Below, one piece after another: positions 1 through 64,000 of a stretch of 64,000 bases of DNA. The first letter of the stretch is position 1. The number at the start of each line of letters is the position of its first letter. Under the pieces are notes generated by a model. It searched no databases, was not told where the DNA came from, and saw only the letters and a program-made list of their open reading frames with translations. The stretch covers positions 1 to 64,000 of the forward strand of contig VBGR01000035.1 in assembly GCA_005880695.1 (NCBI GenBank), written 5' to 3'. Source of the DNA: Chloroflexota bacterium. Its GTDB lineage: Bacteria; Chloroflexota; Dormibacteria; Dormibacterales; Dormibacteraceae. The translations under genes were made by a program, and so were the position numbers.

Positions 1-2861
1 TCGACCGCGACCGGCTCGAGGTCATCCATCTCGAGCCCCACGGGCTCGAGGTCATCGACGTGAGCCCTGGGCTCGTCGAACAGCAATTCCCCGTGCGGCT
101 CCTCCGGCTCGCCTGTTGAAAGCGGCTCCGCGTCTGGAACTGGCGTGTAAGGCCAGGCGACAGCCTCGACTGGCTCTGGGGCGGGCTCGGCCGCCAGGGC
201 GGCGGGTTCGATTGGCTCGGCCACTGGCTCAACCTCACGGGCGGCTCGCGCTGAACGTCGTGTGGCGCCCACTTTGGCCAGCTTCCTAGGAGCTGGAGCC
301 TTCCTGGGCGCGGGCGGGGGTTGGACGCGCTCCATCGCCTGAAAGACCTTGCTCAAGATCGTATCCGCCGTGATCGCCTCGTCCTGCCCGAACTGCAGGT
401 TCAGCCCGTAGGCGACAGCCTGCAGGAGGAAGGCGTTAGCACGGTAGGTCACACCCAGCTGCGGATGCCGGTCGGCGACCAGCAGCTTGGCCTGGGCGGC
501 GCGGCTCAGGTCGCGGCTGGCGGTGGTCGGGCTGATCCGCGCCATGTCTGCGTAGGCCCGGATCCGAACGTTCAAGCCGTTGAACGCTTCCATCACGGCC
601 CTTGACAGGCGCGCCTCCAACCCGAGGTAGACGACCAGGCTTTCAATTACCGACTGGACGCTGCGGCGCGCATTCGTGCGGGTGGCGCGCGGATTGCGGC
701 GGCCGGGCTGCTCGCTGGCAGGCAGGTTCCAGAGCGGCACGAAAACCTGCTCCGCCGCCGACCCCTCGACCGCGGCTCCGCCCCCCATCGCCTGCTTGGC
801 GGCGGAGAGCAGGTCCCGGACTTCTTCGTGCAGCCCCGGCGACGCCGCGACGATCTGCTTGGCCAGCTGCTCCGCGGGGGAGCCGCCAGCATTGCCATAC
901 ATCTGCTCCAGCGCCTTCGGCAGAGGAGGCGGCTGCTGGCGGTCGGAGCTGAAGGGGACGACGACGACCTCGCGAACCGTCGGGGCGGCCGCCTTCGTGC
1001 CTTCGTCCGTGAGGAGCGGATCCTTGATCACCGGCATCATGCTTTCCGACCCCGCCGGGATGAACCTGGCGAACTCCGGGTCGAAGAGCCGGTCGGGGAC
1101 CTGGACGCCGTAGAAAGCCGCCTTGTCGAGCAGCTTCGGGATGTAGCCGGTGGCGTTGTACTCGAGATGCAGGTCCGCGCCCATGCCGAGCACGTAGATG
1201 TCGCGCATGATCGGGCCGTTGGCGTCGTAGCCGAGAACCTCGGCGACCTGGACGATCTTGCGCCGCCCGTCGGGCATGCGGGCCTGGTGGACGAGCAGGT
1301 TGATGGCCGAGGCCACCTGCGCCCGGACGGCCTCGTAGGGGAGGTCGATCGAGGCCATCATCACCATCGTCTCCAGGCGGGAGAGCGCGTCACGGGCGGA
1401 GTTGGAGTGAATGGTCGACATCGACCCGTCGTGGCCGGTGTTCATCGCCTGCAGCATGTCCAGGGCCTCGCCGCCGCGGACCTCGCCGACGACGATCCGG
1501 TCGGGCCGCATGCGGAGGCTGTTGCGAACCAGCTGGCGGATCGTCAGCTCGCCCTTCCCCTCCACGTTGGGCGGGCGGTGCTCGAGCGAGATCACGTGTG
1601 GGTGCTGGATCTGGAGCTCGGCCGCGTCCTCGATCGTGATGACGCGCTGCACTTCGGGGATGTACGACGAGAGGACGTTCAGTGTGGTGGTCTTGCCGGC
1701 GCCGGTGCCGCCTGAGACCAGGATGTTCATGCGGCCGACGACGCAGGCGCGCAGGAAGTCGGCCATGGCCGGGCTCAAGCTGCCCTCCCGGAGGAGGTCG
1801 TCGACGTCCATCACGAAGTCGCGGAACTTTCGGATCGTGAGCGACGGGCCGAGGATCGAGGCCGGCCGGATGATGGCGTTGATCCGGCTCCCGTCGGGCA
1901 GCCGGGCGTCCACCATCGGGCTCAGCTCATCGATGTGGCGGCCGGTGATGGCGACCATGCGGCGGATCGTCTCCAGCAGCTGGTTCTCGTCGTCGAACTT
2001 GGCGTCCTCGACCTTCTGGATCATGCCGTTGCGCTCGACGTAGACCTGGTCGGGGCCGTTGACCATGATCTCGCTGACGGAGCTGTCCCGGAGCAGGTGG
2101 TCGAGTGGCCCGTAGCCGACGGCGGTGAGCAGGATGTTCTCCAGGAGATCGGTCCGCTCGGCCATCGTGAGCGTGAGCTGGTCTTCCTCCAGGAGCCGGT
2201 CCACGTGGAGCCGGACAGCCCGCGCGAAGGAGTCGATATCGCCCATCGAGAGATCGGCGTCTTTGATCTGGGAGAGGCGATCCCGGTAGAGGCTCGCCAG
2301 CTGCATGATGCGCGACCGTCCGTCGGTCGCGTCCGAAGCCTGCTGCTCACCGAGCTGGTCGGTCCGGCGGCGGCGGGGAGCGGTCATCCACTGGTTCAGG
2401 CCGACGCCCCAACGGTCCACGAAACGGATCTCGAGGAGCGCGCTGTTGGAGACCACGGCCGGGATCACGAACTCCGTTTCGGGCACCCGCATCCGGACCG
2501 TGAACCCCTCCGAGCCGGAGGGCAGCGAGGAGAGGTACGCCTGGATGTTGTCGCCGTCACGGAAGCCCATGAGGCCCTTGCGGTCGTCGGTGTCGTCGCC
2601 GGGATCCTCATCGAGCCCTCCCGACCGGATCGATCCAAGCGCGACGTATTTGATGTTGGCGAGCGGGATCCAGGTCAGCTCGCGATGGGCGCTGCTGGCG
2701 TAGATGGGATAGCCCTGGCGGACGAGGCCGATCGCCTCGGACTGGCCTTCGATGATCTGCCCGCCGAGGAGGTGAACGCTGACATCGATCCGCTGGGTGC
2801 CGAGCGCGAGCTTCGGCATACCTCGGAGGTCGATCTCCTGCGTGTTGTGCTGGGCGCTCAT
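1..2861 (-). CDS. CpaF/TadA-type secretion ATPase with extra C-terminal domains (partial)
   Basis: Hexameric ATPase of the type II/IV secretion family that powers Tad/Flp pilus assembly or a related machine at the inner membrane. The gene reads leftward and leaves the window at base 1, so at least 953 residues are present and the C-terminus is missing. Residues 1-170 form a beta-rich domain unlike usual CpaF. The ATPase core follows at about 190-560, with Walker A GGTGAGKTTT near 383, the Asp box IEDAAELQ, a Walker B-like DRIVVGEVRGGE and the His box DGSMSTIHS. Around 745-810 a winged-helix-like segment appears (YADMARISPTTASRDL), followed by an Ala/Pro/Glu-rich tail in which DDLEPV recurs with a ten-residue period. 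Classical CpaF is about 450 residues, so the extensions are notable. No other pilus gene is present here. The family call is certain; the role of the extensions is unknown. Confidence 0.9.
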   Translation of the reverse strand, partial: MSAQHNTQEIDLRGMPKLALGTQRIDVSVHLLGGQIIEGQSEAIGLVRQGYPIYASSAHRELTWIPLANIKYVALGSIRSGGLDEDPGDDTDDRKGLMGFRDGDNIQAYLSSLPSGSEGFTVRMRVPETEFVIPAVVSNSALLEIRFVDRWGVGLNQWMTAPRRRRTDQLGEQQASDATDGRSRIMQLASLYRDRLSQIKDADLSMGDIDSFARAVRLHVDRLLEEDQLTLTMAERTDLLENILLTAVGYGPLDHLLRDSSVSEIMVNGPDQVYVERNGMIQKVEDAKFDDENQLLETIRRMVAITGRHIDELSPMVDARLPDGSRINAIIRPASILGPSLTIRKFRDFVMDVDDLLREGSLSPAMADFLRACVVGRMNILVSGGTGAGKTTTLNVLSSYIPEVQRVITIEDAAELQIQHPHVISLEHRPPNVEGKGELTIRQLVRNSLRMRPDRIVVGEVRGGEALDMLQAMNTGHDGSMSTIHSNSARDALSRLETMVMMASIDLPYEAVRAQVASAINLLVHQARMPDGRRKIVQVAEVLGYDANGPIMRDIYVLGMGADLHLEYNATGYIPKLLDKAAFYGVQVPDRLFDPEFARFIPAGSESMMPVIKDPLLTDEGTKAAAPTVREVVVVPFSSDRQQPPPLPKALEQMYGNAGGSPAEQLAKQIVAASPGLHEEVRDLLSAAKQAMGGGAAVEGSAAEQVFVPLWNLPASEQPGRRNPRATRTNARRSVQSVIESLVVYLGLEARLSRAVMEAFNGLNVRIRAYADMARISPTTASRDLSRAAQAKLLVADRHPQLGVTYRANAFLLQAVAYGLNLQFGQDEAITADTILSKVFQAMERVQPPPAPRKAPAPRKLAKVGATRRSARAAREVEPVAEPIEPAALAAEPAPEPVEAVAWPYTPVPDAEPLSTGEPEEPHGELLFDEPRAHVDDLEPVGLEMDDLEPVAV

Positions 2862-2965
2862 AGCGGGCGGGCTCGGGGAGTGAGGCACCTACCTCTCCCC
2901 GCGGCCACGGAATCCTAGCACCAGGAACGCGTTTCCGAAGCTAAAAGGTCACTCGGCGAAAGTCG

Positions 2966-4393
2966 CTAGAGCTGGACTTCGCTGCCGTCCTGAGCCCAGC
3001 GGGTGTGAAAGTCGCCCGGCCGGTCGATGCGGCGGTAGCCGTGCGCCCCGAAGAAGTCGCGCAAGCCCTGGATCAAGGCGGCCGGGCTGCGCTCCCGCCG
3101 GTAGCCGTCGTAGTAGGCGAGCGCGGAGGAGAAGGCCGGCGTCGGGATCCCCAGCTCGACAGCCAGCGCGGCCACTTCGCGCCAGGCCTGCTGGCAACGA
3201 CTCAAGCCCTCCACGAAATACGGCGCCAGGAGGAGGTTCTGGAGCTCGGGGTCCTCCGCGTAGGCGTCGCGGATCCGGTTCAGGAAACGCGCCCGGATGA
3301 TGCAGCCGCCTCGCCAGATCGTTGCCAGGGTGCCTAAATCGAGCTCCCAGCCCTCCTCCTGCGAGGCGGCCGCCAGCTGCTCGAAACCCTGGGCGTAGGC
3401 GACGATCTTTGACGCATAGAGCGCGTCACGGACAGCGTCCACGATCGTCTCAGGCGATCGGCGCCCACCGTTGGGGCCCGGCAATACCCTCGAGGCCGCC
3501 ACGCGCTGCTCCTTTTCCGCCGAGAGAAAGCGCGCGAAAACCGCTTCGGAGATGGACGTCGTCGGCACGCCAAGGTCGAGCGCCGACTGCGAGCTCCATT
3601 TGCCGGTCCCCTTCTGCGCCGCCTCGTCCAGGATCACGTCGACCAGCGGCCGGCCACTGCCGGCGTCGACCTTCGCCAGCACCTGGGAGGTGATCTCGAT
3701 CAGGTAGGACTCCAGGTCGCCTTCGTTCCAGGTCCGGAAGACGTCCGCCAGCTCGCCTGACTCGAGCCCAGTCGCGTGGCGGAGCAGGTCGTAGCTCTCG
3801 GCGATCAGCTGGATGTCGGCGTACTCGATTCCGTTGTGAACCATCTTCACGTAGTGCCCGGCCCCGTCAGGGCCGATGTAGGCACAGCAGGGAGTGCCGT
3901 CGACCTGGGCGGCGATCGCCGACAGGATCGGCTCCACCTCTGCGTAGGCTTCCCGTGTCCCGCCGGGCATGATGCTCGGGCCTTCGAGCGCCCCCTCCTC
4001 CCCGCCGCTCACGCCGGCGCCGATGAACCGCAGGCCCTTCGCTTCCATTTCCCGCGTCCGGCGCTGGGTGTCTCGGAAGAAGGAGTTGCCGCCATCGATC
4101 ACGATGTCGCCCGCCTCCAGATGCGGAAGCAGCTCGCCGATGGCATCGTCGACAGGGGCGCCCGCCTTGACCATGAGCAGGATCGGCCGCGGGTGCTCGA
4201 TGGCGGCGACCAGGTCTGCCGGCGAGCCGGCGGGAGTGAAGTCTCCCTCCTTGCCGAACTCCTGCACGAAGTGCTCGGTACGGCTTCCGGTGCGGTTGTA
4301 GAGGGCGACCGGGAAGCCGTGGCGAGCGATGTTCCGAGCCAGGTTCTGGCCCATCACGGCCAGCCCGAAGACACCGAACTTTGCCTTGCCCAT
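2966..4393 (-). CDS. gnd: 6-phosphogluconate dehydrogenase, decarboxylating, long NADP type
   Basis: Oxidises and decarboxylates 6-phosphogluconate to ribulose 5-phosphate in the cytosol. The 475 residues match the long dimeric class. Visible are the N-terminal dinucleotide fold ([10 protein letters not shown]), the loop after beta-2 reading NRTGSR, typical of NADP-specific enzymes, the segment VIDGGNSFF, and the catalytic region [14 protein letters not shown] near residues 183-197. The C-terminal tail [13 protein letters not shown] is the conserved substrate-contacting end. The gene stands alone, about 14 kb from the pentose-phosphate operon, and diverges from the FKBP gene with 26 bp between starts. 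A second, short 6PGDH lies in that operon (18029-18946). Confidence 0.96.
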
Positions 4394-4419
4394 GCGCCTC
4401 AGGACACTACGCTTGTGCC

Positions 4420-4788
4420 ATGAACCAGGACGATTTCGACGCCACCGGCACGGCGGAGACCCGCCCGGACGGAATGGAGGTCGTCGACGTGGCAGTCGGC
4501 AGCGGGGACGAGGCCATACCGGGCAAGCGCGTCAAGGTCCATTACACCGGCTGGCTGACGAGCCGCCAGAAGTTCGACAGCTCCCGCGACCGCGGCGACC
4601 CCTTCAGCTTCGAGCTCGGCGCCGGCCAGGTCATCAAGGGTTGGGACGAAGGCGTCCGCGGTATGCGCGTCGGCGGGCGGCGAAAGCTGACCATCCCGGC
4701 CGCACTGGGCTACGGCGACCGCGGTGTCGGTCCGATCCCGCCCGGAGCGACGTTGGTGTTCTCGGTGGAGCTGCTCGGCGTCGGCTGA
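4420..4788 (+). CDS. FKBP-type peptidyl-prolyl cis-trans isomerase
   Basis: Single-domain FKBP of 122 residues that catalyses prolyl isomerisation during folding. The signature runs in order: [43 protein letters not shown], and the closing [15 protein letters not shown]. No signal peptide is seen, so it should be cytosolic. I chose the ATG at 4420; an upstream in-frame TTG would add a non-conserved stretch lying on the divergent gnd start. A TACGCT hexamer sits 5 bases before the ATG, so the message may be leaderless. Its 3' end overlaps the end of the convergent MFS gene by 79 bp. Confidence 0.92.
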
Positions 4789-6029
4789 CGCTCCGGCCCG
4801 CTCGCCCGGTAACCGCGCAGCGTCGGGCTGAGCAGAGCCAGCACCACGATCCCGAGAGAGCAGAGCAGACCGCCCGAGACCACCGACACGACCGGCGAGA
4901 AAAGCGCCGCCACCACACCTGCCTCGAGGTCGCCGAGGCGAGGCCCGGTCGTGACGACCATGAGGTTGAAGGAGCTCATCCGCCCGCGCATCGCGTCGGG
5001 CACGGTCAACTGCAGGATGGTGCCCCGGAAGACGGCGCTGATGAGGTCGGCGGCGCCCGCCAACGCAAGCAGCGCAAGAGCGACCCAGAGCAGCCGACCG
5101 CTGAGGCCGAAGCCGGCAATGGCCAGGCCCCAGACCGCTATCGCCCCGATGATGACCGCGCCCTGGCGCTCGACCCGGGTCACCCAGCCGCTCAGCAGCG
5201 AGCCGGCAAGCGCGCCTACGGCGGGCGCCGAATAGAGCAGACCCAAGCCGCCCGGCCCGATCCGGAGGACGCTGAGAGCGAGGGCCGGGAAGACGGCGGT
5301 GGGCATCCCGAAGATCATCGCGTTGAGGTCGGCGATGAAGATCGCCAGCAGGATCCGGCTCCGGCGGACGTAGCTGAGCCCCTCCAGCAGCGCCTGCCAG
5401 CCGCGTGCGACCTGGGCGCTGCTCGGCGGCTGCGGCGCCAACCGGGCCACCAGGACCGCAGAGGGCAAGAAGCCGAGTACATCAAGCCCGTAGGCGGCAG
5501 GTAATCCGAGGCTCGCGATCGCGGCGCCGCCGAGGGCCGGGCCGACGATTGCCGAGCCCTGGAAGAGGACCTGCCGCAGCGAGAGCGCCGCCGGCAGCAG
5601 CCGCCTGGAGACGAGCCGCGGCACGGTGGCGCTGCTCGCAGCCTGGTCGAGCGACATCGCGCCGCTGCCCAGCGCACCGAAGACGAAGATCAGCCAGACG
5701 GGTTCTGCAGCGGATACCGCACCGAAGGCGAGGCCGAGCGACATGAAGGCGCCTACGGACTTGGCTGCAAGCTGCACCCGGCGCCGGTCGAAGCGGTCGA
5801 TCAGCCCCCCGCCCGACAGGCTGGCGGCCACGATGGCGACCGCCTGGGCCATGCTCAGAAGGCCGACGGCCAGCGAGGAGCGCGTCACCACGTAGACCTG
5901 GTATGGCATCGCGACGATCACGACCTGCCGACCGATCAGCGACCCAACCTGCGAAGCCCAGAGCATGCGAAAGTCGCGTGACTCGCGCAGCGGCGTCAGA
6001 TCGACCAAGAGTGCGCGGAGACGCCCCAT
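4710..6029 (-). CDS. MFS transporter (EntS/MFS_3-like)
   Basis: Integral membrane permease of 439 residues, the usual size for a twelve-helix major facilitator. The N-terminus reads [20 protein letters not shown], as in the EntS-like MFS_3 group of small-molecule and drug exporters, and is followed by alternating hydrophobic segments and the cytoplasmic loop [10 protein letters not shown] after the second helix. The last 30 residues (Pro/Thr/Ser-rich) are antisense to the 3' end of the FKBP gene and may be poorly constrained. Substrate cannot be told from sequence. Confidence 0.85.
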
Positions 6030-6049
6030 CGCCTCCGAGGGTAGAGAAG

Positions 6050-6613
6050 CTAACTAAGTTCGAGGGCGAGGTACGCGATGCCGCCGCGCCCGAGAGCCCA
6101 GGCCGTGCCCACCCAGTGGAAGGGGCCGAGCACGAACTTGCGCTGCTGCGGATTGTTCATGAAGGAGGAGTTCAGAGCGGCGTCGTCGATCCCCTGCGCA
6201 GCCGTGCCGAGCTCCTCGTGGGCGCTGGCTCCAAGCCCGCAGGCCAGGACCGCTTTGACTCCCTCGCCGGGTTCCAGAACCTGGCTTGCGGCCAGCCGTG
6301 CGGCCCGCCGATGGGCGTCGGCGGCGAGGCACGCGTTCCAGTGCAGCGGGCTCAACCCGGCGGCCGCCCGGTCGGCATTGATCAGCGCCTGCTGGCGGGA
6401 GACGACCTCAAAGGGTTGGCTGGTGACGGCCGTTGACACGGGCGACTGCTGCACGATCCGGGCCGCCGGGCGGCTCGGTCCAACGCCATGCGGCAAGAGG
6501 CCCGAGAGCAGGTTCGTACCCTGCCCGGGCCCGAGCGCGATCAGCATTCCCATCAAGAACCAGAGTCCCGCGGCAAGCCAAAAACGAGACTCCGATCTTT
6601 CCTCTGAACCCAC
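6050..6613 (-). CDS. CAP/SCP-domain exported protein
   Basis: Protein of 187 residues with an N-terminal hydrophobic helix (FWLAAGLWFLMGMLIALG) acting as signal anchor, then a CAP (SCP/PR-1) domain recognisable by INADRAAAGLSPLHWNACLA and DAHRRAARLAAS. In bacterial CAP proteins this segment starts the fold. A conserved-looking HEELG occurs in the middle and GTAWALGRGGIAYLALELS closes the domain. It would sit outside the membrane. Bacterial CAP proteins have no single known role. The start is GTG at 6613. The gene lies 20 bp downstream of the MFS start on the same strand but reads independently. Confidence 0.75.
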   Translation of the reverse strand: MGSEERSESRFWLAAGLWFLMGMLIALGPGQGTNLLSGLLPHGVGPSRPAARIVQQSPVSTAVTSQPFEVVSRQQALINADRAAAGLSPLHWNACLAADAHRRAARLAASQVLEPGEGVKAVLACGLGASAHEELGTAAQGIDDAALNSSFMNNPQQRKFVLGPFHWVGTAWALGRGGIAYLALELS

Positions 6614-6663
6614 CCAGTTCCCTACCTAACGCGTGACTGCCGGACGCTTGTCTGCGCAAGGTT

Positions 6664-6677
6664 ACCCACGAATGGGT
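6664..6677 (-). terminator. Possible weak terminator after pdxA
   Basis: Five-base-pair inverted repeat ACCCA/TGGGT with a four-base loop lying just after the pdxA stop on the minus strand. There is no T-tract, so this is a weak candidate. Confidence 0.3.
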
Positions 6678-6684
6678 TGCTTGG

Positions 6685-7653
6685 CTAGATCTCGTCGGCG
6701 GCGGCCAAACTTGTGGCGAGATCGAGCGCAGCCAGCAAGTTGGCTTCGCGAACAATGCCCCGGCCCGCGATGTCAAAGGCTGTCCCGTGGTCGACGGAGG
6801 TGCGGATGAAGGGCAGCCCGAGCGTCACGTTCACGCCCGAGTCGAGGCCGAGCATCTTGATCGGGATGTGGCCCTGGTCGTGGTAGGCGGCGATCACCGC
6901 GTCAAACTCGCCGAGAATTGCCCGCGCGAAAACGGTGTCGGGCGGCCACGGCCCGGAGGCGTCGATGCCCACGCCCCTCGCCGCCTCCACGGCGGGGCGC
7001 AGCTCCTCCTGGTCTTCCGACCCGAGCAGGCCCGCCTCCCCGGCATGCGGGTTGATCCCGGCGACCGCGATGCGGCAGTTAGCGATCCCCGCGGCGCGGA
7101 GGAAGGCGGCCGCCAGTTCGATGCAGGTGAGCGCTCGCTCGGTGGTCGCCTGGCGCACGGCTTCGACCAGGCTCGTGTGCGTGGAGAGATGGATGACGCG
7201 GAGCCCGCCGTTGACGAGCATCATCGCGAACCGCTCACTGCCGGCCAGCGCGGCCAGCGCCTCCGTGTGGCCGGTATGCGGCACGCCCGCCAGGCGCCAG
7301 GACTCCTTGTTGATCGGGCCGGTGCAGACGGCCGCCACGTCGCCGGCGAGGGCCGCACGGGCAGCGCGCTCGACGTATTCATAGCCGGCGCGCCCGGCTT
7401 CGGCGCTGTTGGCTCCCCAGGGCAGGCCGGCCGCTACGTTGCCCAGATCGATCACCTCGACCAGTGAACCGATCGGACGCACCGACCGGGAAAGCCGGCC
7501 GGTTTCGACAAGCAGCTTCTGGGCCGTTTCAAGGCGTTTCAGGTCGCCGACCAGGACACAGTTGGCGGGCCGCGAGTTGTGAGTCATCGCCAGCACGCTG
7601 ATTTCAGGCCCGACCCCGCTCGGATCGCCCATCGTGACTGCGATCGGTCGCAT
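6685..7653 (-). CDS. pdxA: 4-hydroxythreonine-4-phosphate dehydrogenase
   Basis: NAD-dependent enzyme of DXP-dependent pyridoxal phosphate synthesis, 322 residues. The N-terminus MRPIAVTMGDPSGVGPEI is diagnostic. Later come the metal-binding histidines in VPHTGHTEALA and AAYHDQGHIPIKM, and the end motif FIRTSVDHGTAFDIAG. A TTG lies directly before the ATG; I take the ATG at 7653. It is divergent from the response regulator, with 23 bp between starts. The related PdxA2 subfamily acts in sugar-acid catabolism, but no such neighbours are present here, so vitamin B6 synthesis is the simpler reading. Confidence 0.93.
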   Translation of the reverse strand: MRPIAVTMGDPSGVGPEISVLAMTHNSRPANCVLVGDLKRLETAQKLLVETGRLSRSVRPIGSLVEVIDLGNVAAGLPWGANSAEAGRAGYEYVERAARAALAGDVAAVCTGPINKESWRLAGVPHTGHTEALAALAGSERFAMMLVNGGLRVIHLSTHTSLVEAVRQATTERALTCIELAAAFLRAAGIANCRIAVAGINPHAGEAGLLGSEDQEELRPAVEAARGVGIDASGPWPPDTVFARAILGEFDAVIAAYHDQGHIPIKMLGLDSGVNVTLGLPFIRTSVDHGTAFDIAGRGIVREANLLAALDLATSLAAADEI

Positions 7654-7676
7654 CAACTGATAGCCTGACTTAAGCA

Positions 7677-8072
7677 GTGGACGCAGATGCGCAGGACGCG
7701 CCCGTGCGCGTTCTCTTCATCGAAGACGATCCAGCGGTCGCCCAGATGTACCAGCTCAAGCTGCAGCTCGACGGCTACCAGGTCACCATCGCGCGCGACG
7801 GTGAAGCCGGGCTCCGGATGGCGCGCGAGGACCCGCCCGACATGGTCTTTCTAGACATCCGGCTGCCGAAGATGGACGGGCTGGCGGTGCTGGAAGCGAT
7901 CCGCGCCAACGACAGCACGAGCCACCTGCCGGTGGTGATCCTCTCCAACTACGCCGAGAAGGACCTCGTCGAGCGCGGCCTCCGGCTCGGGGCGCTCGAG
8001 TACCTGATCAAGAGCAAGACCAACCCGGGGATGCTCTCCGGCGGAATGGACGGCTGGCTGGCGAAGGGCTGA
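7677..8072 (+). CDS. Single-domain response regulator (receiver only)
   Basis: CheY-like receiver of 131 residues. The acidic pocket is in VLFIEDDPAV, the phospho-acceptor Asp is in VFLDIRLPKMDG, the switch Ser in VVILSNYAEKD and the invariant Lys in YLIKSK. There is no output domain and no histidine kinase nearby. The start is GTG, with TAGCCT ten bases upstream as a possible -10. The stop codon overlaps the probable CTG start of the downstream ferritin-VIT1 gene, so the two are likely translationally coupled. Confidence 0.9.
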   Translation: MDADAQDAPVRVLFIEDDPAVAQMYQLKLQLDGYQVTIARDGEAGLRMAREDPPDMVFLDIRLPKMDGLAVLEAIRANDSTSHLPVVILSNYAEKDLVERGLRLGALEYLIKSKTNPGMLSGGMDGWLAKG

Positions 8073-9229
8073 AGTCCGCAGAAGCCGTCGAGCGCCTGCG
8101 CCAGGCTTGGGCGGGCGAGGTTCGAGCCGGCGCTGTCTACAGGATCCTGGCTGAGCGCGAGCGCGACCCGCGACGAGCCGATCTGATCCGCGAGATGGCG
8201 GCGGCCGAAGCCCGGCACCGCGCCCGGATCGAAGAGCGCCTGCGCGAGCTCGGAGCCCCGATCCCGGACGAGTCCGCGGTCGAGCTCCCGACCTGGCTTC
8301 GCCTGCAGGCGTCCCTGGCGCCGCTGCACCGGGTGCTCGCCCGCATGGAGGCCGCGGAGCAGGACGAGATCACTGGCGGCTACAAGCGCTTGACCGGCGA
8401 CGCCGAGACCGACCAGCTCTTTGCCTCGATCCGGGCGGAAGAGCAGTCTCATGCGCGGTCGCTGCGCGGCATGCGCGAATCCGTCCCGCCGCCACCGGCG
8501 GCGACGGCCTCTCCCGCCCAGGCCAGGCTCGACCGCATCCTGGGCCGCGAGCGCTGGCACCGCACAGGAGCGGGCTGGATCTCGGGCGCGATCTACGGTG
8601 CAAATGACGGACTGGCGGCGGTCTTCGGGATCGTGTCCGGCGTTTCCGGCGCTACGGGTGGGTCGAACCTGGTCCTCACGGCGGGGCTGGCCGGCGCGGT
8701 TGCCTCCGGGCTCTCCATGGCAACGGGCGCATTCCTGGCCGAGCGCTCCGAGGGCGAGGTTGGGGCCGCCAACCTGGAGCAGGAGCGCCGCGAGATCCTG
8801 GAACACCCGGAAGAGGAGCGCGAAGAGCTCTCGCTCTTCTATCAGCTGAAGGGGATCGACAAGAAGGCAGCCGACCTGCTCGCGGAGAAGCTGTCCGAGG
8901 ACCCGGACGCGATGCTCAAGGTGCTGGCAGCAGAGGAACTCGGCGGTAGCGCCGAGGGCGCCGGCAACCCGGTCCAGGCGGCGGTCGCAGCAGGCATCAG
9001 CACTTTCCTCGGCGCGATGATCCCGGTCATCCCCTTCTTCTGGCTGCGGGGCTCAGTCGGCGTCCTGGTCGCCGCCGCGGTGTCACTGGTCGCCCACTTC
9101 CTGGTCGGCGCCGCGAAGTCGCTCTTCACGCTGCGAAGCTGGTGGGCGGCGGGCCTCGAGATGACGCTGGCCGGAGTGATCGTGGGCGGGGTCACGTACG
9201 TGGGTGGCCTCCTCTTCCAGGGACACTGA
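8069..9229 (+). CDS. Ferritin-like/VIT1-CCC1 fusion metal transporter
   Basis: Membrane transporter of the VIT1/CCC1 (iron/manganese) family with an N-terminal rubrerythrin-like domain, about 386 residues. The di-iron four-helix pattern is visible: GEVRAGAVYRIL, EARHRARIEERL, RMEAAEQDEI and EEQSHARSLRG, i.e. Glu and ExxH ligands. The membrane part begins near YGANDGLAAVFGIVSGVSGA, includes the family motif SMATGAFLAERSEGEV and ends with three hydrophobic helices. The first ATG (8195) falls after the first ferritin helix, and no ATG, GTG or TTG lies in frame between it and the preceding stop, so I start at CTG 8069, which overlaps the regulator stop (CTGA). Likely role: metal-sensing export or sequestration. 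Confidence 0.85.
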   Translation: MKSAEAVERLRQAWAGEVRAGAVYRILAERERDPRRADLIREMAAAEARHRARIEERLRELGAPIPDESAVELPTWLRLQASLAPLHRVLARMEAAEQDEITGGYKRLTGDAETDQLFASIRAEEQSHARSLRGMRESVPPPPAATASPAQARLDRILGRERWHRTGAGWISGAIYGANDGLAAVFGIVSGVSGATGGSNLVLTAGLAGAVASGLSMATGAFLAERSEGEVGAANLEQERREILEHPEEEREELSLFYQLKGIDKKAADLLAEKLSEDPDAMLKVLAAEELGGSAEGAGNPVQAAVAAGISTFLGAMIPVIPFFWLRGSVGVLVAAAVSLVAHFLVGAAKSLFTLRSWWAAGLEMTLAGVIVGGVTYVGGLLFQGH

Positions 9230-9254
9230 CCGGCCGGCGCCGGCCGCCCCTGCC

Positions 9255-9279
9255 GGGAAAGGGTCCGCGACCCTTCCCC
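9255..9279. terminator. Bidirectional terminator between convergent genes
   Basis: Inverted repeat AAGGGTC-cgc-GACCCTT, extended by G/C pairs outside one mismatch, placed between the converging VIT1 and VOC genes. No long T-tract. Confidence 0.5.
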
Positions 9280-9292
9280 AGCTGGCAAGGAC

Positions 9293-9634
9293 CTACATCA
9301 GGCCGACGACGTGACCCTCGGGATCGGCGAAGAGGGCGATGGTGGTTTCCGGCGCCACTTGCGTCAGCGGCATCAGGACCTTCCCACCCAGCTTCTCGAT
9401 CTTTTCCAAGGTTGCCTTGGCGTCTTCGGTATGGACGTAGAAGGTGACCCCGCCGGGCGCGCCTTCAGCCGCGGCGCCGATGCCGCCGGTGATCGGCTGC
9501 TCATTGCCTCGCACCATCCCGTAACCGCCAGGGTTATTGGTGTCGAGCTTCCATCCGAACGCTTCCGAGTAAAAGCGCTGGAGGGCCGGGCCGTCCTTGC
9601 CGGTGACTTCGAAGTGGACTACGTGGCTTCCCAT
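9293..9634 (-). CDS. VOC-family (glyoxalase-like) protein
   Basis: Protein of 113 residues with the vicinal-oxygen-chelate fold. It starts HVVHFEVTGKDGPALQRFYSEAFGW and has the paired beta-alpha-beta units ending FADPEGHVVGL, the usual closing motif with a metal-ligand Glu. Start ATG 9634 is preceded by AGAGGAG eight bases upstream. A longer in-frame extension upstream lacks similarity to the family. The reaction is unknown; many such small VOC proteins are annotated only as 27 kDa-antigen-like. Confidence 0.85.
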   Translation of the reverse strand: MGSHVVHFEVTGKDGPALQRFYSEAFGWKLDTNNPGGYGMVRGNEQPITGGIGAAAEGAPGGVTFYVHTEDAKATLEKIEKLGGKVLMPLTQVAPETTIALFADPEGHVVGLM

Positions 9635-9819
9635 GATTGCTGCTCCTCTGCTTGAACGACTCAGCCGGACCCCTTGCCGGCCGCTACTTAGACGACGAAC
9701 AACGATCGTCCGAAATCGACACCGGCCAGCGGGCGCGTAAGGATTTGAGCTCCGGCCACCAAAACCAGCCGCGAGCAGTGCGAAGATCAAGCCTTCTCGG
9801 TTACCAAGGAGGTTCGACG

Positions 9820-10029
9820 ATGGCAGACTGCAACGTCGGAGATCGCGTCCTTGTCGAGTCGGAGCGGGTGGGCCAACCGGCCCGCGAAGGCGAGGTCCTG
9901 GAGGTCCTCGGGGCCGGGGCGGTCATCCACTACCGAGTCCGCTGGGAGGGCGGCCACGAGACAACGCTCTTCCCAAGCGCCGGCAGCTTGAAGGTCATCC
10001 ACAGGGCAGCAAAAGCCGGATCCGGGTAG
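9820..10029 (+). CDS. DUF1918-domain small protein
   Basis: Protein of 69 residues beginning MADCNVGDRVLVESERVG, with the DUF1918 pattern of GEVLEV and YRVRWEGGHETTLFPSAG. This SH3-like barrel family is common in actinobacteria and has no established function. A textbook AAGGAGG lies 8 bases before the ATG, the strongest ribosome site in this part of the window. It is monocistronic and converges on the DUF222 gene. Confidence 0.85.
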   Translation: MADCNVGDRVLVESERVGQPAREGEVLEVLGAGAVIHYRVRWEGGHETTLFPSAGSLKVIHRAAKAGSG

Positions 10030-10036
10030 CTCCTGA

Positions 10037-10690
10037 CTAGTCAGGTGGCGGATCGGGATCTGAATACCATCTCGGCGGTAACGGCGGGATTGCCTTCCAG
10101 CGTTCGCCCTTGGTTCTGACGACCTGCCAACGCAACACCAGGGCGCCGTCCTCCTGCGGGCTCAGCTTGAGGTAGCGGTCCTCGTGGGCCTGGCGCTCGG
10201 CTTCGGCAAAGCCCGTTGGGTCTTGAGCGTGGCGGGCGTGTCGCAGGTCTTGCGAAACTGGCTCACGTTTCTGCTGCCGGGCCTTCTCCAGGAAGGGCGC
10301 CTCCTTGAAGCGCCCGTCCTTATAAAAGGAAGCCGCGTCCGCCATCAGGGCCAGATGGCCGAAGCCGATCTCACCCCGTTCCAGGGCCTCGACGCTACCC
10401 GGCATCAAGTCCAGACTGAGTCCGACGCCGACGTGCTGGCAGGCGACCCCGGTTGGCAAGTTGGCTTCTTCACGCAGCCACTGGATCGGCGAGACGTAGC
10501 CCTCCTCCTCCCAGATCTGAGAGCTGGCGAGAGCGCCCGCCATCTCCGCCATCAAGAGGTCGAGGCGATGGCGAACTTGAGCCAGGTGCTGCAGGTCCTG
10601 CCGAAGGTCGGGTCCGGGCTCGTACTGAGACAGAGCGCCGAAGAGCCTTGCGAGACCCTGGTTAGGCGCAACGCCCCCCTCCCCCAACAT
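10037..10690 (-). CDS. DUF222/13E12-repeat-like protein lacking the HNH domain
   Basis: Protein of 217 residues resembling the N-terminal DUF222 half of 13E12-repeat HNH proteins: LDLLMAEMAGALASSQIWEEEG, SPIQWLREEANLP, then GEIGFGHLALMADAA. In that family a C-terminal HNH nuclease follows and the total is usually about 400 residues. Here the frame ends after a proline-rich stretch with no HNH motif, so it is either a degraded copy or a domain-only variant. The ATG lies 6 bases from an excellent -10 and an SOS-like box lies in the promoter (10704-10717), as expected for a LexA-controlled 13E12 gene. Confidence 0.65.
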   Translation of the reverse strand: MLGEGGVAPNQGLARLFGALSQYEPGPDLRQDLQHLAQVRHRLDLLMAEMAGALASSQIWEEEGYVSPIQWLREEANLPTGVACQHVGVGLSLDLMPGSVEALERGEIGFGHLALMADAASFYKDGRFKEAPFLEKARQQKREPVSQDLRHARHAQDPTGFAEAERQAHEDRYLKLSPQEDGALVLRWQVVRTKGERWKAIPPLPPRWYSDPDPPPD

Positions 10691-10696
10691 CTGTCG

Positions 10697-10725
10697 ATTC
10701 TATCGTACATTTGTTCGCTTGTCAA
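10697..10725 (-). promoter_or_regulatory. Consensus promoter of the DUF222 gene, leaderless
   Basis: On the minus strand TTGACA (10725-10720), a 17-base spacer and TAGAAT (10702-10697). The ATG begins 6 bases after the -10, so the transcript should start at or just before it. Confidence 0.8.
10704..10717 (-). promoter_or_regulatory. Probable LexA (SOS) box
   Basis: The minus strand reads CGAACAAATGTACG, one mismatch from the actinobacterial/Bacillus-type box CGAAC-N4-GTTCG. It lies between the -35 and -10, an ideal position for repression. Confidence 0.65.
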
Positions 10726-10834
10726 TTGCTTGGGCCACGTTTGCAGATACTTTTCGAACTTGTTGACCGGGGAGGGTGAGGGCGTGAATTTGCATTTGCG
10801 CCGGGGCTGTTCTCTCCGGAGGATGTAGAACCGA

Positions 10835-11833
10835 ATGGACGTCATCGAGTGGCTGTTTGACTCCGACCCGGCGATCCGCTGGCAGGTGATGAGTGACCTT
10901 ACCGACGCGCCCGCGGAACACGTCGCGGCAGAGCGTGCCCGCGTCGCCAGCGAGGGCTGGGGCGCACGGTTGCTCGCCCTCCAGCGCCAGGATGGCCAGT
11001 GGGATGGAGGCGTCCCCACGTTTAGGTCAACGGCTGCGGCGAACTGGTGGCAATCACTGCCACCCGAGCGGCAAGGCACCCTCTTTCCCGAGTGGACCTC
11101 CACTACCTGGAGCTTGAGCCTGTTGCGGGCATTCGGTCTGGATCCTGCCAGCGCAGGAGCGCGCCACGCCATCCGGCTGGTCCGCGAGCACGTCAGATGG
11201 GAGCACGACGGCGAGCCCTTCTTCGCGGGCGAGACGGAGCCGTGTATCAACGGCCGGGCCGTTGCTATCGGAGCCTACTTCGGCGAGGACGTCCAGGGCA
11301 TCGTGGACCGACTCCTTGGTGAGCAAATGAGGGATGGCGGGTGGAACTGCGAGCAGGAGAATGGATCGACGCGCGGGTCGTTCCACACAACGATCGACGT
11401 GCTGGAGGGCCTGCTGGAGTACGAACGATCCACGAGGGGCACACCGGAGGTTAAGGCCGCCCGCCTCCGTGGCGAGGAGTACCTCCTCGCGCGGCGGATG
11501 CTCCGCAGGCTGTCGACGGGTGAGGTGATCAACCACGACCGCAAGACCGATCGCCCCGCGACCTGGACGCAGTTCTCCTACCCGACCTATTGGCATTACG
11601 ACGTGCTCCGCGGTCTCGACCACCTCCGAGCGAGCGGCGCCGTTCCGGACGAGAGGGTGGCCGAGGCCATCGACCTGGTCGAGTCCAAGCGCGACACGGA
11701 TGGCCGCTGGCCCCTCGAGAATCCCCATCCCGGCCGGCTGCACTTCGCGATGGACGAGGGCGACGGGAGACCGAGCCGGTGGAACACCCTCCGAGCCATG
11801 CGCGTGCTCAGGTGGTACGAGCAGAGGCGGTAG
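10835..11833 (+). CDS. Squalene-cyclase-like alpha/alpha-barrel protein
   Basis: Protein of 332 residues with prenyltransferase/squalene-oxidase-type repeats: RQDGQWDGG, MRDGGWNCE and DTDGRWPLE are QW-like motifs spaced along helical pairs. It is about half the length of true squalene-hopene cyclases, shows no DXDD acid motif and has no signal peptide, so cyclase activity is doubtful. It may be a (alpha/alpha)6-barrel protein of unknown substrate, seen in soil actinobacteria. CCGGAGGATG lies upstream of the ATG. The motif GCAGATACTTTTCGAAC lies 76 bases upstream. Confidence 0.65.
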   Translation: MDVIEWLFDSDPAIRWQVMSDLTDAPAEHVAAERARVASEGWGARLLALQRQDGQWDGGVPTFRSTAAANWWQSLPPERQGTLFPEWTSTTWSLSLLRAFGLDPASAGARHAIRLVREHVRWEHDGEPFFAGETEPCINGRAVAIGAYFGEDVQGIVDRLLGEQMRDGGWNCEQENGSTRGSFHTTIDVLEGLLEYERSTRGTPEVKAARLRGEEYLLARRMLRRLSTGEVINHDRKTDRPATWTQFSYPTYWHYDVLRGLDHLRASGAVPDERVAEAIDLVESKRDTDGRWPLENPHPGRLHFAMDEGDGRPSRWNTLRAMRVLRWYEQRR

Positions 11834-11920
11834 ACCTCCTGGGAGCCGACAACCAGGCCCGAGCAGTAGGACTCGGCCGGTCCAGGCTTGCGGGCTGGTC
11901 GCTGATCGGTGAATCCCGTG

Positions 11921-12145
11921 ATGTCCAACGCGCCACCCGAGGGAGGCAACCGGCTCGCGTTGGTGGGCGCCATCTGGTACCTCCTGGAGATACCTATCCT
12001 CTTTCCATTCGTTTCCGCAACTGCGACGGCGGACGCGCCAAACGGGATCGCAAGATGCGGTTCGCAATTTGCGGGGCGTGGCATGGCAGATACTTTCGAA
12101 CCAAAAGCGACACGCGCTGTGTCCGTACGCGGCCAGGACTTCTAA
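11921..12145 (+). pseudogene. Possible remnant of a small membrane-protein gene
   Basis: The 326-bp gap between the cyclase-like and NTF2-like genes holds a weak frame starting ATG at 11921. It reads RLALVGAIWYLLEIPILF, like the first helix of a multi-pass protein, then loses hydrophobic character and stops. I see no Shine-Dalgarno site. This may be a decayed gene or chance; otherwise the gap holds only a motif shared with the promoter at 10743. Confidence 0.25.
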
Positions 12146-12159
12146 TCGGAGGGTGACAG

Positions 12160-12561
12160 GTGAATATTCAGGAGCTCGCATCGCAATACGGCAGGGCGTG
12201 GGCCGAACACAACCCTGACGCGGTGATCGCCCTCCACACGGAGGACACGGTGTTTCACGTCCATGGCGAAGGTCGGCCACCGGCCGTCGGGGCCGCAGCT
12301 GTCCGCGAAGCGATCGGAGCGGCGCTGGCCTTGTCTCCCGACCTGCGGTTCGAACGGTCCCGCGTTCATTTGGGACAGGACCATTTAGTGACCGAATACG
12401 TGATGTCGGGGACGGTCGATGGTAAGCCGTTTTCTTGCGAGGGCTGCGACGTGATCACCGTAAGGGATGGCCTGGTGGCCCGCAAGGACACATACCTTGA
12501 CTGGGCCAAGTTGGCGGGTCAGGTGGACCTGAAGTCAATACTCGCCCCGGCAACTCGGTGA
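12160..12561 (+). CDS. SnoaL/NTF2-like protein
   Basis: Protein of 133 residues with a SnoaL-like NTF2 fold: an N-terminal helix YGRAWAEHNPDAVIALHTEDTVFHVHG, central VGAAAVREAIGAAL and the closing sheet FSCEGCDVITVRDGLVARKDTYLDW. Members bind small hydrophobic molecules or act as isomerases and cyclases; the substrate is unknown. The start is GTG at 12160 with GGAGGGTGACAG directly upstream. Confidence 0.8.
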   Translation: MNIQELASQYGRAWAEHNPDAVIALHTEDTVFHVHGEGRPPAVGAAAVREAIGAALALSPDLRFERSRVHLGQDHLVTEYVMSGTVDGKPFSCEGCDVITVRDGLVARKDTYLDWAKLAGQVDLKSILAPATR

Positions 12562-12615
12562 CGACGAGCGTCTTCACATCAGGGGCGCATCGCAGCCGCG
12601 CCGCAGCGGCAGCAA

Positions 12616-12692
12616 GGCCGCCAAAGGCGGCCCGGCGCGCGAGGCGCGCCGTGTGGGGAGCCGTCGCGCAGCGACGGCGGGGCGACAGCCCC
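12616..12692. repeat. Cluster of four tandem tight hairpins
   Basis: Four consecutive inverted repeats with 3-6 base loops: 12616-12632 (GGCCGCC arms), 12633-12651 (CGGCGCG arms), 12661-12677 (CCGTCGC arms) and 12679-12692 (GGGG arms). They fill the gap between the NTF2-like gene and tRNA-Ser, which converge, and could end both transcripts or be a repetitive element. Confidence 0.6.
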
Positions 12693-12726
12693 ACGGATTG
12701 AGTCTCCGGCAGCCCGCCGCGGCGGG

Positions 12727-12819
<93 letters not shown>

Positions 12820-12861
12820 GCGACGCCGACCCAGTCTACCCAGCGTTACGCAAGCTCCCGG

Positions 12862-13380
12862 GTGCCCAGCCGTTCCTTGAATGTCTTGCTCCGTGCCTTT
12901 ATCGCTGCCGGTGGCGTGCTGCTGGTGGCCTGCGGCGCTGGCCCCACCACCGCCGCCAAGCCAGCACCGTCGCCGCCACCGACGCCCGTCAACTGTTCCG
13001 AGCGGCTCTCGGGCGGGGGGCCTCTGCAGGCACATCTGACCGGCCTGGGCGTGAGCGGCGACAAGCTCCTGGTCGACTTCGACACCAGCACCCCGGGCTA
13101 CCTCGTCCTGCCCCAGGCTTCCACCGACTTCATCGCCTCGCCGAGCGGACTGCCCGTTCATCTGGCCGGCAGCTCGGGCGCGAGCATCACGCTCCGCCAC
13201 GTGCCGAGCGGAACCTTCGCCGGCAACCGCGACCTGAAGCCCGCGGGCTCCGTCATCAAGGAGGCCCGGATCCTCCAGGACTTCGAGGGCGTGCTCACGA
13301 TCGGGATCGGGCTGAGCCGCCCCGCCTGCCTCGGCGCGCCGGCGCCGCCCTCGGTCACGCGTTTCGTCGTCGGCTTCTAG
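12862..13380 (+). CDS. Small lipoprotein of unknown function
   Basis: Protein of 172 residues starting at GTG 12862; earlier in-frame codons lie in the tRNA gene and are excluded. It has a lipoprotein signal with lipobox LLVAC, a Pro/Thr/Ala-rich linker (PSPPPTP) and a beta-rich domain containing LLVDFDTSTPGYLVLPQAS and ASITLRHVPSGTFAG. I do not recognise the domain. It should be anchored on the outer face of the membrane. It converges on rpiA, overlapping its stop by 4 bp. Confidence 0.7.
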   Translation: MPSRSLNVLLRAFIAAGGVLLVACGAGPTTAAKPAPSPPPTPVNCSERLSGGGPLQAHLTGLGVSGDKLLVDFDTSTPGYLVLPQASTDFIASPSGLPVHLAGSSGASITLRHVPSGTFAGNRDLKPAGSVIKEARILQDFEGVLTIGIGLSRPACLGAPAPPSVTRFVVGF

Positions 13381-14045
13381 CCCGGCTCGTCGAGGGACCC
13401 CAGGACCCGGACCCCCGCCGGGCCGGCCACGATCGCGGCGGCCGCCAGGCCAGTGAAAAGACCGTGCTCGCAGACTCCAGTGACGCTCTTGAGCGCGCTC
13501 CCCAGGCCAGCCGGGTCGGCGACTCCGCCTGAGATCGACAGGTCGAGGATGAAGTTTCCGTTGTCCGTCACGTAAGGAGTCTCCGGGCCACCCCGCAGCT
13601 GCCAGGCGCCGAACCTCTCCAGCCGGCGAGCCGTGTCAGGCCAGAGGAAGGGCAGCACCTCCACCGGCAGGACGCCGACGCCGAGCTGGTCTACCAGCTT
13701 GGAATCGTCGGCCACGATGACGAAACGGCGGGCGGCCAGGGCGACCAGCTTCTCCCGGAAGAGCGCGCCGCCACGCCCTTTGATCAGGTTCAGCGAGGGA
13801 TCGATCTCATCGGCCCCGTCCACCGCCAGGTCGAGCTCCGCCGGGAGCTCCTCCAGCACCTCAAGACCGAGGGCGCGCGCTTGGTCGGCCGACGCGCGGG
13901 AGCTGGCCAGGCAACGCACGTCGCGCCCGCGCAAGCCGGCTATGAAGTGGCGGGCCGTCGACCCGCTGCCGATCCCGAGCAGCATCCCCGGCCGGACCAG
14001 CTCCAGGGCACGGCGCGCAGCAGCGGCCTTGAAGTCGTCAGCCAA
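13377..14045 (-). CDS. rpiA: Ribose-5-phosphate isomerase A
   Basis: Interconverts ribulose 5-phosphate and ribose 5-phosphate; 222 residues, normal for RpiA. Motifs are LGIGSGSTARHFI (phosphate loop), DLAVDGADEIDP, IKGRGGALFREKLVA (catalytic Glu) and VTDNGNFILD. Start TTG 14045 overlaps the end of rpe by 8 bp; a longer frame upstream is antisense-like noise. It is the last gene of the eight-gene pentose-phosphate operon. Confidence 0.93.
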   Translation of the reverse strand: MADDFKAAAARRALELVRPGMLLGIGSGSTARHFIAGLRGRDVRCLASSRASADQARALGLEVLEELPAELDLAVDGADEIDPSLNLIKGRGGALFREKLVALAARRFVIVADDSKLVDQLGVGVLPVEVLPFLWPDTARRLERFGAWQLRGGPETPYVTDNGNFILDLSISGGVADPAGLGSALKSVTGVCEHGLFTGLAAAAIVAGPAGVRVLGSLDEPG

Positions 14046-14691
14046 CCGCGCGCCGGATCGCTTCGATTCCCGCCGCCACGCCCTGCTTGTAGCCGAACAC
14101 GGCGCTCCCGGCGACGAGGAGGTTGGCGCCCGCCTCGACCACGAGCGGGGCGGTTTTAGCGTCGATGCCGCCGTCCACCTCGATGTCCAGCTCTGGCGCC
14201 AGCTCACGGACGCGGCGCACCTTCTCAGGCGAGGTCTTGATGAACTTCTGGCCGCCGAACCCGGGCTCGACAGTCATCACGTTCACCATCGCCACGAAGG
14301 GGACGATCTCGGTCAACGCCGAGACCTCAGTGGCGGGATTCAGCACGACCCCGGCCTTGGCGCCCAGTTCGGCCACCCGGCTCACCGACCGGTAGAGCGA
14401 ATAGGTCGACTCCACCTGGATCAGCACGTAGTCCGCTCCCGCCTCGACGAAGGCTTCGAGGAACATCTCGGGCTTCTCCACCATGAGATGGACCTCGAGC
14501 GGCAGCCGCGTGACGCGCCTGACAGCCGCCACGATCCCGGGGCCCATCGTCAGGTTGGGGACGAAGTGCCCATCCATGACATCGATCTGGATGCGGTCGG
14601 CACCGGCGCCCGCCGCCTCCTCGACCTGTTCGCCCAACCGGGTGAAGTCGGCCGAGAGGATGGAGGGGACGATCTCCACCTTGCGCGTCAC
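14038..14691 (-). CDS. rpe: Ribulose-phosphate 3-epimerase
   Basis: TIM-barrel epimerase converting ribulose 5-phosphate to xylulose 5-phosphate, 217 residues. It begins VEIVPSILSADFTRLGEQV and carries the metal-binding set HVMDGHFVPN-type (DVMDGHFVPNLTMGP), LEVHLMVEKPE, VNVMTVEPGFGGQKF and IEVDGGIDAKTA. Start GTG 14691 overlaps the pgl stop (GTGA). Confidence 0.95.
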   Translation of the reverse strand: MTRKVEIVPSILSADFTRLGEQVEEAAGAGADRIQIDVMDGHFVPNLTMGPGIVAAVRRVTRLPLEVHLMVEKPEMFLEAFVEAGADYVLIQVESTYSLYRSVSRVAELGAKAGVVLNPATEVSALTEIVPFVAMVNVMTVEPGFGGQKFIKTSPEKVRRVRELAPELDIEVDGGIDAKTAPLVVEAGANLLVAGSAVFGYKQGVAAGIEAIRRAVG

Positions 14692-15323
14692 GCCGCGGCC
14701 GCCTCCCGATCGACGAACCACTCTGCTCCGGGAATCATCCCCGCCGGCACTTCGCCGCGATGGGCCCGCCGAAGCGCCTCGGCCTTCTCCGCTCCGGTCG
14801 CCAAGAAGATCACGCGCCGGGCACCGCGAAGCGCGGCGAGAGTCAAGCTGACCCGGTCGGGCGGAGGCTTCGGCGCACCCCGCACGGCCACCGCCCAGCC
14901 TGGGGCCTGCAAAGCGCGGTGGCCGGGAAAGAGAGACGCGCAGTGGCCGTCCGGGCCCAGCCCGAGGATGACCAGGTCCAGTGGTTCGAGCCCGGCCACG
15001 ACGCTCGAGTAGAGCCGGGCCCCCTCCTCCGGCCCGAGCTCGGCCGGCATCCGGTGAACGGTCGCCGGGGCGACCCGGTCCAGCAGCGATTCGCGCGCCA
15101 TCCGGTAGTTGCTCTCGGGATCCTCCGGAGCGACGCAGCGCTCGTCGCCGAAGAGCACCGTGACGCGTCCCCACTTGACGTCCATGCCGGCCAGCAGCTC
15201 ATACGCCCGCCGGGGCGTCGTGCCGCCCGCCAGCACCAGCGTTCGGGCGCCACCGCGGAGCGCCTTCGCGATCTCCCCGGCCGCCGCCTGCGCCACGGCT
15301 TGGGCGTCGGCCAGCACTCTCAC
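14688..15323 (-). CDS. pgl: 6-phosphogluconolactonase
   Basis: Hydrolyses 6-phosphogluconolactone in the oxidative pentose-phosphate pathway; 211 residues, DevB/NagB-like fold. Motifs: LVLAGGTTPRRAYELL, FGDERCVAPEDPESNYRMA and LVILGLGPDGHCASLFPGH. Start GTG 15323 overlaps the opcA stop (GTGA). Sitting between opcA and rpe, it matches its pathway order. Confidence 0.94.
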   Translation of the reverse strand: MRVLADAQAVAQAAAGEIAKALRGGARTLVLAGGTTPRRAYELLAGMDVKWGRVTVLFGDERCVAPEDPESNYRMARESLLDRVAPATVHRMPAELGPEEGARLYSSVVAGLEPLDLVILGLGPDGHCASLFPGHRALQAPGWAVAVRGAPKPPPDRVSLTLAALRGARRVIFLATGAEKAEALRRAHRGEVPAGMIPGAEWFVDREAAAA

Positions 15324-16471
15324 CGGAGAGCCTCCAGCAACTCGCCGGCCCGCTCCAGGGCTCCGGTGTAGACCTCGTCCTTGCCGGCCGCGACCAGCTC
15401 AGCCAGCAGGACCGCGTCGTCGGCGCTGCCAAGCTGCACCAAGCGGCCTGGCAGCTCTCGTCCGCCGAGGGTGCCTTCGGTCAGGACGCAATCGGGGCGC
15501 TCCGCGTCACGCCGCTTCACCAGGCTGAGAGTCTGGGAATTCCAGACCGCGTCGATCCGGACGGCCGCGATGTCTCCCTGGGCTTGGCCCTCCAGGCTGA
15601 CCGGCCGGGTCTGCAGCTCGACTCTCTGGCCGCCTCTCGCCTCGAAGTGGGCCACGACGACACCACCCCGGCCGCCGACGGCGCGCGTGAGCTTCCAGTT
15701 CAGCGCACCGGCCAGCCAGCCGGCCAGGAGCGCCACTCCGGTGCGGTTGCCGCGGCCTTCTCCGACGTAGTCGAGGCCGACCGCCCCGATCCCCTGGAGG
15801 AAGCCGCGCCGCTCGGCGGGATTGAAGAACTGGGCCAGGCCGACGCGCCAGGGCTGCAGGCGAGCCCACTGGAAGTCGCCGAGCCAGAGCCGCGGGCGCC
15901 GGCCCCGGGCCAGCGCAACCAGCTGGACGACCTGCTCGTACGGCCGCTCGAAGCGCGCCGAGTCGACCAGCAGGTACTCGCCGACGTCGGCCGCCTCGGC
16001 GAAGCGCCTGGTGCCGATCGGGGGCGACCCGATCCACCAGAGGACAGTTCGCAGATCGCCCTCCAGGAGCGGTTCGACGAGGCTTGGGATGTGGTTGGCT
16101 GTCGGCCCTTCGACGCGCAGGAAGACCTGCTCGTACTCGCACATCATGCCGGCCGCCAGCGGTCGCGCCTGGACCGCGACACGGGCCTCGATATGCGTCC
16201 GCTTCGATTCCGGCTCGTCGACCAGGAAGATCGCACGGCAGGGGTGGCCGGCAGCCAGCCGGGCGATCGTAGCCGCCGCTTCCTCGGCGCCGCTCCATTC
16301 GCGCGCCACGACCACCAGGTTCAGGACGCTGTTTCGCGGCCGGATGTGGTCCAGCGCCGGGCCCTCTTCGCGCGCGACGGCCGACCGGACCCGCCGCATC
16401 TGAGCGAGCACCTGGGACATCGATTCGACCGGCCCCCGCCACTCCTCGCGGACCGCTTCGGCGTTGGTCAT
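15320..16471 (-). CDS. opcA: Glucose-6-phosphate dehydrogenase assembly/activator protein OpcA
   Basis: Accessory protein of 383 residues that supports G6PD activity in cyanobacteria and actinobacteria. Recognised by RPRNSVLNLVVVAREW, FLVDEPESKRTHIEARV, the HIPSLVEPLLEGDLRTVLWW region and LWLGDFQWARLQPWR. Start ATG 16471 overlaps the zwf stop (ATGA). Its presence narrows the likely lineage, since most proteobacteria lack it. Confidence 0.93.
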   Translation of the reverse strand: MTNAEAVREEWRGPVESMSQVLAQMRRVRSAVAREEGPALDHIRPRNSVLNLVVVAREWSGAEEAAATIARLAAGHPCRAIFLVDEPESKRTHIEARVAVQARPLAAGMMCEYEQVFLRVEGPTANHIPSLVEPLLEGDLRTVLWWIGSPPIGTRRFAEAADVGEYLLVDSARFERPYEQVVQLVALARGRRPRLWLGDFQWARLQPWRVGLAQFFNPAERRGFLQGIGAVGLDYVGEGRGNRTGVALLAGWLAGALNWKLTRAVGGRGGVVVAHFEARGGQRVELQTRPVSLEGQAQGDIAAVRIDAVWNSQTLSLVKRRDAERPDCVLTEGTLGGRELPGRLVQLGSADDAVLLAELVAAGKDEVYTGALERAGELLEALR

Positions 16472-18021
16472 GGGTTGTACCACTCGAAGCCGTCGCGCTG
16501 GATCAGCTGGTCGGCCGCGAGCGGTCCCCAGGTGCCGGCCTCGTAGTTCGGAAAGTCGGGCTGCGTCTGCGCCCAGCGCTCCTCGATGGGATCGACCAGC
16601 GCCCAGGCGGTCTCCACCTCGTCACTGCGGGTGAACAGAGTCGGGTCCCCGATCATGCAGTCGACGATGAGCCGCTCGTAGGCGTCCGGCGCCTCGATCA
16701 GGAACGAGGACAGGTACATGAAGTCCATGTTCACGCTCCGCATCTTGATGCCGGCCGCGGGGACCTTTGCCGCAAAGCGCAGCGTGATGCCCTCGTCCGG
16801 CTGGATGTGGAGCGTGATCGCATTGGGCTCGGCGTCGCGCATCGCCTGCCGCCCGAAGGTCAGATGGGGCGGGCGCTTGAACTGCATGCGGATCGTCGTG
16901 GACCGCTTCGGCATCCGCTTGCCGCAGCGCAGGTAGAAGGGCACTCCCGCCCAGCGCCAGCTGTCGATGGCCAGCCTCAGCGCCACGAACGTCTCGGTCG
17001 TCGACTTCGGGTCGACCGACGGCTCCTGCCGGTAGCCCGGCACCTTCTCGCCCAGGACCCAGCCGGGTCCGTACTGGCCGCGCACCACGCCTTCGTCGAC
17101 CTCGCTTCCCTCCAGCGGGCTGACCGCCTTCAAGACCTTCACCTTCTCGTCCCGGACCGAGCCTGCGTCGAAACTGACCGGCGGCTCCATCGCCACCAAG
17201 GTCAGGAGCTGGAGCTCGTGATTCTGCACGATGTCCCGCAGCGCCCCGGCGCGGTCGTAGTAGCCGCCGCGCCCCTCCACGCCGAGCTCCTCGGCGACGG
17301 TGATCTGCACCGCGGCCACGTACTGGTTGTTCCAGACCGGCTCGAAGATCGAGTTCGCGAACCGAAACGCGAGGATGTTCTGGACCGTCTCCTTGCCGAG
17401 GTAGTGGTCGATCCGGAAGACCTGGTCCTCCCGGAAGACCTTGCTCAGCATCTCGTTGAGCTCGCGAGCGCTCTTCAGGTCGTTGCCGAACGGCTTCTCG
17501 ATCAGGATGCGGCGCCAGCCCCGCCCGCTTGAATGCGTCATCTGAGCGGTTCCGAGGTTCCTGACGATCAGGGGATAGGTCGCCGGGGGCGTCGCGCAGT
17601 AGTAGACCCGGTTGCCGGAGGTCCCTCGCTCCTGGTCGAGCTCGTCGAGCTGGCGGTCGAGGGCGGCGAAGCCGGCGCTGTCGTCGAACGTCAGCGTCCG
17701 CCACCGAAACCCGTCCAGCAGCGAGGCCAGGACATTTTCGTTGACGGGTTGCGTGCGCGAGAACTCGCGGATGGCCTTTCCAGCCAGCTCTCGGTAGCTC
17801 TTGTCGTCGAGGTCGTCCTTGGCTGCGCCGACCACGCCGAAACCGGGAGGGAGCAGGTGCTGCGCCGCCAGGTTGTAGATCGCCGGCAGGAGCTTCCGGC
17901 GCGTCAGGTCGCCGCTGCCGCCGAAGATGACCAGCAGGCTCGGGTCGACGACCCGGTAGTCCTGGAGACCGGCGGCGAGCGGGTTCGCCTCAACCGTCCC
18001 CGTGGAACCGCCAGGGGTCAC
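16468..18021 (-). CDS. zwf: Glucose-6-phosphate 1-dehydrogenase
   Basis: First enzyme of the oxidative pentose-phosphate pathway, 517 residues. Shows the nucleotide loop VIFGGSGDLTRRKLLPA, EKPFGNDLKSA, the active-site motif FRIDHYLGKETVQN, and substrate-binding residues around YYDRAGALRDIVQNH. Start GTG 18021 is 7 bp after the stop of the short 6PGDH. The protein probably depends on OpcA next door. Confidence 0.97.
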   Translation of the reverse strand: MTPGGSTGTVEANPLAAGLQDYRVVDPSLLVIFGGSGDLTRRKLLPAIYNLAAQHLLPPGFGVVGAAKDDLDDKSYRELAGKAIREFSRTQPVNENVLASLLDGFRWRTLTFDDSAGFAALDRQLDELDQERGTSGNRVYYCATPPATYPLIVRNLGTAQMTHSSGRGWRRILIEKPFGNDLKSARELNEMLSKVFREDQVFRIDHYLGKETVQNILAFRFANSIFEPVWNNQYVAAVQITVAEELGVEGRGGYYDRAGALRDIVQNHELQLLTLVAMEPPVSFDAGSVRDEKVKVLKAVSPLEGSEVDEGVVRGQYGPGWVLGEKVPGYRQEPSVDPKSTTETFVALRLAIDSWRWAGVPFYLRCGKRMPKRSTTIRMQFKRPPHLTFGRQAMRDAEPNAITLHIQPDEGITLRFAAKVPAAGIKMRSVNMDFMYLSSFLIEAPDAYERLIVDCMIGDPTLFTRSDEVETAWALVDPIEERWAQTQPDFPNYEAGTWGPLAADQLIQRDGFEWYNP

Positions 18022-18028
18022 CAGAGCA

Positions 18029-18946
18029 TCAGCCGTGGCCAGCTGGACGGATCGCGTGGCCGCCGAACTGCTTGCGCATCATGGCGACCAGGCGGTCGGA
18101 GAAGGAGTTGGTGTCCCGGCTCCGGAACCGCTCGAACAGCGAGTGCGTGATGACCGCAGCGGGGACGTCCTCGTCGATCGCGGCCTGGACCGTCCAGCGG
18201 CCTTCGCCGGTGTCCTCGACGTAGGCCTTCAAGGTGCTCAGCTCCGGGTCCTCGGTCAAGCCCTTGGCGATCAGCTCCATCAGCCACGAACGGATCACCG
18301 TTCCCTCGCACCAGGCGGCGGCGATGGCCGCGAGGTTCATGCCGGGAAAGGCCTTCGATCGCTTCATGATCTCGAAGCCCTCGCCGTAGGCTTGCATGAG
18401 CCCGTACTCGATCCCGTTATGGACCATCTTCACGAAGTGTCCCGACCCCTCCGGGCCGGTGTGGACGAGTCCACCGCCGGGTGGCGCCAGGTCGCGCAGG
18501 AGCGGCTCGCAATGCTTGTAGATGTCGGGCTCGCCGCCGACCATCAGGCCATAGCCGTTCTCCAGACCCCAGATGCCGCCGCTGGTGCCAGCATCCAGGT
18601 AGTGCACGCCCTTCTGCTTGAGCACGGCCGCGTCAGCGAGCGCGCGCTGCCAGTTGGTGTTGCCGCCGTCGATAACGACATCCCCTGACTCGAGCAGGCC
18701 GGCGAGCTGCCCGATGGTTGCGCTCGTGGGGTCGCCGGCCGGGACCATGACCCAGACGATTCGAGGCCGTCCCTGGAACGCCTTTACCAGCTCACCCAGG
18801 CTCACGGCCCCGACCGCCCCCTCCCCCACCTTGGCTTTGACCGCGTCAGGCGACTGGTCGAAGGCGATCATCCGATGACCCTTGCGGAGCAGCCGGCTGA
18901 CCATGTTCCCGCCCATCCGGCCGAGACCGATCATGCCCATTTCCAT
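18029..18946 (-). CDS. 6-phosphogluconate dehydrogenase, short type (GntZ/YqeC-like)
   Basis: Decarboxylating 6PGDH of the short tetrameric class, 305 residues. N-terminal MIGLGRMGGNMVSRLL, then MIAFDQSPDAV, where the acidic residue after beta-2 fits NAD preference; VIDGGNTNWQRA; GTSGGIWGLENGYGLMVGG; and the catalytic [14 protein letters not shown]. The long enzyme at 2966-4393 carries the NADP-type loop NRT. Here it lies between tal-pgi and zwf and next but one to an FGGY kinase, like the gluconate operons of Firmicutes. Cofactor choice is inferred from sequence. Confidence 0.93.
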   Translation of the reverse strand: MEMGMIGLGRMGGNMVSRLLRKGHRMIAFDQSPDAVKAKVGEGAVGAVSLGELVKAFQGRPRIVWVMVPAGDPTSATIGQLAGLLESGDVVIDGGNTNWQRALADAAVLKQKGVHYLDAGTSGGIWGLENGYGLMVGGEPDIYKHCEPLLRDLAPPGGGLVHTGPEGSGHFVKMVHNGIEYGLMQAYGEGFEIMKRSKAFPGMNLAAIAAAWCEGTVIRSWLMELIAKGLTEDPELSTLKAYVEDTGEGRWTVQAAIDEDVPAAVITHSLFERFRSRDTNSFSDRLVAMMRKQFGGHAIRPAGHG

Positions 18947-18969
18947 GACGCCCTTTTCCTTCCCTCCTG

Positions 18970-21759
18970 CTATCCGATCGACTTCTCGGCCGCGGCTGCC
19001 AGCTGCGCCCAGCCTCGGGCCGGGTTGTGGCCCAGGTTGACGCGCAGGACGGGCAGCTTGCGCGAGGTCAACGACTGCAGGTCGCCGAGCGCCTGCGCCT
19101 GTTTCAAGACGCTGAAGCCGTACGGCTCGCCTGGTATCGGGACGTCCTTGACGTCGTCCTGGACGACCTGAAGGAAGAGCCCGCTGGGCGGGCCGCCCTT
19201 GTGAAGTTGCCCGGTCGAGTGCAGGAAGCGCGGGCCGTACCCCGCCGTCGTCGCGAGCTTGGTCTTGTCCCGAACCAGCTCGCGGAGCTCCCGGATCGCC
19301 TTTTCGGCGGCGGGCGTCCGTTCGGTGTAGGCCATGATCGCGAAGTAAGAGCCAGCCTTTTTGGCTCCTAGCAAGCGCTTCAGCTCCGGCCCCGCCTTGG
19401 CAGCAGGCACGGATTCGGCCTTCGGCAGGCTTCCTCGCGAGCGGAACGAGGTCAATACCTTCTTTGTGTTGTCCTTGGATTCCTGGACATTCGGCTGGTC
19501 GAAGGGATTGATCTCCAGGATCGATCCCGCGATAGCCGTGGCGATCTCCCAGCGCAGGAACTCGCCGCCGAGGTCGAGCTTGTCGCGCAGGCTGAGCGTG
19601 ACCACCGGCTGGCCGGCTCTACCGATCGTCTCGAGCGCCCGGTTGTCCGGCTCGCTGAACATCCGGACCGAGACGAAGAGCCGATCGTCGCCGTAAACCG
19701 CCGGCTTGCCGAGCGGCTCTCCTTCCACCGGCACGATCCCGCGGCGCTGCTTGCCGGTCGACTCGGCGATCAGCTGCTCGACCCAGTAACCGAACGTCTT
19801 CACCTTAGGGGAGAGGACCAGCGTCAGCTTGTTGCGTCCACCGCTCGCCAGCTGGCCCATGAGCGCGCCCAGCCAGATGCCCGGGTTCTTCTCCACCGCG
19901 ATGTCGGCCGAGCAGGCGTGCGCCATCTCGGTCGCCCGGTCGAGGAGCTCCGCGAAGTCGATGCCGCCGAGCGCGGCCGGCACCAGGCCGAAATAGCTGA
20001 GCACCGAATAGCGACCGCCGATGTCAGGCGGGTTCAAGAAAACCCAGCGGAAGTCGTTGGAACGGGCCAGCTTCTCGAGGGGGGTGCCCGGGTCCGTGAT
20101 GGCGGCGAACTGAGCGCCAGGTTTCTTTTTGGAGCGCGCGGAGACGAGATCCCAGAAGTAGGCGTAGTGCGAAAGCGTCTCCGTCGTGGTGCCCGACTTG
20201 CTGGCCACCACGAAAAGCGAGCCGCCGAGGTCGATGGACCGCGTCAATTTCAGGATCGACGCGGGGTCGGTGGTGTCGAGGACATGGAGGCGCGGGTGGC
20301 CGCCGACGCGCCCGAACGTGTTCCGCAGCACGTCGGGGCCGAGGCTGGAGCCGCCCATGCCGAGCAGGACAACATCGGAAAAGGTCTTGCCGGCGCGGGC
20401 CAGGTCTCGCAGCTCGGCGGTCTTGGCCTCCATCTTCTCGACCACGTTCAGCCAGCCCAGCCAGCCGGCGATCTCCTTCTGCTCCGCTGGGTTCTTGCTC
20501 CAGAGCGAGCCGTCTTTGGCCCAGAGCCGGCGGGGCGCATCCTCCTTCTGGAGCCTGGCGGCTTGCTTCTCGACGGCGGGCTGGAGAGCGCCCAGGCTCT
20601 GCCACTGCCGCGGGCCCTTGCCGGACCTGATGTCACGGGCGGCCTCGCGCAAGGTCTTGCCGAGGCTGAGATAGGACTTGGCGAAGAGCTCGACGCCCTC
20701 CACCTCCAGCTCCTTGGTCACCTGGTCGAGGTCGATCCCCACCTCGGCCAGCTCCTTTAGCTGGCGCTTGGCGACGTCAACATGCTCGTCGAGCGAACGT
20801 CTGACCTCGCCGTGCTCGCGGAAAGCGGCCAGCGTGTTGGGCGGCACGGTGTCGACGGTGTCCGGACCGATCAGCTCTTCGACGTACATGGTGTCCGGGT
20901 AGCGCGGGTCCTTCACCGAGGTGCTTGCCCAAAGGCAGCGCTGGACCTGCGCACCCGCTTTGGCCAGGGCCTCCCAGCGGGGCCCGCTGTGGAGCTGCTT
21001 GAACCGCTCGTAGGCCAGCTTCGAGTTGGCGATGCCGGCCTTCCCGAAGAGCCTGTCCAGCCGGCGCCTTTCCGCGGGCTCGCCGGCCGCCTCTACCTTC
21101 GCCTCCAGCTGCTTGTCGACCTTGGAGTCGACTCGGCTCACGAAGAAGCTGGCGACGCTGTGAACCTGGCTAAGGTCGCCGCCTTTCTTCTTGAAGTCCT
21201 CCAGCCCAGACATGAACGACTCCACCACTTCGGCGTAGCGCTCGACCGAGAAGATCAGCGTCACGTTGATGTTGACCCCCTCGCCAAGCATCTGCCGGAT
21301 CGCCGGCAGGCCGGGCCGCGTGGCCGGGATCTTGACCATCACATTGGGCCGGGCGGTGCGCTTGTGGAGCTCCCGGGCCATAGCGACGGTGCGCTTCGTG
21401 CTCGTCGCAACCGTCGGCGAAACCTCGATGCTGACGAAGCCGTCTCGACCTTTCTCGCGCTCGTAGACCGGCCGGAAGACGTCGGCGGCGTGCTGGATGT
21501 CCTCGACCATCAGGTCCCAGAGGATGTCGTCCGCCTTGCGCCTGGCGCGCACCAGATGGACGAGGGCTTCGTCGTAGTCGGTGGACCCGGAGACGGCCTT
21601 TTCGAAGATCGTCGGGTTGGAGGTGACGCCGCTGACGCCTTCGTCGCGCAGCCGGGCGAGCTCACCCGAGGTGATCAGCTGGCGGCGGATGTTGTCGTAC
21701 CAGAGGCTCTGGCCGAGGGCGTTGAGCTCTTTGATGGGGTTGTTGCGGGCGGCGGTCAT
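18970..21759 (-). CDS. Bifunctional transaldolase / glucose-6-phosphate isomerase
   Basis: Fusion of 929 residues. About 1-370 is transaldolase: GVTSNPTIFEKAV, the Schiff-base Lys in VMVKIPATRPG and FFVSRVDSKVD. About 400-929 is phosphoglucose isomerase: LGMGGSSLGPDVL, VASKSGTTTETLSHY, FLNPPDIGGRYSVLSYFG and the C-terminal His/Lys region. It links fructose 6-phosphate handling in the non-oxidative branch with return to glucose 6-phosphate, so the operon can cycle carbon through G6PD. Its ATG overlaps the kinase stop (ATGA). Such tal-pgi fusions are known in several phyla, including Chloroflexota. Confidence 0.95.
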   Translation of the reverse strand: MTAARNNPIKELNALGQSLWYDNIRRQLITSGELARLRDEGVSGVTSNPTIFEKAVSGSTDYDEALVHLVRARRKADDILWDLMVEDIQHAADVFRPVYEREKGRDGFVSIEVSPTVATSTKRTVAMARELHKRTARPNVMVKIPATRPGLPAIRQMLGEGVNINVTLIFSVERYAEVVESFMSGLEDFKKKGGDLSQVHSVASFFVSRVDSKVDKQLEAKVEAAGEPAERRRLDRLFGKAGIANSKLAYERFKQLHSGPRWEALAKAGAQVQRCLWASTSVKDPRYPDTMYVEELIGPDTVDTVPPNTLAAFREHGEVRRSLDEHVDVAKRQLKELAEVGIDLDQVTKELEVEGVELFAKSYLSLGKTLREAARDIRSGKGPRQWQSLGALQPAVEKQAARLQKEDAPRRLWAKDGSLWSKNPAEQKEIAGWLGWLNVVEKMEAKTAELRDLARAGKTFSDVVLLGMGGSSLGPDVLRNTFGRVGGHPRLHVLDTTDPASILKLTRSIDLGGSLFVVASKSGTTTETLSHYAYFWDLVSARSKKKPGAQFAAITDPGTPLEKLARSNDFRWVFLNPPDIGGRYSVLSYFGLVPAALGGIDFAELLDRATEMAHACSADIAVEKNPGIWLGALMGQLASGGRNKLTLVLSPKVKTFGYWVEQLIAESTGKQRRGIVPVEGEPLGKPAVYGDDRLFVSVRMFSEPDNRALETIGRAGQPVVTLSLRDKLDLGGEFLRWEIATAIAGSILEINPFDQPNVQESKDNTKKVLTSFRSRGSLPKAESVPAAKAGPELKRLLGAKKAGSYFAIMAYTERTPAAEKAIRELRELVRDKTKLATTAGYGPRFLHSTGQLHKGGPPSGLFLQVVQDDVKDVPIPGEPYGFSVLKQAQALGDLQSLTSRKLPVLRVNLGHNPARGWAQLAAAAEKSIG

Positions 21760-23270
21760 CGCTTTCCTCCAGTCGCTGGGCCTTTCGGCTTCAGGATGCC
21801 ATCTAGGACCTGGCGTCGTATGAGTGCGTCGTAGAGCGCCTCTTGCTTGCGCGTCTGTAACTCATAGACGGGTCGCGCGGCCGCCTTCGCCCGATAGGTA
21901 CGGCCGACCTCGGTCGGGAGCTTGTCACCGTTCAGGACGCCCGCGTGCTCCAGCGCCATGACGGCCGCTCCCCGGCTTGACGCCTCCCTCGCCTTCGACT
22001 CCGCGACGGGCTTGCCGATGGCGTCGGCCATGATCTGCATCCAGGCGGGCGAGGCAAGCAGTCCGGCGCCGTTGGCGATCAGGCGGCGGGCGCCCGGCAG
22101 AGCCTGATCGAGGCGCTGGTCCACGCGGTGGAACTCGATGGCGACCGCTTCCAGGCCGGCCCGCACGATGTCGTTCGCGGTGGTGGCCTGCGTGAGCCCG
22201 GCGATGGCGCCGGTGGCGTGAGAGGCGAACCCGGGACTGCGCTCTCCGGCCAGGAGCGGCAGGAAGGTCAGCCCGTGGCCGCCCGGCGGCATCCGGCGCA
22301 GCCGGCCCTCCAGCGTGCCGATCTCCAGGTTGAGGTTGGCCGCCAGCCAGGCGTAGAGGTTGCCACCGTTGCTGAGCGCCCCACCGGTGACTGAGCGGGC
22401 GGCATCGAGGCGATAGCACCAGAGCCCGTCGGGGATGCGCTGAGGCAGCCCCCTCGCCAGGACGCGCAGAGCACCCGACGTGCCCACGGTGAGCGCGCGC
22501 TGGCGACGGTCGACGCACCCGCTGCCGAGGTTGGCGAGGGCGCCGTCCCCGAAGGCGCAGAGGATCGGGACGCCCCTCAGGTCGGGCCAGCGAACCGCCC
22601 ATTGGTGGCCGAGGCGGTCGCCCGCGACGCCGAGCTCGGCAAGGGACCTCGAGTCCACCTCGAGGTGTTTCAGCAGAGCCGCATCCCAGGACCCGTCATC
22701 GAGCTTCAGAAGCCCGGTGCCCGAGGCCATCGAGACGCTCGTCCGCGGCTCGCCGAAGAGCCGCCAGTGCACGAGGTCCCAGAAGCTCAGCCAGCGCACC
22801 GGCCGGCTCCAAAGCTCGGGGCGGACGTCCTTGAGCCAGGCCAGCTTGGCCGGCCAGTAGGTCGGATGCAGGAGGCAGCCGGTCCGCTGGTGGAGCCGCT
22901 CCGCGTCAAGCTCGAGCCGCAGCCGTTCGGCCTGCCGCCAGGACCGGGTGTCCGCCCAGAGATAGAGCGGTGTCAGCGGGCTGCCGCGATCGCTGCAGGC
23001 GACCAGGCCGTGCCAGAAGGTCGAGACGCCGACCGCGAGCAGCCGACGTCGCCGGCGAGGTCCGGCTTCGTGCAAGAGGCCGTCGAGGAGGCTCGTGACG
23101 AGGCCGAAAAGCTTGCCGGCGTCGACCTCATACGTCCCGTCGCGCCCGACTTTAGGCTGGTACGGGAGGTGGACTTCCACGCCCGGCACGACGTGAGCAT
23201 CGGTGTCGTAAAGGAGCGCGCGCACGGAGGACGTCCCGATGTCCAGCGCGCCTACGAAGCCCTCGGCCAG
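21756..23270 (-). CDS. FGGY-family carbohydrate kinase, probably gluconokinase
   Basis: ATP-dependent sugar kinase of about 504 residues. N-terminal phosphate loop ALDIGTSSVRALLYD, substrate-domain WADTRSWRQAERL, second-domain LTVGTSGALRVL and the adenosine motif LIANGAGLLASPAW. FGGY members act on gluconate, xylulose, glycerol and others; being first in an operon with a short 6PGDH and zwf, gluconate is the best guess. No in-frame ATG, GTG or TTG lies close enough to the conserved N-terminus, so I start at CTG 23270; the frame stays open upstream into the divergent gene. Stop overlaps tal-pgi. Confidence 0.82.
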   Translation of the reverse strand: MAEGFVGALDIGTSSVRALLYDTDAHVVPGVEVHLPYQPKVGRDGTYEVDAGKLFGLVTSLLDGLLHEAGPRRRRRLLAVGVSTFWHGLVACSDRGSPLTPLYLWADTRSWRQAERLRLELDAERLHQRTGCLLHPTYWPAKLAWLKDVRPELWSRPVRWLSFWDLVHWRLFGEPRTSVSMASGTGLLKLDDGSWDAALLKHLEVDSRSLAELGVAGDRLGHQWAVRWPDLRGVPILCAFGDGALANLGSGCVDRRQRALTVGTSGALRVLARGLPQRIPDGLWCYRLDAARSVTGGALSNGGNLYAWLAANLNLEIGTLEGRLRRMPPGGHGLTFLPLLAGERSPGFASHATGAIAGLTQATTANDIVRAGLEAVAIEFHRVDQRLDQALPGARRLIANGAGLLASPAWMQIMADAIGKPVAESKAREASSRGAAVMALEHAGVLNGDKLPTEVGRTYRAKAAARPVYELQTRKQEALYDALIRRQVLDGILKPKGPATGGKR

Positions 23271-23288
23271 ACCACCTAGTCTAGTTCT

Positions 23289-24368
23289 CTGCCTGACACG
23301 CTTCTGCCCGCTTCGGCGCTGGAAACCTTCGCCGCGGACTGCTGCCGGGCGATGGGCGCCCCGGGCGATATCGCGACCGCCGTCGCCGGCCACCTGGCAC
23401 GCGCCAATCTGGCCGGCCACGACTCGCATGGCGTCCTCCGCATCGCCCAATACGCCCGGGAGGCGGAGCAGGGAATCCTCAACGCTGGAGTCCGCCCGGC
23501 TGTGCTCCGGAAGCGAGGTGCCGTCGCCATCATCGACAGCCGCCACGGGTTCGGCCACCCGGCGACCTCGCTGGCGCTCGAATGGTGCCTCCGGTCAGCC
23601 CGCCGGCAGGGCCTGGCCGCCGCGACCGTCGTGCGCGCCAACCACATCGGCCGCCTCGGCGACTACACGGAGACCGCCGCCGCGGCCGGTCTGGTCGCGA
23701 TCGTCACGGTCGGCGTGGTGGGCGCCGGAGGGGTGGCTCCCTTCGGGGGCCGCGAGCGGTTCCTGGGCACCAATCCCTGGTCGATCGGAATCCCCGCCGA
23801 GGCTGACGCCATGGTTTACGACGCCGCCACCTCCGGCGTTGCCGAGGGCAAGGTGCGGCTGGCCCGGGCGAAGCGGGCGGCGGTCCCGCCCGGTGTGATC
23901 GTGGACAGCGAGGGTACTGCGACCACCGATCCAAACGACTACTACGCGGGAGGTGCGCTGCTCCCGGTGGGCGGCCAGGTTGCCGGCCACAAAGGCTACG
24001 GATTGGGGCTTTCGGCGGCTCTTCTGGGCGGCTTCGCGATGCTCGCGGAAGGCACGGCCACCAGTGCCGGAACCGGTTCGACCCAGGGACGAGAGCCCTG
24101 GATGGCGGGCGTTTTCGTGGAGGCGATCGATCCCGACTGGTTTGGCGACGGGGCCGAATATCGGCGCCGGGTCGCCGCCATGCTGGAAGCTCTCCGCGGC
24201 CAGCCGCCGGCCACCGGCGGGGGCGCGGTCCTGGTGCCCGGCGACCCGGAGCGGCAGAGCCGGGAGCGGCGCCGCCGCGAAGGCGTCCCGGTTCCGGAGG
24301 CGGTGCTCAGCGAGCTGGCCGCAGTGGCAGCACGTCTTGGAGTCGAGCCGCTGGCCCGACGCCACTAG
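23289..24368 (+). CDS. Malate/L-lactate dehydrogenase family oxidoreductase (Ldh2)
   Basis: NAD(P)-dependent 2-hydroxyacid dehydrogenase of the Ldh2/YlbC/YiaK family, about 359 residues. Catalytic motif NLAGHDSHGV, then GFGHPATSLALEW, NHIGRLGDYTETAA, GGRERFLGTNPWSIGIP and KGYGLGLSAALLGG. The first ATG (23352) falls inside the first conserved helix (ETFAADCCRAMGAPGDI), so translation must begin upstream; the only candidates after the in-frame TAG are CTG 23289 or 23304. It diverges from the kinase by 18 bp. Substrate may be a sugar-acid-derived 2-keto acid, malate or lactate. Confidence 0.85.
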   Translation: MPDTLLPASALETFAADCCRAMGAPGDIATAVAGHLARANLAGHDSHGVLRIAQYAREAEQGILNAGVRPAVLRKRGAVAIIDSRHGFGHPATSLALEWCLRSARRQGLAAATVVRANHIGRLGDYTETAAAAGLVAIVTVGVVGAGGVAPFGGRERFLGTNPWSIGIPAEADAMVYDAATSGVAEGKVRLARAKRAAVPPGVIVDSEGTATTDPNDYYAGGALLPVGGQVAGHKGYGLGLSAALLGGFAMLAEGTATSAGTGSTQGREPWMAGVFVEAIDPDWFGDGAEYRRRVAAMLEALRGQPPATGGGAVLVPGDPERQSRERRRREGVPVPEAVLSELAAVAARLGVEPLARRH

Positions 24369-25210
24369 GGGACTGGTGAGGGCGACGGCGGGGAGTTGAC
24401 GCTGTTGCCTGGGCTCTTCGCGGGTGGCCCCACGCCCAGCGCGACGTCCATCCGCTTGCTGTCGGCGGCGAAGTCCTTCTCGAGCTGGCGGACCTCGCCC
24501 AGGTGGACTGTGTCGTTGTGCTCGGTGAGGCCCCGCTCGACCTCGGTGGGCGTCTTCGACTTGATCGCGATCAGCCTGTCCCGGACCTGCTTCCAGCGAG
24601 CGTCGTGAACGTCCCTCCCGCTCAGTTTGGCGCCGGCGTCGCGCAGATAGGAGTAGTAGGCGGACAGAGAGGAGACGGTGAGGCCGCCCTTGCCCTTGGC
24701 GGCCATCCCCTCGGCATCCTGGAACCGCTGGTTGGCCAGGTCGACCTCGGTGCCGGCCTTGGTCACCGGGTCGGTCGTGAGCGCCAGCACCACCCGCTGG
24801 CCGAAGGTCTTGGCCGGATAGAGCTGGCTGTCAGGCTCGCTCAGGCCCGCGGCCAGGGCCAGGCCGGAGCCCGCCACAAGCGCGATCACGAGCGCCGTTC
24901 CGAGCAGGAATAAGTTGCGGAGAGGGTGGTGTGGCGCCGGGTGCCTGGCCGCGCGGTGCGGCAGGCGATGCTGGTGCACCCAGCTTGCGCGGTGGCGGTC
25001 GCCCGCAGCCAGAAAGCGACTCCGCGCCCGCTCCCGCGCCCCCGGGGGCGCGAGTTCCGCCGGCAAGCGTTCGATCCGTTCGGCCAGCGCGACCAGATGC
25101 TCGAGCTCACCCGCGGCCGGTGTCAGCCCGGTCGCGCCGGCCAGAGACGCGCCTTGGCGCCGCCGGCTCAGAGCTTCTTCGAGCTGCTTGGGCGTCGACT
25201 CCACCAGCAT
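24365..25210 (-). CDS. DUF5667-like membrane protein, likely anti-sigma partner
   Basis: Protein of 281 residues: a soluble N-terminal part (residues 1-95), one membrane helix (LFLLGTALVIALVAGSGLALA) and an extracytoplasmic helical domain starting PDSQLYPAKTFGQRV, the DUF5667 hallmark. It starts at ATG 25210, overlapping the upstream sigma-factor stop by one base (TGATG). Position and topology suggest it tethers or senses for that sigma factor, but no zinc anti-sigma motif is visible. Its end overlaps the convergent dehydrogenase by 4 bp. Confidence 0.7.
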   Translation of the reverse strand: MLVESTPKQLEEALSRRRQGASLAGATGLTPAAGELEHLVALAERIERLPAELAPPGARERARSRFLAAGDRHRASWVHQHRLPHRAARHPAPHHPLRNLFLLGTALVIALVAGSGLALAAGLSEPDSQLYPAKTFGQRVVLALTTDPVTKAGTEVDLANQRFQDAEGMAAKGKGGLTVSSLSAYYSYLRDAGAKLSGRDVHDARWKQVRDRLIAIKSKTPTEVERGLTEHNDTVHLGEVRQLEKDFAADSKRMDVALGVGPPAKSPGNSVNSPPSPSPVP

Positions 25211-25755
25211 CAGGCGGCGTCCCGAGCGGCCATGAGCCGCAGCAACGCCTGGAGCGCCCGGTGCTGGAGTGCTCGCACCTGCCCGCGCCGCCGCCCCGTC
25301 CCGGCTGCCACGGCCTCGACCGGCATACCGACCAGGAAGCGCATGGTCAGCACCTCCTGCTGGTCGGGTGTCAGCTCCGCCAGGGCTCCTCGCAGCTCGT
25401 CAGCCTCGTGGACCGGGTGTCGACCGGGGGTCGGCCGCCACCCATGCGCCCGGAGCTCCCGGGCGGCCAGGTACTGGAGCCACGGGTGCAGACCGCCCGG
25501 GCGGCGGTGATATTTCGGCAAGATTTCGAGCGCTGTGAGAAACGCCTGCCCGGTGACCGCTTCGGCAACTGTGTGGTCGCCGACGCGCGCGAAGATGGCC
25601 CGGTAGACGGCGTCGAAATAGGTGTCGTAGATCTCTTCGAGCGCCTCCGGTTCGTAGCGCTGCGCCCGGATCACCAGCTCCCGTTCATCGGCTGCGGCTT
25701 GCGGTGTGATCGGTGCGGGCGGCATGTCATCTTCCATACGCTGCGGTTGAACCAT
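25210..25755 (-). CDS. ECF-type RNA polymerase sigma factor
   Basis: Sigma factor of 181 residues with region 2 (ALEEIYDTYFDAVYRAIFAR and LPKYHRRPGGLHPWLQYLA) and region 4 (AELTPDQQEVLTMRFLVGMP followed by the HTH GTGRRRGQVRALQHRALQAL). No region 1 or 3. It is co-transcribed with the DUF5667 membrane protein. The ATG at 25755 is 8 bases from TATCGT on the minus strand; ATG codons a few residues inside are alternatives. It diverges from the C39-like gene by 17 bp. Confidence 0.85.
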   Translation of the reverse strand: MVQPQRMEDDMPPAPITPQAAADERELVIRAQRYEPEALEEIYDTYFDAVYRAIFARVGDHTVAEAVTGQAFLTALEILPKYHRRPGGLHPWLQYLAARELRAHGWRPTPGRHPVHEADELRGALAELTPDQQEVLTMRFLVGMPVEAVAAGTGRRRGQVRALQHRALQALLRLMAARDAA

Positions 25756-25759
25756 TCCG

Positions 25760-25765
25760 TATAAC
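25760..25765 (+). promoter_or_regulatory. -10 element of a probable leaderless promoter
   Basis: TATAAC lies 7 bases before the GTG start at 25773, too close for a Shine-Dalgarno site. It also overlaps the promoter region of the divergent sigma factor, so the two may be co-regulated. Confidence 0.45.
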
Positions 25766-25772
25766 GATAACG

Positions 25773-26321
25773 GTGCGTTTCCTGTACGAGAACAGGTTGG
25801 AAGCGAGCTGGGTCCACAACCAGGGGTCGGCTTGCACCTCGGCGGCGGTCCTGGCGGCCCTCGGCGGACTCGGCGCGGTTTCTCTGCCCGACCTGGCCAC
25901 GGGATCGACGCTCCTGGCCGGCTCCGAATACGGCGCGCCGGCGCTCCTCGACTACGTTTCGCTGCCCGGCCGGCGGGCGCCGCTCGACCTGCGGATCGAG
26001 GAGCTCGCTCGCGGCTGCGGGCTAGACGTCGACTCGCGGACCGGAATCGTCGTTCCGCTGTGGCAGCTGCGGCCGCGCGACGGCGAGGCTCTCATCGTCC
26101 ACCTCGCCTGGGGCCAGGAGAAGCCCGGGCAGTACGGCGCCTGGGGGTGGAACCCGCTGCAGCCGGCGACCTACTCGACCGGCGGGCACAGCGTGGTTTT
26201 GGTCCGGGTGGACGAGTCCGGATGGACGGTGCTCGACCCCAACCTGGAGCATCTGCAGGAGTGGCCCCGGGCCGGGATCGCGACTGCCACGACTCGCGTC
26301 ACGCCGTCAGGTCGCGGCTAG
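25773..26321 (+). CDS. C39/papain-like domain protein
   Basis: Protein of 182 residues with a peptidase-C39-like layout: NQGSACTSAAVLAALGG (Cys and flanking Gln), GGHSVVLVRVDESGWTVLDPN (His and Asp/Asn). The three candidate catalytic residues are in the expected order. No signal peptide or transporter domain, so it may be a cytosolic protease-like or inactive fold. Start GTG 25773, with no Shine-Dalgarno site. It converges on pepF with a 15-bp overlap. Confidence 0.55.
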   Translation: MRFLYENRLEASWVHNQGSACTSAAVLAALGGLGAVSLPDLATGSTLLAGSEYGAPALLDYVSLPGRRAPLDLRIEELARGCGLDVDSRTGIVVPLWQLRPRDGEALIVHLAWGQEKPGQYGAWGWNPLQPATYSTGGHSVVLVRVDESGWTVLDPNLEHLQEWPRAGIATATTRVTPSGRG

Positions 26322-28094
26322 CTCCTCGATCTGCTTGACCATCCCGTCGAGGATGTCCAGCCCACGGTCCCAGAACCCGGGGTCGGTGATGTCCATGTCG
26401 AGTGTCCTGACCAGCTCGTCCGGGCGCGTCGAGCCGCCCGCGGCGAGGAAGTCCAGGTACCTCTGGACGAAGGCTGGGCCGGCTTCCTGGTAGCGGCGGT
26501 AGACGGAGAGCGCAAGCAGGTTGCCGAACGCGTAGGCGTAGACGTAGCCCGGCGCGAAGATGAAATGCGGGATGTAGCTCCACCACGCCTTGTGGTCCTC
26601 GGTCAAGGTGACCGAGTCGCCGAACATCGGCTGCAGGGAAGCCTGCCAGACCTCGCCGAGCTGGTCGACGGAAAGCTCGCCTTCTTTCCGGCGACGTGTA
26701 TGGGCGGCGTCCTCGAAGCGATTGAAGGCGACCTGCCTGAAGACCGTTGCGAAGGCGTCCTCGACCTGGTGGCAGAGCATGGATAGGCGGATCTTCGGAT
26801 CGCGTTCGTCGGCCATGATCCGGTCGAACGTGAGCGCCTCGCCGAACACGGAGGCGGTCTCGGCGAGGGTCAGTGGAGGGTGATAGTCGAAGATGTTCTG
26901 GCGCGCGGCGAGCCGGTCGTGGAGGCCGTGGCCAAGCTCGTGCGCGAGCGTCAGGGCGTCGCGCAGCCGGCCGGTGAAGTTCAAGAGCACGTAGGGGTGG
27001 AACTTGGGAGTGACGCCCATGCAGAACGCGCCTGAGCGCTTGTTCTCCAGCACGGGCGCGTCGATCCAGGGCTTCTCGAAAAACTCCGAGACGAGCTGCC
27101 CGGCCCGCTCTGAGAAGCGCGAGTAAGACCCGAGGACGAGCTCCTTCGCTTCCTCCCAGCTGAGCTCCCGGCTCACCTCTTCGATCGGCGCGTAGCGGTC
27201 CCACTCGAACAGCTCGTCAACCTTCAGCAGGCGCTTCTTGACGCGGTAATAACGAGCCACCATCCCGTAACGGCGAGTGACCGCGTCGACCAGCGCCTGG
27301 ACCGCCTCATCCGAGGTCTCGTTGGCGAGGTTCCGGAAGCTGACCCAGTTGGGGTACTTGCGCAGGCGGTCATCGATCGCCCGGTCTTGAAGAACGGTGT
27401 TGAAGACGTAGGCGCGCGTCCGGATGTCCTGGCGCAGCGCCTGGGTGACGCTGGCGCTGGCCTCGCGCCGGCGGTTCCGGTCCGGTTCGTGCAGCCGGGC
27501 GAGGGCCTTGTCCAGCGGCATCGACTCGTCCGCGATCGGGACCTTGATTGCAGAGGCGAGCTCTTCGAAGAGGCGGACCCAGGCGGATGTCGAAACCGGG
27601 GCCCGGTCCGTGAGCAGCCGCTCCTCCACCTCGGTCAGGTTGTGCGGCCGGTACTTCCTGGCCTCCTCGACCGCGTGCCGGTAAGGAGCGACTCGGGGAT
27701 CGGCGAAAAGCGTGGCCACCTGCTCATCGGTCAGCTCGGCCAGCTCGAGCGGGAAGAAGACGGTGTGCCGGCCGCGCTGCGAACCGGCCTCCTCCACCCG
27801 CGCCACCAACCGGCCGGCGGCGGGGTCGGCCGTGTTCTGGCTATGCAGGAGCTGGGCGTAGACCGCCGGCAGGGAGACGCGCTCCTGCATCTGCTCGAGC
27901 TGCTCGAACATGCGGGCGAAGTCTCCAGGCTCGAGTTGGGTGACACGGCCGCGGTAGTCGGCTTCGAACCGCTCGGCCTGCTCGAGCCCTTCGGCGAGCA
28001 CCGCCTCGATCTGCGGATCCGTCGGCGATGTATAGAGGTCCGAGAGGTCCCAGCGGACGTTTTCGGCGCCCGTCGAAGTCGTCGCTTGTGCCAC
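26307..28094 (-). CDS. pepF: Oligoendopeptidase F (M3 family)
   Basis: Zinc metallopeptidase of 595 residues that degrades short peptides in the cytosol. The M3 active site TLAHELGHGLHD carries HExxH, followed by TASVFGEALTFD with the third ligand Glu. The N-terminus VRWDLSDLYTSPTDPQIEAV is typical of PepF. Start GTG 28094. It follows the transglutaminase gene by 6 bp on the same strand and may be transcribed from that operon. Confidence 0.95.
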   Translation of the reverse strand: MAQATTSTGAENVRWDLSDLYTSPTDPQIEAVLAEGLEQAERFEADYRGRVTQLEPGDFARMFEQLEQMQERVSLPAVYAQLLHSQNTADPAAGRLVARVEEAGSQRGRHTVFFPLELAELTDEQVATLFADPRVAPYRHAVEEARKYRPHNLTEVEERLLTDRAPVSTSAWVRLFEELASAIKVPIADESMPLDKALARLHEPDRNRRREASASVTQALRQDIRTRAYVFNTVLQDRAIDDRLRKYPNWVSFRNLANETSDEAVQALVDAVTRRYGMVARYYRVKKRLLKVDELFEWDRYAPIEEVSRELSWEEAKELVLGSYSRFSERAGQLVSEFFEKPWIDAPVLENKRSGAFCMGVTPKFHPYVLLNFTGRLRDALTLAHELGHGLHDRLAARQNIFDYHPPLTLAETASVFGEALTFDRIMADERDPKIRLSMLCHQVEDAFATVFRQVAFNRFEDAAHTRRRKEGELSVDQLGEVWQASLQPMFGDSVTLTEDHKAWWSYIPHFIFAPGYVYAYAFGNLLALSVYRRYQEAGPAFVQRYLDFLAAGGSTRPDELVRTLDMDITDPGFWDRGLDILDGMVKQIEELAAT

Positions 28095-28100
28095 CGCTGA

Positions 28101-30098
28101 TCAGGATAGCCGGGCGGTCAACTCCTCCATGTCGGCGGGGCTTGGCCAGCGCTCGGCGTAGGCGCCGCGGTTGACCGCCGCGGTCACGTCGGACAAGAGC
28201 TCGGCCAGCTCGCCCGCGACGATGGCGTGCTCGTACTCCAAGGGCGTCTCCGCCGGCCCTCGCCGCCGGCGCAGGCGGCGCTGGATCCGTTCATAGAGCC
28301 GGAGCAGTTGGAACTCGCCCGGGCTGCGCGACCGAACCAGACGGCGCCGCCGGGTCCAGAGCCAACCGGAGGCGGCGACCAGGACAATCAGCAGCGCTGC
28401 CAAGCCTGGCCCAAGCGCCAGCGCGCCCAGCGAGCCCAGCGCGGCGCCCGGCGCACCGATCGTGAGGTGCGGGATCAGGCGGGCCAGCCCGGACGTGGCC
28501 CAGCGGTTCGGGAACCGGGTCGCGGCCAGCGGGTCGAAGCCGGGCGAGGGGTCTACCGGCACCCAGCCATGGCCGGGGAAATAGGCTTCGACCCAGGCGT
28601 GCGCGTCGCGGGCTCGCACGACCGACTGGTCGAGCGTCGGGTTGTACTCGCCAGTGGAGTAGCCGGTGACGAGGCGCGCGGGCACACCCAGGCTGCGCAG
28701 GAGGAGCGTCTCCGCGGTGGCGAACTGTTCGCAGTAGCCGACCTTGGCATCGAACAGGAACCAGTCGATCGGATCCTGGCCAGGAGGCACCCGGCTGAGG
28801 TTCTGAGAGTAGCGATACGGCTCCGAACCGAGCTTCCGCGTCAGCGCCATCACCAGCTCGTACCGGTCCGCGGGGTCGATCCCGGCGGTGAGCTGCCGCG
28901 CCAGCGCCCTGGCGCGCTCCGACAGGGAGCCGGTGTCGTAGTACTGGGGGTAGACCGCGGGGCTCGGGTCCTGGCCGGCCAGCTTCTTGAGAGAGCCGGG
29001 AGTGTAGTCGGGCAACGCGGAGACCACCGAGTAAGTCGTCCCGGCCGCGTGCGGCGCCGGTGCCCGCCAGTCGCCGTAGTAGTCTCGCCGGATCTCAGCC
29101 GCCGGGTAATAGATGCTCTCGACCGGGGCGGCGGCATAGATCACGCCGGGCATCGGCTGGACGATCCGGTAGACCTGGACGAAGCTGCCGAGCTGAGGGC
29201 CTTGGGGAGGCGGCAGCTGGCGGGCATCGACATAGGCGCGAAAGGTCTGCCCTTCGGAGTGGGTCGCGGTCCAGATGCCCTTCTGATAGCTGTCAAAGAC
29301 GAGGCCGCGCCAGTAACCGGGGGCGCCCGTCCGGACGTACATGACCACCTGGTCGCCGAGTCGCCCGCGGTAGCGCAGGTTGATGTTCGCGGTCGATCCG
29401 CTCGGGTCGGCACCGAACTCAACGAGCGGCAGAGCCGGGTTCTCCAGCTCGCCGCGGAAGGAGACGTACGTCGGCAGCGAGACGATCAGGGGGCCGGCCG
29501 GCCGCGCCGACGGCTGCGGAAGTAAGACGAAGGCGCCCCCGCCGAGTGCGACCGCTGCGACCAGCGCGGCCGCAAGCGGCACTCGCGGCACCTGGAATCG
29601 CGGTGCGCCGATTCGCTTCAGGTGCGACGCCGTCCAGAAGCCGCCCAGACAGAGCAGCCAGGCCAGAACGATCGGAGCGAAAGCCACATCCCAGGCGAAA
29701 ACCGCCGCCAGATAGAGGAGCGCCAGGCTCATCCACATGGTCGAGTAGAGGTTGCGGCGGGTCCTGAGCTCGAAGCTGGTGACCGCGACCAGGAGCATCA
29801 CGAAGTTGGCCTGCGGAAGGTTCCCTCCGAAGAGGGCCAGGACGCTGTCGAAAACGAAGTACGCCAGGCAGGCGAAGACCAGCCCGGCGATGACAGCCTG
29901 CCGGATCCGGTCCGGCGGATCGTGCCGGTGGCGGTGGCTGTATATATAGCCTGGGGCGGCGACGAGGAGGGTGCCGGCCGGAGCCAGGTAGGTCTGGCCG
30001 TAAACCGCGATCGCGAGGCAGCCGACAGCGAAGGTGCCGAACGCGAAGGCGCGGGCGACACCCGAATCCTCGATCGGCGACCTGGGAAGCAGCTTCAC
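28101..30098 (-). CDS. Transglutaminase-like membrane protein (TgpA/DUF3488 type)
   Basis: Protein of 665 residues: an N-terminal block of membrane helices (to about residue 200), a large extracytoplasmic region with a transglutaminase core (Cys in VGYCEQFATAETLLL, His in ARDAHAWVEAYFPGHGW, Asp in PVDPSPGFDP), a further helix and a cytoplasmic DUF4129-like tail with TPLEYEHAI. Start GTG 30098 overlaps the DUF58 stop (GTGA). With MoxR and DUF58 it forms a widespread three-gene cluster of unclear role in envelope or complex assembly. Confidence 0.9.
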   Translation of the reverse strand: MKLLPRSPIEDSGVARAFAFGTFAVGCLAIAVYGQTYLAPAGTLLVAAPGYIYSHRHRHDPPDRIRQAVIAGLVFACLAYFVFDSVLALFGGNLPQANFVMLLVAVTSFELRTRRNLYSTMWMSLALLYLAAVFAWDVAFAPIVLAWLLCLGGFWTASHLKRIGAPRFQVPRVPLAAALVAAVALGGGAFVLLPQPSARPAGPLIVSLPTYVSFRGELENPALPLVEFGADPSGSTANINLRYRGRLGDQVVMYVRTGAPGYWRGLVFDSYQKGIWTATHSEGQTFRAYVDARQLPPPQGPQLGSFVQVYRIVQPMPGVIYAAAPVESIYYPAAEIRRDYYGDWRAPAPHAAGTTYSVVSALPDYTPGSLKKLAGQDPSPAVYPQYYDTGSLSERARALARQLTAGIDPADRYELVMALTRKLGSEPYRYSQNLSRVPPGQDPIDWFLFDAKVGYCEQFATAETLLLRSLGVPARLVTGYSTGEYNPTLDQSVVRARDAHAWVEAYFPGHGWVPVDPSPGFDPLAATRFPNRWATSGLARLIPHLTIGAPGAALGSLGALALGPGLAALLIVLVAASGWLWTRRRRLVRSRSPGEFQLLRLYERIQRRLRRRRGPAETPLEYEHAIVAGELAELLSDVTAAVNRGAYAERWPSPADMEELTARLS

Positions 30099-31222
30099 AA
30101 GGGCCACTCCGTGCCGACGGCCTGGTAGGGCACCTCCAGCTCGCCTTCTCCCACCAACCATGCCCGCGCGCCGGCGCCGCGGGACTGCATGTCTTGGAGC
30201 GCGTCAAGTGCCGGCCCTCCCGGCCGCGTCAGGAAAGCGATCGCGTCCATGACGCGAGGCGGCCCGGACGGGTCAACGGGCAGATCGGGGTAGAGCGCCA
30301 ACCATTCGAGGATCGACCAGAGGCTGCGGCTCTCATCGAGGCGTGTCGCCTCCCGGCCCGGGCACCAAGCCACCACCCGACCGCCGGATCGCAGGCAGTC
30401 CCAGGCCTCCGAAGCAGCCAGGCGCGCCACCTGGTCGGCGGCTTCGGGAGTTGCCGGCGTGGGGTCCAGAAGGAGCCCGACGATACGCAGGCCGGGAGGT
30501 TCGAACTCGCGCACCACCAGCTCTCCACGGCGGGCACTCGTCCGCCAGTGGATCCGCCGCAACGGATCGCCCGCCCTGTACTCGCGGACGCCGTAGAGGT
30601 CGTTGCCGTGGCCGGGGCGGACGGCGGTGAAAGCCGACTCCAGCTCGCGAACCTGCACGGAAGTCGCCAGTGAGCTGAAGAGGGGCAGCACAACCGCCAG
30701 CCGCTGGTCGGCGCTGCGCCGCCGGTGCCGGAAGAAGCCGAGTGGATCGCCGGTGTCGAGGGTTACCCCCGAGGCAGCTAGCGATCCTCGCCGGACTGGC
30801 TCCAAGCGCTCGACTCGACGCCAGCCGGCGGCGGGGACGAGCCCGGAACCGGCCGCGAGCTGCCGCCCGCCGATGTCGGTGGCCAGGCGGGCCGGGCCGC
30901 GGGCGCTGCCGCCGGTGACCGTAAGTGCGAGCTCGAGTTCGACGGTGTCACCTTCGAACACCGGCGCCGGCAGGGGCGCATCTCGGAACGCGGACTCGGG
31001 CAGGTCAGGTGAGGGCGAGTGCGGCGAGGACTCGACGGCCAGGAGGCGGATCGAAGCCGCGACTCCGCGCGAGTTCCAGCGGGTGTAGCCGAGCATGGCC
31101 AGCGCGGCGGCCCAGAGCAGGAGACCGAAGAGGAACAGCCAGGCCACCTCGCTAGTCGCGCCGTACAAGTAGATGACCGCCCCGAGTACGAGTGCCCCCA
31201 ACAGCCTCCAGGTCGGCCTCAT
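30095..31222 (-). CDS. DUF58-domain protein
   Basis: Protein of 375 residues with two N-terminal membrane helices (LLGALVLGAVIYLYGA and AWLFLFGLLLWAAALAML), an Ig-like middle and the DUF58 motif YRAGDPLRRIHWRTSARRG. DUF58 proteins are VWA-like partners of MoxR ATPases. It follows moxR after a 234-bp gap filled by a structured repeat, unusual in a cluster whose other members overlap. Confidence 0.9.
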   Translation of the reverse strand: MRPTWRLLGALVLGAVIYLYGATSEVAWLFLFGLLLWAAALAMLGYTRWNSRGVAASIRLLAVESSPHSPSPDLPESAFRDAPLPAPVFEGDTVELELALTVTGGSARGPARLATDIGGRQLAAGSGLVPAAGWRRVERLEPVRRGSLAASGVTLDTGDPLGFFRHRRRSADQRLAVVLPLFSSLATSVQVRELESAFTAVRPGHGNDLYGVREYRAGDPLRRIHWRTSARRGELVVREFEPPGLRIVGLLLDPTPATPEAADQVARLAASEAWDCLRSGGRVVAWCPGREATRLDESRSLWSILEWLALYPDLPVDPSGPPRVMDAIAFLTRPGGPALDALQDMQSRGAGARAWLVGEGELEVPYQAVGTEWPL

Positions 31223-31264
31223 CGTTCTAAGCCGGCGCGGTGGCTTACCTCGGCCCCCTTACCT

Positions 31265-31420
31265 GGGGGGCTTTGCCCCCCCGACAACGCCGGCGTCAAG
31301 GCTCCGGCTCGCCTACCCTCGCCCGCCTCCGGCGGCCTTGACACCGGCGGCGCGGCGTGCTCCGCACGCCGCTGCCCCCCTACGGCGCCACTCGGCGCCG
31401 CCCCTGGCCTACGGCCGGGG
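31265..31420 (+). repeat. Structured multi-hairpin repeat, copy A
   Basis: In order on the plus strand: GGGGGGC-ttt-GCCCCCC (31265-31281), long-range arms GGCGTCAAG (31292-31300) and CTTGACACC (31337-31345), GGCGTGC-tcc-GCACGCC (31354-31370), GCTGCCCCCC (31371-31380), CGGCGCC-actc-GGCGCCG (31383-31400) and a final GC hairpin to 31420. The same plan, on the opposite strand, is at 51984-52126. It lies between moxR and DUF58. Confidence 0.75.
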
Positions 31421-31456
31421 CCCCAAATCCTGCCTCCAAGCGCGGGTCGCGCGAGG

Positions 31457-32413
31457 TCAGGCATGGTGGCGGATCGGGGGCAGCGGCACTGTCGCTAGGA
31501 CCTCGGCGACCACGTCGGCGGCCGCCGCTCTCCCCCGCATCCCGAGGCGGTGCGCCATCACCGGCACCGCGAGTGACTTCACATCGTCGGGCAGCACGAA
31601 ATCCCGGCCCGCGAACAGTGCCAGCGCCTGCGAGGCCCGCTGCAGGTACAGACCCGCCCGCATGCTCGCCGGCAGGGCGACCTCGGGCCGCAGCCGGATT
31701 GCGTCGAGCAGCGAGACGATGTAGCTGCGGATCGCCGCCGCCACCACCACTTTGAGGCACGCCTCCTGGAGCTCCACCACCTCCGCCAGCCCGAGCACGG
31801 CCTCGAGGTCGGCGATCGGGTCGCCGTGCTGGCGACTGGCGAGGATCTCAGCCGCCTCGTCGCTCGTGGGCGGACCCATCGAAGCGGCGACCAGGAAACG
31901 ATCCAGCTGCGACTCCGGTAAGGGGTAGGTGCCCTGGAACTCGACCGGGTTCTGGGTCGCGATCACGAAGAACGGGCGCGGCAACGGCCGCGTCTCGCCG
32001 TCGACCGTGACCTGCGCTTCAGCCATCGCCTCCAGCAGCGCCGACTGCGTACGGGGCGTCGCCCGGTTTACCTCGTCGGCCAGCACCACGTTGGCAAAGA
32101 CCGGCCCGGGCAGGAAGTCGAAGGTGCTCTCCTTCTGGTTGAACACGCTGGCGCCGGTGATGTCGGCGGGCAGCAGGTCGGGCGTGCATTGGATTCGCTT
32201 GAAGGTGCCGCCAACCGACGACGCCAGGGCCCGCGCCAGCATGGTCTTGCCGGTGCCGGGTAGGTCCTGGAGCAGCACGTGACCACCGGCCACGAAGCCG
32301 GCGGCGGCCAGCCGGACGGTGTCCCGCTTCCCCACGATCACCCGCGCCACGTTGTCCTCCAGCCGGTTCAGCAGCCGGGCCGCGCGGGCGGGTTCGAGGG
32401 CGGGAGACGCCAT
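31457..32413 (-). CDS. MoxR-family AAA+ ATPase
   Basis: ATPase of 318 residues with Walker A DLPGTGKTMLAR, Walker B VVLADEVNRATPRTQSALLEAM, sensor FFVIATQNPVEFQGTYPLPESQ and arginine-finger region DRFLV. MoxR proteins act as chaperones for metal insertion or complex assembly with VWA partners. First gene of moxR-DUF58-transglutaminase; separated from DUF58 by the structured repeat. Confidence 0.94.
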   Translation of the reverse strand: MASPALEPARAARLLNRLEDNVARVIVGKRDTVRLAAAGFVAGGHVLLQDLPGTGKTMLARALASSVGGTFKRIQCTPDLLPADITGASVFNQKESTFDFLPGPVFANVVLADEVNRATPRTQSALLEAMAEAQVTVDGETRPLPRPFFVIATQNPVEFQGTYPLPESQLDRFLVAASMGPPTSDEAAEILASRQHGDPIADLEAVLGLAEVVELQEACLKVVVAAAIRSYIVSLLDAIRLRPEVALPASMRAGLYLQRASQALALFAGRDFVLPDDVKSLAVPVMAHRLGMRGRAAAADVVAEVLATVPLPPIRHHA

Positions 32414-32536
32414 AGCGGCGCAATTCTAGCCAGCGCACCCTGCCGCGCCTGCTCTTAAAAGCTGGCGGGCTCCCTCTAGTAATACCGTTCGGGGAGTGAT
32501 ACGTTATAGCAAATGGAGGTGATTTAAGGGCAACCC

Positions 32537-32815
32537 ATGTATATAGATGGACACAGTCTGCTTGTCTGGATCGGGGTCGGCCTGGTGGCGGGCTTTCTCG
32601 CTTCCCACGTGATGACCGGCCACGGCTTCGGTCTCATCATGGACATTGTCGTAGGCATCATCGGCGCCTTTTTGGGCGGTTTCCTGGCCGCAGCCGTCGG
32701 CCTCAGCGCGACCACGCTGATCGCACAGCTCATCGTTGCTTTCATCGGGGCCATCGTCCTGCTGATGCTCCTGCGTCTGGTCGGACTCGGCCGCACCCGT
32801 CGTCGAATGCTCTAG
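32537..32815 (+). CDS. GlsB/YeaQ/YmgE-family membrane protein 1
   Basis: Small membrane protein of 92 residues with three hydrophobic helices and the family motif HGFGLIMDIVVGIIGAFLGG. Family members are linked to envelope stress and called transglycosylase-associated, with no proven activity. Upstream GGAGGTGATT is nearly perfect for 16S rRNA but lies about 17 bases from the ATG, longer than usual. A tandem paralogue follows. Confidence 0.88.
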   Translation: MYIDGHSLLVWIGVGLVAGFLASHVMTGHGFGLIMDIVVGIIGAFLGGFLAAAVGLSATTLIAQLIVAFIGAIVLLMLLRLVGLGRTRRRML

Positions 32816-32838
32816 GAGGAACTGAAAGGAACCAAGAA

Positions 32839-33099
32839 ATGCACATCATCATCTGGCTCATCGTCGGACTCATCGCCGGAGCAGTGGCTGGACGGCTCGT
32901 GGCCGGCCATGGCTTCGGCATCATCATGGACATCGTCGTCGGCGTCATCGGCGCCTTCGTGGGCGGCTTCATAGCCGGCATGCTGGGCGTCCCCGTCACC
33001 AACCTGCTGATGCAGGTGCTCGTCGCCATCGTCGGCGCTGCGATCTTGCTCGTGATCCTGAAGGCCATCGGCTTCGGCCGGCGGACGACTACCTACTAG
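32839..33099 (+). CDS. GlsB/YeaQ/YmgE-family membrane protein 2
   Basis: Paralogue of the gene just upstream, 86 residues, with the same core HGFGIIMDIVVGVIGAFVGG and three helices. Separated by 23 bp containing AGGAGGAACTG, so the pair is one transcript. Probably a tandem duplication; the C-terminal tails differ (FGRRTTTY against GRTRRRML). Confidence 0.88.
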   Translation: MHIIIWLIVGLIAGAVAGRLVAGHGFGIIMDIVVGVIGAFVGGFIAGMLGVPVTNLLMQVLVAIVGAAILLVILKAIGFGRRTTTY

Positions 33100-33128
33100 C
33101 GCACTCGACCCAGCGCCGCAGCGCAACC

Positions 33129-33156
33129 TGAGCCGGTCCCGCGAGGGGCCGGCTCA
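33129..33156. terminator. Strong bidirectional hairpin terminator
   Basis: TGAGCCGG/CCGGCTCA arms extended by G-C and G-T pairs around a GCGA loop, 12 pairs in all, between two converging genes. No T-tract. Confidence 0.6.
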
Positions 33157-33162
33157 GCCGCG

Positions 33163-34146
33163 TCAGGCCGGGCCCTTGCTCGACCGGCTGGTCGGCACCA
33201 CCAGGAGCTGCATCTCGGTCCAGGCGATCACTATGCGGTCCGCGTGAACGTCCTGGATGGATGTCTGGCCGAGGTCGATGGTGATCGCGTAAGGCGCCTT
33301 GCCATGCCCCGCGACCTGGCCCAGCTTGGCGCTGCCGTTGGCGAGGACGATCCCCTTCGGGTTCAGCAGCTGCCTCGTGACGGTGACACCCTTGGCGGGC
33401 GCTCGCCCACCGTTGAGAACCGCACCCGTCAGCGTGGCAGTGCCGCCGACGAACTTCGCGGCGTCGGTTTGTGCGGCCACCGTCGCCTGGTCCCAGGCGA
33501 ACGAGTAGCGCGAGTACCAGCTGTCAGGCGGGCTCGCTCCGAGGTCGAGATCCATGTTGTAGGGCTTATCGCCGCCGGCCGGAACGGTGCCCAGGCTGTA
33601 GATGGCCTGGGCGAGGACCTGGGAGCCGCCCTGGTCCGCGGTCAGCTGGAAGGTGATCACGGTGTTGGGCGCGTCGCCCTTGCCGGCGTTGTGGACCGAG
33701 CCATGGTGGGTGACGATCCCGTGACCGTTGACCAGGGAGTGGTCATAGCCGTCGCCGGCGACGTCCAGGCTCGGGTCGTCCCAGGCCACCGCGATGTCGT
33801 AGCTGAAATTTCCTGGCTGGGTGGCGGAGCCCAGCGGGATCGTGATCGCGTAAGGCTGGGTCCCGCCTGCCGCCACGTTGGGGATGGTGGCCTGGCCGTC
33901 GAGCCCGCTCCCGAGCTGGGCGTGCATCTTGACCACGACGTTGGCGGCGTCGCTCTTGCCGCTGTTGGTGGCGGTGCCGGAGACGATGGCCTCGCCGCCG
34001 GCGATCACCGGCGGCTGGTCGCGATATTGGAGGACCGGCGACCCGGCGATGGCGCTCGTCGCGACGAGACCGACCAGTGCCAGAAGTAGGAGGCCGGCCA
34101 ACGCGGCGCCGGCGATGACGAGCTTAGGCCTGCTTCGGAAGTCCAC
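33163..34146 (-). CDS. Membrane-anchored protein with three Ig-like repeats
   Basis: Protein of 327 residues: N-terminal membrane helix (LVIAGAALAGLLLLALVGLVA), then three similar beta-rich repeats, each with a segment on gain of N/G-rich turns and a closing PYAITI or PYNMDL (for example GGTQPYAITIPLG, GGDKPYNMDLDLG and HGKAPYAITIDLG). They resemble CARDB/FxLYD modules. It would lie outside the cell. Downstream of the two chelatase-like AAA+ genes on the same strand with a 44-bp gap, it may belong to their operon. No function is known. Confidence 0.6.
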   Translation of the reverse strand: MDFRSRPKLVIAGAALAGLLLLALVGLVATSAIAGSPVLQYRDQPPVIAGGEAIVSGTATNSGKSDAANVVVKMHAQLGSGLDGQATIPNVAAGGTQPYAITIPLGSATQPGNFSYDIAVAWDDPSLDVAGDGYDHSLVNGHGIVTHHGSVHNAGKGDAPNTVITFQLTADQGGSQVLAQAIYSLGTVPAGGDKPYNMDLDLGASPPDSWYSRYSFAWDQATVAAQTDAAKFVGGTATLTGAVLNGGRAPAKGVTVTRQLLNPKGIVLANGSAKLGQVAGHGKAPYAITIDLGQTSIQDVHADRIVIAWTEMQLLVVPTSRSSKGPA

Positions 34147-34190
34147 GGGTTAGAAACCGCGGCGGACTATACCACGGGTTCTGGCGAGAG

Positions 34191-35225
34191 CTAGTTCCGG
34201 CCGAGCACTCTCGTGATGATCTCGGAGATGTTCGGACCGCCCCTGCCGAAGGGCAGCGAGCGCACCCGGTGCGCGTAGACCATGTCGGCGACTCGCGTGA
34301 TGTGGTCGGCGCTCACCTCGGGCGCCTGCTCGTAGGCCGCCTCGGCCTGGGCCGCCCGCGAGCAGACCAGGTCGGCGCGATGGCCGTCGACCTCCAGAGC
34401 GATCGAGATCTCCGCGACGAGGGCCAGGATGTCGCGCGAGACCGCCACTTCAGGGAAGGTGGAGATGCCTTCCGCGATGCGGTCGCGGATCTCGTCCTCG
34501 GCCGGCTGGTGCTGGCTCGTGAACCGGGTCGGGTCGTCTTCCCAGGCCGCGCGCCGCTCCACGATTTCCACCCGCTGGTCGAGGTCGCGGATGCCTTCTA
34601 CGTCCACGCAGAGCCCGAAGCGGTCGAGGAGCTGTGGTCGCAGCTCGCCTTCCTCCGGGTTCATGGTGCCGACCAGGATGAAGCGCGCCGGATGCATGAC
34701 CGAAACGCCCTCGCGCTCGACCACGTTGACGCCCATGGCGGCGGCGTCGAGGAGGACGTCGACGATGTGGTCGTCGAGCAGGTTGACCTCGTCGACGTAG
34801 AGGATGTTGCGATTCGCCTCGGCCAGCACGCCTGGCTCGAACCGGCGGGAGCCTTCGCGCAGCGCCGCTTCGAGGTCGATGGTGCCCACCACGCGGTCCT
34901 CTGATGCGTTTATCGGCAGCTCGACGACGCGCATCCGGCGGGTCGTCGCGGGAAGTTCCTCGCCGCGCCCCACCCGTTCCTGGCAGTCGACGCAAAGCGA
35001 CTCGCGGTCGGTGGGCAGACAACCGAAGTGGCAGCCAGCGACAACCTGCTGGACCGGCAGGAGCCGCGCCAGCGCGCGCACCGCGGTCGACTTGCCGGTG
35101 CCCTTCTCACCCCGGATCAAGACGCCACCGATCGATGGGTTGATGGCGTTCAGGACGAGCGCCATCTTCATGCGGTCCTGGCCGACGATGGCTGAGAAGG
35201 GGTAGGAGTAGCGCTCTAGTGCCAC
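34191..35225 (-). CDS. Magnesium/cobalt chelatase ATPase subunit (ChlI/BchI-like)
   Basis: AAA+ protein of 344 residues. It begins [20 protein letters not shown] with Walker [17 protein letters not shown], four cysteines in a [18 protein letters not shown] cluster, Walker [21 protein letters not shown] and the sensor [21 protein letters not shown]. The start is GTG. The ATPase domain is closely similar to that of the preceding gene. The partner large subunit (BchH or CobN) is not in the window, so magnesium versus cobalt insertion cannot be decided; in a non-phototroph cobalt is more likely. Confidence 0.88.
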
Positions 35226-35249
35226 GGGCTTTGAAGTCTAGCGATCGAT

Positions 35250-37337
35250 CTAGCCGCGGTTGAGCTGTCTCTCCACGGCCGACGCGATCTCGTCCCGAGA
35301 GAGGTCGAAGAGCCCGTAGTAGCGCGCGCCCATGCGCTGGGCGAGGTCGGCGCAGGCGTTGATGGCGTACGTCTGGTACATCGGCGCCACCCTGGCCAGG
35401 TGCTGGATCGAGGGCAGGTGGCTGAAGTCGCGCGCCGAGTCGATCACCAGCGTGTCGATCTTCTCCGCCTGGATCATCGCGGCCACCTTCTGGGCCTCGA
35501 CGAGCGGCTCCTCCTTGAACATCGAGATGTTGCCTCGCCCGTCGCTGATGAGGACGAGAAGCGGCCGGACCGTGGCGTCCCGCAGCGTCTCCGTCTTGAT
35601 CACCTTGAGCCCGGCCAGCAGCCCGTGCGTCAGCGGTGTCGTGCCGCCCACCGAGAGCCTCTCCAACCGGCGCCGGGCGAGGGGCACGCTCGACGTCGGG
35701 CGGAGCACCACCTCGGCCGCCCGGTTCTTGAACACCACCACGGCGACGCGGTCGCGACGCACGTAGGCGTCCTGCAAGAGAGAGAGGATGGCGCCCTTGG
35801 TCGCCGCCATCCGCTGCTCGGCGTCCATCGAAGCGGAGGCGTCCACCACGAAGACGATCAGGTTGCCGGTCTTGCGCTCGCGAACCTTTTCCCGGAGGTC
35901 CGACCGCTCCAGCCGCATCCGCTCGCCGAGCTGGCGACCGCGGCGGACCTGGTGAGGCGCCGCCGCCCGGATTGTCGCGTCGACCGCAAGGTCGGTGATC
36001 TTCTCGCCGGTACGCGAGTGCACATAGCGCCCGCGCCGGTCGGCAGCTTCCGCCGTGGCCCGCTTGCCACCCTGCTTGCGAGGCCGTCGCTGCCGCGGCA
36101 GCTCGATCTTGCGGACGTCGAAGACGTCGCCCACGTCCGGGGAGGATTCGCTGCCCTGGCCGCCACCCGCGGAGGTGCCTTCGACAGTGCCTGTGGAGTC
36201 CTGGCCCGCCTCGCTCTGCGATGCCCGCTCCTCGACGCTGCCCTGCTGCTCCGACCCGCTCGCCGACTGCTGCTCACTGCTGCCGCGCGCCTCCGACTCG
36301 TCACCGGTCGCCTCCTCTTCCCTGCGCTCACCCTCGTTAGAGTCCCCCTTCTCGCGCCGGATCGGGTTCCGCGACCTGTGCGCCAGAGCCAGCTCGGCCG
36401 CGTCGAAGATGTCGTCGCGGGTCGGCGACCGATGCTCACGGAAAGCCGCCAGGGCTCGGGCCGTGCGCTCGACCACGAGGTCGGCGCGGTGGCCGGCGAC
36501 GCCCGCCTCGACGCAGATCCGGCTGATCAGGCGGGCCTGGGCCGGTGTCGTAACGATCCCTGGCAGCGCTCGGCGCGCGCGCAGGAGGGCTGCGGTAAGC
36601 GCCGTGTCGGCATCGCGGAACTCGACCGCGAACGCCGCGTCGTGCTCGCGGTAAGCGCGCTCCCGCTCGACGATCTCAACCCGGAGAGCGGGCTCACGGA
36701 TGCCCTCGACATCGGCGCAGAGCCCGAAGCGGTCGAGCAGCTGCGGCCGCAGCTCGCCCTCCTCCGGATTCATCGTGCCGACCAGGATGAACCGGGCCGG
36801 ATGGACCACCGAGACGCCCTCGCGCTCGACGACGTTGACACCCATCGCGGCGGCGTCGAGGAGGACATCCACGATGTGGTCGTCGAGGAGGTTGACCTCG
36901 TCCACATAAAGGAGGTTGCGGTTGGCCTCGGCCAGGACGCCGGGCTCGAAACGGCGGTGTCCATGCTGGAGAGCGGCCTCCAGGTCGATGCTCCCCACCA
37001 CCCGGTCCTCCGACGCGTTGATCGGCAGCTCTACGACCCGCATGTGCCGGGCCGCCACCGGCAGCGGAGCGGCCTCGGCCCGCATCCGGCACTCCACACA
37101 CAGCGCCTCCGGGAGGTCCGGATCGCAGCCGAAGTGGCACCCCTCGACCACGTGCTGCTCCGGCAGCAGCCGGGCCAGGCCCCGGACCGCCGTCGACTTG
37201 CCGGTCCCCCGCTCCCCGCGGATCAGGACACCGCCGATGGCGGGACTGATGGCGTTTGCCACCAAGGCCAGCTTCATCCGTTCCTGGCCGACGATGGCCG
37301 CGAACGGGTAGATCTCACGCTCGAGCTGGGTGGGCAT
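35250..37337 (-). CDS. Chelatase ChlI-ChlD fusion with VWA domain
   Basis: Protein of 695 residues. Residues 1-330 are an AAA+ domain with Walker [16 protein letters not shown] and Walker [21 protein letters not shown]; about 345-450 is an acidic Ser/Glu/Gln-rich linker; about 500-695 is a VWA domain with [19 protein letters not shown] and a second site [10 protein letters not shown]. The start ATG 37337 is where chelatase homology begins; the longer upstream frame is not conserved. The pair with the shorter ChlI-like gene 24 bp downstream forms an AAA+/VWA motor for metal insertion. No CobN or BchH is seen. Confidence 0.9.
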
Positions 37338-37570
37338 GCCGATCAAGCCTACCCACGTGGTGCGGCGGCGACCACGGGACGAGCAGATCGCGGCAGGCGG
37401 CCGGAGGCCCCGGTCTGGGCGTCGCTGCCACGACAGGGGTGGTCCGAGGCGCAATGCGTCGTCGGACGCCTGAGCACTCGGGCCGGGCCCCCTAACACCG
37501 GCAGCGGCGTCCAGAGCCGATGGGATGCCGGCCCGTGGCCGCCGCCTCACCACATACCCTCGGAGGCTGA

Positions 37571-38692
37571 ATGAGGCGCGTCGTAACGGTTTCGCTCGCA
37601 GCTTTCGTGGTCCTCGGGATGCCGGACGGCGCCCTCGGAGTGGCCTGGCCCTCGATCCGCCACGACCTTGGCCTGCCACTCTCGGCCCTCGGCCTCCTGC
37701 TGCTGGCGAGCCTGGCCGGGTTCCTCCTGGTCAGCTCGCCCAGCGGGCGTCTGGCCCGGCGCTTCGGAACCAGGCAGCTGCTTCTCGCGGCCACAGGGGT
37801 CGGAGCTCTCGGCCTGGCGATCGTCGGAGTCAGTCCGGGCCTCGCCTCGCTCGTGCTCGCCTCCTTCCTGATCGGGCTCGCGGCCGGCGGGATCGATCCC
37901 GGCATCAACGCCTACATGGCGCTGCGTCATGGCGCTGGCCTGATGAACCTTCTGCACGCCGCCTACGGCGTCGGGGCCGTGCTCGGTCCCCTGCTGGTGA
38001 CTGCCCTGATCGCCCGTCAGCTGAGCTGGCGCTGGGCCTACGCGGTCCTGGCAGCCGCGTACCTGGGAATGGTTCTGGTCACCTGCATCACCAGCGGCTG
38101 GCGGCCGCTCGCCGACCCAGGCGAGGTGCCAGGCCGGACGCCCCTGGCCTCGCCGACGCTCTGGCTGGCGGCCGCGACTTTCTTCTTCTGCACCGGCCTT
38201 GAGGTGGGAGCGGGCGCCTGGTCCTTCAGCCTGCTGACCCAATCTCGCGGCCTACCCGCGGCGGTCGCCGGTCTGCTCGTCGCGGGCTACTGGGCGGCGT
38301 TCACCGGCGCCCGGATGCTGGCTGCCGTGGCCAGCGCCAGGTTCGGACCGGGTGGACTGCTGCGCCTTAGCCTCTGGCTGACGGTCGGCGCAACCGCCGC
38401 CTTCTGGTGGACGCCCTTTGCCCTCCCCCTGGTGGGCTTCGGCGTTGCCGCCATCTTTCCCGCCCTGGTCTCCCTGACGCCGTCCCGGCTCGGCCGCGCC
38501 GGAACGCCCTCCGCCGTCGGCTACCAGCACGCGGCCGCGGTTCTCGGTGGGGCGGTCATCCCGGCTCTCGCGGGCGTCCTCTTTCAGAGCTCGACCATCG
38601 AGCTGCTGGGGCCGCTTCTCTTCGGCCTGGCCCTGGTCGTGGTCGCCCTCGACCTGCTGCTCGGTCGCTACTCCTCGGCCATGAAGGGGTAG
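37571..38692 (+). CDS. MFS transporter (sugar/drug porter-like)
   Basis: Membrane permease of 373 residues with about eleven to twelve helices. Visible are the acidic motif in [32 protein letters not shown] (loop 2-3) and the second half beginning [23 protein letters not shown]. It is short for the family and resembles fucose/glucose-porter-like or YfkF-type proteins. GGAGGCTGA precedes the ATG. Substrate unknown. It overlaps the convergent pruA by 25 bp. Confidence 0.85.
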
Positions 38693-40302
38693 CGGTAGTC
38701 CGCCGGCGGGACGTACGTCTCCTTGATCGCTCTGGCGCTGATCCAGCGGATCAGGTTCAAGAAGGACCCCGCTTTGTCGTTCGTCCCGGAGGCGCGCCCG
38801 CCACCGAAAGGCTGCAGGCCGACCACGGCGCCCGTCGGCTTGTCGTTCACGTAGAAGTTGCCGGCGGCATTGCGCAGCTTGTCGGCCGCGAGTGTGATGG
38901 CGCTCCGGTCGGTCGCGAAGACGGCGCCGGTCAGCCCATAGGGGCTCGTCCGGTCGCAGAGGTCGAGGGTCTCCTCGAAACGTCCGTCGGGATAGGGGTA
39001 GACGGTCAGGATCGGGCCGAACAGCTCCTCTTTGAGAAGCCGGAATCCAGGGTCGGTCGTCTCCACGACCGTCGGCCGCACGAACCAGCCCACGCTGTCG
39101 TCGGTCTCGCCGCCGGCGATGATCCGCGCCTCTTTCGAGGTCCGAGCGAATTCAATCGCCGCGCGGTGTTTCTCGAATGCACCCCGATCGATGACGGCGC
39201 CCATGAAGTTGCGGAAGTCTGCCACGTCGCCCTGCCGGATGCCGTCCACCTCGGCTGCCAGCTCAGGCTGCAGCGACTTCCACATCGCCGCCGGCACGTA
39301 GGCACGGGAAGCCGCTGAGCACTTCTGGCCCTGGTACTCGAAGGCACCCCTGACCAGCGCCGTCCGCAGGGCCGCCACGTCGGCCGACTCGTGCGCCACC
39401 ACGAAGTCCTTCCCGCCGGTCTCGCCGACCAGCCGTGGATAGCTGCGGTAGCCATCGATCCGCTGCCCCACGCGCTTCCACATCTCGTGGAAGACGCCGG
39501 TCGAGCCGGTGAAGTGGATTCCTGCCAGGTCCGGGTGGGCCAGCACCTGCTCGGAGATCTCCGCCGCGCTGCCGCTCACCAGGTTGATGACTCCGGGCGG
39601 CAGGCCCGCTTCCTCGAGCAGCCGCATGAGGAAGTGGGCGGCGAGCAGCGTCTGGGTGGCCGGCTTGAAGACCACCACGTTGCCGAGCAGGGCAGGTGCG
39701 GTGGGAAGGTTCCCCATGATCGACGTGAAGTTGAAAGGCGTGACCGCGAAGACGAAGCCTTCCAGCGGCCGGTACTCCAGCCGGTTCCAGGCGGTCGCGT
39801 CGTTGGCGGGCTGCTGCGCCAGCAGCTCGTCGGCGAAGAAGGCGTTGTAGCGCCAGAAGTCGATCAGCTCGCAGGCGGCGTCGATCTCGGCCTGGTGCGC
39901 TGTCTTGCTCTGGCCGAGCATGGTGGCCGCGTTGACGGTGTCCCGCCAGGGCCCGGCCAGCAGGGCGGCGGCGCGCAGGAAGACCGCGGCCCGCGCCTCG
40001 AAGGGTGTGCGTGCCCAGGCGGCGCGTGCGGCCAGCGCAGCCTCGATCGCGGCCTCTACATCCGGTGGCTTCCCGATGGCGTACTCGGCGATCACGAGCT
40101 CGTGCCGGTGCGGCGCTGTGAGCGAGCCCGGCTGGCCACCGTTGCGGCGTTCGCCGCCGATTACCATCGGGATCTCGGTCCGGGCGTCCGTGAGCTCGGC
40201 CAGCCGAGCCTTCAGGCTCGCTCGGTGGGGACTGCCGGGCTCGTACGCACGGACGGGTTCGTTGTAGGGCTTGGGGACCCGAAAGTGGCCATCAGCGCTC
40301 AT
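38668..40302 (-). CDS. pruA: L-glutamate gamma-semialdehyde dehydrogenase (1-pyrroline-5-carboxylate dehydrogenase)
   Basis: NAD-dependent enzyme of proline and arginine breakdown to glutamate, 544 residues, the group without the PutA proline dehydrogenase part. Motifs: VFAVTPFNFTSIMGNLPTAP, the catalytic Glu in LVGETGGKDFVVAHES and Cys in YQGQKCSAASRAYVP, and EELFGPILTVYPY. I start at ATG 40302; a TTG 18 bases upstream is less likely. No proline dehydrogenase gene is adjacent. Confidence 0.94.
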   Translation of the reverse strand: MSADGHFRVPKPYNEPVRAYEPGSPHRASLKARLAELTDARTEIPMVIGGERRNGGQPGSLTAPHRHELVIAEYAIGKPPDVEAAIEAALAARAAWARTPFEARAAVFLRAAALLAGPWRDTVNAATMLGQSKTAHQAEIDAACELIDFWRYNAFFADELLAQQPANDATAWNRLEYRPLEGFVFAVTPFNFTSIMGNLPTAPALLGNVVVFKPATQTLLAAHFLMRLLEEAGLPPGVINLVSGSAAEISEQVLAHPDLAGIHFTGSTGVFHEMWKRVGQRIDGYRSYPRLVGETGGKDFVVAHESADVAALRTALVRGAFEYQGQKCSAASRAYVPAAMWKSLQPELAAEVDGIRQGDVADFRNFMGAVIDRGAFEKHRAAIEFARTSKEARIIAGGETDDSVGWFVRPTVVETTDPGFRLLKEELFGPILTVYPYPDGRFEETLDLCDRTSPYGLTGAVFATDRSAITLAADKLRNAAGNFYVNDKPTGAVVGLQPFGGGRASGTNDKAGSFLNLIRWISARAIKETYVPPADYRYPFMAEE

Positions 40303-40396
40303 CGGGACGTTTGGGCGCAAACGCGCGGAATTCCGATTGGAATTTCGCCTTTCCGGCGCCAGACGTGCGGAAAACTCGTGCAGCCGGGAGAAGCGC

Positions 40397-41386
40397 TCAT
40401 CGGCTGGGAACGAGGTCGCGGACGAGGTCGCGTTCCTGGATCAGCTCCTCGGTGGTGAGGCGGATCTTCTCTTTCGCGAAGGCGTCGTGCTGAAGACCCT
40501 CCACGACCTGCCAGCGCTGGCCGTCGCTCTGTACCGGGAACCCGAATTGGAGCCCCTCGGGGACTCCATACTCGCCCCGGCTGGCCACGGCCACGGACGT
40601 CCAGTCGCCCGGGGGCGTGCCGCCGTGGAGGCTCTGGACGCAGTCGATGGCCGCATTGGCGGCGCTCCCCGCGGAGGAGGCGCCGCGGGCCTCGATGACC
40701 GCCGCCCCGCGCTTTTGCACGGTCGTGATGAACTCGGTCTCCAGCCAGTGGCGATCATCGATCACGTCGAGCGCGGGGCGACCGCCGATCCTGGCGTTTT
40801 CGAAGTCCGGGAACTGGGTTGTCGAATGGTTGCCCCAGATCGCCAGGTTGCTGACCTCGGCGACCGGTTGGGCCGCTTTATGGGCGAGCTGCGACTTGGC
40901 TCGGTTCTCGTCGAGACGTGTCATGGCGAACCAGCGGTCGGCGGGCAGCTCAGGCGCGTTCTCGCGCGCGATCAGGCAGTTTGTGTTGCACGGGTTGCCG
41001 ACCACCAGGACCCGCACGTCCGCAGCCGCGCGGGCCGCGATGGCTCGCCCCTGCGGCCCGAAGATGCCGCCGTTGACCGCCAGCAGGTCGCTCCGCTCCA
41101 TGCCCTGCTTGCGCGGAACCGAGCCGACCAGCAAAGCCCAGGAGCAGCTCTTGAAGGCCTCCTCGGTATTGGCGGTGAGCACCATGTCGGCCAGGAGCGG
41201 AAAAGCGCAGTCGTCGAGCTCCATGGCGACGCCTTCCAGGGTCTTCATCGCCGGCTCGATCTCGAGCATGCGCAGCACGATCGGCTGGTTCGGACCGAGC
41301 AGCTGGCCGGAGGCGATCCGGAAGACCAGGGAGTAGCCGATCTGGCCGGCGGCGCCGGTCACTGTGACCTGGATGGGAGCGGGCAT
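40397..41386 (-). CDS. mdh: Malate dehydrogenase
   Basis: NAD-dependent TCA enzyme of 329 residues, of the cytosolic/actinobacterial type. N-terminal [17 protein letters not shown], substrate Arg in [45 protein letters not shown] and the catalytic His in [16 protein letters not shown]. Single gene. Confidence 0.95.
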
Positions 41387-41432
41387 CTGGACCTCCTCAG
41401 CGTTTGGGGATCTGCCTTCCCATTCTCCGCCG

Positions 41433-42245
41433 TCAGTAGGTCTCGGTCTCGAAGACCTCAGACGAGGCGAGCCGGCGGGCGAAAGTGAGGAAGCCGGTGT
41501 GGGCGACCATGCGATGGTCGGGGCGGGTGCTCCGGCCCTTGATCGTCCAGCCCCGGAGCAGGATCTCGACGGTCTGGATCAAGCCGAATCCGCCGTGGTC
41601 ACGCAGCGACGCGGCCAGCCGCTCGACCTGGCTCACGTTCGGGCAGTGGACGAAGAGGATGCCGCCGGCGCGGAGCGCGGCCGCAAAGGCGGGGATCGCG
41701 CGCCAGGGCTCGGGCAGGTCGAGGAGGGCGCGGTCGAAGGGCTCGGCCTCCGAGATGCCTTCGTAGACGTCGCCGAGCTTGAGCTCCAGGTTGGGAGGGC
41801 TGCCCTGCAGCGCCTCCTCGACCGCGGTCCTGGACGCGGCCAGGAAGTCCTCTCGCACCTCGTAGGAGACGACCTGACCTGTCGGCCCCACCGCGCGCAG
41901 CGCAGCGATGGTCAGCGCACCCGTGCCGGACCCCGCTTCGAGGACGCGCGCACCTGGATAGAGGTCGGCGAGGACCACGATCGCTCCCAGGTCCTTCGGG
42001 TAGATCGGCTGGGCCGCGCGCTTGCGGACCTCCACCCACTCGGCGAAGGTCGGGCGGAGCGCCAACAGGCGGACTCCCGAGGCGGTCGCCACGATTGTGC
42101 CGTCGAGCTGGCCGATCAGGTCGTCGTGCCGCACCGAGCCGCTGTGCAGCGAGTACGCCGCACCGGCTTTCAGGGTGACCTGGTAGACGCGGCCGGCGCG
42201 ATCGTGCAGGAGGACGAGGTCGCCCGCCTGCAGAGGGCCGCTCAA
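41433..42245 (-). CDS. trmI: tRNA (adenine-58-N1)-methyltransferase TrmI
   Basis: SAM-dependent enzyme of 270 residues that methylates A58 in the T-loop of tRNA. An N-terminal beta domain ([20 protein letters not shown]) precedes the Rossmann core with [30 protein letters not shown] and [12 protein letters not shown]. Start TTG 42245 overlaps the preceding methyltransferase stop (TTGA); earlier residues in the frame belong to that gene's shadow. Confidence 0.9.
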
Positions 42246-43000
42246 GGCTTGACCGCGCGGATCTCGGCGTGCCAGTAGGCGTGCCAGAGCTTGCCGGCCC
42301 GCCGCTCCGGACGGAGCGCCGCACGGGCTCTGCCGCCTGCAGTCTCGATCGGGACCGCGAGCTCCGCCAGCCGTGCCGCCGGAACCCCGATCCGTAGGTT
42401 CCAAGCCTCGAAGTCCCAGTCCAGCTCGCGGCGGCGAACCAGGTCGACGCGAAACCCAGCCCCGCGGAGCCGCCGCTTCCACTCCTCGAGCGTGTAGCTG
42501 CGGACGTGGCTGGGATCGCGGAGCATCTCGACCTGGTGGAGCACCTCCCTGGCGGCCGGGGGCGGCGAGCAGTCGACGAAGACGGCCCGGCCTTGCGGCT
42601 TCAGCACGCGATATGCCTCACGCAGGGCGAGATCGAGGTCCAGGAAATGATGGGGCGCCGCCCGCACCGTGTAGAGGTCGAAAGAGGCGTCCGGAAACGG
42701 GAGCTGCTGGGCGTCTCCCACCACCCACTCGACGTTCGCGACGCCGCGCTCGGCGGCCAGGCGCCGGGCCTGGTCCAGCATCTCCGGCGTCAGGTCGAGG
42801 CCGACCACCCTGGCGACGTGCGGGGCCAGCGCAAACGCCGTGTTTCCGGTGCCGGTGGCCACATCCAGCACCACGTCGGTGGGCTGAGGGACGGCCAGCG
42901 CGACCACCTCATCCAGCAGCGCCGAGTCGGCGTGAAACGCCGAAGTCACATAATTCGCAGCGTTCCGCGCGAATCTCGCGCGCACGTCCTCCCTGCTCAT
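42242..43000 (-). CDS. Class I SAM-dependent methyltransferase (UbiE-like)
   Basis: Protein of 252 residues with the SAM motif VLDVATGTGNTAFALAPHV, the motif VVGLDLTPEMLDQAR, PFPDASFDLYTVRAAPHHF and the post-motif LKPQGRAVFVDC. The first residues RARFARNAANYV match UbiE/BioC-type N-termini. The acceptor is unknown. It is coupled to trmI, and its start is 14 bp from the divergent OsmC gene. Confidence 0.85.
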   Translation of the reverse strand: MSREDVRARFARNAANYVTSAFHADSALLDEVVALAVPQPTDVVLDVATGTGNTAFALAPHVARVVGLDLTPEMLDQARRLAAERGVANVEWVVGDAQQLPFPDASFDLYTVRAAPHHFLDLDLALREAYRVLKPQGRAVFVDCSPPPAAREVLHQVEMLRDPSHVRSYTLEEWKRRLRGAGFRVDLVRRRELDWDFEAWNLRIGVPAARLAELAVPIETAGGRARAALRPERRAGKLWHAYWHAEIRAVKP

Positions 43001-43014
43001 CGCGGAAAAACATC

Positions 43015-43431
43015 ATGCAGAAAGCCGTCGCCCGCTGGGCGGGCAGCAAGGTCCAGTTCGAGGTCACCGGCAAATCCGGGCACAAGGTAACGGTGGACGA
43101 GCCGCCCAGCTTTGGCGAGGACTCGGGCATGCGTCCGACGGAACTGCTCCTGGGAGCTCTCGGCTCCTGCACGGGCATCAACGCGGTGCTCCTTCTGAAC
43201 AAGTTCAAGCAGCCGTTCAAGTCGCTCGAGGTCGAGGTGGAGGGGGACCAGCAGGACGACTGGCCGCACGCATTCACCGAGATCAGGATCACCTTCGTGA
43301 TCGGCTGGGACGGAAAGCACGACAAGCAGCTCGTCGAATCAGCGCTCGACATGGCTTGCAACAAGTACTGCCCGGTGGACGCCACGCTCACCCACGGGAC
43401 CCAGATCAAGCACAAACAAAAAGACGCCTGA
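43015..43431 (+). CDS. OsmC-family protein
   Basis: Protein of 138 residues of the OsmC/Ohr thiol-peroxidase-like family: KVTVDEPPSFGEDSGMRPTELLLGALGSCTG with the first redox Cys, and NKYCPVDATLTHGT with the second. Usual roles are hydroperoxide detoxification or handling of small thiol substrates. ATG 43015 follows a short leader without a strong Shine-Dalgarno site. Confidence 0.9.
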   Translation: MQKAVARWAGSKVQFEVTGKSGHKVTVDEPPSFGEDSGMRPTELLLGALGSCTGINAVLLLNKFKQPFKSLEVEVEGDQQDDWPHAFTEIRITFVIGWDGKHDKQLVESALDMACNKYCPVDATLTHGTQIKHKQKDA

Positions 43432-43478
43432 GCCGGGTCTGGAGCCCGGAGCGGGGCGCCGCCTTTTTCCAATACTGC
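43432..43478 (+). terminator. Terminator after the OsmC gene
   Basis: CCGGG/CCCGG inverted repeat, then a GC-rich GGGGCGCCGCC stretch directly followed by TTTTT, just after the stop and before the nuo promoter region. Confidence 0.55.
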
Positions 43479-43484
43479 CCTTGG

Positions 43485-43490
43485 TAAAAT
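43485..43490 (+). promoter_or_regulatory. Candidate -10 of the nuo operon
   Basis: TAAAAT lies 45 bases upstream of the nuoA start in the only A/T-richer stretch before the operon. No good -35 is visible. Confidence 0.4.
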
Positions 43491-43535
43491 CGGCCCAGTC
43501 CCCCAGTCGAACTCTTCACGAGGGCCTGCCAGGAC

Positions 43536-43892
43536 TTGATTTCCGACTACGTCCCGCTTCTGATCTTCCTGGTCATCAGCTTCCTGGTGGTCGGGGCGCT
43601 GGTCACCGCTTCTTTTCTGATCGGACCGTCCAAACCGAACCAGCGCAAGCTTCAGGTCTACGAGTCCGGCATCGTCCCCACCACGCCTGCCCGCCACCGC
43701 CTCTCGGTCCGCTTCTACCTGACCGCGATGCTCTTCATCATCTTCGACGTCGAAGCCGTCTTCTTCTATCCCTGGGCGGTTCTGCTCCACGTCCTCCGCT
43801 GGTACGGCATCGCTGAGATGTTCGTGTTCATGCTCGTTCTGCTCGTGGCCCTCGCCCACATCTGGCGCAAGGGAGGGCTCGAGTGGGAGTAG
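43536..43892 (+). CDS. nuoA: NADH-quinone oxidoreductase subunit A
   Basis: Membrane subunit of complex I, 118 residues with three helices. Conserved motif [42 protein letters not shown]. Start TTG 43536 gives the expected hydrophobic N-terminus. First gene of the 14-gene operon; its end overlaps nuoB by 10 bp. Confidence 0.93.
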
Positions 43893-44371
43893 ACGAACTT
43901 GTCGGACAGCTCGGGGACAACGTGATCACGACCACCATCTCCCGGGTGGTGAGCTGGGGCCGCGCCAACTCCGTCTGGCCGGCTCAGTTCGGGCTGGCCT
44001 GCTGTGCGATCGAGATGATGCACATCGCCGGAGCGCGAATGGACGTGGGCCGCTTCGGGTCTGAGGCGTTCCGGGCCTCGCCCCGCCAGTCCGACCTCAT
44101 GATCGTGGCGGGCCGCGTCTCCCAGAAGATGGCCCCCGTCCTGCGCATGGTCTACGACCAGATGCCGGATCCGAAATGGGTGATCTCGCAGGGCGCCTGC
44201 GCCTCCACTGGCGGCGTCTTCAACAACTACGCGCTGCTGCAGGGCGTCGACAAGATCGTCCCGGTCGACGTCTACGTGCCCGGCTGCCCGCCCCGCCCGG
44301 AGGACCTCCTGAACGCGATCATGATCTTGCAGGAGCGGATCAAGGCCCGCGGGATAGCGCCCCGCCCGTGA
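43883..44371 (+). CDS. nuoB: NADH-quinone oxidoreductase subunit B
   Basis: Peripheral subunit carrying the N2 iron-sulfur cluster, 162 residues. The cluster cysteines are in [13 protein letters not shown] (adjacent pair), [10 protein letters not shown] and [13 protein letters not shown]. Start GTG 43883; stop overlaps nuoC (GTGA). Confidence 0.96.
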
Positions 44372-44904
44372 AGAGCAGAGTTCCAGCGGCGCTCGCCAAG
44401 ATCGCCGTCGACAGTGGCGCCAGCGCGGGCGACGACTGGCTGACGGTGCCCGTAGCGCGGCTGCGCGAGACGCTGCAGGCGTTGCAGGCCGAGGGCTTCA
44501 CGACGCTCGCTTTCCTCACCTGCGTCGACCACCTCGCGCGGTCCGACGGCCAGGTACCGTTCAGCGGCCCGCCCGACGCCGAGACGCCGGTTCGCTTCGA
44601 GCTCGTTTACCAGCTGCGGGACCTGGAGGGCCGGCGCCTCCTCCGCGTGCGCACCTTCCTGGCCGATGCGCCAGATCCGAGCGCCCCCAGCGTCCAGGAC
44701 CTCTTTCCGCCCGCCAATTGGGACGAGCGCGAGACCTGGGACATGTTCGGGATCCGCTTTCAAGGCCATCCCGGCCTGACCCGGATCCTGATGCCTGACG
44801 ACTGGGTCGGCCACCCGCTCCGACGCGACTTCCCGGTCGGTGGCGAGCCGGTCGACTTTTCCTCGGATCACGAGCAGTGGCAGACCAGCCCTCCCCTGGC
44901 GTAG
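44368..44904 (+). CDS. nuoC: NADH-quinone oxidoreductase subunit C
   Basis: Peripheral arm subunit of 178 residues. The family motif [20 protein letters not shown] is followed by [19 protein letters not shown]. Start GTG 44368 overlaps the nuoB stop. Its last 28 bases overlap nuoD, in a stretch that begins a hairpin cluster. Confidence 0.94.
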
Positions 44905-46145
44905 GCGTCCACTCCCCGCTCGACGGGGAGGGCCAGGGTGGGGGCCTGACCCTGGCGCAGACCCCCGCGGGGGCTGATGACTCGCAGATCTTGACCGTCA
45001 ACTTCGGCCCCCATCACCCCTCGACGCACGGCGTCCTGAGGCTGATCGTCGACCTCGACGGGGAGGTCATCCGGAAGGTCACGCCGGTGATCGGCTACCT
45101 CCACACCGGGATCGAGAAGACCGCCGAGTCGCTTCGTTACCAGCAGGTCGTCACGGTCACCGACCGCCACGACTACCTGTCCCCGCTCTTCAACAACCAC
45201 TCCTATGCGATGGCCGTCGAAAGGCTGATGGGCGTGGAGGTGCCGCCGCGCGCCGACGCTTTGCGCGTGATCATGGACGAGCTCTGCCGGATCTCGTCGC
45301 ACATGATCTGGCTCGGCACCAGCGGCCTGGAGCTGGGCGCGATCTCCATGCTCTGGTACTGCCTGCGCGAGCGCGACAAGGTGCTCGACCTCAACGAGGA
45401 GATCTCGGGGTTTCGGATGCACACCAGCTACATCCGGCCGGGCGGCGTGATGGCCGACGCCACTCCCCGCTTCCTCGATCTGTTGAACACGTTCATCGAA
45501 GAGTTCCCGAAGAGCATCGACGAGTTCGAGGACCTCTTGACGGAGAACCCGATCTTCAAGGCCCGGACGGTCGGCATCGGCTACCTGTCCAGGGAAGACG
45601 CCCTCCGGCTCGGCCAGACCGGGCCGATGCTGCGCGGCAGCGGCGTCGACTGGGACCTGCGGAAGTCGATGCCCTACTCGGGCTACGAGAAGTACGACTT
45701 CGAGGTCGCGACCGACGCCGGCTGCGACTGCTACGCGCGGTACAAGATCCGCATCCGCGAGCTGCGGGAGTCCATCAAGATCCTCCGCCAGGCGGTCGAC
45801 CAGCTGCCTGAAGGGCCGATCAACGTCGACGACCGCAAGATGCTGCCGCCGCCCCGCGAGGAGCTCGACACCTCAATGGAGGCGTTGATCCACCACTTCA
45901 AGCTCTTCACCGAGGGCTATTCGCCGCCGGTGGGCGACGCCTATGCGGCCACCGAGTCAGGCCGTGGCGAGAACGGCTGCTACGTGGTCAGCGACGGCAC
46001 CCATAAGCCGCGCCGCGTCAAGTTTCGCGCCGCCTCGTTCGTGAACCTGCAGTCCACCGAGACGATGGCTCTGCGCGGGATGGTGGCCGACATGATCGCC
46101 ATCATCGGCACCATCGACGCGATCATGGGCGACGTCGACCGGTGA
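44877..46145 (+). CDS. nuoD: NADH-quinone oxidoreductase subunit D
   Basis: 49-kDa subunit at the quinone site, 422 residues. The conserved start of the family is [16 protein letters not shown], followed by [13 protein letters not shown] and [10 protein letters not shown], with ending [27 protein letters not shown]. The first 36 residues ([18 protein letters not shown] and flanks) are encoded by a repeat-like hairpin cluster and match no family feature. An alternative TTG start lies at the beginning of the conserved part. Confidence 0.93.
44912..44973. repeat. Hairpin cluster inside the nuoC/nuoD junction
   Basis: Three inverted repeats in a row: CTCCCC/GGGGAG (44912-44930), CCAGGGT/ACCCTGG (44933-44955) and CCCCC/GGGGG (44962-44973). 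The sequence resembles widespread intergenic repeats of the type CTCCCC...GGGGAGGGCCAGGGTGGGG, here read through as the nuoD N-terminus. Confidence 0.6.
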
Positions 46146-46669
46146 CGCTCAGCGATCACACCCTGAAGGAGATCCGCGAGCTGCCGCCCAAGTACCCGCA
46201 CATCAGGTCGGCGGTGATGCCCGCGCTCGACCTGGTGCAGGAGGAGCTCGGAATGCTCACGCAGGAAGCGATGACGCAGGTCGCGCAGGCGCTCCAGGTC
46301 GATCCCGGCTACGTCGAGGGCGTGGCGACGTTCTATTCGCTCTTTCACCTCGAGCCGGTCGGGAAGCACCACCTCTATGTGTGCAACAACCTGAGCTGCC
46401 AGCTCCGCGGCGCAGAAGAGCTCCTGACACACATAAAGGAGTCGATCGGGGTCAGCGAATATGGGCAGGTCAGCGCCGACGGACTCTTCAGCGTCGAGCC
46501 TGTCGAATGCCTCGGCGCCTGCGAGTACGCGCCGATGCTGCGGGCCGACCACCGCTTTCACTACGACCTCACGCCCGCAAAGATCGACACGCTGCTGAAG
46601 GAATGGCGCGGTGACAGAGAAGGCAAGAAAGCTCGGAAGGAGGCTCACCCGCGTGCCGGCAGCCACTGA
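46142..46669 (+). CDS. nuoE: NADH-quinone oxidoreductase subunit E
   Basis: 24-kDa subunit with the N1a 2Fe-2S cluster, 175 residues. Cluster ligands in VCNNLSCQLRG and ECLGACEYAPML; thioredoxin-like fold with a helical N-terminus GYVEGVATFYSLFHLEP. Start GTG 46142 overlaps the nuoD stop. A Lys/Arg-rich tail runs into nuoF. Confidence 0.94.
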   Translation: MTLSDHTLKEIRELPPKYPHIRSAVMPALDLVQEELGMLTQEAMTQVAQALQVDPGYVEGVATFYSLFHLEPVGKHHLYVCNNLSCQLRGAEELLTHIKESIGVSEYGQVSADGLFSVEPVECLGACEYAPMLRADHRFHYDLTPAKIDTLLKEWRGDREGKKARKEAHPRAGSH

Positions 46670-47975
46670 GCTCCGCGGCTCGCATGGCAAGGCCGCGGGC
46701 CCGGTCCTGACGAAGGATTTCGGCACCGCCGACCTCTACAAGCTCGCGGTCTACGAGAAGATCGGCGGCTACCAGGCGTGGCGCAAGGCGCTCACCACGA
46801 TGCAGCCGGCCGAGGTGACGGGAGAGGTCAAGGCTTCGGGGCTGCGCGGCCGCGGCGGCGCGGGCTTCCCGACCGGGACCAAGTGGGGATTCCTGCCGCC
46901 GCCCGACGGTGGTCCCCGCTATGTCGTCGTCAACGCCGACGAGTCGGAACCGGGCACCGCGAAGGACCGCTACCTGATGGAGAACCACCCTCACCAATTG
47001 GTGGAGGGCATCCTCATCGCCTGCTACGCGATCCAGGCCCACCACGCCTGGATCTACATTCGGGGTGAGTACGACCTGCAGCACGACCTGGTCGCGGCGG
47101 CCATCGCAGAGGCGCGCACGGCGGGCTACCTCGGAGAGCAGCCGCTCGGGACGGAATTCCCGATCGACATCCACCTTTACCGCGGACACGGCGCCTACAT
47201 CTGCGGCGAGGAGACGGCGCTCCTGGAGTCGCTCGAAGGCAAGCGCGCCCAGCCCCGTTCGCGACCTCCCTTCCCTGCGGTCAAGGGCGCCTGGGGGCGG
47301 CCGACTCTCCTCAATAACGTGGAGACGCTCTCCACGCTGCCCTGGATCATCTCGAACGGCGGCGCCGCCTATGCCAAGTTCGGCACCGAGAAGTCACCAG
47401 GCACTCGGCTCTTCACGGTCAGCGGCGACGTCCAGCGGCCTGGCAACTACGAGATGGAGCTGGGCAAGCCCTTCTCGCACCTTATCAACGACCTCGCGGG
47501 GGGGCCTTTCCCAGGCCACTCGATCAAGGTCTGGTGGCCAGGCGGCTGCTCGGCGCCGGTGCTGACCGGCGAGATGCTCGAAACGCCGAGCGACATGGAG
47601 TCGCTTGCCGCCATCGGTTCGATGGGCGGCTCGGGCGGCGTGATCGTCGCCGACGACCGCCGCTGCGTGGTGCGCTGCGCGTACCGCCTGCTGCAGTTCT
47701 ACGCGCACGAGTCCTGCGGCAAGTGCACTCCCTGCAGGGTGGGCGGGAACTGGGCGGTGCGGACCTACGAGCGGGTGCTGGCGGGCGAGGGCACTGCCGC
47801 CGACCTGGCGACATTCGACCGCATCCAGACGGGCCTCGCCGCGGGCCGCTGTCTCTGCGGGCTGGGCGACTCGGCGGGGTGGGTCATCCAGTGGACGATG
47901 GAGCGCTTCCGCGACGAGTACGAGGAGCACATCCTGCGCCACACCTGTTCGGTGGAGGCCGCCGCCCGTGCCTGA
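46653..47975 (+). CDS. nuoF: NADH-quinone oxidoreductase subunit F
   Basis: NADH-binding subunit with FMN and the N3 4Fe-4S cluster, 440 residues. NADH/FMN loops SGLRGRGGAGFPTGTKWGF and NADESEPGTAKDRYLM, plus cluster motif ESCGKCTPCRVG and a later Cys in GRCLCGLGDSAGW. I start at GTG 46653, which has AAGGAGG nine bases upstream; the longer frame from 46611 lies within nuoE. Confidence 0.95.
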   Translation: MPAATELRGSHGKAAGPVLTKDFGTADLYKLAVYEKIGGYQAWRKALTTMQPAEVTGEVKASGLRGRGGAGFPTGTKWGFLPPPDGGPRYVVVNADESEPGTAKDRYLMENHPHQLVEGILIACYAIQAHHAWIYIRGEYDLQHDLVAAAIAEARTAGYLGEQPLGTEFPIDIHLYRGHGAYICGEETALLESLEGKRAQPRSRPPFPAVKGAWGRPTLLNNVETLSTLPWIISNGGAAYAKFGTEKSPGTRLFTVSGDVQRPGNYEMELGKPFSHLINDLAGGPFPGHSIKVWWPGGCSAPVLTGEMLETPSDMESLAAIGSMGGSGGVIVADDRRCVVRCAYRLLQFYAHESCGKCTPCRVGGNWAVRTYERVLAGEGTAADLATFDRIQTGLAAGRCLCGLGDSAGWVIQWTMERFRDEYEEHILRHTCSVEAAARA

Positions 47976-49854
47976 CCCGACTCCTCAAGTGACCCTGACC
48001 ATCGACGGCCACGCGGTGACAGTGCCCAAAGGCACGCTGATAGTCGAGGCGGCCAAGCTCATCGGCGTCGAGATCCCGGTCTTCTGCTACCACCACAAGC
48101 TCGACCCGGTCGGCGCCTGCCGGCTCTGCCTGGTCGAGCTGAGCCCGGGCCCGCCGCGCGCGCAAACCGCCTGCACCACACCGGTCGCGGAAGGCATGAC
48201 GGTTCGGGTCACGTCGCCCATGGCGGTCAAGTCCCGCGCCGACATCCTGGAGTTCGAGCTCACCAACCACCCCCTGGACTGCCCGGTCTGCGACAAAGGC
48301 GGCGAGTGCCCGCTGCAGGACTTCACATACCGCCACGGCTATCCGGTGAGCCGCGTCCAGGAGCCGCGCCTGCACTTTGCCAAGCCGCTCCCGATCAGTG
48401 ACCGGATCGCCCTCGACCGCGAGCGCTGCGTGCTCTGCTACCGCTGCACGCGCTATTACGACGAGGTCGCCTGGGAGCAGGAGCTGACCACCAACCAGCG
48501 AGGGGTTCAGTCCTACATCGCGACGCAGTTCGACCAACCTCTGCAGTCGGTCTTCAGCGGCAACATCATCGACCTCTGCCCGGTCGGCGCACTGACGTCG
48601 CGCGTCTGGCGCTTCCAGTCCCGACCCTGGGACATGGACCACACCGCCAGCGTCTGCTCGCGCTGCGCTGTCGGCTGCAACGTCAACCTCTGGGAGCGCC
48701 GGGGCGAATTGATGCGGGTGACGGCCCGCGAGAACGTCGAGATCGACGACGGCTGGATCTGCGACCGCGGGCGCTTCGAGTACACGCATGTGAACTCGCC
48801 GGAGCGGCTGGCACAGCCGCGGGTGCAGCGCCGGCCGGCCGCCTGGGAGGAAGCTTTGAGCCGCATCGCGGCGGCGATCAAGGGCCGGGGACCGCGCCTT
48901 GGCCTTTCGATTCCGGCCGACATCACCAATGAGGAGGCTTTCCTCCTGGCTCGTCTCCTGAACGGGCCGCTGCGCGGCGCGCGGGTGGTCATGCCAGGCA
49001 GGACGTCCCTGCCAGGGCCGCCCGCGAACCAGCTCGCGATCAAAGACCTCGACGGCTGTCGCACCATCGTGGTGGTCGCGGCAGACGTGCGCGCCGATGC
49101 GCCGATCGTGAACTTGCGCGTCAAGAAGGCGGTCGCAAAGAGCGGCGCCCGGCTCCTGACCGTCAACCCGGAGCTGATCGACTTCGACCGCCACCCAGGG
49201 GTCGAGCACGTCGCCTACGAGCCCGGTCACGCGGCCGCCGCGGTGCGCAAGCTCTTCGACCACCCGCTGTTGCAGGAAGGCCCGGTCGGCATCCTCTACG
49301 GGGACAGCGCCGGCGCCGAGGATGGAGCGGCCATCGCCACGGCGGTCGCCTGGCTGGCCAAGGAGATCGGGGCCAAGGTCATGCCGCTCTACCGGGCTAC
49401 CAATGAACGCGGCGTCCTGGCGCTCGGAATCCTGAACGGCGATTCCCTCGACGGTTGCGAGTACGTCTTCACCTGGGGGCAGGCACTCGCCGGCGGCGTC
49501 CCAAAGGGAGTTCGCTTCCTGGCCTGCTGGGACGACTTCGCGCGCCCGTACCACGACCGCGCCCAGGTCGTGATCCCGGCCGTCACCTTCGCCGAGGACC
49601 AGGGCAGCTACACGAACCTCGAAGGCCGCGTCCAGTTCCTGGTCCCGCCCTTGCAGCCGAAGCCCCCGCTGCGTCAGGGCTGGGAGGTGCTCCAGGATCT
49701 CGGCCTGGCGCTTGGCCTCGGCAGCGACTATCTGGGGATCTTCCAGGTCCAGCGGGACGCCGCAGCGGCGTATCCGGCGCTGGCGGCGCTGGCCGTCCCA
49801 CCGGCGCCGGCGCCCCCGCCGGCCCCGGTGGCGATGGGAGCCGCACGACCGTGA
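47968..49854 (+). CDS. nuoG: NADH-quinone oxidoreductase subunit G
   Basis: Large iron-sulfur subunit of 628 residues, shorter than the 700-900 of many homologues. 2Fe-2S: CYHHKLDPVGACRLCLVE and TACTTPV. 4Fe-4S: DCPVCDKGGECPLQD, RCVLCYRCTRYYDEV with CPVGAL. An additional cluster motif VCSRCAVGCNVN with a later Cys in WICDRGRFEY matches the N7-type site. The C-terminal half is the molybdopterin-fold remnant, ending in a Pro/Ala-rich tail. Stop overlaps nuoH. Confidence 0.95.
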   Translation: MPDPTPQVTLTIDGHAVTVPKGTLIVEAAKLIGVEIPVFCYHHKLDPVGACRLCLVELSPGPPRAQTACTTPVAEGMTVRVTSPMAVKSRADILEFELTNHPLDCPVCDKGGECPLQDFTYRHGYPVSRVQEPRLHFAKPLPISDRIALDRERCVLCYRCTRYYDEVAWEQELTTNQRGVQSYIATQFDQPLQSVFSGNIIDLCPVGALTSRVWRFQSRPWDMDHTASVCSRCAVGCNVNLWERRGELMRVTARENVEIDDGWICDRGRFEYTHVNSPERLAQPRVQRRPAAWEEALSRIAAAIKGRGPRLGLSIPADITNEEAFLLARLLNGPLRGARVVMPGRTSLPGPPANQLAIKDLDGCRTIVVVAADVRADAPIVNLRVKKAVAKSGARLLTVNPELIDFDRHPGVEHVAYEPGHAAAAVRKLFDHPLLQEGPVGILYGDSAGAEDGAAIATAVAWLAKEIGAKVMPLYRATNERGVLALGILNGDSLDGCEYVFTWGQALAGGVPKGVRFLACWDDFARPYHDRAQVVIPAVTFAEDQGSYTNLEGRVQFLVPPLQPKPPLRQGWEVLQDLGLALGLGSDYLGIFQVQRDAAAAYPALAALAVPPAPAPPPAPVAMGAARP

Positions 49855-50966
49855 CGAACCTCTACAACGATCCCTTCTGGCACTGGATCGTGGTGCTCGC
49901 GGCGATGCTGGCGTTGCTCTTCAGCCTGGTCACCGCGACCGCTTATGTGGTTTTCCTGGAGCGCGTCGTGATCGGCCACATCCAGCGCCGGCCGGGACCC
50001 AACCGCGTCGGCCCGCGTGGCTTCCTGCAAATGGCTGTCGACGGCATCAAGCTCGTCACAAAGGAAAGCTTCATCCCGCGCAACGTCGACCTCTTCACCT
50101 ACATCGCCGCACCCTCGATCGCGGTGCTGGCGGCGCTGCTGACGTGGTCCGTGGTTCCCTTCGCAATCTGGTTCGGCGGCGTCTCCTACTGGATCGCCAA
50201 CGTGAACATCGGGATCCTCGTCATCTTCGCGATCAGCGCCATGAACGTGTACGCGATCATGCTCGGCGGGTACTCGTCGAACTCGAAGTACTCGCTGCTC
50301 GGCGGCCTCCGCTCAGCGGCGCAGCTGATCAGCTACGAGATGTCGCTCGGCCTCTCGCTGGTGCCCATCTTCATCATCACCGGGTCGTTGCGGCTGCAGA
50401 CGATCGAAGGCTGGCACGGCGGGCTGCCGCTGATCTTGGTCGCGCCGCTCAGCTTCGTCATCTATCTGATCTCGGCTGTCGCCGAGACCAACCGGGCGCC
50501 GTTCGACCTGCCGGAAGCGGAGTCTGAGCTGGTGGGCGGCTACCACACGGAGTACTCCGGCTTCAAGTTCGCGATGTTCTACCTCGCCGAGTACATGAAC
50601 ATCACGGCGGTTTCCGCGATCGCGACTGTGGTCTTCCTCGGTGGCGGTTCAGGTCCGGTCCTGAACTGGGTGCTCTGGCTCGCGATTGCGGTGGCGGTCT
50701 TCCTGCTGCTCCTCTGGTCGCGTTTTGTACCGCCCTTCGGCGCCCTCGTCGTGGCGGCCATCGTCTTCGCGTTCGCAGGCTTGGACACGCCGCTCTTCTG
50801 GTTCCTGATCAAGGTCCTGGCCATCCTCTTCGTGTACATCTGGCTGCGCTCGACGCTGCCCCGGCTGCGTTACGACATGCTCATGCAGCTCGGCTGGAAG
50901 GTGCTGCTGCCGCTCTCGATCGTCAACGTCATCGTCACCGCGCTCGTCTTCGTGGCGCTGACATGA
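49851..50966 (+). CDS. nuoH: NADH-quinone oxidoreductase subunit H
   Basis: Membrane subunit next to the quinone tunnel, 371 residues with eight or so helices. Motifs: RVVIGHIQRRPGPNRVGPRG, DGIKLVTKESFIPRNVD, SAVAETNRAPFDLPEAESEL and GFKFAMFYLAEYMNI. Start GTG 49851 overlaps the nuoG stop (GTGA). Confidence 0.96.
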   Translation: MTNLYNDPFWHWIVVLAAMLALLFSLVTATAYVVFLERVVIGHIQRRPGPNRVGPRGFLQMAVDGIKLVTKESFIPRNVDLFTYIAAPSIAVLAALLTWSVVPFAIWFGGVSYWIANVNIGILVIFAISAMNVYAIMLGGYSSNSKYSLLGGLRSAAQLISYEMSLGLSLVPIFIITGSLRLQTIEGWHGGLPLILVAPLSFVIYLISAVAETNRAPFDLPEAESELVGGYHTEYSGFKFAMFYLAEYMNITAVSAIATVVFLGGGSGPVLNWVLWLAIAVAVFLLLLWSRFVPPFGALVVAAIVFAFAGLDTPLFWFLIKVLAILFVYIWLRSTLPRLRYDMLMQLGWKVLLPLSIVNVIVTALVFVALT

Positions 50967-51460
50967 GCGCGCGTCCTCCGAAGCGCCGGCGGACGCCGTC
51001 GCTGGGTAAAGAGCTCGTCGGTCTCGCCAAGGGCCTGGGGACGACCTTCGGCGAGATGCTGAAGCCCGTCATCACCGTCGCTTACCCGGAAGACAAGACG
51101 CCGCGCTCGGAACGCTACCGGGGGCGGCACTACCTGCGGCGTTACGAGAATGGGCTCGAGCGTTGCATCGGGTGCGAGCTCTGCGCCGCAGCCTGTCCCG
51201 TGGGCTGCATCCTGGTGGTCGCGGCGGAGAACACCGAACAGAACAGGGTCTCGCCCGGCGAGCGGTACGCGAAGGTCTACGAGATCAACATGCTGCGCTG
51301 CATCTTCTGCGGTTACTGCGAGGAGGCCTGCCCGGTGCAGGCGATCGTGCTCGGACCGGAGTACGAGCTCTCGGACACGAGTCGCGACAAGTTCATCTAC
51401 ACGAAGGAGATGCTGCTCGAGCCGGACCCGATCCAGCTGCGGGCCGAGGACGGGAGCTAA
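50963..51460 (+). CDS. nuoI: NADH-quinone oxidoreductase subunit I
   Basis: Ferredoxin-like subunit with two 4Fe-4S clusters (N6a, N6b), 165 residues. CIGCELCAAACPVGCI and CIFCGYCEEACPVQAIV are the two CxxCxxCxxxCP motifs. Start ATG overlaps the nuoH stop (ATGA). Confidence 0.96.
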   Translation: MSARPPKRRRTPSLGKELVGLAKGLGTTFGEMLKPVITVAYPEDKTPRSERYRGRHYLRRYENGLERCIGCELCAAACPVGCILVVAAENTEQNRVSPGERYAKVYEINMLRCIFCGYCEEACPVQAIVLGPEYELSDTSRDKFIYTKEMLLEPDPIQLRAEDGS

Positions 51461-51463
51461 ACA

Positions 51464-51964
51464 ATGGCGACGTTCATCTTCCTGGTCGCCGCGGCTTTCT
51501 GCATCGCCGGTGCGGTCGGAATCGTGCTCTTCCGTGACGCGATCCGGAGCGTGCTCAGTCTGGTGGCCGTGATGCTCGCGCTCTCGTCGCTCTATTTGAT
51601 GTTGAGTGCGCAGTTCATCTTCGCGGTGCAGGTGATCGTCTACTCGGGCGCGGTCATGGTGCTCTTCCTGTTCGTGATCGCGCTCATGGGACCGGTTCGG
51701 GAGCAACCGTCGACGCGTCTGCGCTTCCAGGGCCTGCTGGCGGTCATCGTGGCCGGCTCCTTCGCAGGGCTGGTGGTGGCGATGCTGGGAGGAGTGCGTT
51801 ACCACGCGCCCGACAAGGGAGCGGTGCTGAGCACATTCGGTTCGGTGGAGAGCATCGCCTACGGCCTCTTCACCACCTACCTCTACCCGTTCGAGCTGAC
51901 GTCGCTGCTCCTGCTGGTGGCAGCGGTGGGCGCGATCTACATGTCCCGCCGGGAGAGACCTTGA
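51464..51964 (+). CDS. nuoJ: NADH-quinone oxidoreductase subunit J
   Basis: Membrane subunit of 166 residues with five helices. Motif FAVQVIVYSGAVMVLFLFVIALMG is the conserved TM3 region with its pi-bulge. It follows nuoI by 3 bp. Unlike the other junctions it is separated from nuoK by 202 bp holding a structured repeat. Confidence 0.94.
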   Translation: MATFIFLVAAAFCIAGAVGIVLFRDAIRSVLSLVAVMLALSSLYLMLSAQFIFAVQVIVYSGAVMVLFLFVIALMGPVREQPSTRLRFQGLLAVIVAGSFAGLVVAMLGGVRYHAPDKGAVLSTFGSVESIAYGLFTTYLYPFELTSLLLLVAAVGAIYMSRRERP

Positions 51965-51983
51965 GGGTGGCCGCGCTAGAGGG

Positions 51984-52126
51984 CCGGCGCGAGTGCGCCG
52001 GAAGGGGGGCAGCGCTGCGCAAGGCGCAGCGCGCCGGCGGCGTCAAGACCGCGCGCAAGCGCGCCGCGAGCGCCAGCGAGCGGGTCTACGTCTTGACACC
52101 GTCGCATCGGGGGGGCGGAGCCCCCC
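51984..52126 (-). repeat. Structured multi-hairpin repeat, copy B
   Basis: On the minus strand the order matches copy A at 31265-31420: GGGGGGC-tcc-GCCCCCC (52126-52110), arms GGTGTCAAG and CTTGACGCC (52100-52092 and 52047-52039), hairpin GCGCTGCGC/GCGCAGCGC (52032-52012), GCCCCCC (52010-52004) and CCGGCGC-actc-GCGCCGG (52001-51984). Loops and stems vary but positions are kept. It lies between nuoJ and nuoK. Confidence 0.75.
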
Positions 52127-52166
52127 AGACAAGCGCGCGCGTGGACCCCAGCGGGGCCGGTCGGAG

Positions 52167-52496
52167 ATGAGCGATATCACGATCGGGAACGAGCACCTGG
52201 ACGCCTCCTGGTTCCTGATCCTGGCCGCGCTGCTTTTCATCATCGGCGCGATCGGCATCCTGGTCCGCCGCAACCCGCTCGTGATCCTGGTCTGCATCGA
52301 GCTGATGCTGAACGCCGTCAACTTGACCCTGGTCACCTTCTCCCGGCAGCTCCAGAACTCCGAAGGCCAGCTCTTCGCGTTGATGTCGATCACCGTCGCC
52401 GCAGCCGAGGCTGTCGTCGGCCTCGGCATCCTGGTCGACATCTTCAAAGACCGCGAGGTCGAGGACGTCGACGAGCTGAGCGAGCTGCGCGGGTGA
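52167..52496 (+). CDS. nuoK: NADH-quinone oxidoreductase subunit K
   Basis: Membrane subunit of 109 residues with three helices. Conserved Glu in LVCIELMLNAVNLTLV and a second in VAAAEAVVGLGILV. ATG 52167 has CGGAG just upstream; the longer frame through the repeat is rejected. Stop overlaps nuoL (GTGA). Confidence 0.95.
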   Translation: MSDITIGNEHLDASWFLILAALLFIIGAIGILVRRNPLVILVCIELMLNAVNLTLVTFSRQLQNSEGQLFALMSITVAAAEAVVGLGILVDIFKDREVEDVDELSELRG

Positions 52497-54433
52497 GCGC
52501 GGCTCTGCCGCTGCTGATTCTCGGTTTCCCGATCGTCGGGGCCGTGCTTCTGGCCGGTCGCGGCTGGCGCTGGCCGCGAACGCTCACCAAGCTTGTCGGT
52601 CCGGGCGCGGTGTGGCTCTCCTTCCTCGTCGTGCTCGCCGCTTTCTACACCAGCTCGTACGGCGACTTCACGTACTGGCGCTGGATCAAGTCGGGCCCCT
52701 TCGACGTACCGATGAACCTCCAGCTCGACCACCTCTCACTCTTCATGTGCCTTGTCATCACGGGCGTGGGCGCGCTCATCACCACCTACGCGGTGGGCTA
52801 CATGGGTCACGAAGACGACCCTAGCTACGCCCGCTTTTTCTGCTACATGGACGTCTTCGTCTTCTCGATGCTGCTGCTGGTGCTGGCGGGGAACTTCGTG
52901 TTCCTCATCGTCGGCTGGGCCGGCGTCGGCTTGAGCTCCTATCTCCTGATCGGCTTCTACTACTGGCGGCCCAGCGCCGTCGTCGCCGCGCGCAAAGCCT
53001 TCGTCATGAACGTGGTCGGCGATGTGGGCATGATCCTTGGCACCTTCGTCCTCTTCTTCCAGGTCCACGCGACGACCTACAGTGCGGTCTTCAAGGCGAT
53101 TCCAAGGCAGGACTCGGGAGCGCTGGAGCTGGCCGCCTTCCTCTTCCTGGTCGGCGCCATCGCCAAGTCGGCCCAGATCCCGCTGCACACCTGGCTGCCT
53201 GATGCGATGGAAGGCCCGACCCCGGTCAGCGCCCTCATCCACGCCGCCACGATGGTCACCGCCGGCGTCTACCTGGTCGGCCGCCTGCACCCGCTCTATG
53301 ACGTCGCCATCTACGCCCACGCCGCTGTCGCGCTGATCGGCGCCGTCTCGGCGTTGGTGGCGGCCTCGATCGCGATCGTGCAGACCGACATCAAGCGCGT
53401 CCTCGCCTACTCCACGATGAGCCAGATCGGCTACATGTTCGTCGCCGTCGGAATCGGCGCCTACTCGGCCGCGTTCTTCCATCTTCTCGCGCACGCGTTC
53501 TTCAAGGCCCTGCTCTTCATGAGCGCCGGCAACGTGATCCACGCGATGGACGACAACCAGGACATGCGCGTCTACGGCGGCCTCTGGCGCCAGCTGCGTC
53601 CGACTTCGATCTCCTTCCTGGTCGGCTCGCTGGCGCTGGTTGGGGTGATTCCGTTCGTCGGCTTCTGGTCGAAGGAGCTGATCCTCGGCTCGGCCTTCTC
53701 AGCGGGCGGCAATCCGGTTGCCGTCTACGCCTGGGGAATCGGCTTTCTGACGGCGCTCCTGACCGGCTTCTACACCGGGCGCATGTGGTGGCTCGCGTTC
53801 TGGGGCCAACCCTCCGAGCGGCGTCCCGTCGCCCACCCTCACGAAGCGCCGCGCGTGATGCTGGTGCCGGTGATTGTGCTGGCCGTCCTCTCGACGGTCG
53901 GCGGCTTCATCCAGACCACCGCGCTCGGGCTCGGACCGCACCTGGTCGACGACTTCCTCGCCCCGGCGGTCGGCGTTTTCAAGGCCGAGAATCCCTTCGC
54001 CCTGGTGCTCGGTATCACCACGATGCTGCTGGCGGCTCTGCTCTTCCTCACCGCCTACCTCTTCTACGTTCCACTGGGCGAGCGCGTCGCCGGATTCTGG
54101 GACCGCCTGGCCGAGGTCAGTGTGTCCCATCCGCGGCCCTGGAGCGCGCGGTTCCCGCGGCTGCAGCTGCTGCTGGAGCGAAAGCTCTACTTCGACGAGC
54201 TCTATGACGCGGTCTTCGTGCGCCCGCTCGACTGGCTCGCCGTGGAAGGCGAGCGCTTCTTCGACGTGCCCGTCGTGGAAGGCTCCTTGAGCGGTGTCGC
54301 CACGCTGGTCCAGGACAGTGCGGGCGGGCTCAGTTGGGTCGAGAACGGGTTCTTCCGGCGCTATGCGCTGGTCTTCATGGGCGGCGCCGTGCTGGCGGGG
54401 CTCCTCCTCGTTTTCATCGCCTCGAGGGGCTGA
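52493..54433 (+). CDS. nuoL: NADH-quinone oxidoreductase subunit L
   Basis: Antiporter-like proton-pumping subunit, 646 residues. Key TM5/TM7 motifs are FVGWAGVGLSSYLLIGFYY and KSAQIPLHTWLPDAMEGPTPVSALIHAATM (split here for brevity as KSAQIPLHTWLPDAMEGPT), plus DIKRVLAYSTMSQIGYMF. The C-terminal part contains the long lateral helix and a last membrane anchor. Start GTG 52493. Confidence 0.95.
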   Translation: MSAALPLLILGFPIVGAVLLAGRGWRWPRTLTKLVGPGAVWLSFLVVLAAFYTSSYGDFTYWRWIKSGPFDVPMNLQLDHLSLFMCLVITGVGALITTYAVGYMGHEDDPSYARFFCYMDVFVFSMLLLVLAGNFVFLIVGWAGVGLSSYLLIGFYYWRPSAVVAARKAFVMNVVGDVGMILGTFVLFFQVHATTYSAVFKAIPRQDSGALELAAFLFLVGAIAKSAQIPLHTWLPDAMEGPTPVSALIHAATMVTAGVYLVGRLHPLYDVAIYAHAAVALIGAVSALVAASIAIVQTDIKRVLAYSTMSQIGYMFVAVGIGAYSAAFFHLLAHAFFKALLFMSAGNVIHAMDDNQDMRVYGGLWRQLRPTSISFLVGSLALVGVIPFVGFWSKELILGSAFSAGGNPVAVYAWGIGFLTALLTGFYTGRMWWLAFWGQPSERRPVAHPHEAPRVMLVPVIVLAVLSTVGGFIQTTALGLGPHLVDDFLAPAVGVFKAENPFALVLGITTMLLAALLFLTAYLFYVPLGERVAGFWDRLAEVSVSHPRPWSARFPRLQLLLERKLYFDELYDAVFVRPLDWLAVEGERFFDVPVVEGSLSGVATLVQDSAGGLSWVENGFFRRYALVFMGGAVLAGLLLVFIASRG

Positions 54434-54440
54434 GAAGCGA

Positions 54441-55880
54441 ATGCTGACCGCGATCTGGCTGCTGCCCCTGGCCGGCGGCCTGATCGTCATGCTCCTGCCG
54501 CACCGGTTTGCCAAATGGCTCGGCTCCCTGGTCGGCCTGGGAGCTCTGGGCCTGGCGGTCTACGCCGCTTACGCATTCGACCCGGCCGCCCACGGCTACC
54601 AGTTCGTGGAGCGGTCTCCGTGGATCCAGCAGCTGGGCGTCGACTACTTCCTCGGCCTTGACGGGATCAGCGTCTGGCTCGTCATCCTCAACGCGCTCAT
54701 CTCGCTGATCGCGATCCTGGCCACCCCCGTCGACATGCGCGGCGCGGGCCGTTTCGTCGGCCTCCTCCTGGTGATGGAAGCAGGCATGGCAGGCGTCTTC
54801 CTGGCGGTCAACCTCCTGCTCTTCTACGTCTTCTGGGAGGCGATGCTGATCCCCGCCTACTTCCTGCTCTGGATCTGGGGAGAAGGGCCGCGCCCCCTCT
54901 ACGCGGCACTCAAGTTCGTGCTCTTCACTCTGTCCGGCTCGCTGCTGATGCTGGTCGGCGTCATCGGCGAATACGTCTTCACGGGTGGCAGGACCCTCAA
55001 CCTGCCAGACCTGGCGGCGCACCCACTCGACCCGGCCGTCCAGTTCGGCCTCTTCTTCCTTTTCGCGATCGCCTTCGCGATCAAGATTCCGGCCTTCCCG
55101 ATGCACGGCTGGCTCCCTGACGCGTACGTTTCCGCGCCGGTTCCCTTCCTGGTGGCCTTCGCCGGCGTGATGGGCAAGACCGGCGCCTACGCGATGCTCC
55201 GGATCCTGATTCCGCTCTTCCACCACCCGGTGCTCTGGTGGGACTGGAACCAGGTCATGCCGGTCCTCGGCGTCCTGGGGATCATCTGGGGCGCGCTGAT
55301 GGCGCTCGCCCAGCGCGACGTGAAGCGGCTGGTCGCCTACTCGAGCGTCAGCCACATGGGCTTCATCGTGCTCGGCATCTTCAGCCTCAACGCGATCGGC
55401 CAGCAGGGCGCGGTGCTCCAGATGGTCAACCACGGGGTGATCATCCCGGCGCTCTTCCTCCTCGTGGCCTGGATCGAGGTCAGGACCGGGACGCGCGATC
55501 GGGCCGCGCTCTTCGGGCTGGCGCCGAGGATGCCGGTGCTGGCGGGCGTCTTCCTGCTCGTCACTCTGGCGGCCCTCGGGCTGCCCGGTCTCAACAGCTT
55601 CGTCGGGGAGTTCATGACCTTGCTGGGCGCCTGGGGCCTCTCCCCGGGGCTGGCGATCGCCGCCGCGATCGGGCTGGTGCTGGCGCCGATCTACATGCTC
55701 CGGCTCTTCCAGGGCTCGATGTACGGCGAGCGGTCCGCGCCCGCCGGGCTCCACGACCTGCGCGGGCGCGAGCTGGCGCTGCTGACGCCACTCCTCGCCT
55801 TGATGTTCGGTATCGGCCTCTATCCGTACTTTCTGACGCGCGTCATGACGTCACTGGGGGTTCCGCTCCCGTGGTCTTGA
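54441..55880 (+). CDS. nuoM: NADH-quinone oxidoreductase subunit M
   Basis: Antiporter-like subunit, 479 residues, 12-14 helices. LLFYVFWEAMLIPAYFLLWI, KIPAFPMHGWLPDAYVSAPV and KRLVAYSSVSHMGFIVLGIF contain the conserved Glu, Lys and His of the proton channel. ATG 54441 follows the nuoL stop by 7 bp. Confidence 0.95.
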   Translation: MLTAIWLLPLAGGLIVMLLPHRFAKWLGSLVGLGALGLAVYAAYAFDPAAHGYQFVERSPWIQQLGVDYFLGLDGISVWLVILNALISLIAILATPVDMRGAGRFVGLLLVMEAGMAGVFLAVNLLLFYVFWEAMLIPAYFLLWIWGEGPRPLYAALKFVLFTLSGSLLMLVGVIGEYVFTGGRTLNLPDLAAHPLDPAVQFGLFFLFAIAFAIKIPAFPMHGWLPDAYVSAPVPFLVAFAGVMGKTGAYAMLRILIPLFHHPVLWWDWNQVMPVLGVLGIIWGALMALAQRDVKRLVAYSSVSHMGFIVLGIFSLNAIGQQGAVLQMVNHGVIIPALFLLVAWIEVRTGTRDRAALFGLAPRMPVLAGVFLLVTLAALGLPGLNSFVGEFMTLLGAWGLSPGLAIAAAIGLVLAPIYMLRLFQGSMYGERSAPAGLHDLRGRELALLTPLLALMFGIGLYPYFLTRVMTSLGVPLPWS

Positions 55881-57373
55881 TCGCGGCCGCGACGTACAGC
55901 GTCAGTTATTCGGCGGACCAGGCCTGGAGCGACCTCCAGCAGGTCAGCCCCATCGCGGCCGTCGTGGTGGCGCTCCTGGTCGCCATGGTCCTGGACCTGG
56001 TGCTGCCGCGCCGCGCCCAGGGACCGGTCAGCGCCGCGATCACGGTCATCGGCTTGCTCGCCTCCCTCGTCGCCGCTCTGCTCCTCATCGACCGCGGGCA
56101 CACCGCCTACTACCAGTTCGCCGTGGCGGACAACTTCGCCGTCTTCTTCGACGTTCTTTTCGCAGTGCTCGGCATCCTGGCCGTGGCCGTCTCGCACGCC
56201 TACCTGGCTCGGCGCAACTTCCTGCAGGCGGAGTTCTACGTGCTGCTCCTGGCGGCCACCGCGGGTCAGATGGTCATCGCCCAGGCCAACTCGCTGGTCT
56301 CCATCTTTCTGGGCCTGGAGCTGCTCTCGATCGCGCTCTACGTGATGTCCGGCTTTGCCCGCCAGGATTTCCGCTCCCAGGAGGCGGCCGTGAAGTACCT
56401 GCTGATGGGTGGCTTCGCCTCCGCCTTCGTGCTCTACGGCATGGCGCTCGTCTACGGAGCCACCGGGACCACGCTGATCCCGGCGATCGCCAAGTCGCTG
56501 GGACCGGGGTCGAGCACCAATGCGCTTCTCCTGCTGGGCATCCTCCTGATGGGCGTCGGGTTTGCCTTCAAAGTCTCGGCGGCGCCCTTCCAGATGTGGA
56601 CGCCGGACGTCTACGAGGGCGCCCCCATGCCGGTCACCGCCTTCATGTCGGTGGGCACCAAGGCGGCCGCCTTCGCGATGATCGTCCGCGTCTTCGCGAC
56701 CGGCCTGCCGGGATTGAGCGGCGAGTGGGCGGCCCTGCTCGCCTTCGTCGCAGCGGCCAGCATGATCGTCGGCAACCTGGCAGCCATCGCTCAATCCAGC
56801 GTGAAGCGGCTGCTCGCCTACTCGGGCATCGCGCAGGCCGGCTATGTCCTGGTGGGCGTGATCGCCGGTGGCGCCGACGGCCAGGCCAGCGTCCTCTTCT
56901 ACCTGGCCGCCTACCTCGTCATGAACTTTGGCGCCTTCGCGATCATGGTGGTGCTGGCCGGTCCCGATGGTGACCGCGACCGCATCGGCGACCTCGACGG
57001 GCTGGTCTACCGGAATCCGGTTCTGGGCGTCCTCATGACCGTCTTCATGCTCTCCCTGGCGGGGTTCCCGCCCTCTGTCGGCTTCATGGGCAAGTTCTTC
57101 CTGTTCGCGGCGGGGGTCCACCACGGCTTTACCTGGCTCGTGGTCCTGGCCGTTCTGATGAGCGTCGTCTCCGTCTACTACTACTTTCGCGTCGTGATCC
57201 ACATCTGGACGCCGGTGGAAGCCGCGGAACGGCGCCTCCGGCTGCCCGCCGCGGCAGGCCTCGCGATCGTGGCTGCGGGCGTCCTTTCGGTAGCGCTGGG
57301 AATCGTCCCCGCTGCCCTCTTCGGGCTGGCGCAGGCGGGTGCTGTCCCCGTCGCCGGGCTGGGAGGAGGCTAA
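55871..57373 (+). CDS. nuoN: NADH-quinone oxidoreductase subunit N
   Basis: Antiporter-like subunit, 500 residues; last gene of the operon. IFLGLELLSIALYVMSGFAR, KVSAAPFQMWTPDVYEGAPM and KRLLAYSGIAQAGYVLVGVI are the proton-channel signatures. Start GTG 55871, overlapping the nuoM stop by ten bases (TTG 55877 is an alternative). It ends 7 bp before the convergent eRF1-like gene. Confidence 0.95.
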   Translation: MVLIAAATYSVSYSADQAWSDLQQVSPIAAVVVALLVAMVLDLVLPRRAQGPVSAAITVIGLLASLVAALLLIDRGHTAYYQFAVADNFAVFFDVLFAVLGILAVAVSHAYLARRNFLQAEFYVLLLAATAGQMVIAQANSLVSIFLGLELLSIALYVMSGFARQDFRSQEAAVKYLLMGGFASAFVLYGMALVYGATGTTLIPAIAKSLGPGSSTNALLLLGILLMGVGFAFKVSAAPFQMWTPDVYEGAPMPVTAFMSVGTKAAAFAMIVRVFATGLPGLSGEWAALLAFVAAASMIVGNLAAIAQSSVKRLLAYSGIAQAGYVLVGVIAGGADGQASVLFYLAAYLVMNFGAFAIMVVLAGPDGDRDRIGDLDGLVYRNPVLGVLMTVFMLSLAGFPPSVGFMGKFFLFAAGVHHGFTWLVVLAVLMSVVSVYYYFRVVIHIWTPVEAAERRLRLPAAAGLAIVAAGVLSVALGIVPAALFGLAQAGAVPVAGLGGG

Positions 57374-57380
57374 CCGGCAG

Positions 57381-58091
57381 CTAGGCCGGGATCCTCTCGC
57401 AGACCTCGCCGGGCGCGATCGTGATGCGAGCCGAGAACTCGCCCGCCACCACGTCGCGGACGCGCTTAGGCAGCAGGCGCTTGAAGTTCGCCCGCGCCTC
57501 CGGCGGGCCGCCGATGTAGAGCGACGGCAGCTTGCGGTAGCCGGCGATCCAGTCCGCGGCGGCCTTCAAGTTGGAGTGCGCCAGCTCTTCCTCGTGCCGC
57601 TGCAGCCGTTCGGCCGCCCAGCCGCCCTGCTTGTGCTTCTTGACCGACTCGCCCTCGAACTCGGCCACCTCCTGGCACTGCCCGAGCTGCACCTCGAACA
57701 CCCGCGCGCGCTCCTTGTCGAGTACGGCCACGAGGGCTGGCGGATGGCGGCGAAGCAGCTCGCGGAGCGGATCCAGGTGGAAGCGATGGTCCAGCTTCAG
57801 GATGGTCCCCAGATCTTCGGGCAGAACTCTCACCTCGAAGAGGCCCGCCGGCTTGTAAGCGAAGATGGCGAGCGGCCGCCCGGCGAACTGAGTCTGGTCC
57901 AGGTAGCGCTTGACGTCGGCCAGCTCCCGCTGGGCGGCGCTGCCGCACTCGACATCGTCCTTCCATTCGCGCTCCAGATCCTTGACGAACGCGTGGTGGA
58001 AGCGCCGGTCCAGCGCGGGTCCGGCCGGCAGGTAAAGGCTCAGGGCCAATTCCGGAAAACGGCCGGAGAGTCGGGCGAACGGGTCGTTCAT
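57381..58091 (-). CDS. BaeRF/Vms1-like (eRF1-fold) protein
   Basis: Protein of 236 residues of the bacterial eRF1-related group near Vms1/ANKZF1-type peptidyl-tRNA hydrolases. Residues 115-135 read ALVAVLDKERARVFEVQLG, the usual beta strand of the RNase-H-like domain, and the loop KKHKQGGWAAERLQRH at 151-166 carries a GGQ-like QGGW. Its presence suggests a ribosome-rescue or release role; no direct proof. Single gene on the minus strand, convergent with nuoN. Confidence 0.6.
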   Translation of the reverse strand: MNDPFARLSGRFPELALSLYLPAGPALDRRFHHAFVKDLEREWKDDVECGSAAQRELADVKRYLDQTQFAGRPLAIFAYKPAGLFEVRVLPEDLGTILKLDHRFHLDPLRELLRRHPPALVAVLDKERARVFEVQLGQCQEVAEFEGESVKKHKQGGWAAERLQRHEEELAHSNLKAAADWIAGYRKLPSLYIGGPPEARANFKRLLPKRVRDVVAGEFSARITIAPGEVCERIPA

Positions 58092-58125
58092 CCCTCGTCC
58101 CCCATCGTACCCTCCAGTCGAGCGT

Positions 58126-58881
58126 TCAGATGTTCGAGCGGGACTGGCCGCCGTCGACGGCGATGCAGGCGCCGTTCAGCAGGCCGGCCCGCTCCGAGCA
58201 GACGAACGCCACCACCTCAGCGACCTCCTCGGGAGTGCCGAAGCGGCGTAGCGGCAACTCCCGCTCGACGAAGGCTGCGATCCCCTCCGGGTCCGCCTTC
58301 TGCCGGCGGTCCCACGATCCGCCCGGAAAGAGGATGGACCCGGGCGCGATGGAGTTCACGCGGACGCCTTTGCCGCCCACCTCCCGCGCCAGCGAGGTTG
58401 CGAAGCTGATCTCAGCGGCCTTGGCCGCGTTGTAGGCCGGGGAGCCGCCCGCCTCCCGGCCGTAGACCGAAGAGATCACCACGATGCGACCCCAGTGGCG
58501 CCTCACCATGCCGGGCAGCGCCAGCTGGCTCATGCGGACGGCCGCGTAGAGGTTCAGGCTCATCGCCGTCTCCAGCTCGGGCACGCCCGTGTCGTCCCAG
58601 GTGGTCCCGGCGCGGCCGCCCAGGTTGTTGACCAGGATCTCGACCTTCCCCAGGCTCCGCTCGGCAGCTTCGAACGCGTGGCGGCAGCCATCCTCCTCGG
58701 CGAGATCGGCGACGATCGCGATGCCGCCCACCTCCGCCTCGGCGGCGCGCAGATGCTCCTCTCCCCTAGCGACCAGCGCGACGCGGGCGCCCTCCGCCGC
58801 CAGCGCGCGAGCGATGGCGACCCCGATTCCGCGGCTGGCGCCGGTGACCAGCGCGGCGCGGCCGGCGATACCTAGGTCCAT
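58126..58881 (-). CDS. Short-chain dehydrogenase/reductase
   Basis: SDR of 251 residues. Cofactor motif ALVTGASRGIGVAIARAL, VEILVNNLGG, Ser-Tyr-Lys triad in VVISSVYGREAGGSPAYNAAKAAE and the closing LLNGACIAVDGGQSRSNI. The arrangement fits FabG-like classical reductases, substrate unknown. I start at ATG 58881; a much longer upstream frame is a shadow of the divergent NUDIX gene. Confidence 0.9.
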   Translation of the reverse strand: MDLGIAGRAALVTGASRGIGVAIARALAAEGARVALVARGEEHLRAAEAEVGGIAIVADLAEEDGCRHAFEAAERSLGKVEILVNNLGGRAGTTWDDTGVPELETAMSLNLYAAVRMSQLALPGMVRRHWGRIVVISSVYGREAGGSPAYNAAKAAEISFATSLAREVGGKGVRVNSIAPGSILFPGGSWDRRQKADPEGIAAFVERELPLRRFGTPEEVAEVVAFVCSERAGLLNGACIAVDGGQSRSNI

Positions 58882-58963
58882 CGGCTGCCCACCAGGCGAA
58901 TCGTAGACTGGGCGAATCGCGATACCGCCCGGCCTGGCCGGCCTGATCCACGACGGCCCGCCG

Positions 58964-59617
58964 GTGGATCCCCGCCCCGCCGCCTCGGTGCTGGTGGTGC
59001 GGGGCACCCATCCGTGGCAGGTGCTGATGATGCGGCGTCCCGGCGGCGCCGATTTCGCGCCTGGCGCGCATGTCTTCCCGGGCGGCAGCGTCCATCCCGA
59101 GGACGCCGGATCTGGCGACGAAGCCGCGGCAGCCGCCATCCGTGAGCTCTTCGAGGAGCTCGGCATCCTGCTCGCCCGCTCCGGGCGGGGCTTCGCGATC
59201 GACGACGACTGCGCGCGCATCCGGCTACGCCTGCAACACGGAGTCAGCTTTCCGCGGGCTCTGCGCGAGGCGGGGCTGGACCCCGCCATCGACGAGCTCC
59301 ACCACTTCGCCACCTGGATCACGCCCGAGGCGCTGCGGCGCCGCTTCGACACCCGCTTCTACCTGGCACACATGCCCGCGGGACAGACGGTCCATCCCCA
59401 GCCGGGTGAGGTCGACGACTGGCTCTGGATCGAGCCCCGGGAAGCGTTGAGAAAGGACGACTTCACGATGGTCTTTGCCACCCGCGGCATCCTCGAGGGG
59501 GTCGCCGACGAACTCGACTCGGACCGACTCTTCGAGCGGGTCGCGGCGCTCGATGAGGTCCAGCCGGTGCGGCCCAAGGTGCGACAGACTGACGCCGGCT
59601 GGGTCGTAGACGTCTAA
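58964..59617 (+). CDS. NUDIX hydrolase (NUDT19-like)
   Basis: Protein of at least 217 residues: RPAASVLVVRGTHPWQVLMMRR, Nudix box GGSVHPEDAG...AAIRELFEELGILL with a split spacing, then DWLWIEPREAL. The NUDT19-type insertion in the fold, with a long C-terminal part, fits hydrolases of CoA or other nucleotide diphosphates. GTG 58964 is the first normal start, but the frame continues upstream (PPGLAGLIHDGPP), so a non-standard start is possible. Confidence 0.75.
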   Translation: MDPRPAASVLVVRGTHPWQVLMMRRPGGADFAPGAHVFPGGSVHPEDAGSGDEAAAAAIRELFEELGILLARSGRGFAIDDDCARIRLRLQHGVSFPRALREAGLDPAIDELHHFATWITPEALRRRFDTRFYLAHMPAGQTVHPQPGEVDDWLWIEPREALRKDDFTMVFATRGILEGVADELDSDRLFERVAALDEVQPVRPKVRQTDAGWVVDV

Positions 59618-59674
59618 ACCGGCGGTCTCGCTCAAGGGCCGATCTCGGGGTCCCTGGACCACTTCGTTCGGGCT

Positions 59675-59713
59675 TCGCACAACCGCACGAGGAATCGAGC
59701 CTGATTTGTGCGA
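59675..59713. promoter_or_regulatory. Inverted repeat, likely operator of the ROK regulator
   Basis: TCGCACAA (59675-59682) and its exact complement TTGTGCGA (59706-59713), separated by 23 bp, end five bases before the TTGACA of the ROK-gene promoter. Fits auto-regulation by the ROK repressor. Confidence 0.5.
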
Positions 59714-59717
59714 TGTG

Positions 59718-59747
59718 TTGACAAACGCACTCTCGAAAGGCCATCCT
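59718..59747 (+). promoter_or_regulatory. Promoter of the ROK gene, probably leaderless
   Basis: TTGACA at 59718-59723 and CATCCT at 59742-59747, 18-base spacer. The GTG start at 59756 lies 8 bases past the -10. Confidence 0.5.
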
Positions 59748-59755
59748 TCCAAGCG

Positions 59756-61018
59756 GTGCGGGAAGGGGGCTCGCTCGGTTTGCTGCGCGAACGCAACCGC
59801 CGGCGTGTGGTGGAGTTCCTGCGACGGCAGGGAGTTGCCAGCCAGGCGGACATCGCGCGTGCCACTGGACTCTCCCGGTCGACGATCTCGACGCTGATCA
59901 TGGAGCTGCGCGGCGCAGGCCTGATCAACGAAGCCGCCGACGGCCAGAACCCCCCCACTTCTCCCCCCCGCTCCGGGCCCGGCGGCAGGCCGCCGGTGCT
60001 CCTCGGGCTGGACGATTCCGCCGGGACCGCGGTCGGGATCGATTTCGGCCACAGCCACGTGCGGGTGGGGGTCGCCAACCTCTCCCACCGGGTCACCGCG
60101 GAGCGCCGCCGAGAGTTCAGCGTGGTTCATAACGCCGCCGGGGCCCTCGACACCGCGACGGAGATGGTTGCGCAGGTCCTGGCAGACGCCGCAATCGATC
60201 GCGAGAGAGTGATCGGCGTCGGCATGGGCGTCCCCGGACCGATCGACCGGCGGCGGGGAACCATAGGCTCCGCCAGCATCCTGCCCGGCTGGGTCGGCCT
60301 GGCGCCGTCGGATGAGATGAGCCGCCGGCTTCAGCTCCCCGTCGAGATCGACAACGACGCCAACCTCGGAGCCCTGGCCGAGGTCTATTGGGGGGCTGGA
60401 CGGGGTCGGAGCGATGTCATCTATGTAAAGGCTTCGACTGGAATCGGCGCCGGCATCGTGCTGGGCGGCGAGCTCTATCGGGGAGCGGCAGGAACCGCCG
60501 GCGAGATCGGCCACACCACTGTCGACGAGCAGGGTCCGCTCTGTCGGTGCGGCAGCCGAGGCTGCCTGGAAACGGTGGCCGGCGGGCCCGCCGTCGTCGA
60601 GCAAGTCCGGCGCACCCAGGCGGACGTGCTGACCCTGGGTGCCGTGCTTGAGCGGGCGGCAGCCGGCGACCCGGCCTGCCGGCGCGCGATCGCGGACGCC
60701 GGGCTCCAGATCGGCGTCTCGATGGCCGCCCTCTGCAACATCCTGAACCCGGAGCTGATCGTCGTCGGCGGCCAGCTCAGCGAGGCCGGCGAGCTCCTGC
60801 TCGAGCCGCTTCGCGAATCCCTCCGGCGTTACGCGGTGCCGGCGGCGGCGGAGTCGGTCTCCGTCGTTCGCGGCGTCCTGGGCGAGCGGGCCGAGATGCT
60901 CGGCGCGCTGGCCCTGGTTCTCCAGGCAACCAATCGCTTTTTGAGCGAGCGGATCACAGCCTTAGGGCGGGGCGAGGCTAGGAAAGGTCCCCGCGTCTTC
61001 CGTCAGGCATCCGCCTGA
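59756..61018 (+). CDS. ROK-family transcriptional regulator
   Basis: Repressor of about 420 residues with an N-terminal winged helix (VVEFLRRQGVASQADIARAT, GLSRSTISTLIMELRGAGLI) and a sugar-kinase-like ROK domain: AVGIDFGHSHVRVGVANL, VGMGVPGPID, DNDANLGALAEVY, GTAGEIGHTTVD and the zinc motif CRCGSRGCLETV. I start at GTG 59756, since earlier in-frame codons lie in the promoter. It precedes and likely controls the sugar ABC transporter by 16 bp. Sugar unknown (xylose or related). Confidence 0.9.
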   Translation: MREGGSLGLLRERNRRRVVEFLRRQGVASQADIARATGLSRSTISTLIMELRGAGLINEAADGQNPPTSPPRSGPGGRPPVLLGLDDSAGTAVGIDFGHSHVRVGVANLSHRVTAERRREFSVVHNAAGALDTATEMVAQVLADAAIDRERVIGVGMGVPGPIDRRRGTIGSASILPGWVGLAPSDEMSRRLQLPVEIDNDANLGALAEVYWGAGRGRSDVIYVKASTGIGAGIVLGGELYRGAAGTAGEIGHTTVDEQGPLCRCGSRGCLETVAGGPAVVEQVRRTQADVLTLGAVLERAAAGDPACRRAIADAGLQIGVSMAALCNILNPELIVVGGQLSEAGELLLEPLRESLRRYAVPAAAESVSVVRGVLGERAEMLGALALVLQATNRFLSERITALGRGEARKGPRVFRQASA

Positions 61019-61034
61019 CGTGTGGAGGTGTCAG

Positions 61035-62108
61035 ATGAAAGTAACCCGGATCTTGTCATCGCTGGTCGTGGTGGCGCTCGCCATCACGGCTTGCGCAAGC
61101 ACCACCGGAGGGGGCGGCACGTCGACGAAGAAGATCGCCCTACTCCTGCCGGAGACCAAGACAGCGCGCTACGAGAGCAAGGACCGGCCGCTCTTCGAGG
61201 CCAAGGTCAAGGCACTCTGCAGCGATTGCCAGATCATCTACAGCAACGCCAACCAGGACGCGCCGACGCAACAGTCCCAGGCCGAGGCCGCCTTGACGAA
61301 CGGCGCCAAGGTGCTGGTGCTCGACCCCGTCGACGGCGCCGCGGCCGCTGCGATCGCCAACAAGGCGAAGCAGTCCAACGTGCCGGTCATCTCCTATGAC
61401 CGCCTGATCCTGAATTCGCCGAACGTCAACTACTACATCTCGTTCGACAACGCGGGAGTAGGGAAGCTGCAAGGGACAGCGCTCCTGACGGCCTTGAACG
61501 GCAAGGCCAACGCCAGCGTCGTGATGATCAACGGCGACCCAGCGGACAACAACGCCAAGCTCTTCAAGGCCGGCGCCCACTCCGTCCTGGACGGCAAGGT
61601 CACCATCGCCAAGGAATACGACACACCCGGCTGGGGCCCTGACAAGGCGCAGGACGAAATGACGCAGGCGCTCACGGCCCTCGGCAACAAGGTGGATGGC
61701 GTCTACGCGGCCAACGACGGTACCGGGGGCGGCGCGATTGCTGCCATGAAGACAGCCGGTGTCAAGCCGCTTCCTCCAGTAACCGGACAGGACGCCGAGC
61801 TCGCGGCGATCCAGCGCATCCTGATCGGCGAGCAGTACATGACGGTGTACAAGGCGATCGTGCCTGAAGCCGAGGGCGCCGCCCAGCTGGCGGTCGACCT
61901 CGTCAACGGCACCGCGGTGCCCAGCTCGATGACGGCCGGCGCTGTCACCAACAACACGAGCAAGGACGTCCCCTCGGTTCTTCTGAAGCCCGTCGCGGTG
62001 ATGAAGGACAACGTCAAGACGACAGTCGTCGCCGACAAGTTCTGGACCGCCGCCGATATCTGCACGGCCCAGTACGCGGCGGCCTGCACGGCAGCCGGCA
62101 TCTCGTAG
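61035..62108 (+). CDS. Sugar ABC transporter substrate-binding lipoprotein (XylF-like)
   Basis: Periplasmic-type binding protein of the ribose/xylose class, 357 residues, anchored by lipobox AITAC. After it, KKIALLLPETKTARYESKDR, NANQDAPTQQSQAEAAL, NGAKVLVLDPVDG and VPVISYDRLI are typical of XylF-like proteins, and the hinge region follows. ATG 61035 has GGAGGTGT upstream. First gene of the transporter; a strong hairpin follows it, likely reducing expression of the genes behind. Confidence 0.88.
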   Translation: MKVTRILSSLVVVALAITACASTTGGGGTSTKKIALLLPETKTARYESKDRPLFEAKVKALCSDCQIIYSNANQDAPTQQSQAEAALTNGAKVLVLDPVDGAAAAAIANKAKQSNVPVISYDRLILNSPNVNYYISFDNAGVGKLQGTALLTALNGKANASVVMINGDPADNNAKLFKAGAHSVLDGKVTIAKEYDTPGWGPDKAQDEMTQALTALGNKVDGVYAANDGTGGGAIAAMKTAGVKPLPPVTGQDAELAAIQRILIGEQYMTVYKAIVPEAEGAAQLAVDLVNGTAVPSSMTAGAVTNNTSKDVPSVLLKPVAVMKDNVKTTVVADKFWTAADICTAQYAAACTAAGIS

Positions 62109-62128
62109 TCTTGTTTCGGTAAGCAGAA

Positions 62129-62156
62129 GGCGGCGGGTCGCGACCGGCCCGCCGCC
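62129..62156 (+). terminator. Intercistronic hairpin after the binding-protein gene
   Basis: GGCGGCGGG/CCCGCCGCC arms with a ten-base loop between the binding-protein and ATPase genes; a typical site for partial termination or mRNA protection in ABC operons. Confidence 0.6.
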
Positions 62157-62185
62157 ACCCTGACAATCTAGAAGCGGAGGCGAAC

Positions 62186-62989
62186 ATGTCTGTCATCGAG
62201 CGGCAGCCGATCCTCCAGCTGCACGGGATCTCCAAGCATTTCGGCGCCGTCCAGGCGTTGAGCGAGATCGACTTCGAGGTCTACGCGGGTGAGGTGGTGG
62301 CGCTCGTAGGCGACAACGGCGCCGGCAAGTCCACCCTCGTCAAGACCATCGCCGGCATCAACATCCCCGATTCGGGCGAGATCATGTTCGAATCCAGGCC
62401 GGTCGTCATGCACGGGCCCCGCGACGCGACCAGGATCGGCATCGCCACCGTCTACCAGGACCTCGCCCTCTGCGACAACCTGGACGTGGTCGGCAACCTT
62501 TTCCTCGGTCGCGAACAGACCGAGCCACCCCTGCCCGCGCTGAACGAAGAGCACATGGAGAAGCGCGCGATCGAGGTCCTCTCGACGCTGGCGGTGAAGC
62601 TGCCCAGCGTGCGCACTGCCATTGCCTCGCTCTCCGGCGGACAGCGGCAATCGACGGCCGTCGCCCGCTCGGTCATGTGGGACGCCAAGGTCGTCCTCCT
62701 GGACGAGCCGACGGCGGCGCTCGGCGTGGCCCAGACCAAGCAGGTGCTGGAGCTGATCAGGCGCCTGCGCGACCAGGGTCTCGGAATCGTCGTAATCAGC
62801 CACAACCTGGCGGATGTCTTTGAGGTCTGCGACCGCATCGTGGTCCTCCGGCTCGGCCGGCGCGTGTCCGACTTCCGAGTCAAGGACGCCAGCCGTGAGC
62901 AGGTCGTCGCTGCCATCACTGGCGCGGACATCGGGCGCGTCCCCGAGGACGACCCGGACGCGGGCCCAGGCGCGGGCGCGAGCGCGTGA
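62186..62989 (+). CDS. Sugar ABC transporter ATP-binding protein (single domain)
   Basis: ATPase of 267 residues: Walker A GDNGAGKSTLVK, Q-loop VYQDLALCDNLDV, signature LSGGQRQSTAVARS, Walker B VVLLDEPTAAL and H-loop VVISHNLAD. Most xylose/ribose ATPases (XylG, RbsA) have two fused ATPase domains; this one is a single domain, as in FrcA-type systems, so it must form a homodimer. GGAGG precedes the ATG. Stop overlaps the permease (GTGA). Confidence 0.92.
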   Translation: MSVIERQPILQLHGISKHFGAVQALSEIDFEVYAGEVVALVGDNGAGKSTLVKTIAGINIPDSGEIMFESRPVVMHGPRDATRIGIATVYQDLALCDNLDVVGNLFLGREQTEPPLPALNEEHMEKRAIEVLSTLAVKLPSVRTAIASLSGGQRQSTAVARSVMWDAKVVLLDEPTAALGVAQTKQVLELIRRLRDQGLGIVVISHNLADVFEVCDRIVVLRLGRRVSDFRVKDASREQVVAAITGADIGRVPEDDPDAGPGAGASA

Positions 62990-64000
62990 GCTCCGCAGTC
63001 GAGTCGGCCGACCCTGAGCCCAGTTTCGGGCTCAGGACCTGGCTCAGGTCGCTCGGCAGTCGAGTCGCCCAGGGTGATGTGGGGTCGCTGCCGGTCATCG
63101 GTGGCATCGTCCTCATCTGGGCGGTCTTCTGGTACCTCAATCCGAATTTCCTGACGCCGCGCAACCTGACCAACCTGGTCCTCCAGATCGCGGGCGTCGG
63201 CACCATCTCGATCGGAATCGTGCTGGTCCTACTGCTTGGCGAGATTGACCTCTCGGTAGGTGCCGTCAGCGGTCTTTGCGCGGCGGTCATGGCCGTGCTC
63301 AACGTGAAGCGCGGCGTTCCCGCTCCACTGGCAATCACCGGCGGTGTCCTGGCCGGGACGGCCGTCGGCCTGATCCAGGGCGCCTGGTCTGCCCGCTTCC
63401 GCATCCCCACGTTCGTAGTCACCCTCGCCGGGCTGCTCGCCTGGCAGGGCGCTCTTCTCCTCGTGCTCGGGGAGACGGGCACCATCAACCTCTACGACCC
63501 GACGATCGACGCCCTGACCGACACCTTCTTCCCGGCCAGCGTGGGCTGGACGGTGGCCGCCGCGGTCATCGTGATCTACGCCGCCTCTGGGCTCTGGCGG
63601 CGCCAGCGACGGGCGCGGGCCGGGCTCAGCCTGGCCTCGCCGGTCGAGTTCGGAGCCTCCGTCGTGCTGATCGCCGCCCTGACGCTGGTGGCGGTATTCG
63701 TGCTCAACTCCGACCGGGGAGTTCCCCTCGTGCTCCTGATCTTGCTCGGTCTGATAGTCCTCTTCGACCAGCTCCTGCGGAGGACGCGGTTCGGACGCTA
63801 CGTGTTCGCCGTGGGCGGGAACGCCGAAGCCGCCCGGCGGGCCGGCGTCAACGTGGACGCCATCCGCATCGCGGTCTTCGCCCTCTGCAGTACGCTGGCC
63901 GCCTGCGGCGGCATTCTGGCCGCCTCCCGGCTGCTGGCGGTTAACCAGTCGTCCGGCGGGAACGACCTCCTGCTCAACTCGATCGCGGGTCCGGTCATCG
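62986..64000 (+). CDS. Sugar ABC transporter permease (partial)
   Basis: Membrane permease of the RbsC/XylH type, cut off by the window edge; 338 residues visible from GTG 62986. Motifs: NFLTPRNLTNLVLQIAGVG, LLLGEIDLSVGAVSGL and GRYVFAVGGNAEAARRAGVNV. The N-terminal 40 residues are cytoplasmic and several hydrophobic helices follow. It is longer before the last motif than RbsC, resembling XylH. Start overlaps the ATPase stop. Confidence 0.9.
   Translation, partial: MSSAVESADPEPSFGLRTWLRSLGSRVAQGDVGSLPVIGGIVLIWAVFWYLNPNFLTPRNLTNLVLQIAGVGTISIGIVLVLLLGEIDLSVGAVSGLCAAVMAVLNVKRGVPAPLAITGGVLAGTAVGLIQGAWSARFRIPTFVVTLAGLLAWQGALLLVLGETGTINLYDPTIDALTDTFFPASVGWTVAAAVIVIYAASGLWRRQRRARAGLSLASPVEFGASVVLIAALTLVAVFVLNSDRGVPLVLLILLGLIVLFDQLLRRTRFGRYVFAVGGNAEAARRAGVNVDAIRIAVFALCSTLAACGGILAASRLLAVNQSSGGNDLLLNSIAGPVI

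Follow-up and report, generated by a model that had tools for sequence, protein, structure and literature searches.

ERIC (IRU) sequences are palindromic, intergenic, co-transcribed, non-autonomous repeats of ~127 bp. They possess 7-bp terminal inverted repeats (TIRs), TA termini, a target-site duplication (TSD) and an orientation-dependent effect (PMC2229807). The YPAL (RU-2) repeat of Yersinia, which is ~168 bp long, palindromic and intergenic, has neither TA termini nor a proper TIR (PMC2229807), and REPs are 20-40 bp long and carry a GTAG or CGTC tag (PMC3733652). The repeat family reported here, from uncultured soil bacteria of the class Dormibacteria, is previously undescribed. It bears a likeness to ERIC but, compared by description only, has no TIR and no TA ends, a GC content of ~78% and, next to one or two of its copies, long direct repeats of the target. 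Judged in the same way, it is close to YPAL/RU-2 in size, palindromes and ends, although the host phylum differs. With the bacterial MITEs (ERIC, RUP and Correia type) it shares a length below ~200 bp, non-coding character, a dispersed intergenic location, and presence/absence polymorphism at orthologous sites; in contrast to those elements, it lacks terminal inverted repeats. MITEs typically have a short, fixed TSD (often TA); here, the flanks of two copies gave repeats of 53 bp and ~23 bp, and those of the others gave none that was significant and correctly placed. The REP/REPIN-RAYT systems likewise comprise mobile, dispersed extragenic palindromes, whereas the Dormibacteria repeat has five hairpins, no GTAG or CGTC tag at the hairpin foot (as judged from the alignment), and no Y1 (RAYT) transposase in its carriers.

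The window, i.e. the whole stretch of 64,000 nucleotides analyzed here, contains two copies, A and B, of this ~180-base, hairpin-packed, non-coding element, which show 72% identity over 149 bp (blastn, E 1.4e-11); further copies were matched by blastn at up to 89% identity. Members of the family are ~150-190 bp long and share the order left end (CTTACCT), H1, H2, H3, C6, H4, H5 and tail (CCCCAAATCCTGCCTCC). Reading frames are not preserved, as the alignment contains 1- and 3-base indels between copies. Copy A lies on the plus strand, taking the C-rich strand as plus, between the moxR and DUF58 genes of the minus strand, and was delimited at 31257..31437 by the blastn family, a covariance model match (31257-31424) and the tail. 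The first-pass annotation had given it as 31265-31420 and placed its parts correctly, but the true extent, ~31257-31437, adds H5 and the tail. H1 (31265..31281), a GGGGGGC-TTT-GCCCCCC hairpin with arms at 31265-31271 and 31275-31281, follows the left end CTTACCT; a scan for H1 with this left end hit 10 places in the window's own genome (G000) and 10 in that of a congener (G001). The long H2 stem (CCGGCGTCAAGGC / GCCTTGACACCGG, 31290..31347), with arms GGCGTCAAGGC and GCCTTGACACC, encloses GC-rich hairpins; family-wide, it reads GTCAAGRC/GYCTTGAC and its inner arms are of two types. It is followed by H3 (GCGGCGTGC-TCC-GCACGCCGC, 31352..31372), in which seven of the nine pairs show two-sided changes across the family, and by the C6 run (31375..31380), which is retained in nearly all copies and could compete with the C-arm of H1 for pairing with G6. 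H4 (CGGCGCC-ACTC-GGCGCCG, 31383..31400) occurs in at least three stem versions, with the ACTC loop common to most copies. H5 (CCCCTGGCC..GGCCGGGG) and the tail complete copy A (31401..31437), the tail scan placing the latter, GGGGCCCCAAATCCTGCCTCC, at 31417-31437.

Copy B, identified by blastn and the covariance model at 51982..52134, has its C-rich strand on the minus strand, between nuoJ and nuoK of the plus strand, and lacks H5 and the tail. Its H1 (52110..52126), H2 (GGCGTCAAGAC..GTCTTGACACC, 52039..52101), H3 (GCGCTGCGC/GCGCAGCGC, 52012..52032) and H4 (51984..52001) follow the order seen in A on the opposite strand. Every hairpin, arm and C run that the first-pass annotation described in A and in B (51984-52126) was recovered at its coordinates. 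Pfam searches likewise returned DUF58, MoxR AAA_3, NuoJ (Oxidored_q3) and NuoK (Oxidored_q2), the flanking genes named there. A search of Rfam at gathering and permissive thresholds gave no family match for the repeat; the sole Rfam match in the window is a tRNA gene (12731-12819, minus strand, RF00005, 53 bits). Variants of the element were also seen. The copy on contig C8 of G000 (L016:3985-4035) carries an extra palindromic insert, GGGGGACCCCATCCGGGTTGGGGTCCCGGATGGGG, in the H2 loop, and internally deleted short forms retain only H1 and H4/H5 (L047:1699-1755 on contig C114 and L059 at C80:65279-65385 of G001, L021 on contig C59 of G000), one of them directly beside a full copy.

The first-pass annotation had suggested a repeat family and named a covariance-model search as its check; that search does find more copies in the genome and in relatives. 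G000, a 2.82-Mb MAG (the median genome size of Ca. Dormibacteria is 2.87 Mb; PMC10608941), contains ~11-14 dispersed copies by blastn and the covariance model, 11 of them good and the others truncated, and G001, the single congener examined, has ~13 covariance model matches. Eight or nine divergent copies, which retain the inner core from H1 to C6, occur in three genera of another Dormibacteria family (4-5 in G046, three in G104 and one in G109). The carriers are thus five of the 110 class genomes searched with the covariance model, no copy being found in the remaining 105; a sample of 400 genomes from the phylum yielded three positives, each a known carrier. The large covariance-model runs used stricter Infernal filters, which weak members may have escaped. 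Pattern matching across 84,980 genomes of named species returned 11 stretches, eight of them in Dormibacteria; matches among Ca. Dormibacteraeota/Chloroflexi MAGs were S89_Bin_13, CF_121 and CF_120. Those in Microbacterium, a Myxococcales MAG and a Chloroflexi MAG were set aside as chance-like (at most 16 bits with the covariance model, none convincing). Plasmid, phage and viral collections contained no match to the family. Mean identity is 0.76 within G000, 0.75 within G001 and 0.76 between the two, and copies do not cluster by genome, which argues against a simple recent burst in each species. The carrier genomes are MAGs without exception, with several of the copies located at the ends of contigs.

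Comparison of G000 with G001 reveals a mixture of shared, inverted and vacant sites. The element has the same orientation in both species at copy A and at the sites on contigs C72 and C4, with a partial copy at C8, and the opposite orientation at C111/g50, C59/g33 and C99b/g76; G000 contigs C26 and C74 also present the same site with the element reversed, the flips involving g76, C26 and C74 being less secure because these lie at contig ends. A vacant or unrelated spacer was found in one of the two species at B, C93, C6, g28, g80, g80b and g114. Copy B is missing from G001, where an unrelated spacer occupies the junction. Three sites are cleanly vacant in the sister species: C93 (vacant in G001 C44), C6 (vacant in G001 C105) and g28 on G001 C28 (vacant in G000 C23), the flanking genes overlapping at ATGA in the first and the last. 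Presence and absence together with flips between sister species point to a mobile, selfish or neutral element and not to a conserved leader. Two pairs of G000 contig ends have the same flanking genes but different versions of the element (C26:19516-19650/C74:236-310, in opposite orientation, and C99:626-793/C46:198-347); these probably represent alleles of different strains in the MAG, or else effects of the assembly.

With neighbors called by ORF and GC-frame, a procedure that left some of them without a confident call, copies lie between co-directional or convergent genes, mostly just past stop codons, and no divergent junction was seen among copies with callable neighbors. Judging by the translations, the occupied junctions include obg-nadD, purQ-purL and pcrA-ligA, as well as rpsQ-rplN in the ribosomal operon of G046 (copy L095); another copy adjoins a gene for RNase J (Pfam). 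Downstream of L095 (G046 C177), rplN has ATA where ATG is expected, which could be an assembly error or an altered start codon. Divergent elements in two genera, L090 (G046) and L098 (G104), apparently occupy the same junction in the same orientation, between a gene ending in ..LSRVFPDRRA and an hpf-like gene (ribosome hibernation factor), names again being read from translations. Copies A and B are indeed alike relative to transcription, with moxR/DUF58 on the minus strand and nuoJ/nuoK on the plus strand, but the link between orientation and transcription drawn from them did not hold for the family: of 22 co-directional sites counted by hand, 12 are antisense (G-rich strand in the mRNA) and 10 sense (C-rich strand), and in the sister species the element is reversed at two or more orthologous sites that are well assembled.

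The element has no terminal inverted repeats, as the left end (CTTACCTGGGG) and the inward-read right end (GGAGGCAGGATTTGGGG) show no inverted match by eye. Target repeats were sought by comparing the two sides of each of 30 copies; mismatched pairs of flanks served as the control. In L145 of G046, a 53-bp direct repeat (X) abuts the element at both sides, in the order X, shortened element, X, full element, X; this order indicates that a later tandem duplication also occurred, and we infer the first insertion step there. L145 matches the model weakly (E 0.017) and was accepted because all parts are present. L095 has a direct repeat of ~23 bp (p ~0.002 against 870 control pairs), of a kind expected by chance about once per 15 such surveys given the 30 copies tested; in its favor are where it lies relative to the element and what it contains (the end of rpsQ, VEKVK-stop). 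The long target repeat is clear in L145 and probable in L095, its variable length being seen in these two copies of one genome, G046. The other copies had no significant, correctly placed flank repeat, and short matches at the ATGA overlaps of C93 and g28 are confounded by selection that keeps both genes intact. Flanking repeats of 53 bp and ~23 bp are unusual for cut-and-paste transposition.

The sequence differences between the stems of A and B had been read as selection for structure, and the structure is in fact maintained across the family. Against dinucleotide shuffles, copy A folded as RNA has z-scores of -4.7 on the minus and -6.4 on the plus strand; the DNA folding z-scores of copy B are -4.4 and -5.4. 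The model-fitted alignment of 29 copies has two-sided compensatory change at 20 of its 36 pairs, and standard pairs make up 93.9% of the pair cells. Its covariation score of 0.219 exceeds those of shuffled alignments (0.076 +- 0.008) and of slid partners (0.052 or less); such an alignment is biased towards the model's own structure, but an independent MAFFT alignment agrees (0.214). Among 987 cells on the C-rich strand, 25 intermediates are A-C and six are G-T; 11 of the 25 A-C cells trace back to a single pair in copies that are related, and removal of this most frequent pair leaves 14 versus 6 (p 0.12). Since A-C corresponds to G-U on the opposite strand, the excess is a hint that folding takes place in the G-rich strand. 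These features would fit a cis-acting RNA element, active in the G-rich strand and kept by selection in polycistronic mRNAs for processing, stability or differential expression, and at A, B and 10 more co-directional sites the mRNA does carry the G-rich strand. However, the same stem changes can also come from template switching in palindromic DNA, the C-rich strand is in the mRNA at the 10 other co-directional sites, the host genes are unrelated, and a structured cis-RNA would be expected to keep a fixed orientation to the transcribed gene and not to be flipped, or altogether missing, at orthologous sites. We consider this explanation unlikely. In this family, compensatory change coexists with mixed orientation and presence/absence, so it is insufficient as proof of an RNA function.

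Two other functional readings appear less probable still. GC-rich intergenic hairpins, some of them between convergent genes (C99a/C46 and C111), would suit a module that terminates or attenuates transcription in both directions, yet no hairpin is followed by a U-run, for which reason a Rho-independent terminator was rejected, and strong termination should be harmful at rpsQ-rplN and in the nuo, purQ-purL and obg-nadD junctions. The copy inside the ribosomal operon makes a strong terminator there unlikely, though it may have modest effects, and such a module has very little probability as an account of the family. A trans-acting non-coding RNA gene in several copies would explain the conserved multi-hairpin architecture with its near-invariant GTCAAG..CTTGAC and C6; against it stand the unrelated intergenic sites, the many truncated copies, the patchy distribution and the fact that a non-systematic look revealed no promoter of its own, and we regard it as highly improbable.

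The option of a mobile repeat, which the first-pass annotation had listed among others, agrees with the dispersed copies, their presence or absence in the sister species, and their occurrence in both orientations, so that the family is likely to be a non-autonomous, structured, mobile intergenic repeat with ERIC/MITE-like behavior. One point against a mobile DNA element is the G-U skew on the G-rich strand (25 versus 6 cells), which is unexpected for a purely DNA-level palindrome. As a mobile repeat, it would have spread by copying to gene junctions in a few Dormibacteria, where it would be tolerated, with an enzyme acting in trans that may recognize the folded strand and insert the element with DNA synthesis that duplicates the target. 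After insertion, template switching at hairpins or recombination may keep the stems palindromic and exchange them between copies, which would explain the compensatory changes as well as the chimeras and the flips. In a yeast study, template switching homogenizes the arms of inverted repeats and inverts the spacers (PMC8604942). At the valS site of G000, a half in which the tail and H5 are reversed is joined at H4 to a forward half, and C111 has possible tail remnants outside a flipped core; such chimeras and remnants, together with whole stem versions swapped in both arms, fit template switching or recombination through palindromes. A possible effect on the mRNA would be secondary.

As for the source of the enzyme, no Y1 transposase (PF01797) was detected in the five carriers (MAGs 81-94% complete, positive controls recovered), and an IS200/IS605/REP origin was dropped accordingly. 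Scans with the tail motif and the left end returned only known or partial copies, and a longer autonomous element with the same ends was dropped as well. Alternatively, the element could be a bacterial counterpart of SINEs, its G-rich strand being transcribed, folded and then copied into new sites through target-primed DNA synthesis, for which it would borrow an enzyme in trans. Like such insertions, it is structured and non-coding, has no TIR and is flanked by long target-site repeats of differing length; it differs in having no A-rich tail. We see this as a slim chance. If true, it would account for the long variable target repeats, the lack of TIRs, the constant 3' (H1) end and the variable 5' (tail) end.

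For the study of operons, the family means that even perfect compensatory changes are, by themselves, no proof of RNA function. If long target repeats turn out to be the rule in it, its way of inserting would differ from the one known for bacterial MITEs. The family adds to the described repeats a GC-rich, multi-hairpin and probably mobile element of uncultured Dormibacteria that does without the usual hallmarks of MITEs.
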